A stretch of DNA of 41,378 bases, taken from positions 1 through 41,378 of the IMG/VR virus record IMGVR_UViG_3300009597_000028; one strand, 5' to 3'. The stretch is from a virus. The notes under the pieces were generated by a model that saw nothing but the letters and a program-made list of their open reading frames with translations, was not told where the DNA came from and did not search any database. The number at the start of each line of letters is the position of its first letter. Within the stretch, counting starts at the first letter, position 1. A program made the position numbers and the translations under genes. Positions 1 to 41,378 of this stretch are shown one piece after another.

Positions 1-123
1 CTACTGCCCAGAATTTTATGGAATCATACTCAGGTCTTATAGTGAATGATGTAGAATAGGCGTAGACAATAACTCCACCTATAGAACTTCCCTGCATAAA
101 TTGAATTACTACAGCACCCATGC
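1..123. repeat. Left copy of 123-bp terminal direct repeat
   Basis: These bases are identical to 41256-41378. Because a fibre gene reads in frame through the join once the two copies are merged, the simplest reading is an assembly overlap of a circular or circularly permuted molecule. A genuine short terminal repeat is the alternative; read depth over this segment would separate the two. Confidence 0.97.
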
Positions 124-400
124 CTCCATCACCACCTATAAGAGAACAAGCACCATAACCACCTACACCACCACCGCCTCCTCCTCCAAGGTAGTAAGCG
201 GCCCCACCGCTTCCACCTGCCCATCCAGAGGAACCACCACCAGCACCAAAGCCAGTTCCGGGTTTTCCGGGGTCGCAGTTATTAGAATCGGCCCTTAAAC
301 CACCACAACAAGTTGGTACTCCTATAGAAGGAGTTGTAGAAACTGCGTGTTTAGTTTGAGCAAATAGACTAAATGAAAGTAGTAAAAATATTTTTATCAT
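1..400 (-). CDS. Gly-rich fibre protein, N-terminal part (continues at 41255 after circular closure)
   Basis: Starts at ATG 400-398 and runs off the left end. Read through the repeat it continues in frame into 41255-39907, giving one protein of 582 aa. The N-terminus MIKIFLLLSFSLFAQ looks like a Sec signal peptide. A short Cys-containing stretch (TCCGG) follows, then a Gly-rich segment with a run of seven Gly at residues 72-78. The start overlaps the stop of the 1,808-aa fibre gene by ATGA, so the two are probably translationally coupled. The Shine-Dalgarno site is weak, in keeping with coupling. Any annotation that starts this gene at 41376 misses 93 N-terminal residues, including the signal peptide. 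Confidence 0.85.
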   Translation of the reverse strand, partial: MIKIFLLLSFSLFAQTKHAVSTTPSIGVPTCCGGLRADSNNCDPGKPGTGFGAGGGSSGWAGGSGGAAYYLGGGGGGGVGGYGACSLIGGDGGMGAVVIQFMQGSSIGGVIVYAYSTSFTIRPEYDSIKFWAV

Positions 401-3400
401 AGGCCTGGGTTCCATCCAATATAGATATGTCCGTTAAGTCGTGTGAAGGTATATAGAGTATGCTTACTTCCTACCGTTGAACCATGACCAACAGGCAAGT
501 GAGTAGTAAAAGTAGGTGTCCCTGAGAAGCTACATTGTGCAGACGTTGTTCCTGTCAATACGATTGAGTAAACTCCACCATCTACCGTATTGTTCAGTTG
601 AACAGAGCCACAGTTTGAAGAAGATACTTGGTTGACCCCTTCATTAAAATCAAAGATTAAGTTAGCTTTTACTGCTGGCTGTGCTACTCCACCAGCATCA
701 GAACTACAATTAAAATTAGTTCCATCAGATTTTAGAATCTGCCCATTACTACAAGAGGTCGGTGGAAAAGTATATGAAGAAGTACCGAGGCCTATTCCCT
801 TAGCTGTCCCACCAGCATATAGCATGACTCTGTTTGCTAAACCGTCAACTCCATTAGCAACAAAAAGTGAATTTGAATCTATGCCACCAGATTTAATGGC
901 CTTACCTGTAGTGCTCGAATATACTGCAACTTCACCGTCATAAGTTCCACCTGCTGGACCTGCTACATCACCAGCACCACCAGAATCAGCCTGACAAGTA
1001 AAGGTTGCTCCAACCGATTTTAGAATCTGACCTGTAGTACACATAGTAGATGGAACAGCATCTAAGACTGTTTTATTTGCATGAGAGTGGGTAGTAGCTT
1101 CAAGTGCAGTTATATCAACATTTAAAAGCCTACCTTGATTAGCAGAAAGAGCATTTACGGCAGAGGTTGAGGTCAATAAGTCCTCAACTACTGTGATTGA
1201 GTTGGTGTCTACAGGTAAGGCCACCCAAGATAATTGTCCACTCGAATTTGCTAGAAGTATCTGGCTATTTCCTGGGGCAGAAGTAGGTAAATTTAAAGTA
1301 TAGTTACTGTTATTGGAACCAGAAGAAGCAAGTGTTACTGTTCCCACTCCTCCACTATTAAATTTAACTCCACTCATTCCACCAGCAGCAGGACCTAAAG
1401 TTAAATATCCTGTTGCATAAGTAAATCCAGAATATGTTTTTAATGTTTTACCACCTGTACCACTAAACATGGCAACAGAGCCATCCTCAGAACCAGCAGG
1501 TCCTGATACATCACCTGTTGCTGTAGAGGTAGCAGGAGTAGCAAATACTAAATTACTTCCACTAACTTGCAGAACTTGGCCATTAGAACCAACAGTCTGC
1601 GGAATAGTATATCCAGTTTCAGCCAATGCCTTAGATAGACCATTGTAAGCAAGAACAACCCTATTAGCAGCACTAAAATTTGCAGCTTTAGTGGCAACAA
1701 TCGCTGAAGGAATACCAGAATCTTTAATAAGTTTACCAGTACCTGTATTAAAAGATGCTAGATTACTGTCATTTGCAGTACCAGGCCCAACCACATCACC
1801 AGTAGAGGCAGCAGGGAGAGTTACATATTGTCCTGTTCCTGATAAGTATTCTGTGGTAGTCCCATTTGTCTTAATGTTATCTAAGGTTCCTTTATTAGCG
1901 TGAGTATGGGTTTGGCCCTGTAAAGCAGTTATATTAGTAGTGTGGGTAGCTATTGCGGAAGTATTGGAAGCTATTTTACCATCCAATACTCTACCTTGAT
2001 TAGCTGATAAGGCATTTGTTGCCGAGTTTGAGGTTAATAAGTCCTCTACTACTGTTACTGTGTTGGTATCTACTGGAGTCCTATAATCACCAAAAGCAGA
2101 CAAGAACATAGTAGTAGAACCACCTGTTGTTATTGCATCTAATTGAGATTTGTTAGTATGAGAGTGAGTAGCTGCGGTTAGAGGAGTTATCTTTCCATCT
2201 AATATCCTACCTTGATTGGCAGATAGGGCAGCAGTAGTAGAAGTTGAGCTAAGAGCATCAATTACTACGGTTGCTGCCCCACCAAAATCATCCTGACAAG
2301 TAAAATTTGTTCCATCAGATTTTAGAATCTGTCCGTTTGGACAAGAACTATCTGGAAATGTATAGTCAGAGGTTTGAAGTCCTAATCCTGTCGCTCCTCC
2401 ACCAGCAAATAGCATAACTTTGTTTGCTGTAGGAACAACTCCATTAGCAACAAAAAGGGAATCTGAGTCTATACCTGAACTTTTAATAACCTTACCTGTA
2501 GAGTCTGCAAATACTGAAATCTCACCATCAAAAGTTCCTCCAGCAGGACCCAGTACATCACCTGCTCCACCACCTCCGGCCACACCACCAGCAGAGGTTC
2601 CAATCTTATCGCAACCAAAAGGCTCACAAACAGTTACTAAGTTATTTGTTAAATCTAAATCGTCTTTCTGAAATACAAACCAAGCTGAGAATTTTGTTAG
2701 AGTTAAATCTACTGGCTTGATAAAATTTGTAGATATAGCTGCTGCTTTAGCGGCTGCCTCATCAGCATACTCAGCTTGAGCATACATAATATAATCATCT
2801 ACGCCCGGTGCAGAATAAATCCTTACAAATCCCCATTTATTATTACTCAATACTGCTAAGTCATTAGTGCCATCATCCCAAACAGAAGTATTAAAAACTG
2901 TCTTTCTGGTAGTAGGAACAACAGGACCCCCTTGATAATACTCGAAAAAAGGGACTGGACTTATTGCCAGCACACTTTTGGTATTGGGATTATATTGGTC
3001 AGAAGTATTAGCACCCCAATAATAAACATCATGTGCGGTTCTTGCCATTGTTAGCGGTGTTGCTGGTACTGCCGAATAGCTAAGTCCTTTTGTCATACCT
3101 CCGAAGAAGAAGGAAAGACCTCTAAGCTGTCCTACTGGGTTTGTGGGGTAGGTTTCTCTATCATAAGCAACACCCAAGTTCATATCCACTATACCAACAG
3201 ATATTTTTGTATCTTGCTCGGCCTGAGTCGTAGCACCTGTTCCAGATACATATTCTAAAACTCCAGTTGAATTTATAAATAAGGTAAAAATATTTGGAGG
3301 ACTATTAGGTAGAGTAACAGTTTGAGTTCCCCACTCGACAATAGTTATTTGCGGAAATGCTGTAGGTGCTGGGCCATATAAAGCTATATAACCTGTACCT

Positions 3401-5823
3401 GCTTGAACAGTAGCTACTCTGGTAGGTGCATTTAGTGTTGCCTGACCACCAGCTTGAAGCCCTGTAGTTATAATAGGAGGAGATATTGCTAATATTTTAC
3501 CTGCTCTAAAATCAGCAGGAACATTAGTAGAAGTATGGTCTTGGGTTACTTTAAAGAGCCAGTTGTTATTATCACCAGAGTTCTTAATCTCCCCTACTTT
3601 ATATGCCTGTCCAACGGCCCAAGTAGTTAGCGGAACCTTCTCATTAAGGACCCTACCTTGGTTAGCTGATAAAGCTGATGTGGTTGAGGTAGAATTTAGA
3701 GCGTCTATAACTGTTGTTATTGTGTTTGTATCAATAGGAACCTTATAATTACCATCATTAGCGAGAAAGGTAGTTCCGCCACCAGCATCAGTAACTTTAT
3801 CTAAAGCACCTTTGTTAGCATGAGTATGAGAGGCCGCAGTTAATGGAGTTATCTTTCCATCTAGTATCCGTCCTTGATTAGCAGAGAGAGCAGCAGTTGT
3901 GGAAGTGGAGTTAAGAGCATCTACTACTATGGTTATATCATTAGTATCAACAGGAGTTGTATAAGTTCCAAGTGCAGACAAATATTGAGTAGCAGGTCCA
4001 GTAGTCTTTAAAGTATCAAGTAATGCTTTGTTGGCATGAGTATGAGAGTTTGTTTGTATAGTTGTGATTGAAGCAGTAGTTATACCGCTATCTTTTATGA
4101 GTTTACCTGTGGTTCCTGAGTAAGAGGCCAGATTATCCGCAACTGCAACAGCAGGACCCACCACATCACCTGTTCCACCGCCAACATCTGTTGCCCATGA
4201 AACTACACCAGCACCATTAGTTTTTAATATTTGATTATTTAACCCATCTACCGCAGGGATAGTATAAGTAGTATTTTTTATTAACTTACCAGAAACTGAA
4301 TTAAATAAAGCGACTTGATTAACTACTGAGGAAGCAGGTCCAACAACATCACCACCACCAGTACCCATAGCTATCCAAGATAGTTGTCCAGTAGCATCTG
4401 ACCTTAGAACTTGATTAGCGACTGGAGGAACAGCAGGAAAGGTTAAGGTATAATCTGCGGTAAGGCTCTGTGAAGCGGCCAGAATAAATCTAAAATTATT
4501 AGGGGACCAACCTAAGGCACTGTAATTAAAAAATGATTGCTGAGGAGTAGTGTTGACAACAAAAGACCCAGGAGCAGGTAGATAGATATTCCATAGGTCT
4601 AAAGCTATATCAGAATCATCCTTTAATACTTTCCCTGATAAACCATCCCAAATAGCAAAATGATTATTTCTTGAGGCTTGTGGACCTATCATAGGAACAT
4701 CAACAGCTTTTAAATATTTTCCAGTTGCGTCCGTAAAAGCAGCGTATTTGTTAGCGATAGTTGGAGTTACCATTTCCTCCGCATAAATTTCTAGTTCATA
4801 CAAATCTCCGTTACCATAACCTCCGTCAGTTTGGTCGCCCGGATACTCAAGTTTAAAGTAACTATAAGCAGGAGGAACAGATGGCAGGTTATACACATAC
4901 CAATCATTTTGAGTAGCACCTACTACATTGTTTATAACAGTCCAAGTAGTGCCATTAGTTGAGCCACTAAAAGTCCATTTTGTTCCACCATCACCAGCCG
5001 TCCAAACCCTGTACTGCTTTATAGCTTTTGCTACTGGTATTTGAACCACAACAAAGACAGGTGGTACTCCAGCATAATAGTCTGTAGTAGTAACCCCATC
5101 AAATGACCTATAGTAAGAGCCACCTGCTGGACTACCAGTTATGGTATATCCTGTAGGAGTGGTATTAGAGGTCATGTTAGGGTTAATTTTAACGAGTTGT
5201 AGGGATGCCGTTGGAATAGGTCCCCAAACATCACCCTTAGTAACGTTTAGAATCCTACCCTGATTAGCTGATAAAGCTGATATGGTAGAGGTAGAGTTAA
5301 GGGCATCTATTACTTGGACTTGTGGTATAGTGGCTATATCACCTTGAATTTCGATAATATCACCTTGAATGTCGGTAATATCACTCTCTATAACCAATAT
5401 ATCGCTATTAATGGTTATTAACTCATCTTCAATATTTCCAATAGCAGTAGTATTATCAGTTATATCGCTAACAGCATCAGATATTTTACCATCTAATATT
5501 CTACCTTGGTTAGCTGATAGGGCGAATACTGCTGATGGTGAAGTTAAGTTATCTATTACTGTGGTTCCACCTGCACTACTTACGTTTCCATTAGTATCTT
5601 TGATAAATAGCTTAATCTTTGAATCAACAGGGTCTACCTTTGGATATATAAAGATATGGCTGGACATTGGGACTTTAGCAGGGTCAGCTACAACCTTCCC
5701 ATCTAAATAACTAAATTGGGTACAACTTTCATTAATATCTCCAGTATCACAAGGTGCTGATACTGCTAGTTTTGAGGTTAAAATTAGCAGTAAAACTAAA
5801 AGTTTTTGGATATTTGTAACCAT
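397..5823 (-). CDS. Large repeat-built tail fibre / adhesin-like protein with signal peptide
   Basis: A protein of 1,808 aa. Residues 1-23 look like a Sec signal peptide (basic start, LLVLLLIL core, AVSA then PC). Next come an Ile-rich coiled coil (about 115-165) and a discoidin-like (F5/8 type C) domain at about 212-348. The rest is tandem modules: seven copies around ALSANQGR, six starting GDVxGP with GKxIK after them, and several HTHANK/HSHANK segments leading to a xYLSxxGxY turn. This is stalk-and-knob fibre architecture, common in environmental phages. It overlaps the upstream 199-aa gene by 28 bp and the downstream fibre by 4 bp, so it sits in the late tail operon. The likely role is host binding. 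The signal peptide is odd for a virion protein. Confidence 0.85.
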   Translation of the reverse strand: MVTNIQKLLVLLLILTSKLAVSAPCDTGDINESCTQFSYLDGKVVADPAKVPMSSHIFIYPKVDPVDSKIKLFIKDTNGNVSSAGGTTVIDNLTSPSAVFALSANQGRILDGKISDAVSDITDNTTAIGNIEDELITINSDILVIESDITDIQGDIIEIQGDIATIPQVQVIDALNSTSTISALSANQGRILNVTKGDVWGPIPTASLQLVKINPNMTSNTTPTGYTITGSPAGGSYYRSFDGVTTTDYYAGVPPVFVVVQIPVAKAIKQYRVWTAGDGGTKWTFSGSTNGTTWTVINNVVGATQNDWYVYNLPSVPPAYSYFKLEYPGDQTDGGYGNGDLYELEIYAEEMVTPTIANKYAAFTDATGKYLKAVDVPMIGPQASRNNHFAIWDGLSGKVLKDDSDIALDLWNIYLPAPGSFVVNTTPQQSFFNYSALGWSPNNFRFILAASQSLTADYTLTFPAVPPVANQVLRSDATGQLSWIAMGTGGGDVVGPASSVVNQVALFNSVSGKLIKNTTYTIPAVDGLNNQILKTNGAGVVSWATDVGGGTGDVVGPAVAVADNLASYSGTTGKLIKDSGITTASITTIQTNSHTHANKALLDTLKTTGPATQYLSALGTYTTPVDTNDITIVVDALNSTSTTAALSANQGRILDGKITPLTAASHTHANKGALDKVTDAGGGTTFLANDGNYKVPIDTNTITTVIDALNSTSTTSALSANQGRVLNEKVPLTTWAVGQAYKVGEIKNSGDNNNWLFKVTQDHTSTNVPADFRAGKILAISPPIITTGLQAGGQATLNAPTRVATVQAGTGYIALYGPAPTAFPQITIVEWGTQTVTLPNSPPNIFTLFINSTGVLEYVSGTGATTQAEQDTKISVGIVDMNLGVAYDRETYPTNPVGQLRGLSFFFGGMTKGLSYSAVPATPLTMARTAHDVYYWGANTSDQYNPNTKSVLAISPVPFFEYYQGGPVVPTTRKTVFNTSVWDDGTNDLAVLSNNKWGFVRIYSAPGVDDYIMYAQAEYADEAAAKAAAISTNFIKPVDLTLTKFSAWFVFQKDDLDLTNNLVTVCEPFGCDKIGTSAGGVAGGGGAGDVLGPAGGTFDGEISVFADSTGKVIKSSGIDSDSLFVANGVVPTANKVMLFAGGGATGLGLQTSDYTFPDSSCPNGQILKSDGTNFTCQDDFGGAATVVIDALSSTSTTAALSANQGRILDGKITPLTAATHSHTNKSQLDAITTGGSTTMFLSAFGDYRTPVDTNTVTVVEDLLTSNSATNALSANQGRVLDGKIASNTSAIATHTTNITALQGQTHTHANKGTLDNIKTNGTTTEYLSGTGQYVTLPAASTGDVVGPGTANDSNLASFNTGTGKLIKDSGIPSAIVATKAANFSAANRVVLAYNGLSKALAETGYTIPQTVGSNGQVLQVSGSNLVFATPATSTATGDVSGPAGSEDGSVAMFSGTGGKTLKTYSGFTYATGYLTLGPAAGGMSGVKFNSGGVGTVTLASSGSNNSNYTLNLPTSAPGNSQILLANSSGQLSWVALPVDTNSITVVEDLLTSTSAVNALSANQGRLLNVDITALEATTHSHANKTVLDAVPSTMCTTGQILKSVGATFTCQADSGGAGDVAGPAGGTYDGEVAVYSSTTGKAIKSGGIDSNSLFVANGVDGLANRVMLYAGGTAKGIGLGTSSYTFPPTSCSNGQILKSDGTNFNCSSDAGGVAQPAVKANLIFDFNEGVNQVSSSNCGSVQLNNTVDGGVYSIVLTGTTSAQCSFSGTPTFTTHLPVGHGSTVGSKHTLYTFTRLNGHIYIGWNPGL

Positions 5824-6395
5824 ATATTTAAACCGTCCATTAGTACCAGTTGGAGTTGTATAGACTGACCTTTATAGAAAGTAACAGAGCCATTTAACCA
5901 GACACCATAGTTTATGGTACGGCTATTAACCATCTTTGGAGGAACCTCATCACTTATTCCATATAGAGTTACTGTGGAACCAACTTCCACTTTATCCCCA
6001 AATGGAGTGGACGAGATGGGCGATTCAAAAGATTGACCGTAAATAGGTATTATTGCCATAGGGCTAGTTAATATTATAATTTCTCCTGAACGTATTTGCT
6101 GGTCATCTTGAAGTGTGTAATATGCTCTGCCACCTTCACCATCAGGAGTCCCATCAGGATACTGACTAGAGCCATCAGGGTCATCAACAGTAAAATTTTT
6201 AGAACCAATAAAAGGCGTAACTTTTTCAACATTGTCAGACCCTATGTCAATCTTATTAAAATTAAATGGTGAAGTAGTTCCTATGTTTTTATTTCCTTTA
6301 TCAACAAGAGTAGGTATTCTGGCCTCAGCATAGTCAGCAGGAACAAGACGGACTCTGCCATCTATAATAACTCTCCTCATTCTAGGTGTAGCCAT
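5796..6395 (-). CDS. Putative tail structural protein, unknown
   Basis: A protein of 199 aa with no family I can name. It starts with a basic segment (MATPRMRRVIIDGRVRLVP) and ends in beta-rich sequence with a hydrophobic C-terminus. It lies between the head-tail adaptor (1 bp away) and the 1,808-aa fibre, overlapping the fibre start by 28 bp, so it should be co-translated with both. Position alone suggests a connector or a protein bridging adaptor and fibre. There is no signal peptide or catalytic motif. Confidence 0.75.
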   Translation of the reverse strand: MATPRMRRVIIDGRVRLVPADYAEARIPTLVDKGNKNIGTTSPFNFNKIDIGSDNVEKVTPFIGSKNFTVDDPDGSSQYPDGTPDGEGGRAYYTLQDDQQIRSGEIIILTSPMAIIPIYGQSFESPISSTPFGDKVEVGSTVTLYGISDEVPPKMVNSRTINYGVWLNGSVTFYKGQSIQLQLVLMDGLNIWLQISKNF

Positions 6396-6396
6396 T

Positions 6397-7095
6397 TTAA
6401 TTCCTCATTTGTAAAGGACCAGCATTAAAATCAATTTGATGTGTGTAATCTGTCAATGCCAAGTAAGCCTCAGCGTATTTTTGTTGCCATAATTGTACTC
6501 TAGGGTCATTAACCAGATAGGCTTCAGCCTCCATTAGACTTCCATATAAGTATAAGTCAGGTGCTATTCTAAGGACGGAATTGGTTTCATCATCATTATT
6601 CATTCCTGAGAAGTCTGCCCAGTAGCTTAGTTTAACCTTAGGATAGGTTGTAACTCCTAACTCTTTTTTAATTTCCATATTGAAAGGAAGTAGAAGTAAA
6701 TCACCTTCTCTTGAGAACTTAGAACACCCTCTATAAACATCCTTAGGAAGGCCAGGATGCTCTCTTACAAAGAGGTTATAATCCAAAAAGTTAAGTATAG
6801 TATTATTTATAGTTAGTGCTTTAAGAGTTAACAAATCTTCAGGCACTAGAATCTCATTAGTAAATACTGATGTTCCATCTGTCTTATCATTAATGAAAGT
6901 AGGGAAAACTGAAACCTCATTTGCAGGACACCTCATACCTCTGAAAATCTTTCTCTCAGCTAATGCTATAAAAGACTTAATTAGACCCATATCACCTATC
7001 ATAGGTCTTATAGGGTTATTTACATCAGCATCACCTAAATCTTCCCTATTTAGCCATAGCTTTACGGCCTGTTGTAGTTCTCCATAGGTTTTCAT
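6397..7095 (-). CDS. Head-tail adaptor protein (SU10 adaptor-like)
   Basis: A protein of 232 aa. The N-terminus has the usual adaptor pattern, YGELQQAVKLWLNREDL, then a helix with LAERKIFRGMRCP. A beta segment follows, and the C-terminus is helical (LYLYGSLMEAEAYL, then QKYAEAYLAL). These are hallmarks of podoviral head-to-tail adaptors that dock under the portal, as in phage SU10. An SU10-type capsid gene in the same operon supports this. The start overlaps the stop of the upstream 345-aa gene by 4 bp. Confidence 0.7.
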   Translation of the reverse strand: MKTYGELQQAVKLWLNREDLGDADVNNPIRPMIGDMGLIKSFIALAERKIFRGMRCPANEVSVFPTFINDKTDGTSVFTNEILVPEDLLTLKALTINNTILNFLDYNLFVREHPGLPKDVYRGCSKFSREGDLLLLPFNMEIKKELGVTTYPKVKLSYWADFSGMNNDDETNSVLRIAPDLYLYGSLMEAEAYLVNDPRVQLWQQKYAEAYLALTDYTHQIDFNAGPLQMRN

Positions 7096-8129
7096 CTTCT
7101 TCTCCAGTAGTCATCATAACCTTGGGCCTCACCACTATATCTACCTGTGCTGCTAGGTTGACCTGTAGGGCCTGGAGGAACACCAAAATCCATATAATCA
7201 GGTTGTACCCAGTAGTTAGGGTCTATTCTGGAAGTATCATTAGGTGCTTGTAAGGTATTTCTACGTCTGGAATTAGGAGTTCCACCATAGTATGGGTCCC
7301 CTCCACCTGATAGATTGTATACATTTGCGAGTTCTTCTTCTTCTGGTGAAATAACCTTTTGGGTATAACCTTGATTGGCCATAGCTTGGTCCTGACCAGT
7401 TTGTTCTTCCGCAACTGCTCGATTCAGTCTATCTTGTGCCATAGTATTCATTTCAGTATTAATTCTATCAAAGCCAGGCCTTAATGCCTCATAATCACCT
7501 TCATCTAATCTTTTATTTTCATCACCAACAGGGACCTGTGCTAGCGGAAATCCACCCCTATCTCCTTGATAGGTTTCTAATGCCATATTTCCTCTCCATC
7601 TGGTATTTAAAGGAGCACCAGTAGGATTTAAAAGTGCGTTCAATCTATCATTAGCACCCGGATAGGGTTCAGTATCTCTATCTGGATAATAAATATCCGT
7701 AGCAGGAATTATATTTGGTTCTCTAAATGTTCTTCCTCCTCCTCTTGGAACAGGATTACCCCAAGGTGGTGCATTAGGGTCATCAAAATCAGGTGAATGT
7801 CCGGGGTCTATATCATTCCAAGGTTCTCTAGGTCTTGGTGGTGAATGTCCGGGGTCTATGTCGTACCAATCTGAAAATCCGGGGTCTATGTCGTAAGAAG
7901 GTCTTGGTGTATCTATAGAGAATCCGGGGTCTATGTCATACGAAGGTCTAGGTGTGTCTATCGAAAATCCTGGGTCTATATCTCTGCCGGGCCTCGGTCT
8001 AGGTTCTCTACCGTAACCTCCACCCCAAGTCCATCTACCAGATGAAGGTCTAAATGACGGTCTTGGTGTCGGTTTACCCCATTTATAACCTAAAGATTTT
8101 CTGGCCATTTCATCATCTTTGCTAATCAT
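7092..8129 (-). CDS. Disordered Pro/Gly/Asp-rich virion-associated protein with DIDPG repeats
   Basis: A protein of 345 aa with low-complexity N- and C-terminal parts. Residues 50-114 carry five DIDPG units; the first three are spaced by a GFSIDTPRPSY-type linker and the last two read DIDPGHSP. A helical stretch around residues 220-265 separates two disordered regions. Shine-Dalgarno GGAG precedes the ATG by a normal distance. It lies between capsid and adaptor genes, so a role in head completion, decoration or the neck is plausible, but no family is recognised. It shares Asp-Pro-rich short motifs with its small neighbours. Confidence 0.75.
   Translation of the reverse strand: MISKDDEMARKSLGYKWGKPTPRPSFRPSSGRWTWGGGYGREPRPRPGRDIDPGFSIDTPRPSYDIDPGFSIDTPRPSYDIDPGFSDWYDIDPGHSPPRPREPWNDIDPGHSPDFDDPNAPPWGNPVPRGGGRTFREPNIIPATDIYYPDRDTEPYPGANDRLNALLNPTGAPLNTRWRGNMALETYQGDRGGFPLAQVPVGDENKRLDEGDYEALRPGFDRINTEMNTMAQDRLNRAVAEEQTGQDQAMANQGYTQKVISPEEEELANVYNLSGGGDPYYGGTPNSRRRNTLQAPNDTSRIDPNYWVQPDYMDFGVPPGPTGQPSSTGRYSGEAQGYDDYWRRR
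7788..7982 (-). repeat. Five DIDPG-coding tandem units inside the 345-aa gene
   Basis: The reverse strand encodes DIDPG five times. The first units are near-identical at DNA level (ccggggtctatgtc in forward orientation recurs), pointing to recent duplication by slippage or recombination. Unit spacing shortens toward the 3' side of the gene. Confidence 0.85.
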
Positions 8130-8138
8130 AGATTTCTC

Positions 8139-8447
8139 CTATTTCCAAGTTTTATTGGTGCATAGATACCAAGGAGTTTCTCGTTTACATAGGACTGTTA
8201 GCTGTGCCATCTGCTCCTTATCTGCTAAGAAGTTAGGCTTCAACTTACCTTCGCTAATCCATTTCTCAATTTGATTTGTAGGTATTCTGGCAACTTGGTG
8301 GTTATCTTCCATTTTAGATGATTTGCTTTCCAAGTCCCTCATCATCTTGGCGTGTTTAACCGCAGGAGTTTCATCCTGATAATCTACTAGGCTGAACTTA
8401 CCATCCTTATCCATATTCCAGAATGAGGCTATTTCACCATTCTTCAT
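8139..8447 (-). CDS. Hypothetical protein, 102 aa
   Basis: Shine-Dalgarno GGAGA lies six bases before the ATG. The protein is charged, with a Met/Lys-rich middle and a Cys/Trp-rich C-terminus ending YLCTNKTWK. There is no signal peptide or membrane segment. It overlaps the end of the upstream acidic small gene by 14 bp and sits in the run of small genes between capsid and adaptor. Function unknown. Confidence 0.65.
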   Translation of the reverse strand: MKNGEIASFWNMDKDGKFSLVDYQDETPAVKHAKMMRDLESKSSKMEDNHQVARIPTNQIEKWISEGKLKPNFLADKEQMAQLTVLCKRETPWYLCTNKTWK

Positions 8448-8619
8448 ATTCTATCTCCAAAGAGGTTCCTTCCGATTCACCGATTGGCGTAGCCGGGGCC
8501 GGATATTCATCTGGATATAGACTACTAACAGGAACCAAATCACCATGTTCATCAGGGGCCAGAACTTCTGGATAATCCACCTGTTTCCCCAGTTCATCTT
8601 CTTCATCTATATCCACCAT
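8434..8619 (-). CDS. Small acidic protein (61 aa; possible longer form from 8730)
   Basis: From ATG 8619 the product begins MVDIDEEDELGKQ and is strongly acidic. GGGTGA lies eight bases upstream, and the start falls just after the stop of the 68-aa gene. The same frame is open up to an ATG at 8730. That adds 37 residues with a convincing membrane segment (FLLVVALVVGFLCSLHL), but then overlaps the 68-aa gene by 107 bp. I chose the short form because the 68-aa gene carries a motif shared with two other proteins. The long form would be an overprinted membrane protein. Confidence 0.5.
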   Translation of the reverse strand: MVDIDEEDELGKQVDYPEVLAPDEHGDLVPVSSLYPDEYPAPATPIGESEGTSLEIEYEEW

Positions 8620-8623
8620 AATA

Positions 8624-8830
8624 TCATTCACCCATATGGAGTGCTCCCCTTGGAGGTGTAGGCTGCATAGGAATCCTACCACTAACGCTACCACCAATAG
8701 GAAACCCTCCTGTCTGCTTAGCTGCTTCATACTCCTCCATCCACTTCAATTCTTCGGGAGTTAATTCTCTACCAGCAACTCTTAGTTCATCATAAGTGCC
8801 TGCATCTCTAGGGTCATTTGGGTCTGGCAT
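8624..8830 (-). CDS. Small protein with C-terminal RGALHMGE motif
   Basis: A protein of 68 aa starting MPDPNDPRDAG. The middle is a charged helix (LTPEELKWMEEYEAAK) and the end is PPRGALHMGE. The DPNDP start and the GALH motif recur in the 108-aa neighbour (RGALHLDPG) and as GILHMRE in the 93-aa gene near the terminases. This suggests a small family of virion-associated proteins using a common docking peptide. It follows the 108-aa gene by 12 bp. Confidence 0.65.
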   Translation of the reverse strand: MPDPNDPRDAGTYDELRVAGRELTPEELKWMEEYEAAKQTGGFPIGGSVSGRIPMQPTPPRGALHMGE

Positions 8831-8842
8831 ATCTATCTCCTT

Positions 8843-9169
8843 TTAGTAACCTTCAGGTTCATAATTACCACCGACTCCCATAATTGGACTCATTTCTGGG
8901 TCATCACTATAACCTGCATCACCCATTTCTTCCTGTTTTGCTCGAAGCATTTCTAGTTCTGCTTCTTCATCATCAGTCATGGCCTCTTGGTCACCACCCT
9001 TATATTTCTGGATATACTTATCTTCTAGTTCTTGTAATCTAACCGCCATAGGGTCATTAGGGTCAGGTGCAGTTCTGCCTCCACCCTCTGCTCTAGGGTT
9101 AAAGCCTTCTCCCTCTCTAACTGCTGTTCCGGGGTCTAAGTGTAAAGCACCTCTCATAGGCATATTCAT
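8843..9169 (-). CDS. Small acidic capsid-proximal protein with RGALH and [11 protein letters not shown] motifs
   Basis: A protein of 108 aa directly downstream of the capsid gene and its terminator hairpin, with Shine-Dalgarno GGAG before the ATG. Residues 6-21 read [16 protein letters not shown]. The second half of this ([11 protein letters not shown]) recurs in the 1,501-aa internal protein. The middle contains DPNDP and a coiled-coil-prone helix (RLQELEDKYIQKYKG), and the rest is acidic and disordered. A decoration or ejection-linked role is possible but not shown. Confidence 0.7.
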   Translation of the reverse strand: MNMPMRGALHLDPGTAVREGEGFNPRAEGGGRTAPDPNDPMAVRLQELEDKYIQKYKGGDQEAMTDDEEAELEMLRAKQEEMGDAGYSDDPEMSPIMGVGGNYEPEGY

Positions 9170-9180
9170 AAAATCTCCTT

Positions 9181-9207
9181 AAAAAAGGGGCCACTAAGAC
9201 CCCTTTA
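9181..9207 (-). terminator. Rho-independent terminator behind the capsid gene
   Basis: On the minus strand AAAGGGGTC-TTAGT-GGCCCCTTTTTT forms a six-pair GC stem with a five-base loop and a T6 tract, immediately after the capsid stop codon. Genes continue downstream without an obvious new promoter, so partial read-through is likely. That would raise capsid mRNA over downstream genes. Confidence 0.8.
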
Positions 9208-9209
9208 AT

Positions 9210-10292
9210 TTAAACTCTCAGTCCAGTTATGATTCCACATGATTGCGGAGCCAACACCTTAAAGGTTAGTTCAGACACAATCATTCTTTCTTCAGAGTCC
9301 CCTATCTTTGATAGTTGCTCAGTCTTTGGCTGTCTTAGATAGCAAACATCAATGTATTCAGGGTCTACTAAGAAAATATCGTTGGCTGGGGCTATTACGG
9401 AGGCAGTAGCAGTTTGGGCCGCTTCACCTTTGTTCATAAATCTGTTAAGAACAACTGAAAGTTCCCCATACGGAGTTACATAAACATCCACCACATTAAC
9501 CAGTTTGGTTTGTTGTAATGAATCTCTATATCTTCCTGCCATACCAACACCAGTTCCACTAAGTGCTAGACTGGCTATGGCGTTTGCCATTAGACCAGTT
9601 ACCATCATAATGGAAGGCTCTCCACCATTTCTCCATACTTGTTCCATAGCTAGATTTATGGTTTTTTCTGAGATTGGGCCATAATTTACAGGTGTACCAA
9701 CAGGGTCCACAAGACCTTGGTCATAGGTAGTATCATATCCCAATGGATTGTTTATTACCTGCCATTTGAAGTTACCCATAGTCCTGATACCAGTAGTTCC
9801 GTTAGTGCTCGGATACACCGCTAGATTCCCTGTATAACCACCAACAGGTGCTTGGGATTTACCACAGATAGTGGCCTCAATATCCCTTTTCATTTCCTGT
9901 GCTTTCTTGGTCATTTGATAGGCCATTTCTGAGGTTCTACCAAACCAGTCTACCGACTCAGCAGTACCAGAAACTGAGATTTTCTTCTTAAAAATCTGAG
10001 TTACGTTCATCTGCCGTTTAACTTCCAAGGCAGCAGCATCAGCTTCAGTACCTACTACGGTTCCTATGTTAGCTGCTGTATCACCTTCCACATCACCTGT
10101 TTTTAGCTGTTCTGGTGCTAAATCATCCAAGAACCATCCAACTTCGATATTCTTAGTTGATGACCTCTTGGATAGAGATAGCATAGGTGTTTTAGTCGGT
10201 GCTAGGTTATAAATAATATCTGCAAATTCTTCTTTTATCTGCTTTTGGGGTACGTTTTTTGTATCCCCAGCATATGTAGTTGTCCTAATCAT
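9210..10292 (-). CDS. Major capsid protein, SU10 type
   Basis: A protein of 360 aa, a normal length for SU10_MCP-family (formerly DUF5309) capsid proteins. The N-terminal pattern (ADIIYNLAPTKTPMLSL at about 25-41, then VGWFLDDLAP near 51-60) is typical, as are the helix-rich QMTKKAQEMKRDIEATICG segment and the late FLVDPEYIDVCYLRQP stretch. A very strong GGGAGG site precedes ATG. Scaffold lies 2 bp upstream and a terminator follows, as expected for the most abundant virion protein. Confidence 0.88.
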   Translation of the reverse strand: MIRTTTYAGDTKNVPQKQIKEEFADIIYNLAPTKTPMLSLSKRSSTKNIEVGWFLDDLAPEQLKTGDVEGDTAANIGTVVGTEADAAALEVKRQMNVTQIFKKKISVSGTAESVDWFGRTSEMAYQMTKKAQEMKRDIEATICGKSQAPVGGYTGNLAVYPSTNGTTGIRTMGNFKWQVINNPLGYDTTYDQGLVDPVGTPVNYGPISEKTINLAMEQVWRNGGEPSIMMVTGLMANAIASLALSGTGVGMAGRYRDSLQQTKLVNVVDVYVTPYGELSVVLNRFMNKGEAAQTATASVIAPANDIFLVDPEYIDVCYLRQPKTEQLSKIGDSEERMIVSELTFKVLAPQSCGIITGLRV

Positions 10293-10294
10293 AC

Positions 10295-11257
10295 TTACCT
10301 CCCAGTAAGAAATTCTTGCATGGCCATTTCACCATCTGCCCTACTACCAGTAGTTTTTAGCCTACCGATAGCTGAGTTTTTCTTTGATAAGAACTGACCT
10401 TTGCTGTTCCTACCGAAAGACATTGACGGTTGACCTGCCACTTTTGTTGTTTTAACTCCTGTACTCATATCAAACATCCTGGCCTTATGAAGTGCTTTGA
10501 ACATACTAGGGTCTGTAGATTGCAATAATTGCTGTCTACTTAGACCTGTACTTACTCCGTAATCTATAAGTTTGTAATAAGTTTCGTTATTCCAATTCTT
10601 AAAGGTACTTTGTAAGTTCCGTATCGCTCCTTGAGCGGCCACACTTCTTTTGGCCTGTACTTGTTCATTTACTTGTTGAAAGAATTGCTTGGCCTGGTCC
10701 TCAGTACGCCTTAGATTATCTATGGCGGCATGATAATTAGCTTGGTGTTTTATGTATTCAACAGGTGCTTCGTTCGCCATCCGTTGCCAATCTACACCCT
10801 CGTAATTTACGACCTCATCTCTAGCAGCTTTTGTTAAAAGTCCCAGTCCTGCGGCATATTGCTTTTGCATTTCCTGAGTCTGGGATGCCAGTTGCTCAGT
10901 CTGCTTACGCTTTTGTGCCAGTTCTTGGGTCTTTTTAGTGTAATCTTGGGATTTCATAAATCCCTCTTTCCACTCTCTAGCTGGCCTAGCTATTCCATCA
11001 ATCTCAATAAGTGCTTCTAAGGGTCCGGCCCCGGTGTCTGCACCATTTTCACCTTCTGCTTGATAAGGTTGGTCTGATGACTCCTTAAATTCTAGCAGTT
11101 CGCCTTCTGTTGTATGAGTAGGTTGTCCTGTAACCTTCGGAGCACTTGGAGTTCCCTCTGTACTCTCTTGGTTAAGCAAGTTCTGCATACTCTTACTAGA
11201 TTCATCAATAGACTCCGTTGGTTTTGCCGCAGGTTGGTCTACTACTGTAGTTTCCAT
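10295..11257 (-). CDS. Capsid scaffolding protein
   Basis: From ATG 11257 (AAAAGGGGA eight bases upstream) the product is 320 aa; a GTG at 11284 would add nine residues but has no good ribosome site. It has an acidic, disordered N-terminus, then a segment ending ARPAREWKEGFMKSQDY followed by TKKTQELAQKRKQ. A long coiled coil (about 105-205) and a basic C-terminus complete it. This layout and the position between portal and capsid genes match phage scaffolds that template the procapsid. Confidence 0.82.
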   Translation of the reverse strand: METTVVDQPAAKPTESIDESSKSMQNLLNQESTEGTPSAPKVTGQPTHTTEGELLEFKESSDQPYQAEGENGADTGAGPLEALIEIDGIARPAREWKEGFMKSQDYTKKTQELAQKRKQTEQLASQTQEMQKQYAAGLGLLTKAARDEVVNYEGVDWQRMANEAPVEYIKHQANYHAAIDNLRRTEDQAKQFFQQVNEQVQAKRSVAAQGAIRNLQSTFKNWNNETYYKLIDYGVSTGLSRQQLLQSTDPSMFKALHKARMFDMSTGVKTTKVAGQPSMSFGRNSKGQFLSKKNSAIGRLKTTGSRADGEMAMQEFLTGR

Positions 11258-11302
11258 TATAATATCCCCTTTTAAAATATCCACATTATTTTGTGGTTTA
11301 TG

Positions 11303-11551
11303 TCATTTTTTATTCTCTTTAGCCATATCACCTTCATTAATCATCCCATGTAATTTAAGTACGAACATATCTATACCATGTTTCATATAGGCTATTTTAT
11401 CCCGATTCAATTTGTCGTCATTGGCGAAAATTCTGACTATTAGTTCTTCGGTTATCTCCGAGAATACACGCTCTATTATAGGGTGTTTTAATAGCTTTTT
11501 AGCCTCATCACCATCACCTACTTTGTCCTTATCCGTTCTTTTATCTTCCAT
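11303..11551 (-). CDS. Hypothetical helical protein, 82 aa
   Basis: A charged protein (MEDKRTDKDKVGDGDEAKK) predicted to be mostly helical, with IIERVFSEITEELIVRIF in the middle and no catalytic motif. It starts 11 bp inside the upstream 85-aa gene and lies between portal and scaffold, so it is probably an assembly accessory protein. Function not recognised. Confidence 0.7.
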   Translation of the reverse strand: MEDKRTDKDKVGDGDEAKKLLKHPIIERVFSEITEELIVRIFANDDKLNRDKIAYMKHGIDMFVLKLHGMINEGDMAKENKK

Positions 11552-11798
11552 TTGGTACTCCCAATCTCCATCTGACCCATGCTGCCTTCTTATCTTTGAG
11601 GTTATAACTGTCTATTTCTGCCCTTAGTGAAGCTACCTCCTTCTGAAGTTTAGCTATAAGTTCGTCCTTTTCTATAATATCGTCTTTCTTAGCAATTCTT
11701 GCTCTGTTCGGAATCCTTTTAATATCCTCATCTTTAACTCCAGCTTTCTTCCTGACATTGGGTAATTTATTAATATCACCCTTAATTTCTATACTCAT
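11541..11798 (-). CDS. Hypothetical coiled-coil protein, 85 aa
   Basis: A basic, Lys/Ile-rich N-terminus is followed by a clear heptad stretch (KDELIAKLQKEVASLRAEI) and a short Trp-containing tail. The start overlaps the portal stop by 4 bp, indicating coupling to portal translation. It could be an oligomeric assembly factor; nothing more specific can be supported. Confidence 0.7.
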   Translation of the reverse strand: MSIEIKGDINKLPNVRKKAGVKDEDIKRIPNRARIAKKDDIIEKDELIAKLQKEVASLRAEIDSYNLKDKKAAWVRWRLGVPNGR

Positions 11799-14197
11799 AT
11801 ACCAGTACCTCCTGCTCGTTTAATTGCTAGTTCTTCTTCTGCTATTCTTATTTGTTCTCGTTTATACCAATCATCTGTTCGTGCCATTTTCTCTTTAATC
11901 CTCAGGTCAGCCGCATCTTTTGCCAGTTTATCGGTATGTTCTTCCTGAGATAGCTGAATCTTAGTTGTATCCTCAATATGCTGATTTTTTGCCTTCTGTT
12001 CATTGGTTTGAGCACTTGCCATTAGTGATTGTGCTTGTGCCTGTTTCAGATTCGCTTCTAGGGTCATCATACCGTCTTGTAGCTGCATTTGACGTTTCTG
12101 AATCTCATTCTGTGCTTGCATAGCTGCTTGATACTGAGGAGAGGCAGGATTCATTAATAGATGGTCCCTACAGTCTATATTCATATATTCCATCATCTTC
12201 ATCATCAGAACATACTGCTGTTCAGTACCGTAATTTACCATTAGGCCTGGAGTTTGTCTTAGTAGGTTGTGGACCATCATAAGACTATTAATCTGCTCCT
12301 TCTGTTCCATAGGGGTCAGAGCAACCCTAATGGACATATCCAATCTCTGTTTGAAGGTAGCAGGGTTTACAGGTATAAATTGACCACTTAATTGGACAAA
12401 TTTCTCCGTCTTATCATAGGTCATACCTATTCGGTGAATGGCTATTAGAAGTGGTTTTAAGGTGTTTTCAGCGAAATGCTTGGCAAACATCATTAGTCTG
12501 CGGTTAGCGGCAGTAGTTAGTGCCTGAATGGTATCAAAGCTGTTCTGTTTAGATATGGCATCCTTCTCCATACCCTGAGCCAGTCTTGTAGCACCAGTAG
12601 CTTCTTCCTTATCACCTTCCAACATTTCCAGAACTTGGAAGGAAGCTGGGTTTAACTGGGTGATAGGTAAAGGCATTACAGCATCCATCTTGGTTACATT
12701 GACTATAACTCCAGGCCTATTATCCACTAGGTCCTTGGGATTTCTAATAAACCCTAGGTCTGCTAGGTATCTACCAGTATTGGTTGCCACCATGTTGTCA
12801 ATAATTTGACGTTCGATAGTTGATTTGGACTTCTGTATACCCCAAATAACATCAGGGATAGATAGTCCATGAAACTTGTATGGTTGAGGATATGGGGTAA
12901 ATACCTCTAAAGGTATCTCCTCCACCTGTTCCATACCAAGTATCTCCTCATCAGCATAGAATAATTGCCATAACTCCGTTATACCATCCCCATCCATGTC
13001 TATCTTCCGATATACTTCATAAACGAGTGTTGTACGCCTGTCCTTGGCAGAGTCATTCCATATATCTTTAAAGGTCCCATCATGTTCGTGTCTAGCATCT
13101 ACTTCCGCCCTATCACGCCATTCTAGCTGGGTATCACCAAAGGATAGTTCATCTATGGTTTCAGCATCCCATCCCATTTCCAAACATTCACTTTTTGTCA
13201 TTCTGTTTCTAATGGCACAGAACTTTGTATTCTTTAAGTCCTCAGCATTGTCCTCTATGATGAAATCCTCAGGTTTGATATTCATTATATGAACGTGTGA
13301 GGTATCCATCATTCTGGTGATTTCACCTGAAAAGACCATTATCTGTTGCATACCTACTGGCTGCATATTAGGCTGTTGTCCCTGTTGCATAGGAGGTCCA
13401 CCCTGCATAGGGGGAACACCTGAGGAACCTTGAGGTGGAGCACCTGTAGGCATAGGAGGAGCACCCATTGGAGGTCCTCCTTGAGGTGGCATCCCCTGCG
13501 GTGGAGCCTGTGGGTTCATTGGTGGGGCTTGTTGTGGATTTGGTGGTGGAGTAGGTCTTGCACCCCCCATTTGCGTAGGTGGGGCGTTTATTGGTTGATT
13601 CTGAGGCACAGGCTGACCGGGGGCCATTATCGGAACATTCTTTATAGTCTGCTGATAGTTTCTAAGTTCTACATTTGGGTCCGATAATAGAGCTTGAAGT
13701 TCATCTTCCTCTATCTCATCAAATCTCTCTATGGAGTAGGATTTTTCCTGCTTCCACCACCGTTTTATAAGCCCATTCTTGGCTATAAACCCGTCATGGA
13801 AAGCATCATGTATAATCTTATAACCATTGTTTTCTCGGTAGAATACATGGTTTACATAGGCAGTTGCCTGTTTAGCTGGATAGTAATCTTGGACGTTTAT
13901 TGGCGTGAAATAGACCACATTTTCGTTTTGGGTGAAAGTTTCCAGACAAATTGACTTAGCGGTTTCGACAACATTGAATACGTCCTTGGAAACGTGCTGG
14001 GACTTTCCTTCAGGACCTGCACCAATATCGTCACCGTAGTAATACTGGTAGCCTCTCGCTCTCTGCTGTGAAACATACGACCTGTCAAAATCTTCTGCTT
14101 CATCTATATCCCTTTGTATTAAGGCGGATAATTCCTCCCTAGTTAGTGGCTCTCCCTTCTCAGAAACCTTCTCACTATAATCACCTTCTAAATTCAT
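11795..14197 (-). CDS. Portal protein with Pro/Gly/Met-rich insert
   Basis: A protein of 800 aa, in the size range of P22-like and related podoviral portals. The N-terminal half has the usual GYQYYYGDD, NVVETAKSICLETF and AFHDGFIAKNGLIKRWW segments. The middle has the stem-region pattern FHGLSIPDVIWGIQKSKSTI. The C-terminus is a long helical, Gln-rich barrel-like region. Residues about 191-286 are an unusual low-complexity insert of PPQG, PPMG and QGQQ units, after which the fold resumes (MVFSGEITRMMDTSHVHI). The gene lies 10 bp downstream of terL. It forms the DNA entry channel and terminase dock. Confidence 0.87.
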   Translation of the reverse strand: MNLEGDYSEKVSEKGEPLTREELSALIQRDIDEAEDFDRSYVSQQRARGYQYYYGDDIGAGPEGKSQHVSKDVFNVVETAKSICLETFTQNENVVYFTPINVQDYYPAKQATAYVNHVFYRENNGYKIIHDAFHDGFIAKNGLIKRWWKQEKSYSIERFDEIEEDELQALLSDPNVELRNYQQTIKNVPIMAPGQPVPQNQPINAPPTQMGGARPTPPPNPQQAPPMNPQAPPQGMPPQGGPPMGAPPMPTGAPPQGSSGVPPMQGGPPMQQGQQPNMQPVGMQQIMVFSGEITRMMDTSHVHIMNIKPEDFIIEDNAEDLKNTKFCAIRNRMTKSECLEMGWDAETIDELSFGDTQLEWRDRAEVDARHEHDGTFKDIWNDSAKDRRTTLVYEVYRKIDMDGDGITELWQLFYADEEILGMEQVEEIPLEVFTPYPQPYKFHGLSIPDVIWGIQKSKSTIERQIIDNMVATNTGRYLADLGFIRNPKDLVDNRPGVIVNVTKMDAVMPLPITQLNPASFQVLEMLEGDKEEATGATRLAQGMEKDAISKQNSFDTIQALTTAANRRLMMFAKHFAENTLKPLLIAIHRIGMTYDKTEKFVQLSGQFIPVNPATFKQRLDMSIRVALTPMEQKEQINSLMMVHNLLRQTPGLMVNYGTEQQYVLMMKMMEYMNIDCRDHLLMNPASPQYQAAMQAQNEIQKRQMQLQDGMMTLEANLKQAQAQSLMASAQTNEQKAKNQHIEDTTKIQLSQEEHTDKLAKDAADLRIKEKMARTDDWYKREQIRIAEEELAIKRAGGTGI
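13340..13627 (-). repeat. Low-complexity Pro/Gly/Gln/Met insert in the portal gene
   Basis: This encodes portal residues about 191-286, built from irregular APPQG, GPPMG and PPMNP-like units. No stop or frame break is present and flanking sequence is ordinary portal, so it is an in-frame insertion. Composition is markedly richer in C (plus strand G) than the surrounding gene. Confidence 0.85.
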
Positions 14198-14207
14198 TAT
14201 TCACCAC

Positions 14208-15674
14208 CTAATAGTTTAGCTCAGGGTAGAGTACACCTGTATACTCCTGACCCAATTCAGATTTTTTTTGACCAAATCTTGGCACACTTATAACAGCATA
14301 TCTGGTAGCATCCATCAGGTCATCCCCATCTTTGACGATTTTACCATTTCTAGGATTCCTATGATACTTTCTATACTCGTCAAACCACTCATGAAAATGC
14401 TTAAACACCTTTAATCGTCCTTCTTGCATCCGAAGTTCTAATTCCATAATTCCCGGCTCAACAAAATTAGTGTCGTCAGGATTAGAAAAGGGTCTATACA
14501 TATTAACTCCAGCGTCCACATAATAGCTTTTAAGGGTTTCACCAGAGCCTTTTTCACGATTTTCCCCATCATGGGGATATATTACCCTAATTTGTTTCTG
14601 TTTTTTATAAATTCTATGGGCGTGTTGAGGAGGAACCTCATTACTTGCCCGGAATCCGTCATATATATAGATAACATCCCTATCCACATCATGGGCAACG
14701 AACACACAGGCGAAGGGGTGTCGAATACCAAAATCACAGGCAGCTAGTAGTCTGAAATGGTTAGGTATCTCAAAAGGGTCTATTAGTAGTTCATCTTCTG
14801 GTGTTTTGAATACTTGGGTATCACCGAAGTTAGGGATACCTTGGGTTTTAGCGGATATTAGGTGTCTGGGGATGGCCTTTAGTAGTTGTTGCTTGGTTTT
14901 CTCATCTAAGTGGGGTGCTCTATCCCATCCTACGGTCATAACGAACTGGCCATCTGACCTCTTATTCAAGAGCATATCGACCAGTTCCGTTACGCCATTT
15001 TCAGGTGTAAACGTAAGCACCACAAAGCCCCCTTTATTCTTGTTCCCAGTTGCAGTTCTGGCAAGACATTCGGCATAGAACTTCATAGGGTCATAGCTAG
15101 GTTCCTCATCTATCATAATCCAATCTAGGGACATACCACGAATAATGGCCGGACCCTGTTCGTATGAACGGAAAAGTAGCTTACTATATCCGCCATTTTT
15201 GTGCTTAATATGAATCTCTTTCAGTAGGTTTTTAGTACCTGTGGATGTAATATATGGACCCAATTTCTCGGTAGGTATGAGTCCTTGACCCATAAACTTA
15301 CCTTCCAACAGGTCAATTTCACCAATTAGCTTATATTGAAGCACATCCCTTATCTGGTCCCCGGTGATTCCACAGGCCATAGCGGTAATAGCACCGTCAA
15401 ATCGGTATCCGTCATACCAATGGGGATAGTCCCCAGTTAGGTGATAGGAGAGCATAGAACAGGAAATCTCGGTTTTACCAACCCTATTAGCGGCAAAAAG
15501 TGCCAGTTGCTTGTTATCCTTAGTGGCTTCCACGAAATCAACCTGCCACTTATATGGGGCAAACCATTCAATAGAACGGTGTTTTTTGGCGGCCTTTAGT
15601 TCAGACTTGAGTTTTTCATACTTCTCAAGACCAAAACCCAACATTTCATCAGTATCATCAGGACCTTGGTTCAT
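14208..15674 (-). CDS. terL: Terminase large subunit
   Basis: A protein of 488 aa. The ATPase half has a Walker A-type loop AANRVGKTE (61-69), Walker B LDWIMIDEE (183-191) and a coupling motif LTFTPENG (220-227). The nuclease half has ACDFG (Asp 313), YPHDG (Asp 369) and a late GDDLMDATRY with candidate metal-binding acids (450-459). This is the normal two-domain packaging motor that docks on the portal and cuts concatemers. The start overlaps the upstream CxxC-HTH gene by 17 bp, with AGGA before ATG. An A8 run near the 3' end is in frame. Confidence 0.92.
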   Translation of the reverse strand: MNQGPDDTDEMLGFGLEKYEKLKSELKAAKKHRSIEWFAPYKWQVDFVEATKDNKQLALFAANRVGKTEISCSMLSYHLTGDYPHWYDGYRFDGAITAMACGITGDQIRDVLQYKLIGEIDLLEGKFMGQGLIPTEKLGPYITSTGTKNLLKEIHIKHKNGGYSKLLFRSYEQGPAIIRGMSLDWIMIDEEPSYDPMKFYAECLARTATGNKNKGGFVVLTFTPENGVTELVDMLLNKRSDGQFVMTVGWDRAPHLDEKTKQQLLKAIPRHLISAKTQGIPNFGDTQVFKTPEDELLIDPFEIPNHFRLLAACDFGIRHPFACVFVAHDVDRDVIYIYDGFRASNEVPPQHAHRIYKKQKQIRVIYPHDGENREKGSGETLKSYYVDAGVNMYRPFSNPDDTNFVEPGIMELELRMQEGRLKVFKHFHEWFDEYRKYHRNPRNGKIVKDGDDLMDATRYAVISVPRFGQKKSELGQEYTGVLYPELNY

Positions 15675-15861
15675 CTAATATCCTATATACCTTCTTAGCT
15701 TTCATCTTAAACAGGTATTTATATACGGTGGAGGAATTTATCCCCATTTGGAAGGCTATTTCCTTAGGTGGAACGTCCTGATTTACCAGTTGCTTGAACC
15801 TTTCAACGTCTATTTTTTCGTATCTGAATAGGTATGGCTTCTTACAATGAGGACATTTCAT
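15658..15861 (-). CDS. Small CxxC + helix-turn-helix protein
   Basis: A protein of 67 aa. It begins MKCPHCKKP (one CxxC pair) and continues into a helix-turn-helix of resolvase/sigma type (VPPKEIAFQMGINSSTVYKY). It is nested between the lipoprotein (20-bp overlap) and terL (17-bp overlap). It could be a DNA-binding packaging accessory or a late regulator. The second CxxC expected of a full zinc ribbon is missing, so metal binding would need dimerisation or other ligands. Confidence 0.7.
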   Translation of the reverse strand: MKCPHCKKPYLFRYEKIDVERFKQLVNQDVPPKEIAFQMGINSSTVYKYLFKMKAKKVYRILDEPRS

Positions 15862-16036
15862 ATTTCTCCTGTTTATCCTGACAATCTAGCCTTTCTTGAC
15901 CTTCGTATCTATCACAGTAGGTCTTATCTATAAGGTGATGGTGGCCATGTCCATGATGGTGTCTACGTCTGGACCTACCCCAAAAGGGTCCATGACAACT
16001 TGTAACCAGTAACATAACAATACATAACTTAATCAT
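15842..16036 (-). CDS. His-rich small lipoprotein
   Basis: A protein of 64 aa with a strong AGGAGG site before ATG. The N-terminus MIKLCIVMLLVTSCHG has a basic start, hydrophobic core and lipobox (LVTSC), so lipidation at Cys14 is expected. Next comes an Arg/His-rich stretch (RSRRRHHHGHGHHH) and a C-terminus with two more Cys. It lies between terminase genes. Phage lipoproteins of this size are usually outer spanins or superinfection-exclusion factors; the His-rich segment could bind metal. Which applies cannot be told from sequence. Confidence 0.75.
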   Translation of the reverse strand: MIKLCIVMLLVTSCHGPFWGRSRRRHHHGHGHHHLIDKTYCDRYEGQERLDCQDKQEKYEMSSL

Positions 16037-16045
16037 CTAAACCTC

Positions 16046-16327
16046 CTATGCTTTCCCCTTTGGTTTTTCTCTCATGTGCAGTATTCCTGCTGGTCTGCCG
16101 GGTAGTGGCCTCCTATTTCCAGGTTCTGGCTCAGGACCCTGCTCTATAAGAGGTCCGTATGGTTTCGCCTCCTGTTTCGCCTCCTCCTCAGCCAGCCAAT
16201 TCTTCATATACTGTTGAACAATATGCTCTATCTGGTTCTCAGGAGTACCCCTCTGCCGCAATAACTCCCTTGCCTTATTCATCCTTGTATAATTAGGGTC
16301 AAACTTAGGTATATCGTTTGGGTCCAT
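16046..16327 (-). CDS. Hypothetical protein with C-terminal GILHMRE motif
   Basis: A protein of 93 aa starting MDPNDIPKFDPN, with a helical middle (ARELLRQRG ... IEHIVQQYMKNWLAEEEAK) and a Pro-rich tail ending AGILHMREKPKGKA. DPND at the start and GILHMRE at the end echo the two small proteins next to the capsid gene. It follows terS by 8 bp. It could be a packaging or head-associated adaptor; no family recognised. Confidence 0.7.
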   Translation of the reverse strand: MDPNDIPKFDPNYTRMNKARELLRQRGTPENQIEHIVQQYMKNWLAEEEAKQEAKPYGPLIEQGPEPEPGNRRPLPGRPAGILHMREKPKGKA

Positions 16328-16335
16328 ATCTCCTC

Positions 16336-16965
16336 CTACTCGTCTATTAACTCCTCTATCTTATCTGATGGTACACCAATCTCTTTTAACTCATTAACAA
16401 TTTCACTTCTGGTCCTCGGTTTAACCTCCAGCTTATGGGTCATTTCTATCTCAGACTTGGGATTCCACCTACCTCTAGTCCTTAAGAAGAAGATAATGGA
16501 GTTATTATCCCCATTCCTTATCTTTTCCATCAATTTACCAGTCACCATGGCAATACATTCAGCAGTTCCAGTTTCAATGTCCTGTCTATAGTGCTTCCAC
16601 AGGGTAGGATTACTAATCCCCATACATTTAGCTATCTCATCATTAGGTATGCCGCCAATAACCAACATCCTTACCTTCAACCTAGTCCACTTAGTAGGAT
16701 GATGCCCTGACATATTAAGCTGGGGAAATCTCGGAAGCTGTCGCTCAACCCTAGGTAGCTTCATATCTGGGTCATAGAACTGATTAACATACCTTGGGTC
16801 CTCAATATCCTTAACCAAATCATCTAAACTACCCATCTTAGCTTCGGTATCAATCACTATTCCAACATCCTGCTCTAGGGGAACATCCAATATATTAGCA
16901 ATATGCTTATATTTGGTAATACATTCACCACTTATCAACTCTCCGTTACATACCTCACACCTCAT
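16336..16965 (-). CDS. terS: Terminase small subunit
   Basis: A protein of 209 aa. The central helix-turn-helix (about 94-126: RLKVRMLVIGGIPNDEIAK, then CMGISNPTLWKHYRQDI) and the following helices up to IIFFLRTRGRWNPKS match the usual small-terminase pattern, which binds the pac/cos site. The N-terminus adds a CEVC...C cluster (Cys 3, 6 and 15) that may bind zinc. It heads the packaging genes. The region before its start contains GAGCGAAGCGAG, without a classical Shine-Dalgarno site. Confidence 0.82.
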   Translation of the reverse strand: MRCEVCNGELISGECITKYKHIANILDVPLEQDVGIVIDTEAKMGSLDDLVKDIEDPRYVNQFYDPDMKLPRVERQLPRFPQLNMSGHHPTKWTRLKVRMLVIGGIPNDEIAKCMGISNPTLWKHYRQDIETGTAECIAMVTGKLMEKIRNGDNNSIIFFLRTRGRWNPKSEIEMTHKLEVKPRTRSEIVNELKEIGVPSDKIEELIDE

Positions 16966-17070
16966 AACTCGCTTCGCTCCCTCGGCTAAACCGAATAAAT
17001 CTCCATTTTTTAGAACTTAAGTCGCTGTAAGTACCCGTTACCCCATATAGGGTATATCATAGCTTTTCCA

Positions 17071-17244
17071 TCATAGTTCACCTATGAACTCCAATTCTTT
17101 ATTTATAGACCATTCGCTAACATTGATTGTTTTTCTGCCTGAGTAAATAAACCATGAAGGCTCAACACCTGTAATTTTTGCTGTTATTAAAAAAAGTACG
17201 TCTGACTCTGGGAAATACCAAATCTGACCTTCCTTAATTTTCAC
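17071..17244 (-). CDS. Hypothetical protein, 57 aa
   Basis: I place the start at GTG 17244 (GGAG eight bases upstream), giving MKIKEGQIWYFPESD; the frame is open to a TTG at 17259. The sequence is beta-rich (VLFLITAKITGVEPSWFIY) and resembles small SH3-like phage proteins, without a firm family. It is one of four short genes at the head of the minus-strand block. Confidence 0.6.
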   Translation of the reverse strand: MKIKEGQIWYFPESDVLFLITAKITGVEPSWFIYSGRKTINVSEWSINKELEFIGEL

Positions 17245-17268
17245 TCCACAATCTCCCAAGTTGATATG

Positions 17269-17346
17269 TTATGATACCAATATCTTGTTGATATCTTTTG
17301 ATACCAACTCACTCCTAAGTGCTTGCTTAGCTTCATCTGCGGTCAT
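17269..17346 (-). CDS. Tiny ORF, 25 aa, coupled to upstream gene
   Basis: ATG at 17346 overlaps the stop of the 64-aa gene by ATGA. The product starts MTADEAKQALRSELVSK and ends DINKILVS; it is amphipathic and helical. Evidence is the coupling and the lack of other coding in this gap. Function unknown. Confidence 0.4.
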   Translation of the reverse strand: MTADEAKQALRSELVSKDINKILVS

Positions 17347-17537
17347 TCCATAACCTCCCAACCATTAGAACACTCATAATTAAGGTCAATCATCTGGGCA
17401 TCTGGGTCATTTATATACTTCGCAACATAGGTATTACCATCTTCTTCCATGAAAACGTGCTTAGTCTTGGGGTCCCATACTTCCCTTCTAACCTTTAAAC
17501 CACCAACTAGCTTATCTATAGCTTTAAGTTTGTTCAT
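17343..17537 (-). CDS. Small protein, possible Tad2/DUF2829-like
   Basis: A protein of 64 aa. The N-terminal pattern KAIDKLVGGLKVRREVW resembles the start of DUF2829 proteins, where a helix is followed by GxKVxRxxW; that family includes Tad2, which sequesters Thoeris signal molecules. A short beta region and a C-terminal Trp (CSNGWEVME) follow. The usual DUF2829 ending is not clearly present, so this is a suggestion only. It starts 14 bp inside the 53-aa gene. Confidence 0.6.
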   Translation of the reverse strand: MNKLKAIDKLVGGLKVRREVWDPKTKHVFMEEDGNTYVAKYINDPDAQMIDLNYECSNGWEVME

Positions 17538-17685
17538 TAGTAGTTTCCTTATAGAAAGATTTATTGCAATCGCAGCATATTAGTTCAAAGGACTGGTCGG
17601 TGCTTCCATATAGGTCTATTTCTCCCGGCCTATGTAGATAAACCAGACAATGAAACCATCTTTTGGCATAACCTATAAACTTCAT
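17524..17685 (-). CDS. Small Cys-rich protein, 53 aa
   Basis: Starts at ATG 17685 with GGAGG eight bases upstream; an in-frame ATG at 17700 sits before that site and is unlikely. The product begins MKFIGYAKRWFHCLVYLH and carries ELICCDCNKSFY near the end, so a CxxC pair plus upstream Cys/His could bind zinc. It is the first gene of the minus-strand block and overlaps the next by 14 bp. Confidence 0.7.
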   Translation of the reverse strand: MKFIGYAKRWFHCLVYLHRPGEIDLYGSTDQSFELICCDCNKSFYKETTNEQT

Positions 17686-17700
17686 AATATTGGCCTCCAT

Positions 17701-18655
17701 TAACAGATATTAGACTATAGACGGATTCTCCTTCTATTAGATTAGGGGAGGGCGGAAAAAATAGCAAGGGGAGTCAGAGCTTCGCCCGAATGAATCGGTA
17801 GTAGGAGAGGAGGGGGGTCAACTACTATTATAGGGTTTGCCCGGCTTCAGATGGAACTTGAGTCCCTTCCGTTGGGCGGGAGCCTTTTTGAAGGTGGGTA
17901 GGCGTTTTCCTAGCCCAGAATCCATCGTAATCCCTAGTAATATCAATGACTTAGCTAACTCTCCCTGCCCTGTCCGTCCCCTATGAGAATGATGATGGTG
18001 ATTGGTGGAGTGAATGGATGTGCTGGGTGATTGAGGTGTGTGTGTGATTGGAGAGTGCCGATATGATACCTCCAATTCATTCTCCAAATCGCTGTCGGAT
18101 GATGTGAGTGAGTGAGTGGATAGAAGGGAAGGCCGATTAACCTACTAAACCATTTCAACCTAGCTGAGGTAACAACTTACCTGCCTAAACGTGGAATACG
18201 TCCAATTAACTACGTCTAATAGGATTTATTAGGTGCTATTCCCTGTACCTTTTCTATCTATCTATTCACCAAGTGGTTTACCTAGTGTTCTCCTATGTGA
18301 AATCAATACCCATCTAATAGATGAATGGAATTAATCTGGCGGATTTACCCAGTCTTTTCTCATACTCACCTACCTATTTAATCATGCGTATCCTATCGGA
18401 ATCAGGGCATAATCTAATTATATTTATTAATAGTATCCTAAGAGATATACATACTATGCAAATTAGTATCTAATGGACTCTGTTCTCGTTCTCACATTCA
18501 GCACTTCGATACCCCAGACAAAGGCGAAGCAAACAGGACCAAGAATCCTCCGGTAGGACCCAGACGTATTTGCCTTGGAACTAGGATGGTTTGTTAGCTA
18601 GGAATTGTTTGAGAGTAACGAGTAATAAAATACCTCCTCCAAATGTTAGTAAATC
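17701..18655. other. Gene-free divergent control region
   Basis: About 950 bp between the minus-strand late block and the plus-strand early block. From left to right it holds the candidate minus promoter and a G/T-rich stretch on the plus strand (about 17980-18130) with GTGATTGG/GTGATTGA-like repeats and GAGTGAGTGAGTGG. Further on are a perfect palindrome CATCTAATAGATG near 18312 and an AT-rich patch (about 18410-18480) with ATTAGTATC/ATAGTATCC near-repeats. Short open frames here have odd composition and no ribosome sites. It may contain the origin or the main promoters, but no consensus early promoter stands out. Confidence 0.6.
17827..17856 (-). promoter_or_regulatory. Candidate sigma70-type promoter for the minus-strand block
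   Basis: On the minus strand a perfect TATAAT (17832-17827) has TTCCAT 18 bases upstream as a poor -35. It lies about 140 bp before the first minus-strand gene. The -10 is good and the -35 is weak, so this may need an activator or be chance. Confidence 0.3.
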
Positions 18656-18731
18656 GGTAGGGACCAGACACCAGTTTGGTTCTTATCTGTGTACTAGCAA
18701 TTTCGCTGGTTACAATTTTGGAGGTATTCAA
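18656..18731 (+). promoter_or_regulatory. Structured RNA leader, copy 1
   Basis: Hairpin 1 pairs GGTAGGGACCA (18656-18666) with TGGTTCTTATC (18677-18687), 11 pairs counting G-U. Hairpin 2 pairs CTAGC with GCTGG around AATTTC (18694-18709). TTTTGGAGG and ATTCAA then lead into the ATG. The same layout recurs before five further early genes with changed but still pairing stems. Confidence 0.75.
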
Positions 18732-19106
18732 ATGGATTTATCAAATGTTGTTATGGTTGAGAGAAATGGTGTACGAGTTCCAGCTATCGAGTTCAAAGAA
18801 GGAGTCAGAGTCTACAGAGTGGTGGCGAGTGCTACCTCAGAGCATGAGCAGACACTAGAAAGGGAACTATCAGACAATGAAGGGAAGCCAATGACTCTGC
18901 CATTGATAGAGTTGTTCTGCTACTCGACTGGTTCAGTAGGGTTCGAGAATGTAGACGTTAAGGTGCAGTTAGATGGCCAGCTAGTAGTTGCTGGCACTCT
19001 ACTGGGAACGCCTCTGACTATGGTTATGAGCATGAGCAGAGAACTGAAAGAGAAAAGAAAGTTCATCAAGAAACTAAACGCTGATTATTCAAAGTTCATT
19101 GATTAA
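18732..19106 (+). CDS. Hypothetical early protein, 124 aa
   Basis: The start is ATG 18732, six bases after GGAGGT; the frame is open upstream to 18591, but that part is the structured leader. The product begins MDLSNVVMVERNGVRVPAIE, is beta-rich in the middle (VDVKVQLDGQLVVAGTLLG) and has a basic helical C-terminus (RELKEKRKFIKKL). It is the first gene of the plus-strand early block. No family recognised. Confidence 0.75.
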   Translation: MDLSNVVMVERNGVRVPAIEFKEGVRVYRVVASATSEHEQTLERELSDNEGKPMTLPLIELFCYSTGSVGFENVDVKVQLDGQLVVAGTLLGTPLTMVMSMSRELKEKRKFIKKLNADYSKFID

Positions 19107-19115
19107 TGGCCGTAA

Positions 19116-19188
19116 GGTAGGGACCGACACCAGTCGGCTCCTATCCTAAGACCAGTAATTAAACAGGTCTAAAGTTTGGAGGTATTCA
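19116..19188 (+). promoter_or_regulatory. Structured RNA leader, copy 2
   Basis: Hairpin 1 pairs GGTAGGGACCGAC (19116-19128) with GTCGGCTCCTATC (19133-19145), loop ACCA, with one A-C mismatch. Hairpin 2 pairs AGACC with GGTCT (19149-19170) around an AATTAA-centred loop. TTTGGAGGTATTCA precedes ATG. The upper stem CCGAC/GTCGG differs from copies 3 and 4 on both arms, which is compensatory. Confidence 0.78.
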
Positions 19189-19605
19189 ATGTCAAAGAGT
19201 TTACGCAATTTAAAGATGAATGATGAGGTCTATGCCCTAAGAAGAAAGGTAGTTGACCTAATCTATGAAGCCAAGAAAATGGTTCCCTTGCCTCGAATAG
19301 AGATAAAGGTAACTGAAGATGACCCAAAGATTCTGGGTCAAGCTGTCCTGAGTTCCAATAAGATTTGGATAAGCCAGAAGGTAGTAAAGAACTACGACCT
19401 TAGGTCAATAGTATGGCACGAATTGGTTCATGCGGTCCTAGGCGTGGGACATGATGAGAAATGCCCACTAATGGCCAGCACTTACAAAGGTAAGATGGAG
19501 CCTAAAGATGCTGACAGGTTATTAAAGTCATACTTTAGGGCCTACGGTGTGACTGATGCTGATGATGACGAATTAAGATTTGAATCAGAGAACTCCAGAG
19601 ATTAA
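19189..19605 (+). CDS. Small HExxH zinc-metalloprotease-like protein
   Basis: A protein of 138 aa. Residues 76-95 read WHELVHAVLGVGHDEKCPLM: HELVH (77-81) gives the two His and the Glu of a zinc protease, His88 is a possible third ligand and Met95 a Met-turn-like residue. This resembles metzincins, but six residues separate HExxH from the third His instead of five, so the fit is imperfect; a SprT-like or minimal gluzincin fold is possible. The N-terminal half is a helix plus a strand with IWISQ. It is cytoplasmic (no signal). As an early gene it may cleave or bind a host protein, by inference. Confidence 0.72.
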   Translation: MSKSLRNLKMNDEVYALRRKVVDLIYEAKKMVPLPRIEIKVTEDDPKILGQAVLSSNKIWISQKVVKNYDLRSIVWHELVHAVLGVGHDEKCPLMASTYKGKMEPKDADRLLKSYFRAYGVTDADDDELRFESENSRD

Positions 19606-19614
19606 TGGTTAATC

Positions 19615-19678
19615 GGTAGGGACCAGCTAACTAGCTGGCTCCTATCTATGAACTTTTAACTAACCAAGGAGATTTAAA
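19615..19678 (+). promoter_or_regulatory. Structured RNA leader, copy 3 (hairpin 1 only)
   Basis: GGTAGGGACCAGCT (19615-19628) pairs with AGCTGGCTCCTATC (19633-19646), loop AACT, with the same A-C mismatch as copy 2. I see no convincing second hairpin. The ribosome site is GGAGATTTAAAATG, a different type from copies 1, 2, 4 and 5 but the same as copy 6. Confidence 0.72.
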
Positions 19679-19942
19679 ATGAAGTATTGGGACCATGGTA
19701 TTTACAAGAACACAAACGCCACTCTGCTATTTGATTCAAACACAGGCAAGGCAACCAGTTATCATGTCTGGAACCTGCTATTAAAGGACAAGAAAGGACG
19801 TTATCACCTAAACGAATACAAGTTTAGCAAGACCACCAGCAAGCATATCACCCAATTAAAGAACGTGATTTCTGGCCTAGGGATAAGCTGGATTCCTAGG
19901 GTTTCAGGTCTAAATATGACTGAGGAAATGATTAACAGTTAA
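19679..19942 (+). CDS. Hypothetical early protein, 87 aa
   Basis: Begins MKYWDHGIYKNTNATLLFD. It is basic, with two beta-strand-like stretches followed by a helix (KHITQLKNVISGLG). Shine-Dalgarno GGAGA lies seven bases before ATG. No metal-binding or catalytic motif and no family recognised. It sits in the string of leader-separated early genes. Confidence 0.72.
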   Translation: MKYWDHGIYKNTNATLLFDSNTGKATSYHVWNLLLKDKKGRYHLNEYKFSKTTSKHITQLKNVISGLGISWIPRVSGLNMTEEMINS

Positions 19943-19944
19943 GC

Positions 19945-20016
19945 GGTAGGGGTCAGCTAGTGCTGGCTCCTATCTCTGAACTACTAATTAAAGTGGTTTC
20001 AATTTGGAGGTATTAA
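19945..20016 (+). promoter_or_regulatory. Structured RNA leader, copy 4
   Basis: GGTAGGGGTCAGC (19945-19957) pairs over all 13 positions with GCTGGCTCCTATC (19962-19974), loop TAGT. The A-C mismatch of copies 2 and 3 is here a G-C pair. Hairpin 2 pairs AACTACT (19979-19985) with AGTGGTT (19992-19998). TTTGGAGGTATTAA leads into ATG. Confidence 0.8.
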
Positions 20017-20427
20017 ATGAAATTTAACGAACTGGATTCTACGGTCAGGGAAAAGATTACTTTGGATTATCTTACGGGTTGGCTTGAAACTCATCCTAAT
20101 GAACCATTATCAGCAAAGGAATTGCTTGATACTTTGGATAATGAAGTGGATGAGTACACACCTAACGGAAACTTGATGGCCTTTGATAACTGGTGTGTAG
20201 TATGCGGAAAAGGTATTTCAGAACTAGAAAAGACCTGCTCGGTTGAATGTTGGAATGATAACTATGATAGGCAGGAATCAGAGGCATATATCAGAGAAGT
20301 AACTGGGCATAGTAAATGCTTGACCTGTGGAGAAGAATTTTCTCATTTCGCTGGTCAGGACGTGGCCTATTGTTCAGAAGAATGTAATCCATCACTAAGT
20401 GGCTCTGCTGATGAAGATTGCGAGTAG
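20017..20427 (+). CDS. Early protein with two zinc-knuckle-like modules
   Basis: A protein of 136 aa. After a helical N-terminus come two Cys clusters. The first is CVVCGKG...CSVEC (about 60-78) and the second CLTCGEE...CSEEC (about 102-123). Each is a CxxC-x(n)-CxxxC treble-clef-type knuckle. The tail is acidic (GSADEDCE). The next gene carries one such module, so the two are probably related. Likely a small zinc protein that binds nucleic acid or protein; the target is unknown. Confidence 0.75.
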   Translation: MKFNELDSTVREKITLDYLTGWLETHPNEPLSAKELLDTLDNEVDEYTPNGNLMAFDNWCVVCGKGISELEKTCSVECWNDNYDRQESEAYIREVTGHSKCLTCGEEFSHFAGQDVAYCSEECNPSLSGSADEDCE

Positions 20428-20429
20428 TA

Positions 20430-20500
20430 GGGTATTGGTCAGCATTTGCTGGCCGATATTCTAAAACTGGTAATTTAACTGGTTTATTTGGAGGTATCTA
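20430..20500 (+). promoter_or_regulatory. Structured RNA leader, copy 5
   Basis: GGGTATTGGTCAGC (20430-20443) pairs over all 14 positions with GCTGGCCGATATTC (20448-20461), loop ATTT. The lower stem differs from copies 1-4 on both strands but still pairs, which is strong compensatory evidence. Hairpin 2 pairs AAACTGGT (20464-20471) with ACTGGTTT (20478-20485), eight pairs with G-U. TTTGGAGGTATCTA precedes ATG. Confidence 0.82.
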
Positions 20501-20683
20501 ATGTCAGAAGAAAGAGCATTGATTACTAGCTTATGCATACACTGTGGAAAGGATTTTCAAAGTCAATTAGGCGAAAAGGATTCATTTAGAAGTTTTGGTT
20601 TCTGTTCTGATAAATGCTGTGACGAAGGCTTTGAAGAACATTGGTCCTATACTGAAACAAGTTTTGATGATGAGGAGGCTTAG
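20501..20683 (+). CDS. Small single zinc-knuckle protein, 60 aa
   Basis: Residues 12-40 hold CIHCGKD...CSDKCC, one CxxC-x(n)-CxxxC module like those in the gene before. The tail is acidic (SFDDEEA). The similarity in layout to the 136-aa neighbour suggests duplication of a zinc module. Function unknown; an early takeover protein is plausible. Confidence 0.7.
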   Translation: MSEERALITSLCIHCGKDFQSQLGEKDSFRSFGFCSDKCCDEGFEEHWSYTETSFDDEEA

Positions 20684-20690
20684 ACTGTTG

Positions 20691-20758
20691 AAGGTTTGGG
20701 GTCAAGCATTGACCTCATTCCTTGAACTGGCAATAAAGCCATAACGAGGAGATTTAAA
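20691..20758 (+). promoter_or_regulatory. Structured RNA leader, copy 6
   Basis: AAGGTTTGGGGTCAA (20691-20705) pairs with TTGACCTCATTCCTT (20709-20723), loop GCA, with two T-T mismatches. A weak second hairpin is TGGC-AATAAA-GCCA (20728-20741). The ribosome site is GGAGATTTAAAATG as in copy 3. Confidence 0.7.
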
Positions 20759-20887
20759 ATGTTAATTGTAATAGCTACCATTGGCCTCTGGTTATTCCTT
20801 TGGTCCTTGGTGTTTCTTGGTGAGTTCTTGGATATACTTGATAGCTTGATTGATGACTTGATTTACACGATTAGGGGGGACAAATGA
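20759..20887 (+). CDS. Small membrane protein, 42 aa
   Basis: Starts MLIVIATIGLWLFLWSLVFL, a single membrane segment at the very N-terminus, then an amphipathic Asp/Leu/Ile helix ending TIRGDK. Shine-Dalgarno GGAGA lies before ATG, and the stop overlaps the next ATG by ATGA. It is probably an inner-membrane peptide, perhaps a superinfection or host-modulating factor; by sequence alone it could also be holin-like, though its early position argues against that. Confidence 0.65.
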   Translation: MLIVIATIGLWLFLWSLVFLGEFLDILDSLIDDLIYTIRGDK

Positions 20888-21159
20888 GCATAACAATAGA
20901 ACTGGAATCTATGACCTTGGAATATGAAGTTGAATGGCAGATGCATGAGCATACGCCACAGATTACGGATACGACCTTGATTGATGTTAAAATGCCTAAG
21001 GGAGATAAGAGCGTATTCTCTGCGGCTTTCTTATCCCAGCTTGATAAGATGCTTAATTACTACATACCTGAGCAGATAGAGAAAGAGATTTATCCAGAGA
21101 TATATCGGATAGAGTCTGTTAAGGGTGGTGATGATATGGATTACAAGGATGTAGATTAA
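20884..21159 (+). CDS. Hypothetical early protein, 91 aa
   Basis: An acidic, beta-then-helix protein starting MSITIELESMTLEYEVEW, with FSAAFLSQLDKMLNYYIPEQI in the middle and an acidic end (GGDDMDYKDVD). The start is preceded by GGGGGGA and coupled to the membrane peptide by ATGA. It is the last gene before a strong hairpin. No family recognised. Confidence 0.7.
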   Translation: MSITIELESMTLEYEVEWQMHEHTPQITDTTLIDVKMPKGDKSVFSAAFLSQLDKMLNYYIPEQIEKEIYPEIYRIESVKGGDDMDYKDVD

Positions 21160-21164
21160 ATGAA

Positions 21165-21198
21165 AGGGGCCAGCTAAAAGTAAATAAAACTGGCCCCT
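21165..21198. terminator. Strong hairpin between convergent early gene and rusA
   Basis: AGGGGCCAG (21165-21173) pairs perfectly with CTGGCCCCT (21190-21198). On the minus strand it is followed by TTTCATTT, so it can end rusA transcription; on the plus strand there is no T tract. The stem resembles hairpin 1 of the leader family, so it may be a terminal member of it. Confidence 0.6.
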
Positions 21199-21260
21199 AA
21201 CATCAACTTTAACTCATTTCACAAGGAGCATTTCCTGTCAAAAGAAACACCTTCTTAATT

Positions 21261-21698
21261 CTAATTCATATATTCAATATTGTAAAACTTACAACTTACT
21301 CCCTCAACTTCACCCACCGATTTAATAGCTTTAATTTCCCAGAAATTAGAGTCATCTACACATATCGCTTCTGATATGGCATCCTCAATCACTTTAATCC
21401 TATTACTAATATCATATCTTTTAATTTCCCCTACCTTGGTGTAAACCTTGGATTCTGGTAAGCTGAATGTCAGCACCAGGCCAACTTTATTCCATGTCTT
21501 GACCATCTTCTTAACTCTATTCACCGTTTGGTAATTTATTACCGCCCACTCCTCAAACTTTTTTGCAAAATCCTTGTATAGTTTATTTCTACACCTACCG
21601 CCATTTGGAAGTGGCATATAACAGTTGTTTACGGATGGTGGAACAGGCATACCGAGAAATAAGTCTGTTTGGTCTATGATAGTGGCAAGGGTATCCAT
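21261..21698 (-). CDS. rusA: RusA-like Holliday junction resolvase
   Basis: A protein of 145 aa, close to the usual RusA length. It begins near PPSVNNCY (typical P-x-N start). The key segment at about 94-121 reads KRYDISNRIKVIEDAI and then VDDSNFWEI; Asp 96, 106 and 115/116 fit the metal-binding acids and Arg/Lys nearby the rest of the site. RusA dimers cut four-way junctions during recombination or before packaging. It is the only minus-strand gene inside the early block, with its own divergent promoter candidate. Confidence 0.85.
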   Translation of the reverse strand: MDTLATIIDQTDLFLGMPVPPSVNNCYMPLPNGGRCRNKLYKDFAKKFEEWAVINYQTVNRVKKMVKTWNKVGLVLTFSLPESKVYTKVGEIKRYDISNRIKVIEDAISEAICVDDSNFWEIKAIKSVGEVEGVSCKFYNIEYMN

Positions 21699-21732
21699 TT
21701 TAAACGCTCCTAATGGCCTCTAATGAGGTCTA

Positions 21733-21761
21733 GTTGTATATACTAGGATTCTAATTGACAA
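21733..21761 (-). promoter_or_regulatory. Candidate rusA promoter
   Basis: On the minus strand TTGTCA (21761-21756), a 17-base spacer, and TACAAC (21738-21733) lie 35 bp before the rusA start. The -35 overlaps that of the plus-strand promoter (TTGACA at 21755-21760), so the two are back to back. Confidence 0.45.
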
Positions 21762-21785
21762 GATTAAAATGTCCATGCTTATATT
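21755..21785 (+). promoter_or_regulatory. Candidate plus-strand promoter before helix-rich region
   Basis: Perfect TTGACA (21755-21760), then TTATAT or TATATT 18 or 19 bases on (21779-21785). It points into the gene-free stretch and the small genes after it. Spacing is slightly long for TATATT. Confidence 0.5.
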
Positions 21786-21789
21786 TCAG

Positions 21790-22160
21790 TAATTGGGATT
21801 TGGACCGTTAAAAGCCATAATGGAATACATGGACAATGGACCTCCAGTCATCCGTAAAGTGCCAGCGAAGTAAAACTCCTGATGGAGCAGTAGATTGGTA
21901 CAGATGAGAGTCAATGACTACTAGGTAAACGTGCGGAGATAGTACCTAGCGGAAGGCCAATACCCCAAGGATAAATAGCCACCGAGAAACTGAGAGAAGT
22001 ATCGGTAACGCCATCAAGCTAAGGTTGGGATAACCTCCCTCCTAGCTGTAGCTTTCCTAAAAATACCCATATAAATCTATTCCAGCGAGCCTTACGAAGT
22101 GCGGTTGATGTTCAATCATATCTCACCGTCCCCAGAAGAAATCCCTTGGCTCGCTACCAT
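21790..22160. ncRNA. Gene-free, helix-rich stretch: candidate structured RNA
   Basis: No real gene lies in 21699-22199. The stretch holds many perfect pairings in nested order. They are CTCC/GGAG (21876-21887); ATTGG/CCAAT (21894-21898 with 21957-21961) enclosing AGTC-AAT-GACT and CTAGGTA/TACCTAG (21921-21949); ACCGA/TCGGT (21981-22006); AGCTA/TAGCT enclosing AGGTT/AACCT (22017-22047); and AGCGAGCC/GGCTCGCT (22084-22155) enclosing CGGT/ACCG. TGTCCATG/CATGGACA (21770-21835) overlaps the promoter. It fits no class I know: no tRNA, tmRNA or group I intron core. An origin with inverted repeats is the alternative. The strand is not settled, though the promoter favours plus. Confidence 0.5.
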
Positions 22161-22199
22161 TTCCCCTGTATCCTCTTAGGCTAATAAAGGTAAACTACT

Positions 22200-22400
22200 A
22201 TGACTAAAATGAACTGGAGTAAGAAACCAATCTATGAACATAGAATCCCAGTTAGACGAAAACCAATGAGTAATAAGCAGATGGTTTGTCTAAAAAGGAT
22301 TAAACTTAAACAACAGGACCCAAGTTATGAATTGAATGACTGGGAAAAGAAATTCCTGTTAAGTATTGATAAGCAAAAGGAGAGGTACATCAATGGATGA
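22200..22400 (+). CDS. Small basic protein, 66 aa
   Basis: A very Lys/Arg-rich product starting MTKMNWSKKPIYEHRIPVRR, with a helical second half (NDWEKKFLLSIDKQKERY). AAGG lies upstream, a modest ribosome site. It may bind nucleic acid. Its 3' end overlaps the next small gene by 8 bp. Confidence 0.6.
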   Translation: MTKMNWSKKPIYEHRIPVRRKPMSNKQMVCLKRIKLKQQDPSYELNDWEKKFLLSIDKQKERYING

Positions 22401-22542
22401 TGAGAAATTGCCTAAGATTATTTACTTGCCCCTAATGGGTACTCCTCATAGTGGTAACATATATGAGAAGGACACCAGGCCACCTATTAAGATAAGAAAA
22501 GATAAGTTATATAATCCTAGACGAAAAAAGAAAAAGCCTTGA
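22393..22542 (+). CDS. Small basic protein, 49 aa
   Basis: ATG 22393 follows AGGAGAGG by seven bases, inside the end of the preceding gene. The product begins MDDEKLPKIIYLPLMG and ends in a basic run (NPRRKKKKP). No motif apart from the basic tail. Good ribosome site and coupling support it. Confidence 0.6.
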   Translation: MDDEKLPKIIYLPLMGTPHSGNIYEKDTRPPIKIRKDKLYNPRRKKKKP

Positions 22543-22552
22543 TAATCTAGTG

Positions 22553-22639
22553 GTGAGAACTACTGAATACATCATTATTGCCTTAACATATCTAATCTTA
22601 ATTATAATCGGGTATCTATATCTTGAATCAATCAAATAA
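22553..22639 (+). CDS. Tiny membrane peptide, 28 aa
   Basis: GTG at 22553, 10 bp after the preceding stop. The product MRTTEYIIIALTYLILIIIG plus a short tail (YLYLESIK) is a single membrane helix. The ribosome site is weak. Supported mainly by its membrane character and placement in a tight gene string. Confidence 0.4.
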   Translation: MRTTEYIIIALTYLILIIIGYLYLESIK

Positions 22640-22685
22640 TATTTTTGACAGTTATAAACATTCAATTTTTGAGGGGGTGATTTTC

Positions 22686-22745
22686 TTGGCTAAAACTATT
22701 AAGAAAGGCGGAACTGGTAAAGGTGGTAAACCTAAGTCCTGCTAA
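22686..22745 (+). CDS. Tiny Lys/Gly-rich peptide, 19 aa
   Basis: TTG start at 22686 preceded by GAGGGGGTGAT at ideal distance, a near-consensus ribosome site. The product is about MAKTIKKGGTGKGGKPKSC. Such a strong site before so short a frame suggests real translation. The role could be regulatory (leader peptide) or nucleic-acid binding. Confidence 0.4.
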   Translation: MAKTIKKGGTGKGGKPKSC

Positions 22746-22758
22746 TTAAAAACCAATA

Positions 22759-22818
22759 GGGAACCAGTCTATTTTAATTACTGTAACGGGTATGGAGGAT
22801 TCAAGTAGACTGGCCCCT
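22759..22818 (+). promoter_or_regulatory. Variant hairpin related to the early leader family
   Basis: CCAGTCTA (22764-22771) pairs with TAGACTGG (22806-22813), extended by GGG/CCT past two mismatches. The loop is 34 bases and contains TTAATTAC and GGAGGATTCAAG, which resembles the leader ribosome site GGAGGTATTCAA but has no ATG after it. This may be a leader that lost its gene. Confidence 0.4.
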
Positions 22819-22898
22819 AAAGGTTCCTCGTCCATCCTTGGACAATCGGTCCGTACTTTCATTATATAAAATAAATTAATAAATAAATCTAAAATATG

Positions 22899-22927
22899 TT
22901 GACTCCTTATTTATCTAGGAGGATACT
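22899..22927 (+). promoter_or_regulatory. Promoter of the recombination operon
   Basis: TTGACT (22899-22904), a 17-base spacer and GATACT (22922-22927), preceded by a long A/T-rich stretch (22861-22898) that could act as an UP element. The expected start near 22934 leaves a short leader before ATG 22956. Confidence 0.6.
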
Positions 22928-22955
22928 GTATCCAACAAACAACAAGGAGATTCTA

Positions 22956-23681
22956 ATGTCCACTTATGAATTTAAAACTCAAGACGTGAAGGGTAAGCCC
23001 TATGTAATGGTAAACGAACGAATCAAGTTTTTTAGAGAATGTCCAAAGTACGCTGGTTGGTCTATTGAGGTAGGTATTGAGAAGCTGGAACTTGGTACTG
23101 ATAATGACCAAGTAATGATGATTGCTCTGGTTAAGGACCATGCTGGTAGAGTAATGACAACTGGTAGAGCGTGGGAAGTAAGGGATTCCAGCTTTATTAA
23201 TAAGACTAGCTTTATTGAGAACTGTGAAACCTCAGCCGTAGGCAGAGCACTAGGCTTTCTAGGTATTGGCGTAGACACCTCAATAGCTACCTTTGAGGAA
23301 GTTGCTGTAGCTGTGGCCGCTCAAAACTCAATATCACCTGCTCCAGTTAAGGTTGAAGCTCTACCAGTACCAGCTAAACCAGTAATCGAGAAAACTGAGG
23401 TAGTTAAGATTCCACAAAAGACTGTTATTTCAAATAATAAACCAGAAGATGATGATGCATTTGACGGATTTATCCAATCAATGAAGGAACAGGCCCTATC
23501 CTACGAGGGTACAGTCATTCCTTTCGGTAAGTACAAAGGTAAACCTGTTGGCTCGGTTCCAAGGAAGGAATTAGCTGACTGGTATAAATGGTTGACCAGC
23601 ACAGATTTCAAGAAGGAACCATTTGCCTATGTATGTGAAGCTATCGAGTTCGTTATAGCTGAGAAAAAGGCAGGAAAATGA
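22956..23681 (+). CDS. Single-strand annealing/ssDNA-binding-type recombination protein
   Basis: I start at ATG 22956 (AAGGAGATTCTA upstream); the frame is open to 22896 across the promoter. The product is 241 aa. Residues 15-117 carry the pattern PYVMVNERIKFFRE, TTGRAWEV, then IENCETSAVGRALGFLGIG, seen in phage proteins annotated as annealing or ssDNA-binding recombinases. A Pro/Val-rich linker (about 124-165) leads to a C-terminal FGKYKGKPVGSVPRKELADW module of the DUF3820 kind. It sits in front of a YqaJ exonuclease gene, the usual two-component recombination pair. Confidence 0.72.
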   Translation: MSTYEFKTQDVKGKPYVMVNERIKFFRECPKYAGWSIEVGIEKLELGTDNDQVMMIALVKDHAGRVMTTGRAWEVRDSSFINKTSFIENCETSAVGRALGFLGIGVDTSIATFEEVAVAVAAQNSISPAPVKVEALPVPAKPVIEKTEVVKIPQKTVISNNKPEDDDAFDGFIQSMKEQALSYEGTVIPFGKYKGKPVGSVPRKELADWYKWLTSTDFKKEPFAYVCEAIEFVIAEKKAGK

Positions 23682-23725
23682 GCACTATACTACTGAGTAT
23701 TATAATTGAACTTAACAACTGTATG

Positions 23726-23750
23726 GGGGGACTGGTTACTCTGGTCCCTA
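23726..23750 (+). promoter_or_regulatory. Hairpin between annealing-protein and exonuclease genes
   Basis: GGGACTGG (23728-23735) pairs with CTGGTCCC (23741-23748), loop TTACT, with two wobble pairs. It has the GGGAC/GTCCC core of the early leader hairpins and ends CTACC. No T tract follows, so simple termination is unlikely. I see no clear second hairpin. Confidence 0.5.
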
Positions 23751-23801
23751 CCACTACTCAACAAAAAATGGAAATCTGTTTAAAAATAATTGGAGATAAA
23801 A

Positions 23802-24614
23802 ATGACTAGATATTTTGAAATCAATCACGTTCAAGGTTCACCAGAATGGATTAAATGGCGTAAGGAAGGAATAGGGGCAAGTGATGTTGCCGCCATTCTC
23901 GGAGTATCACCTTATATTACAGCTTATAAGCTATATAAGATTAAGAAGAACCTATGCCCAGACTATGAGATAAGCGAGTTTGCTAAGATAGCTGGGGCAA
24001 CTGCTGAGGATGATTCCAGACAGGCTTATAATGAGATTAGCGGTAAGGTATTCATGCCTAAGTGCTTCGAGTTTGTAGGCGAGCCTCGTTTTAAATGTAG
24101 CCTAGATGGATGGGATAATGGAGAGATATTGGAGGCCAAATTCGTAGGCTCTGAATACCTAAAAGAGATTCTGGATGGTAAGCCAGTTAGACAGGACCAC
24201 TATGCTCAACTTCAATGGCAAATGTTTATAACTGGGTCCCCTCATGTGAATTACTTCATCATAGATAAGCAGAACAATAAGGTTTATACCAAAGTCTTAA
24301 AGGATGATAGTTATATTGAGGTAATAGTTCAGAAAGTTAAGGATTTTCTCACTAGGATGGACACAAATTGTCCACCTGATGTGTCTGAGGATGATTATTT
24401 AGAGGCCCCAGAACTAATAGCTATAAGACTTACTACCCTAGCTAGACTGAAGGAAGAACTAGATAGGACCCAGAAGTTATTTGACTCCTTAAAGTACAGC
24501 CTACTGCCTGACCTTACCCATAACAAGTATGAAGTATCTCAGGAAGGAATCAAGTTCTATAAGAATGGAAAGAACTGGACTCTTAAAGTTAAGAGTAAGG
24601 AGGAATCATGTTAG
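23802..24614 (+). CDS. YqaJ-type viral exonuclease
   Basis: A product of 270 aa from ATG 23802 (TTGGAGATAAAA upstream); a TTG 12 bp earlier is not needed. It has lambda-exonuclease/YqaJ hallmarks in order: GSPEWIKWRKEGIGASDVA (12-30), SLDGW with Asp102, LEAKF with Glu111 and Lys113, and HYAQLQWQMFITG (133-145). These make a two-metal 5'-3' exonuclease that resects dsDNA for the annealing protein encoded before it. The C-terminal part is helical. It overlaps the XRE gene by 7 bp. Confidence 0.87.
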   Translation: MTRYFEINHVQGSPEWIKWRKEGIGASDVAAILGVSPYITAYKLYKIKKNLCPDYEISEFAKIAGATAEDDSRQAYNEISGKVFMPKCFEFVGEPRFKCSLDGWDNGEILEAKFVGSEYLKEILDGKPVRQDHYAQLQWQMFITGSPHVNYFIIDKQNNKVYTKVLKDDSYIEVIVQKVKDFLTRMDTNCPPDVSEDDYLEAPELIAIRLTTLARLKEELDRTQKLFDSLKYSLLPDLTHNKYEVSQEGIKFYKNGKNWTLKVKSKEESC

Positions 24615-24844
24615 AAGGTAAGGACGAAAAGGAATATAGGAAAAGGTTTGCCAGAAGGCTTCGAGCACTTAGAGAGATTACTGGCTATAACCAGACTGAA
24701 TTTGCTAGGGAACTACAGATAGGTAGAGTCAGTCTTAATAGATATGAACTGGGGGTGCAAATCCCCTCAGTTAATTCCCTGTGGTTTATTTGCAGGGTTC
24801 TAGGAATATCTATAGATGATTTTTTAGAAGGAGTGTTAAAATAA
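24608..24844 (+). CDS. XRE-family helix-turn-helix regulator
   Basis: A protein of 78 aa, nearly all one HTH_3 domain: LRALREITGYNQTEFARELQ (18-37) then IGRVSLNRYELGVQIPS, and LWFICRVLGISIDDFLEG. It resembles Cro/repressor-type proteins. No integrase or lysogeny module is visible, so it more likely tunes early transcription than maintains lysogeny. Its stop overlaps the next start (TAATG). Confidence 0.85.
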   Translation: MLEGKDEKEYRKRFARRLRALREITGYNQTEFARELQIGRVSLNRYELGVQIPSVNSLWFICRVLGISIDDFLEGVLK

Positions 24845-24915
24845 TGATATGGGTGATGTTATTAATCATATCAGTAGGCATAGTCATTCTTATTTTTGAG
24901 GAAGATGAAAGATGA
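24844..24915 (+). CDS. Tiny membrane peptide, 23 aa
   Basis: ATG 24844 shares a base with the XRE stop (TAATG), and its own stop overlaps the next start (ATGA), so it is coupled on both sides. The product MIWVMLLIISVGIVILIFEE plus DER is a single membrane helix with an acidic end. The double coupling is good evidence of translation despite the size. Confidence 0.6.
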   Translation: MIWVMLLIISVGIVILIFEEDER

Positions 24916-25496
24916 TAACTAAAATGTTGCAGATTGGAGAGAGGATTGGAGAGTATCTACTTAGCAAGAAATCCATCAGGAAGGGTTTCTTCTGGTGTCT
25001 TGAGCACATTAAAACTAAGTTAAAGTATTCTATCCTACACGACCCTACCTTCATTACTTTTGGTTATGAGTTCTTTAACCATGACCCAAAGTCTGATGGG
25101 GCCATAGTATTCCTTAAAAGAAGGTGGTCATTAGGCTGGCTCCTATCTCCAAAAGGTTGGAGCCATGTTGCCGTATGGGACTATAGTTCCCAGACCTTTA
25201 AGGATTCCTATTTCATGTCTAATAGGTCTGTTCCATTTGTAGTCATGCTCAGAGAGTATAATGAGATACTGGTATATCGTACCAAGGAAGGGTTCTCAGC
25301 CAAGTTTATTAGTGCTATGACCTTGAATAAGCTGGGTAGATTGTATTGTACTGGACTACTTGAATGTGCCAATACATTCATCTATCCAACTATATTTGAT
25401 TTTGGTCCTCTAACTAATCCAAGTCCTTGGAGTCTTATCAAGAAGATTAATAAGAGAAGATTCCCTACTTTCCATATGAGATTTATGAAAAGTTAA
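24912..25496 (+). CDS. Permuted papain-fold (YiiX/NlpC-P60-like) protein
   Basis: A protein of 194 aa. GWSHVAVWD (82-90, His85) and LYCTGLLECANTF (144-156, Cys146) lie in the His-before-Cys order of circularly permuted NlpC/P60 amidases, and match SSHVAI and KCTEFALEG of the late 177-aa-class protein on the other strand. The N-terminus is basic and amphipathic; there is no clear signal peptide. It may be a peptidase, amidase or acyltransferase acting in the cell or at the membrane. Last gene of the early operon; it overlaps the late block tail to tail by 14 bp. Confidence 0.6.
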   Translation: MITKMLQIGERIGEYLLSKKSIRKGFFWCLEHIKTKLKYSILHDPTFITFGYEFFNHDPKSDGAIVFLKRRWSLGWLLSPKGWSHVAVWDYSSQTFKDSYFMSNRSVPFVVMLREYNEILVYRTKEGFSAKFISAMTLNKLGRLYCTGLLECANTFIYPTIFDFGPLTNPSPWSLIKKINKRRFPTFHMRFMKS

Positions 25497-27489
25497 ACTC
25501 ATCATTCATAAGCCTGAACCCAGCAGCAGAATCGCTTGTAAGCCACTCTGATGTAGATTCCTCATCCCATCTATTTCCAGACTTACTTGATGACCTAGTA
25601 TCATAGATAGAGCCTTTTAACCTTTTCTTCCTCTTTTCTTCTTCTTCCTCATCAGCTTTCTTTTTCTTCTCTATCATTTCTTTTAGGCCTGGAATTTCTA
25701 CATCCTTAGCAGCTTCCAGTATATCCTTAATCTCTTTTGAGTCTGGGTCATCTGCAAGGAATTTAGGCATAGTTAAGACTGTTCTAGGTGATTGTAGACC
25801 AAACTGGTCCCAGTATCCTGGCCCACCTAACCTGCTTACTTTCTCACCCCAGCCACTCATTGATAGCATATCAGTTGGAGCACCTGTCATAGAGCCAGCC
25901 GTAGTCCTTAGTTTCCAGTTTAAGGAGCCGGGAACAATCAAAGAAACTGCTCTCTCAAGATAGTTAGGACTTTCTGCCATCTGGGATGCCTTCTTCATTA
26001 CACCAACATCCAGAACATTTTTAGCAGTTATAAGTTTAGATATATCTTCAGCTTCACCCTTGAAGTCAAAATTATGTATCTGTTGATTAGTAATGCCCAA
26101 ACTTCCACCGGGAGCCGAGGCTATCTTAGCTTGTTCCGCAGTATTTAAAAATTCTTCCTTAACAACTTTTCTTAGTTTGTCCAATGCCTGAAAGTCATCA
26201 TGTTTTGGTGATAAAGGGTCAGCGTATTTTTTAGTCTTAGCATCTAATTGCTGTCTAAATTCTCTTAGACCTTGGGCCGTAAGTTCATTCTCTTTTAAAA
26301 TAGGATTAAACCAAATTTTAGGATGTTTTCCTGTTTGAGGAGTACCTATATAATTATTTAATTCTGCTTCAATCTTGGTCATTTCTGCTTGGTCAGATAC
26401 AAATGCTCTCGCTTTATCTCTTAATTGGCTCAATGGAACGGCCCCAAATAAGTTATTAACTGGGTCCAATGCCTCCATGGCCCTATCATATTCATTATTT
26501 TTCTTAGTAAGTTTTTCATCTATTTTAAATAGACCCTTGTCTATAGTCATGTTGCTGACTTTTTCTTTTTTAAGGGTATCCATTAATGCCTGTAAATCAC
26601 CATCAGCGTCCATTCTCTGTATAGTTTCTTGAGAGAACCCAAAGTTCTTCTCTAGTGCCTTATACATTTTAGCTTTATACTTAGTCAGAACATTTTCCGT
26701 CATAGCAGGATTCAATGCTCTGGTTCCATAACCTGTTATCAATCCAGTACCAGAAGCAATTACAGCAGATTGTTCAGCTTCCTTGTAAGCATCTTTCAAT
26801 ACATCCAAAGGGTCATCTAGTAAGTTGCTTTCACTTCTCCCCATACCTCTTACAAACCCTTGAGGAAAAGCATTTACCAAACCACCAGCAGACTCTGATG
26901 CCATATTAGCTAGTCTATTCTTATTAACGAGTCCAGTTACGCTAGGTAGTTTATTTAATACTGGAGTCTTTTCTATTACATTAAGTGCGGTCTTTCCTGC
27001 AAACTTAGATATGTCTACACCCGGAAGTTTAGGACCCGGAAGAACCATTTCAGCCGTTGTACCTACTCCTTGCATAATCTTACTGGACTTGGGATATAGG
27101 AATTGTCCCAATTCTCGTTTAACGGCACTATCTTCTTGAAGTGTTTTATATCTGTTTAGGAAATCTGAACCTGCTTCTGGTAAGCCTGAATACTTTTTCT
27201 TACCAGTTAGAGCATCAGCCGCTACTCCATATCCTGCCCCTAGACCTGATTGAATCTCATCTGCCCAAGGAGAAGTACCTTGAAATCCGGGGGTCATTAG
27301 ACTTCCAGAGCCTTCATGTCCCTTATCCCAATACTCCTTGGACATTTCATCATATAGCTTCCATTGGGGATTTCCCTGCTTTTTGAGTTCAGCAGCAGCT
27401 ACAGTTAGTTGCTTCCACTTCTCAATATCAAAGTTATCCTCACCACCATACTCATAGAGGCTTTGGTCTTGATATATACTTTCTGGCAT
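25483..27489 (-). CDS. Putative internal virion / DNA-ejection protein, 668 aa
   Basis: The last gene of the late block. It has an N-terminal acidic part, Gly/Ala-rich hydrophobic patches (IQSGLGAGYGVAADAL; AVIASGTGLITGYG), long charged helices, and a Lys/Glu-rich coiled coil near the C-terminus (MIEKKKKADEEEEEKRKKR). Lysozyme or transglycosylase motifs are not seen. Length, helicity and position after the 1,501-aa and 344-aa proteins match podoviral ejection proteins. GGAG precedes ATG. Confidence 0.62.
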   Translation of the reverse strand: MPESIYQDQSLYEYGGEDNFDIEKWKQLTVAAAELKKQGNPQWKLYDEMSKEYWDKGHEGSGSLMTPGFQGTSPWADEIQSGLGAGYGVAADALTGKKKYSGLPEAGSDFLNRYKTLQEDSAVKRELGQFLYPKSSKIMQGVGTTAEMVLPGPKLPGVDISKFAGKTALNVIEKTPVLNKLPSVTGLVNKNRLANMASESAGGLVNAFPQGFVRGMGRSESNLLDDPLDVLKDAYKEAEQSAVIASGTGLITGYGTRALNPAMTENVLTKYKAKMYKALEKNFGFSQETIQRMDADGDLQALMDTLKKEKVSNMTIDKGLFKIDEKLTKKNNEYDRAMEALDPVNNLFGAVPLSQLRDKARAFVSDQAEMTKIEAELNNYIGTPQTGKHPKIWFNPILKENELTAQGLREFRQQLDAKTKKYADPLSPKHDDFQALDKLRKVVKEEFLNTAEQAKIASAPGGSLGITNQQIHNFDFKGEAEDISKLITAKNVLDVGVMKKASQMAESPNYLERAVSLIVPGSLNWKLRTTAGSMTGAPTDMLSMSGWGEKVSRLGGPGYWDQFGLQSPRTVLTMPKFLADDPDSKEIKDILEAAKDVEIPGLKEMIEKKKKADEEEEEKRKKRLKGSIYDTRSSSKSGNRWDEESTSEWLTSDSAAGFRLMNDEFNFS

Positions 27490-27498
27490 ATTTATCTC

Positions 27499-30400
27499 CT
27501 ATAATCCTAGACCTTTTCTAAAGTCATCATAGACACCTTCAAAACCTTTTCTCTTTTTTGGCTCTTTTTTGCGAGGTGGTGAAGTTCCTCCTCCATCCTC
27601 AGCATCATCCACACCTTCTACATCAGGTCCACTCATTATCTTAGATTTATATAATGGGTTTCCATTCTCATCCTTAGGCAACCATTCCTTAGCAGTTATA
27701 ATCCTGTTCTGTTCGTATGCCAGTCTAGGATTGCTCTGCCATGTGGCCCTATGCTGACCCAAAGTATGGTCATACTCATTTCTAACTGAAGCAGTTCCGG
27801 CATGAGCAGCATCAGCTAGTTCTGCTCTATCTCTCTTAGTTAGTAGTTGCCCTGTATTTAGTTTCTGGAATATCCTCATTACTCCATCAGGAACATTCTC
27901 ATTGTCTTGGTTCTGTCTTAACCAACCTAATGCTGAGGTAGCAAAGTCAACCTCACCCTCTCTTACTGCCGTTCCTGGGTCCAAAGACTTGATGAATCCG
28001 TAGACAGCACTCACATCACCCATCCCTGTTCGTGGAGAGTTTACAATCTTAGTAAATGCCTTACCAGCTTCGTTGTATGATTTGAATTGGTCGGAGTCTG
28101 TCCACCACTTGTTGAATCCATCAACGTGCTTCGCCCATTCTAATGGGTCCTCCTCTTTAGTTTTGCCTTGCTTAGACTTCCTAGCTTGTTCCATATACCA
28201 GTCAGCCTGTGCTTCATTATTTCTAATAGTAGACGGAAGGGTGTTGTAATCCTTCCACATTTCCCTATCATGTCCGTACTTGGTAAGAGCATTGGAATCA
28301 GCCCTATAAAGAGCAGCGTTGTTTGAATCAAACCTTGCTCGTTCTTCCTCTGTTGCAAATTGCAAGTCTTTCTGACCTCTATCCCACTTGAGAAGATTGT
28401 TCTTGAATTGTTCTGCTGTGAACTCTTGACCAAGTTTCCACCTGTCCATCTTCATTTGGTCGAATCTATGAGTTTCGTCCATATTCAGACCAGTTCTTAA
28501 GCGTTTCTCAGCTAAGAAATCAAACTCATTCTTCTGACCTGCTTTCCATTTATCTAGTTCACGTCCGTACTGGTTATCCTTAAATACTTCCTTATTCTTC
28601 CATTTATCTATCTCTTGGTCGGATACCTTACCTTTCATCAGGGTATCAAACTTATCTTGCTCAAGAGTCAGTTCCCTATAATCCTTTTCAGTAGCATATC
28701 CAGTCTTATACTTATCGAGAGCATCCTTAAAGGTCTGGGACTTCCCAGCTAGGTTACTCTCCCAGCGTTTAAGGTTATTCTCTTGAAACTTAGTCTTGGC
28801 CAGAGCATTGAACTTAGCTTGCTCGGACTTCATATCCTGATAGTCTTTCTCAGTAGCATATCCGGCATTGTACTTAGCTAATAGATTCTTATATCTTTCC
28901 GACTGAACAACACCCTCAGCACTATAGCCAGCTAATCTAGTCTTTTGAAAGTCAGCTTCCTGAGCAGCATTTAATCTCTGTTGCTCCATCTTGAACTGGG
29001 TGAAGTCCTTGTGTCCTTCATATCCTGCCTTATATCTAGCAAGTTCATCCCTATATTTCTCACCAGTTAATCCTGATTTCTTTGCCCATCTATCGAACAT
29101 CATCCTATCTTGTTGTTCTTGAATCTGGGCCACATCCTTAACGGTTTCATTAGCCAGTCTAGTCTTTTCTCTCTGGTTGGATATATCAACATTTTTGGCG
29201 TTAATATCAGTTTTCTGAGCATCTTGGCTTGCATCAGTATATTGCTTAAGAGCATCCATTTGGAGTCTGTCACCCTCAAGTGCCAACCTACCTAGTCCTA
29301 GACGTTCTCCTACTCTGGTCTTATAAACATCAGTACCAAGTCTTGCTCCTTCTACTAGATAGTTTAGGTCCTGTTGTCTAAGACTTACGTTTTGTTGTGA
29401 GGCCATATTAGCTATATTGGCCTTAAGAGTCTGTTCCTTAATTCCCATATCTTGAGTAGCTATATTTCTGGCATGAACCGCTTGTTTACGAGTATCCTCA
29501 GTATCCTGATACTCTTTTTGCCTTTTAACTTCATTTTGAAGTGCTTGCTCTGCCCTTCCTTCAAACTTTCCACCCATTAGAACATTACCAAAATCACCCA
29601 TTCCTGCTCTCCAAGCAGCATGAGGGTCATTTACAAACTCTCTTGGTACATACTTTTCATTACCAGTAGTATTCTTCCATTTCATTAAATCGGTAAAATC
29701 CACTCCTCCTTGAGGACCCGGCTTACCTAGTTCTGGTGGCCTTTCTATCTCTGCCTTATTAAGTTCAGAGAATTTATCAAATCGTTCAACAGCACCCATT
29801 CTTCCAACAGAATCAGGTGTTTGATACTTCTCAAAGTCTGTACTTCTAGCGGTAACTTCAGGTGCATTTTCTATGTCATATATGTCAGGTCTTTCCTCAC
29901 CATACTGAGTAGGGGCCTCAATCTTTTCTCCCCTTTCAATAGGAGGTAGTTCTCGTTCACCATAAACATCAGGTACAGGTTCACCATATCTTGTAGCAGT
30001 ATCTACTATATCTGGAGCAGTAAACTCTGGTGCTTCTGAATATCCATAACCTTCTGGTAACGGCTGTCCATACCTATCAAACCGTTGAACAGGTTCTGGC
30101 TGCCATTTTCCGGGTGCTTCGTCTATTGGTTTTTGGTTAGGTAACGGTTCTTTATATCGACCTATATCTTCTATTTGTTGTCTAGGTGTTAGTGTAGGTG
30201 CTTCCTCTCTCTTATACATATCCGGCAAATTGCCATATTTAAACTTAGAACTATCTGTACCCATCATAGAAGGGTCATGCAAGTCAGGTCTTGGAGGACG
30301 CTGGCTTAGTATATCCCTTGGAGTAAACCTAGGTTGTAGGTCTGCTAGTGGTGGAGGCTCAAGTGGAGGTGGAGGAGGAGCAGGTGCTCCGGGTTGTGCT

Positions 30401-32004
30401 CCTACTGGTGCTGGTTCAGGTTCAGGCTCTGGCTCATATGGTGGAGCAGGTTGGCCTGGAGTCATATTAGGTTCTGGTTTAAGCGGAATCTTATTCGGGT
30501 CTATGTTGTATCCACCTAGACCTTTCATATAATTATCAATCGCAGTTGCTATATCGGCAGCTTTATTAAAATCTCCGTTTGCCTTGGCAGCATCAGCATC
30601 AGCTTGAAGTTTCTTTAAGTAATCTTCTCCACCACCGGGAGGTATGCTTCCTATACCAAGTCCAGCAGGTCCTAGAGGTCCAGTAGGTCCTCCGGGTCCA
30701 ACAGGACCAGTTGGGCCAGTTGGTCCAGTAGGTCCAGCAGTAGGTCCTCCCGGTATTCTGCCCGGAGGAACTTTAACAGTAGGTATCTTAGGTCCGCCGG
30801 GTCCTGTAGGTCCGATAGGTCCAGTAGGTCCACCGGGTCCCCTTGGTCCGGGTACTCCCTTAATTCCGGGCGTAGGCTTTGGAAATGGAGGTGCAGGTTC
30901 AGCAGGTGCTATCGGAGGTCTAGGTGGTATTGGTCTAGGCGGCTTAGGCTTAGGCATAGGAGGTATCGGTTCAGGTACTCTATTTGGAGGTACTGGCTCT
31001 GGAGGATAAGGTGAAGGTCTAGGGTCTAAAGGTCCAGGCCTCGGTGGTCCACTTGGAGGTTTAACTTTAGGTATAGGTATAGGTTTAGGTTTAAATCCGG
31101 GTTTAGGTGGTTCATATCCGGGTCCGGGCGGTCTAGGGTCTAGTGGTCCTGGCCTATTGCTCGGTCCGGGTAACATAGGTTTACCAGAAGGGGCAGGAAC
31201 TGGTTGAGGTTTAATAGGTGCTTTAGGTCCTACTGGTGTTTTAGGAGGAACTGGAACCTTAACTGGCGGCTGTAATGGACTTCCGGGCTTAGGAGGTATT
31301 GGTTTTAATGGTCCACCACCACCTTTAATCCCACCACCAATAGGTGCAGGAGTAATAGGCGGATAAGCATCATCAGGAATAGGTGGTATAACTATTTCTC
31401 TAGGGTCATATGGGTCTTGCTCAATTTTAGAAGTGTTGCCACCGCTAGGACTTATAGGGCCAGGAACATTACCCTTCTCCATTCTTCTTCTATATTCAAG
31501 TATTGTTTCACCGGGCAATACTCCATATCCTTGAGCATCCCCTGAAATAGTAGAAGTCTTATAAGGAGCGAGAGGGTCATTCTGTTCACCAATTAATGAT
31601 TGATACTTTCCTTCAATATCACCTTTTAGTTTTCGGTATCTGTCTACGATATTATTGGCCTGGCCTTCCTTAGAACTTCTATCTAAGAACTGGTCAGCAC
31701 TAGCTATCTGACTCTGATAATATGCTCTCTCTCCTCTCATTTCTGGAGGAATTATAGAAAGAAGTTCCTGTGCCTTCTTCTTCTGGTTAAGTAATCTCAT
31801 CCTGTGGTCAACGACCTGAGGATTAAGGTCGTGTCCTAGAGTTTCGTCATCAGGATTCCTAACATCAAAGTTTGGGTCTTGATATTCAGGAACTATAGGC
31901 TGATAGGTTCTTTCCCTTACACGTCCACCGGGGCCGACTCCTCTAAGTCCACCACGTCCTGCTGGTCCTCTCCTTAATCCCCTATATAAATTGTTATATG
32001 CCAT
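27499..32004 (-). CDS. Large internal virion protein with collagen-like segment
   Basis: A protein of 1,501 aa, AGGAG before ATG. Residues about 200-380 are Pro/Gly/Lys-rich, about 378-452 form a collagen-like run of G-P-x and G-x-x triplets ([19 protein letters not shown]), and a Pro/Glu-rich disordered part follows. From about 850 to 1330 there are long Lys/Asp/Gln-rich helical repeats (KFxxLxxxK ... [16 protein letters not shown] units). [11 protein letters not shown] at about residue 1340 is a motif of podoviral internal proteins and is also in the 108-aa capsid-proximal protein. Probably an ejection-tunnel or tail-length protein. Confidence 0.65.
30650..30870 (-). repeat. Collagen-like triplet repeat inside the 1,501-aa gene
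   Basis: Reverse-strand codons give tandem Gly-Pro-Thr/Val/Gly triplets, broken by [14 protein letters not shown]. The DNA repeats the unit ggtccagta on the plus strand with variation, so it is prone to slippage. The opposite strand has a Gly/Pro-rich open frame that is only a mirror of this repeat. Confidence 0.85.
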
Positions 32005-32018
32005 TAACTACTCCTAAA

Positions 32019-33053
32019 TTAAGCCATACCTTGTTGATTCATCTGCTGGTTACCTGTTCCATACATATTCTGATATTGTGAACCTAAGTTAGATAATCCA
32101 TAGTTCAACATGGCCATATTTTGTTGTGCTCCACTAGGACCGTAGCCACCGCTTTGCATGATTGGTTGTCCTAATCCTTGCTGGAACATTTGATGTGCTT
32201 CCCAAGGTGACATTCTCTGCTGGTGTCCCAAGGCCAGTTGCTGGGCTATATTGTTTCCTCCTACTTGGTATCCTTGCATTTGCATACCTGTTCCTTGTTG
32301 GAGCATACCCATTCCCATCTGTCCTTGTTGGCCATACCATCCTTGGTTCATTTGTGCTTGTGAAGCTGCTCTCTGTGCTTCAGTTCCATATGCCTGATTC
32401 CACGCCTGACCTCTTAACTGGGCGGCTATATTCTGACTGGACTCTAGTGCTCCTCTACCTAAAATAGCTTCCATCTGATGACCTCTGGAGCCTCCGGCAG
32501 TTCCTCTGGCAGCACCTTGAAGTGATGTTCCTTTCAGTCCTTCTTCTCTAAACTGTCTATATTGACCACTTGTAGCGGCATCAATCTGTTGTTGTAAAAG
32601 TTGATTATTTATAGACCTGTCAATATTTGTATAGTCCATCCTTATTTGCTCAGGACCCCTGCTCATAAAATCTTGCATACCCTGCATACCCATTGAAGAT
32701 AACTGACCACCTTGCTGACCTAGTTGATTAGCTAGTTGGTCACCTGCTCCACCTGCTCCATAGAAGGCCTGTCCTCTGGCATATCCAGCTTCCTCATATG
32801 GAGATAGGTTTTTAGTCTGGTCATATAGTCTTTGGGCCTCAGCATACTGTTGTCGGAGATAAGGCTCCTGAATATCAAGCAGCTTCTCGGTAGGATTCCA
32901 TTCCTTTTCCGTACCACCCAAATATCCCTTACTTCCAGCATAATAACCAAGTCCAGCACCTACTACTGCACCGGGAATACCACCGACCATCATACCGGCC
33001 ATAGCCCCTGTACCCATTCCTGCCATACCTGCTTGTGAACTACCTGTTGCCAT
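32019..33053 (-). CDS. Putative internal virion / ejection protein with glycine zipper
   Basis: A protein of 344 aa; AGGGGGAAA precedes ATG. The N-terminus is a Gly/Ala/Met-rich segment (GTGAMAGMMVGGIPGAVVGA) of glycine-zipper type able to insert in membranes. The rest is Gln/Gly/Met/Tyr-rich and low in complexity (QGQMGMGMLQQGTGMQMQG). The layout resembles small podoviral ejection proteins that sit in the capsid and enter the host envelope with the DNA. It lies directly before the two larger internal proteins. Confidence 0.65.
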   Translation of the reverse strand: MATGSSQAGMAGMGTGAMAGMMVGGIPGAVVGAGLGYYAGSKGYLGGTEKEWNPTEKLLDIQEPYLRQQYAEAQRLYDQTKNLSPYEEAGYARGQAFYGAGGAGDQLANQLGQQGGQLSSMGMQGMQDFMSRGPEQIRMDYTNIDRSINNQLLQQQIDAATSGQYRQFREEGLKGTSLQGAARGTAGGSRGHQMEAILGRGALESSQNIAAQLRGQAWNQAYGTEAQRAASQAQMNQGWYGQQGQMGMGMLQQGTGMQMQGYQVGGNNIAQQLALGHQQRMSPWEAHQMFQQGLGQPIMQSGGYGPSGAQQNMAMLNYGLSNLGSQYQNMYGTGNQQMNQQGMA

Positions 33054-33062
33054 ATTTTCCCC

Positions 33063-33392
33063 CTATCCTACTTTAACCCATTTTGTTCCATCATATAACC
33101 ATAGACCCTTCCCATCACCTTCTGATTGAGTTGGTATTGGGTCTGCTGTAGGGTCAAAACCTGGATTCCAACCTTTAAATACACCATTAACATTATCTAC
33201 TGAGGTCCATCCGCTTGCGTACATTTGCTTACCTTCGTCTGGATTCTTAGGTTCTTCTGAAATAATATTAAATTGAGGTTCTACGGTTCCATTAACTACG
33301 TCTATAATTTGTCTAAGCATATCCTCGACATATCTCTTTAATCCTACTATATCACTGGCCTGTGATGGAGAAAAAATAACCCTTCTTCTCAT
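33063..33392 (-). CDS. Small tail-associated protein, 109 aa
   Basis: The N-terminal helix (SDIVGLKRYVEDMLRQIIDVVNG) precedes a beta region with GKQMYASGW and a C-terminal GKGLWLYDGTKWVKVG. The last segment is of the kind that ends many phage baseplate or fibre-attached proteins. It overlaps the upstream hub-like gene by 4 bp and precedes the ejection proteins. The exact role is not recognised; a plug, needle or small fibre is possible. Confidence 0.65.
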   Translation of the reverse strand: MRRRVIFSPSQASDIVGLKRYVEDMLRQIIDVVNGTVEPQFNIISEEPKNPDEGKQMYASGWTSVDNVNGVFKGWNPGFDPTADPIPTQSEGDGKGLWLYDGTKWVKVG

Positions 33393-34972
33393 CTTCTACC
33401 TCTCGTTTCTACATTAAACTCAAATCCGTTAATGGTAAAAAAACCATCAGTTATCTGTTCCATTTTATAACTTAAATACCTTCCTGAGAATCTGGTATCT
33501 ATTTTCCATATAGGCCATTCCAAATCTGCTACAAACACCTGCATTTCCTTTGTAGGAGTATGGCTCTCAAAAGAAATCTGAACGCTTAACTTAACCATCC
33601 CACCACCTCTTATAAATGGTAGAATCTGACCTACGAATTTTATCGGATAAGAACTATCATTGAAGAACTCTGTTAAGTCTATTCTATCCCTAGAAAACCA
33701 AGCAAGATAAGGCTTGCCGTCTGCTGTCGAGCCTATATCACCTATAAAAACCTTATCATCTGTGCAGATATACAGAAATATATTATCAAATGTTGTTTTT
33801 TCATAAGCTGCCCAAGTCTTCTTTGTAGTATCCCACTTTTCAGTAGATTCATCATAAGATATATAATCTATAGGAAGAAAACCAACTACTATCTGATTAC
33901 AGTTAGGAGGTATCTCTATAATACTCCATTGATTAGATACATAGTTATAGATAAAAGCCTTAGTCTTATAGTAAATAAAAATTTCTTCATTATTTGGGTG
34001 CTTAAAACATTTAACCAAGGTGAAGTCATCAACCGTATCGGTATATCTATTTAATATCCTGTTCTTTGAAATTGAGTTAGCTGAGTTACCATCATGGATA
34101 TAAATGTCATCCGCATCAGCAACCAGATGAGCATTTACTAATTGAGCAACAGAATCTGGACTGGCACAACCCTTTCCTGATATTATCTTCTGAACTTGAA
34201 AAACGTAGTTATCACCAGTAAACGCAAGACCATATATATTCTTTTTAGTATAAACAATCAGCCTATCATTCAGAGGCTCAACTCTTAATATCTCATCATT
34301 ATCATCAGGTAGATTAATCCATCCAGCTAGATATTGAGGGTCGTTATCTATCCAAACAGGGTCATTGGTAGGACTTGTAGGTGCTTCTACAACATGGGAC
34401 CATCTAATCCTATTTCCGTATATGACTCCATTCTCCTCAGTATTATTCAACATCAAATAAAAGTTTTTAAAGTAAGCGAATATCTTGGTGCTAAATCCTA
34501 CTGTCCAATTTTCTAAAGGTCTAAGTGTTGGAGCACCAACATCAAGAATTAATGGATTACCTTTTTGATAATTAATTATTATTGAGCCATTTGCCTCTGC
34601 CCATTGAACGTCCAATTCAGGTGCTGAGTAAGCTATCTCAGAAGTAGCGGCAGGGTAAACATCAATTAAACCAGAAGCTGTTTGTTTTATAAATTGAAGT
34701 TCAGAATCATCATCATATCTAAATACAAATATATTAGCTTTTTCCCTTGTATTATTTACAGGGATGGATTTTAAAAGTTGATGTGCCTCAGGTCTAACCA
34801 ATCCTGTGAAATCTAGTTGAGGAAATTTAGTATATCCGGGGCTTGAAGTTAATTTACGATTAACAAATCTAGTGTTCATACAGTCGCTGATTTGATTGGA
34901 TTCTAATTGATAATCAATCTCATCAGTTATGAGTCCCAGACCAGCAAATTCTTTTAATACTACACTTGGCAT
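33389..34972 (-). CDS. Tail hub/nozzle-like protein (P22 gp10/T7 gp12-type)
   Basis: A protein of 527 aa, beta-rich. It opens VLKEFAGLGLITDEIDYQLE and then NTRFVNRKLTSSPGYTKFP, the usual start of podoviral nozzle/stabilisation proteins. Blade-like repeats follow (FKNFYLMLNNTEENG; LNDRLIVYTKKNIYGLAF; ADDIYIHDGNSAN). The ending GRYLSYKM ... INGFEFNVETRGRR is the typical C-terminus. It likely closes the tail below the adaptor. The start overlaps the preceding collar-type fibre by one base. Confidence 0.7.
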   Translation of the reverse strand: MPSVVLKEFAGLGLITDEIDYQLESNQISDCMNTRFVNRKLTSSPGYTKFPQLDFTGLVRPEAHQLLKSIPVNNTREKANIFVFRYDDDSELQFIKQTASGLIDVYPAATSEIAYSAPELDVQWAEANGSIIINYQKGNPLILDVGAPTLRPLENWTVGFSTKIFAYFKNFYLMLNNTEENGVIYGNRIRWSHVVEAPTSPTNDPVWIDNDPQYLAGWINLPDDNDEILRVEPLNDRLIVYTKKNIYGLAFTGDNYVFQVQKIISGKGCASPDSVAQLVNAHLVADADDIYIHDGNSANSISKNRILNRYTDTVDDFTLVKCFKHPNNEEIFIYYKTKAFIYNYVSNQWSIIEIPPNCNQIVVGFLPIDYISYDESTEKWDTTKKTWAAYEKTTFDNIFLYICTDDKVFIGDIGSTADGKPYLAWFSRDRIDLTEFFNDSSYPIKFVGQILPFIRGGGMVKLSVQISFESHTPTKEMQVFVADLEWPIWKIDTRFSGRYLSYKMEQITDGFFTINGFEFNVETRGRR

Positions 34973-35982
34973 TAGTTTATCCTAGTAAAATAATTTACAA
35001 CATATGATTTAGGCCTTGTTTCACTTGTTGATGTATCAGGTAGTTCATATTTAAAAGTAATATCATAAGTGTGATGGTGAGGTCCGGCATTATAGGTTTC
35101 TTTTCCAGAATATTTTCCAGCATCGAATCCATATCTATTGTCATCTGATTCTTGTGATTCGGCATATAGGATAAATCCAATTTGTTTGTTCCCGTGTTTT
35201 AAATAGTGTTCTGCTGTATATGGTCCATAGCTGGCAGTTACATGGCCATCACCACTAGGATAGTTTTGCGAATGATTATGGGTTGCCGAGGTTTGAACAT
35301 AACTATCTAATTGGCTGGCATCAAATGAGGCCGAGATGGTTGTTATCTTTGGATAACTGACACTATCATAAGCAGTTAATTTAGTATAATTAGTTGTTCC
35401 TACTTGAACACCATCCAAATCAGCTAGAAATAATCCGCTTTTTTCGGTAAAGTTAGGTAGCGAAGTTTCGCTAAACAGGGTCGCATAAGTAGAGCCACCA
35501 ACTTGTTGACCATCCATTCTAGCAAAAAACTTAGCACTAGATGGTACTGGGGGTGTTCCTGTATATGTTATTCCATAATGCTCATTAAGTTGCCTCTCAG
35601 TTAAAATGCTCTCAAATATAACTCCGAACGGAGGTAACTCCGCCTGAGGCTTTATAACTTTAGTTACGAGGTCTACATAGAAAGGAAGGTTACCCTGTGT
35701 TGTAGGTATAACAGGAACATAAACTACCTCATCTTTATCTTCCTCTGGGTCATAATCCTGAGTTTTTCCAGTTATCTGATTTTGAAGATTATTAAGTTCT
35801 GTTGCTGTATAAGGAACACCCATCTTAATAGATTGACCAGTTGGAGATACAAAATTAGGAAAAGTATTTAATACGGCCCCTTTAACCAACCTCATATGGT
35901 CATCACCCTGGCCCAATATCTCAGAGCCTAGAGGGTCAGTCAGAGATAAATCATAGATAAATTCTGTGGGTTCTAATGCCAT
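34972..35982 (-). CDS. Collar-type short tail fibre, paralogue C
   Basis: A protein of 336 aa. The N-terminal GDDHMRLVKGAVLNTFPNF followed by ATELNNLQN is a known phage fibre attachment pattern. The C-terminus has His clusters (THNHSQ; PHHHTYD) and ends ETRPKSYVVNYFTRIN. HxH pairs in T4 gp12-like tips bind iron along the trimer axis. It shares layout with the two genes upstream and overlaps its neighbours by one base each. A receptor-binding role is likely. Confidence 0.72.
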   Translation of the reverse strand: MALEPTEFIYDLSLTDPLGSEILGQGDDHMRLVKGAVLNTFPNFVSPTGQSIKMGVPYTATELNNLQNQITGKTQDYDPEEDKDEVVYVPVIPTTQGNLPFYVDLVTKVIKPQAELPPFGVIFESILTERQLNEHYGITYTGTPPVPSSAKFFARMDGQQVGGSTYATLFSETSLPNFTEKSGLFLADLDGVQVGTTNYTKLTAYDSVSYPKITTISASFDASQLDSYVQTSATHNHSQNYPSGDGHVTASYGPYTAEHYLKHGNKQIGFILYAESQESDDNRYGFDAGKYSGKETYNAGPHHHTYDITFKYELPDTSTSETRPKSYVVNYFTRIN

Positions 35983-36854
35983 TAGTTTATCCTCATATAC
36001 GGATATAAGTTATATGTAGCTGGTCTTATCTTCTGCTCAAGTGTAGTTGGCTTTGTAATACTTAGTTCTGCTATAGGAGTATTAACTTTAGCAAAGGTGT
36101 GAACGTGTCCATCAGCCGAAATAGCTGTGGTAGGTGAGCCTGATTGAGATAATTCAGATATTTGGTCTTGGCCATCCATAACTCCGGGACCTATTGGGGC
36201 AGCATTTCTTGATGTTCCGGCAAAACCAGCATGATGTTTATGAATGTTTCCTGTTGCTGTAGTAGATTGAACTATATCTGCCTCTGTGGTATATATTTTT
36301 AGTGAAGTAGCATCCAATTTAATAGATTCATCAGAATTACTATTTGAACTTAGTGAACCTCGTAAATATCTATTTCTTAAATCAGGAACTGTAAGAGTAT
36401 TAAAAGCTGGACCTAATAACCTGTTAATCGTCTTTCCTGTTATTTGAGTATTATTATTTCCATTTAGTTGGATATAGGTATCTGGATAGAAGGAGTCTAA
36501 TTGTGATTGAGTCAATCTAAACCATAAAACAGCAAAGAACATAGACCTAGGTGCTCTAGCATAGACAACCTTATCCTTTGTAACTGCCAATATATTCTTT
36601 ATGGTTCCAGTAGTAGGACCTTTGTAAATTAAATCAGTTTCATTAGCAGTTATAAACTTATGCATACCATACAAATCGGTAACAGAATAAGTTATGGCCT
36701 CTCCATCACCCAAATCATTATGAAAATTTGGAAAGGTTTCTCTTAAAGAATTTTTTATCTCACGAATATAATCATCAGCTTTATATAGCTGTTCATTGTC
36801 TGTTAAATCATCAGAGTGAGGTGGAACCAAAGGATTTAGTTGTTTAATGAACAT
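35982..36854 (-). CDS. Collar-type short tail fibre, paralogue B
   Basis: A protein of 290 aa. The N-terminus has YKADDYIREIKNSLRETFPN; the middle has a collar-like FNTLTVPDLRNRYLRGS; later come HKHHAG and DGHVHTF; and it ends IRPATYNLYPYMRIN. It is the most divergent of three tandem paralogues and lacks the ETRPKS ending in exact form. FTVPDLRxRYxRG is the classical tail-collar motif. Probably a trimeric adhesin. Confidence 0.72.
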   Translation of the reverse strand: MFIKQLNPLVPPHSDDLTDNEQLYKADDYIREIKNSLRETFPNFHNDLGDGEAITYSVTDLYGMHKFITANETDLIYKGPTTGTIKNILAVTKDKVVYARAPRSMFFAVLWFRLTQSQLDSFYPDTYIQLNGNNNTQITGKTINRLLGPAFNTLTVPDLRNRYLRGSLSSNSNSDESIKLDATSLKIYTTEADIVQSTTATGNIHKHHAGFAGTSRNAAPIGPGVMDGQDQISELSQSGSPTTAISADGHVHTFAKVNTPIAELSITKPTTLEQKIRPATYNLYPYMRIN

Positions 36855-37846
36855 TATTTAGTCCTTATATAATAAACTACCGTATAAGATTTTGGTCTTG
36901 TTTCAGTTGCTCCTCCAGCAACTACTACATTTGCATATATCTTAGTATCATCTAGTTTTATAACGTGAGCATGGGGAAATCCACTTAGAGTTCCAACTTG
37001 GTAAAGACCCATAAGCCAAGTTGAAGGAGCATTGTTTCCTGTTACTTCAAATGCTGTTTGTGAATGTGCTCCTCCTCCGCCCATCTGACCTCCATCTTTA
37101 CTTAGAGTAAAGTAATAAGATGGTGCATAACCTGCCCCTTGTAGATAAGATACTCCCTCCCAAGGCCTCCAGTTTCTTTCATGGATGACATTGGTCCAGT
37201 ACCTATTATCTTGAGCAGGACCATAAGAGCCAACTTGATTATGGTTATGCTGTGCTCCTCCACTAAGAGAGGTAAGACCTGTTATTTTACCGGGTTTTAT
37301 TGACCAGTCTGTTACATTTACTACGGCTGTCTGTTCTTCTTTTATCTTATCTTCTGTAGGGGCCATCCTCACATATCTATCATCTGATATTTTAGGAGCA
37401 GTAAATATTTCTTCACCAGTTATGATATTTATGGCCTCATCCGTAACTGTTGTAGCACCATCACATTTAACGAACCATTTACCGTATAGTGCTTCAAAAC
37501 TCTGCTCTCCACCTGAAAAACTAAATGTTGGAACTATAGTCCCTACTGGTGGAAGTTCATCTTCAGATATTATAGTTCCATTTGGTTGAACCTTTAGAAT
37601 CTTATCCTGTTCATCAGCATCATGTTGTTTCCAGATAAGACCCTTTTTATCATCACCACCTAGGTACTGGTCCATTATATTAAGTTCTTCACTTGAATAA
37701 TCTATTGCCTTATCAAATTCAGGGAATGTACCTAATAGACCTTTCTTTATATTTCTTAAATGGTCATCACCTTCGTGGGCATAATCATATGCGTTCGGAA
37801 GGTATGGCTTGTAATCTCCTATATATTCTACAAACTCTATCGCCAT
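36854..37846 (-). CDS. Collar-type short tail fibre, paralogue A
   Basis: A protein of 330 aa. The N-terminal EGDDHLRNIKKGLLGTFPEF matches paralogues B and C. A collar-like IFTAPKISDDRYVRMA segment follows, then AQHNHNQ and FPHAHVIK His pairs, and the ending ETRPKSYTVVYYIRTK. It is first of the three tandem fibres; one-base overlaps (TAATG type) couple them. The differing middles suggest different receptor or glycan targets. Confidence 0.72.
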   Translation of the reverse strand: MAIEFVEYIGDYKPYLPNAYDYAHEGDDHLRNIKKGLLGTFPEFDKAIDYSSEELNIMDQYLGGDDKKGLIWKQHDADEQDKILKVQPNGTIISEDELPPVGTIVPTFSFSGGEQSFEALYGKWFVKCDGATTVTDEAINIITGEEIFTAPKISDDRYVRMAPTEDKIKEEQTAVVNVTDWSIKPGKITGLTSLSGGAQHNHNQVGSYGPAQDNRYWTNVIHERNWRPWEGVSYLQGAGYAPSYYFTLSKDGGQMGGGGAHSQTAFEVTGNNAPSTWLMGLYQVGTLSGFPHAHVIKLDDTKIYANVVVAGGATETRPKSYTVVYYIRTK

Positions 37847-37847
37847 T

Positions 37848-38573
37848 TCATTTCCCTTGCGGAGGACCCGGTGGTAAATTTCTAACTCTCAGTTGCTCAA
37901 TAAGGTCTGTATCTCTACCTCTCCGTTTAAAGAACTCTGCCTCTTTCCTATAATCAATTTCTATAGCTGTATTAAGTGCTCTCATGGTCTTGAAATATAG
38001 TAGATAAGTACAGGCCATAATATCGTAGGCATCATTTCTTGGGTATCTAGCTATCCTAGCACATAGATGAGCGTTTAAATGCCTAACGGCTGCCGGATGA
38101 GTTTCACGATTAAGATATGGTAAGCTATCAATGAAGTTTTTGGTCCCAAAATAGTCTTGTAATTCCTTATCTAGGAAATCAAGTCCTGCGGCCACTACCC
38201 AGAAATGTATCCATATCTTTTTAGACCATACAATCTCATCATATAAATCAAATTCAGGCTTAATCGCTTTTACAATATCTTCAAATTTTGAAGTATCACT
38301 TAGCTTAAACCTTTCGAGTAAACTTCTATTTAGACCTCCATAGAAAGAATGTCGGTAGTTATTAAAAACAGGAGCAATAAACAAGTGAATAGAATCTAGG
38401 TCAGAATGGCAACGATTTAAGGTATCATCACAGGAAGATTCATATATATCATCCGTAAGGATTACGATTCTATCAGTAGGATAAACACCTGCTATTATAT
38501 CTCTAGCTATTCTCTTAACGTGTCCATCATCTACAACCGTAGGTTCTTCCTGTACTTTAGACTTCTTCGCCAT
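37848..38573 (-). CDS. Hypothetical late protein, 241 aa
   Basis: AAGGAG precedes ATG. A soluble, mixed alpha/beta protein opening MAKKSKVQEEPTVVDDGHVK, with IVILTDDIYESSCDD, several Trp/His-rich helices (EIVWSKKIWIHFWVVAAGLD) and a basic, Pro-rich end (LPPGPPQGK). It overlaps the amidase-like gene by 17 bp and lies before the collar fibres. No family recognised; it could be a fibre chaperone or structural part. Confidence 0.65.
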   Translation of the reverse strand: MAKKSKVQEEPTVVDDGHVKRIARDIIAGVYPTDRIVILTDDIYESSCDDTLNRCHSDLDSIHLFIAPVFNNYRHSFYGGLNRSLLERFKLSDTSKFEDIVKAIKPEFDLYDEIVWSKKIWIHFWVVAAGLDFLDKELQDYFGTKNFIDSLPYLNRETHPAAVRHLNAHLCARIARYPRNDAYDIMACTYLLYFKTMRALNTAIEIDYRKEAEFFKRRGRDTDLIEQLRVRNLPPGPPQGK

Positions 38574-39081
38574 ACTGATTCTCCTTGACTATACCTTCTA
38601 ATTTTCTAACCCCTACATTGTTAATGTCGCCTGTATCTTTTTTCTCTATGAAGTTATTAATTCCTTCCAATGCAAACTCCGTACATTTAACTTTCCTCTT
38701 AATTCTGGTGAATGGATTTTTAACATCCTTATTGAAAAATCTTTTCATAAATCTGCTATATAGTATTCCTATCAACTCCATAGGAGCATACGGAACACCT
38801 ATACTACCTTCCAAGAAGGCTACATACTTTTGCTGCTTCTGATGAGGTATATCCAGAGAAAGCCTAAGACTAACATTGTTCTTTTCAAGCCATTTATATA
38901 ATGAAATTTTCCTAACACCTAAAAATAGAACGGCCTCATACATATTATCCCCTAATCTAATGGCAACATGGGAACTGTGCCATAACTTAGGTCTTTCATT
39001 TGATTCCAAGTATCTTATTAGATAAGATAATGGCCACCACAGAAAGCCTTTAGGTGTAGAGAAATATATGTATGTTCTCAT
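38557..39081 (-). CDS. Permuted papain-fold amidase-like protein, candidate endolysin
   Basis: A product of 174 aa from ATG 39081 (AAGGAAG eight bases upstream; a GTG at 39090 is also open). SSHVAIRLGDNMYEAV (36-51) supplies His38 and Glu49, and VKCTEFALEGIN (131-142) supplies Cys133: the His-then-Cys order of permuted NlpC/P60 or YiiX-like enzymes that cut peptidoglycan peptides or act on lipids. EGSIGVPYAP between them is also family-like. There is no signal peptide. It follows a membrane protein gene with TAATG overlap, which would suit a lysis pair. Confidence 0.65.
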   Translation of the reverse strand: MRTYIYFSTPKGFLWWPLSYLIRYLESNERPKLWHSSHVAIRLGDNMYEAVLFLGVRKISLYKWLEKNNVSLRLSLDIPHQKQQKYVAFLEGSIGVPYAPMELIGILYSRFMKRFFNKDVKNPFTRIKRKVKCTEFALEGINNFIEKKDTGDINNVGVRKLEGIVKENQYGEEV

Positions 39082-39326
39082 TAAAAGCACTTCCTTAATT
39101 CATTCTTAATTGTCCTGTGAGTATCATTAATCTGATGGCCAGAGGTGGTATAGGTCCTACAAGTAACAAAATACCTGCCATTCATATCGTATCCACGATA
39201 TTCCCAGCCATCTAAACAGGCCATTTTAGGGCACTTACCCTCATTACACATCAAATGTGGTCCTGAGGTAGTTAGCGGTTGATAACCTAGAAATAATGCC
39301 AAATAAGCTGCTGCTACTATTGCCAT
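39081..39326 (-). CDS. Small membrane-anchored or exported Cys-rich protein
   Basis: The start is ATG 39326, after GGAGGTTTAT and downstream of a terminator-like hairpin; an open extension to 39377 runs through that hairpin and is unlikely. The product is 81 aa and starts MAIVAAAYLALFLGYQPL, a signal anchor or signal peptide. Four Cys lie in LMCNEGKCPKMACLDGW, one in VTCRTY and one just before the end, typical of an oxidised periplasmic domain. Next to the amidase-like gene it might be a signal-anchor holin or a spanin-like partner, but this is inference. Confidence 0.65.
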   Translation of the reverse strand: MAIVAAAYLALFLGYQPLTTSGPHLMCNEGKCPKMACLDGWEYRGYDMNGRYFVTCRTYTTSGHQINDTHRTIKNELRKCF

Positions 39327-39343
39327 ATAAACCTCCAAAGAAA

Positions 39344-39365
39344 GGGGGAGTTGCCACCCTCCCCC
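39344..39365 (-). terminator. Terminator-like GC hairpin
   Basis: On the minus strand CGGGGGAG and CTCCCCC pair over seven bases around GGTGGCAA, followed by TTTCTTT. It lies between the Cys-rich secreted gene and the small membrane gene, so it could partly end transcription ahead of the lysis-like genes. Confidence 0.7.
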
Positions 39366-39373
39366 GTAGTATA

Positions 39374-39889
39374 TCACTTCTTAATTGGCTTACCATCCAT
39401 GAAGTCCTGAACCCCACAGAGCTTTTTAGTCCTACCTGTTTCCTTAACATCCATAATCTTCTCTTGAGATGCTATAGTTTCAGCTAGTAACTTTGCCTGA
39501 CAGAATTTGTTGATGGTTTCCATTTCCATAATCTCATCACAAGTAACGGAAAATTCCATCTCAACAGTCTTGCAGATTTCTTTTACACCGCCACACTCCA
39601 TGTCAGTATCTGGCCAATCGCATTTCTCATATACTTGTGGTGCAGATACGTTCGGCTTACTGGACACCGCCCTAGAACCAACTGTTCTTCTATTGTGAAA
39701 AGTGGCATCATCATGTCCAGCAGGAACCCACTCATACCTTTCATCAGTACAAGCAATCTTAATATCCACTGGCGGAATCTGGTTTGACACCGCACCGGGG
39801 TCCTTGCAAGCAAGCTTAAATTTCGCAATACCATCATCCGCATAGGTACTCATACTCGTCAGAACAAAAATCATTAGTAAAAATCTCAT
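39374..39889 (-). CDS. Secreted Cys-rich protein, 171 aa
   Basis: The start is ATG 39889, five bases after GGAGG; an extension of four residues exists but lacks a site. MRFLLMIFVLTSMSTYADDG is a clear Sec signal peptide with cleavage near YA/DD. The mature part has about ten Cys (FKLACKD, IKIACTD, KCDWPDTDMEC, EICKT, VTCDE, FCQAK, KLCGV), so a disulfide-linked periplasmic fold is likely. It lies between the exported fibres and the lysis-like genes. No family recognised. Confidence 0.72.
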   Translation of the reverse strand: MRFLLMIFVLTSMSTYADDGIAKFKLACKDPGAVSNQIPPVDIKIACTDERYEWVPAGHDDATFHNRRTVGSRAVSSKPNVSAPQVYEKCDWPDTDMECGGVKEICKTVEMEFSVTCDEIMEMETINKFCQAKLLAETIASQEKIMDVKETGRTKKLCGVQDFMDGKPIKK

Positions 39890-39906
39890 TAAAACCTCCA
39901 TATTAT

Positions 39907-41378
39907 TTATAATCTCAGGCCATAATAGGCCGTAGTATTGTTTTGATAAGTACCTAATTCAGTTGCGTTTACCTCTCCAGCATATTGAACAAACTCACTC
40001 ATAAAACCTCTAAATCTTTGGCCAGGAGCAGTTGGTCCTCCATTCTGACCTATATGAAAAGCCTCATTACCAGTATACCTCTGGCCAGTTACTATCTGAC
40101 TGGTGCAACCTAAGATTGTTCCCCAATACACCTGACTTCTATCAAATCTTTTTACAAAACTCCAAACCCTCCAAGTATCATGTGGTGTTGTAGTTCCAGT
40201 ATGGCATCTTTGGGTATTCAAATTACCCACATCAAAATAAATCTCTCCAGCATTATAGGCCTGTCCACCTTGGTAAGGAAAATGTGCCATCCACCTATTG
40301 GAAGCAGCATCATTAGCTACACCAAAAGACCAAGCATTACTATTACCACCAAAAGGTCTGGCAACTATTAAGGTTGTACCCTCATCACCTGCCTCAGTCA
40401 TATCCTGAGCACCTATTTGTGTATTAAGCCAAGTGTTTCCATCTAAATACATCATTAGAATAGCTGAGTGCGGACTTAAATCAGGGACTCCACTTAAAGC
40501 AACTCTAGGCTGAGCAGCAGTAGTTGTTTGAATAGCGTTTAGTCCACCAACTTGATTATACCAAGTAGTTAAATAGCCATTACTAGAACCTACAAATGCT
40601 TTTAAAGCACCTATATCACTCTCATCACCATTAAATCCTATATCAGTTTCTAAATTATCTGAGGACCTTCTTACTCTAAATGAAGGACCTGTATAAGTAG
40701 ATACTATTCTTCTGAAACTATAAGCACCTTTTGCAGTTAGTGATATTGGGGAAAGTCCAGCATTTGCATATAAATAAACCGTCCTAGACAAACCAAGGGC
40801 TGTAAATAAACCATTAGTATCAACAGGATTTGGAGCAGCATTACCATCATCATTATTTCCATCACCACCACTACCAGATGCACCTATACTCGCACCCGGA
40901 GTACCATCAACATCACCTGAACGACCAGCACCAGTACCACCTGTTAAACATACATCATAGGTTCCAGAACAAGCACCTCCAGCATTATTTGTACCACTAT
41001 TAGACCTTCCACCAACACCTCCTCCTGCGATTGTAGTTTGATTTAAGCCTGTGGGGTCGTAAACTACAGTAGTATCACCACCATTTGAACCTGAGGAGCC
41101 AAAAGTTTCATTATGTTGTCCACCCATTCCACGAGTTATTGTTAAAGTTTTGCCACCTGTTCCTGTTATAGTTCTGGAGGCTACAGCACCAGCACCAGCA
41201 CCACTAGAGGAATATCCATCATTGTTTAGAGCAGTTCCACCAGCACCACCACCACCTACTGCCCAGAATTTTATGGAATCATACTCAGGTCTTATAGTGA
41301 ATGATGTAGAATAGGCGTAGACAATAACTCCACCTATAGAACTTCCCTGCATAAATTGAATTACTACAGCACCCATGC
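39907..41378 (-). CDS. Gly-rich / arabinofuranosidase-like fibre protein, C-terminal part
   Basis: Continuation of the gene starting at 400 once the circle is closed (582 aa in all). After further Gly-rich sequence (full-protein residues about 115-270) comes a concanavalin-fold domain. Its motif GAYSFRRIVSTYTGPSFRVR, then RSSDNLETDIGF and YLTTWYNQVGGLNAIQT matches the start of GH54 arabinofuranosidase-B-type catalytic domains often carried by phage fibres. The LamG-like second half ends GYFxxxYxxxEVNATELGTYQ-like. Glycan binding is likely; activity is unproven because catalytic residues were not traced. Confidence 0.8.
   Translation of the reverse strand, partial: MGAVVIQFMQGSSIGGVIVYAYSTSFTIRPEYDSIKFWAVGGGGAGGTALNNDGYSSSGAGAGAVASRTITGTGGKTLTITRGMGGQHNETFGSSGSNGGDTTVVYDPTGLNQTTIAGGGVGGRSNSGTNNAGGACSGTYDVCLTGGTGAGRSGDVDGTPGASIGASGSGGDGNNDDGNAAPNPVDTNGLFTALGLSRTVYLYANAGLSPISLTAKGAYSFRRIVSTYTGPSFRVRRSSDNLETDIGFNGDESDIGALKAFVGSSNGYLTTWYNQVGGLNAIQTTTAAQPRVALSGVPDLSPHSAILMMYLDGNTWLNTQIGAQDMTEAGDEGTTLIVARPFGGNSNAWSFGVANDAASNRWMAHFPYQGGQAYNAGEIYFDVGNLNTQRCHTGTTTPHDTWRVWSFVKRFDRSQVYWGTILGCTSQIVTGQRYTGNEAFHIGQNGGPTAPGQRFRGFMSEFVQYAGEVNATELGTYQNNTTAYYGLRL
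41256..41378. repeat. Right copy of 123-bp terminal direct repeat
   Basis: Identical to 1-123. It lies inside the Gly-rich fibre gene, so a physical genome end here would cut a tail gene; circular assembly overlap is therefore more likely than a packaged terminus. Confidence 0.97.

Follow-up and report, generated by a model that had tools for sequence, protein, structure and literature searches.

A selection-maintained structured RNA element ahead of almost every gene of a small-gene operon in a clade of uncultured phages

A run of small genes in an uncultured phage raises a simple question, namely why almost every gene in it is preceded by a hairpin of the same general design, and what such a hairpin might do. 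The window, i.e. the whole stretch of DNA analysed, comes from IMG/VR, where it is filed as a virus record; it measures 41,378 nt and has a direct repeat of 123 nt at its ends. Podovirus-like phages, PfAn1 and 7-11 among them, have terminases that share 42-44% identity with the one it encodes. The run of genes presumably represents an early operon, judging only from gene type and position. The evidence given below supports well the view that the hairpins are a structured RNA element, maintained by selection, that stands ahead of almost every gene of this one operon.

The original prediction placed a hairpin (hairpin 1) in six intergenic leaders, and all six were recovered where they had been reported, on the plus strand. 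The first element (e1, 18644-18699, upper stem 18656-18687, model score 51.9 bits) is the operon leader; it has no upstream gene and precedes gene 1 (18732-19106, 124 aa). The second (e2, 19099-19162, upper stem 19116-19145, 54.9 bits) carries the stop codon of gene 1 within its 5' strand and is followed by gene 2 (19189-19605, 138 aa), whose product resembles SprT/matrixin-like zinc metalloproteases with a score below the curated cut-off. Then come e3 (19599-19661, upper stem 19615-19646, 60.4 bits) and gene 3 (19679-19942, 87 aa), e4 (19929-19990, upper stem 19945-19974, 66.3 bits) and gene 4 (20017-20427, 136 aa, a zinc-ribbon/treble-clef protein), e5 (20415-20476, upper stem 20431-20460, 53.6 bits) and the cysteine-rich gene 5 (20501-20683, 60 aa), and finally e6 (20677-20740, upper stem at about 20691-20723, 48.3 bits) and the hydrophobic gene 6 (20759-20887, 42 aa), all on the plus strand. 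Each of the leaders e2-e6 lies between the stop codon of the upstream gene and the Shine-Dalgarno sequence of the next one, the upper stem beginning about 2-13 nt past the stop codon and ending 27-45 nt before the next start codon. The region 18601-20800 contains 6 hairpins of at least 12 bp, a count that takes in an intragenic one at 19526-19554 and leaves e6 just below the cut, as compared to a mean of 0.49 and a maximum of 4 in 200 shuffles, i.e. an approximately tenfold excess. The leaders of the window also fold more stably than shuffled sequence (z-scores from -2.3 to -6.6).

What is conserved is a single long, irregular hairpin and not a pair of independent ones. From its base it consists of a distal helix, a mismatch, a lower helix, a purine-purine mismatch, 2 bp, a further mismatch, an upper stem of 10-16 bp and a loop of 3-4 nt, and the lower helices reach back across the upstream stop codon. 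The leaders had been described as two-hairpin structures; both hairpins do exist, but the long helix that encloses hairpin 1 and overlaps hairpin 2 had been missed. RNAalifold, applied to twelve copies, found the same irregular hairpin independently, with hairpin 1 gaining two further helices set off by mismatches.

In an alignment of 19 elements 89.2% of the cells are paired and two-sided changes occur at 18 of the 22 pairs. The controls were shuffles, a slid register and swapped flanks: none of 500 shuffles reached the observed values on any measure, a count that is not a true probability as many copies are related, and the signal collapses when the alignment is slid by one column. The lower helices taken alone pass the shuffle test on paired cells, two-sided cells and the covariation score, and fail it on two further measures, the counts of pairs and of types. 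Pairing is weaker with flanks exchanged between copies than with the cognate ones (8/20,000; 3/720 for the window alone), which supports a hairpin that continues into the region of the upstream stop codon. At columns 8/47 there is a purine-purine mismatch in all 19 copies (A·G in 11, G·A in 4 and G·G in 4). The helices of 15 distinct copies contain 50 G-U cells versus 6 A-C cells; a DNA palindrome would be indifferent to the strand, so this bias points to selection on the RNA of the coding strand. The model scores far lower on the reverse strand (30 versus 66 bits). Selection on RNA structure, as originally proposed, is thus strongly supported, and the compensatory changes quoted at the time are correct, including the A-C of copies 2 and 3 that becomes A-U in copy 1 and G-C in copy 4, as well as the lower stem of copy 5, rewritten as TATT/GATA. 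The loop of hairpin 1 shows no sequence conservation, and the 3' strand of the internal loop often reads UAUGA or UNUGA.

The window and four related uncultured phages together contain 19 complete copies, one copy with a long loop and one that is cut. In L006, which is 77-82% identical to the window at the nucleotide level in the larger aligned blocks, six elements are found, one ahead of each gene in the same gene run. L019, whose terminase is 68% identical to that of the window, has four clear elements and one with a long loop (4724-4835, minus strand), in which a long extra hairpin occupies the upper stem where a small loop would be expected. L151 has three elements, and L007 has one that is cut by the contig end. 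A search of related phages with a covariance model had been suggested as a check, and it did reveal further elements: the model that detected the L019 and L151 copies was built solely from the window and L006, L151 having been retrieved via its terminase and L019 via a DNA pattern present in one of its own copies. A match in L011 was rejected as it was judged by eye to fall within coding sequence, and the DNA-pattern matches in bacterial genome contigs look like chance, scattered as they are over unrelated bacteria.

The element is absent from eight reference phages (PfAn1, tf, 7-11, phiM5, Venkman and three Manatee Spring phages) and from 78 loci that carry a related recombinase and span 0.9 Mb (best E 6.6, a rough value like all those from the covariance models built here), so the family is confined to one clade as far as it was searched. 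When 243 loci were scanned in a generic way for serial hairpin leaders, this clade alone was recovered. The clade has no close match in some 50,000 phage records, the best terminase identity being about 44%, and one genome scan with the terminase as a query returned no relative. There is no match to the elements in Rfam 15, either at the gathering score or at E <= 5; the elements constitute a well-supported structured-RNA family without an Rfam entry.

The genes between the elements vary among the phages while the elements remain. The L006 homologue of gene 1 is 79% identical and stands behind its own element, the homologue of gene 5 stands behind element LE, and gene 6 is missing in L006. Genes 3 and 4 of the window are replaced in L006 by different genes of 107 and 89 aa, of which the former recurs in L019 and the latter in L151; the first gene of L019 recurs in L151 as well. 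Leaders LD and NC share 99% identity and a common upstream gene, but the genes that come after them differ. The common elements are natural crossover points, and gene exchange at them is more likely a consequence than evidence of their function.

The second hairpin was said to be clear in four copies; it is in fact clear in five, i.e. in e1 (18688-18714), e2 (19149-19170, loop AAUUAA), e4 (19978-19999, loop AAUUAA), e5 (20464-20485, loop AAUUUA) and e6 (20728-20741, loop AAUAAA), all on the plus strand, and is missing from e3. For the most part hairpin 2 represents another way of folding the 3' arm of the long hairpin: the conserved AAUUAA that appears as its loop is part of the 3' strand of the distal helix, and in several copies the two folds compete, since bases of hairpin 2 are also used by the lower helices. 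Hairpin 2 covaries too (5/50,000), hence both folds covary. The two are within about 1 kcal/mol of each other in e2, e4, e6, LC, NA and NB, and within 2-3 kcal/mol in PA and PB, while the long hairpin is clearly favoured in e3, LB, LE, LF, ND and PC, the copies without hairpin 2. In most leaders neither fold reaches the ribosome site; e1 is the exception. In e1 the Shine-Dalgarno sequence of gene 1, GGAGGTATT (18720-18728), is perfectly complementary to an upstream AATACCTCC (18629-18637), which could hide it; by eye this arrangement was not seen in the other phages.

What could be the function of such an element? We favour the view, with about an even chance of being right, that the elements are intercistronic processing signals of the kind found in the early operon of phage T7, and that they are cut by RNase III. 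A single transcript would cover the small-gene operon, and it would form a long irregular hairpin ahead of the first gene as well as at every junction between two genes. The host double-strand ribonuclease RNase III would then cleave this hairpin, the conserved mismatch in its 3' strand (NNU^GAAC) being the most likely cut position. The upper stem would stay on the upstream message as a 3' cap. On the downstream message the 3' arm, now released, would in most copies refold as hairpin 2 and form a 5' stem-loop immediately ahead of the Shine-Dalgarno sequence. Such refolding would explain why two competing folds are kept up.

It is instructive to compare the elements to the T7 sites. In the early operon of T7, RNase III sites precede genes 0.3, 0.5, 1, 1.1 and 1.3. 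Folded in the same way around the cut positions, these sites show an upper stem, an irregular internal loop and a lower stem; at these presumed positions three of them read UAU^GA. The similarities are manifold: in both systems an extended, irregular hairpin whose upper stem sits on an internal loop is found in related copies between the genes of one operon, with one copy preceding the first gene, shortly before the ribosome site and at a similar distance from the next start (27-45 nt here, 27-35 nt in four of the five T7 sites), and the 3' strand of the loop is UAUGA-like. The strand equivalent to the T7 cut reads NNUG in 15 of the 19 elements (UAUG in four), where the G is the mismatched purine, and UAA or CAA replaces it at the presumed cut in the other four. 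There are also differences. Firstly, the upper stem is mostly longer in our elements. Secondly, they show 1x1 mismatches as opposed to the large asymmetric loop of T7; R1.1, for instance, which separates genes 1.0 and 1.1 and undergoes cleavage in vivo, is 60 nt long and has an internal loop that is asymmetric (PMC6121014). Thirdly, the 3' arm of the elements holds a covarying alternative hairpin. The covariance model R2 found no match in T7 500-6700 at E <= 10, which indicates that the likeness is one of architecture, a resemblance and not descent. Among the three roles initially suggested, RNase III-type processing is the best fit, given the number of elements per operon, their place before genes, the irregular hairpin and the UAUGA-like strand; the structural covariation fits any factor that binds double strands or a particular shape. 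If the elements are cleaved, this clade would have arrived, apparently independently, at the T7 way of cutting an operon into single-gene messages, and the elements would be a fixed RNA joint between copies of which the phages trade accessory genes. The 19 natural variants are a ready set for testing what RNase III reads in hairpins.

The two folds may also be read as a shared regulatory switch without any cleavage. Here the long hairpin on the one hand, and hairpin 1 plus hairpin 2 on the other, would be two states that tune the translation or the stability of the next gene, the choice being made by a protein of the phage or the host, or else by a ribosome terminating at the stop codon upstream. 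Covariation in both folds, their near-equal energies in several leaders, the upstream stop codon covered by the 5' strand and the complementarity of GGAGGTATT to AATACCTCC in e1 would all agree with this, and the translational switch of the original prediction is possible to that extent. However, six copies (e3, LB, LE, LF, ND and PC) have no hairpin 2, the ribosome site is not clearly hidden outside e1, and with hairpin 1 loops that vary in sequence no loop-reading protein is evident; we consider this reading unlikely, if deserving of attention. A somewhat smaller chance is left for stability or insulation without processing, in which a stem placed just behind the stop codon, as the upper stem is, would protect upstream 3' ends or block ribosome read-through and Rho, but the conserved mismatch positions, the paired lower helices and e1, which has no upstream gene to protect, would then be left unexplained. 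It is rather doubtful that cutting itself depends on translation, i.e. that a ribosome arriving at the upstream stop opens the long hairpin, whose 3' arm then switches to hairpin 2, and that this decides whether the message is cut; if this bistable arrangement were true, the expression of gene n would set the processing or expression of gene n+1 along the operon.

Antitermination by cis-acting RNAs, also among the roles first suggested, is improbable. The put RNAs of phage HK022 occur at two sites per genome, one in each early operon and proximal to the promoter. Our elements are like put in that a structured RNA without a U tract is located in the operon leader; on the other hand, they occur six times in one operon, one per gene, and a different conserved leader, present once per phage, lies upstream of e1. 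Finally, DNA-level elements such as operators, recombination joints or hairpin promoters could account for genes being swapped between elements, as around the near-identical LD and NC, but the G-U bias and the low reverse-strand scores make them very improbable indeed.

In cluster K mycobacteriophages the SAS/ESAS elements include ESAS, imperfect 17 bp inverted repeats with a conserved half-site consensus that are tied to a 13 bp start sequence (PMC3203893). Like these, our elements are inverted repeats just before the translation starts of many small non-structural genes, with several copies per genome. Unlike ESAS, their stem sequence drifts and differs between copies while pairing is kept, G-U pairs occur on one strand only, and the 13 bp start sequence GGGATAGGAGCCC is not visible in the leaders.

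Three further candidates were rejected. The elements are not simple intrinsic terminators, as had been said from the start: they lack a stem followed by a T run, and a scan put no terminator-like site on any leader hairpin. A promoter for each gene was dismissed as there was no sigma-70-like match within the leaders on the strand of the genes, and so were promoters of a phage RNA polymerase, including N4-type hairpin promoters, since no polymerase family was found among the large ORFs scanned and the stem sequences vary.

A few neighbouring features deserve mention. The second conserved, RNA-like leader is located just upstream of e1 in the window (18480-18600) and is also found in L006 (4968-5120), L019 (6486-6645) and L151 (826-975), on the minus strand in all three, with the motif ..CACTCGATACCC..GGGCGAGC..AAAC.. 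RNAalifold predicts 32 pairs, 15 of them with two-sided changes, in an alignment of four sequences only; this leader is a candidate operon-leader element, perhaps for antitermination. Past the last small gene there is a hairpin (21165-21197, GGGGCCAG..CTGGCCCC) with a conserved 16-nt loop, both arms of which are changed in L006 (GGGGCCTG..CAGGCCCC). It gives a weak model match on the reverse strand (21.8 bits) and is possibly an end-of-operon relative of the elements. A RusA-like resolvase is encoded at 21261-21698, on the strand opposite to the recombination module at 22956-24614, which comprises a protein that matches uncharacterised PHROG families and has relatives in more than 200 viral contigs, and then a YqaJ/RecE-like exonuclease. 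Between RusA and the next operon, about 390 nt (21790-22180) contain no long ORF; this stretch is strongly conserved in L006, is not alignable in L019, and its fold is not unusually stable (z -0.85). Upstream of the recombinase gene, the region 22780-22870 has no clear gene and is conserved with L006 (..ACTGTAACGGGTATGGAGGATTCA.., ..CCTCGTCCATCCTTGGACAATCGGTCCGTACTTTCATTATATAAA..).
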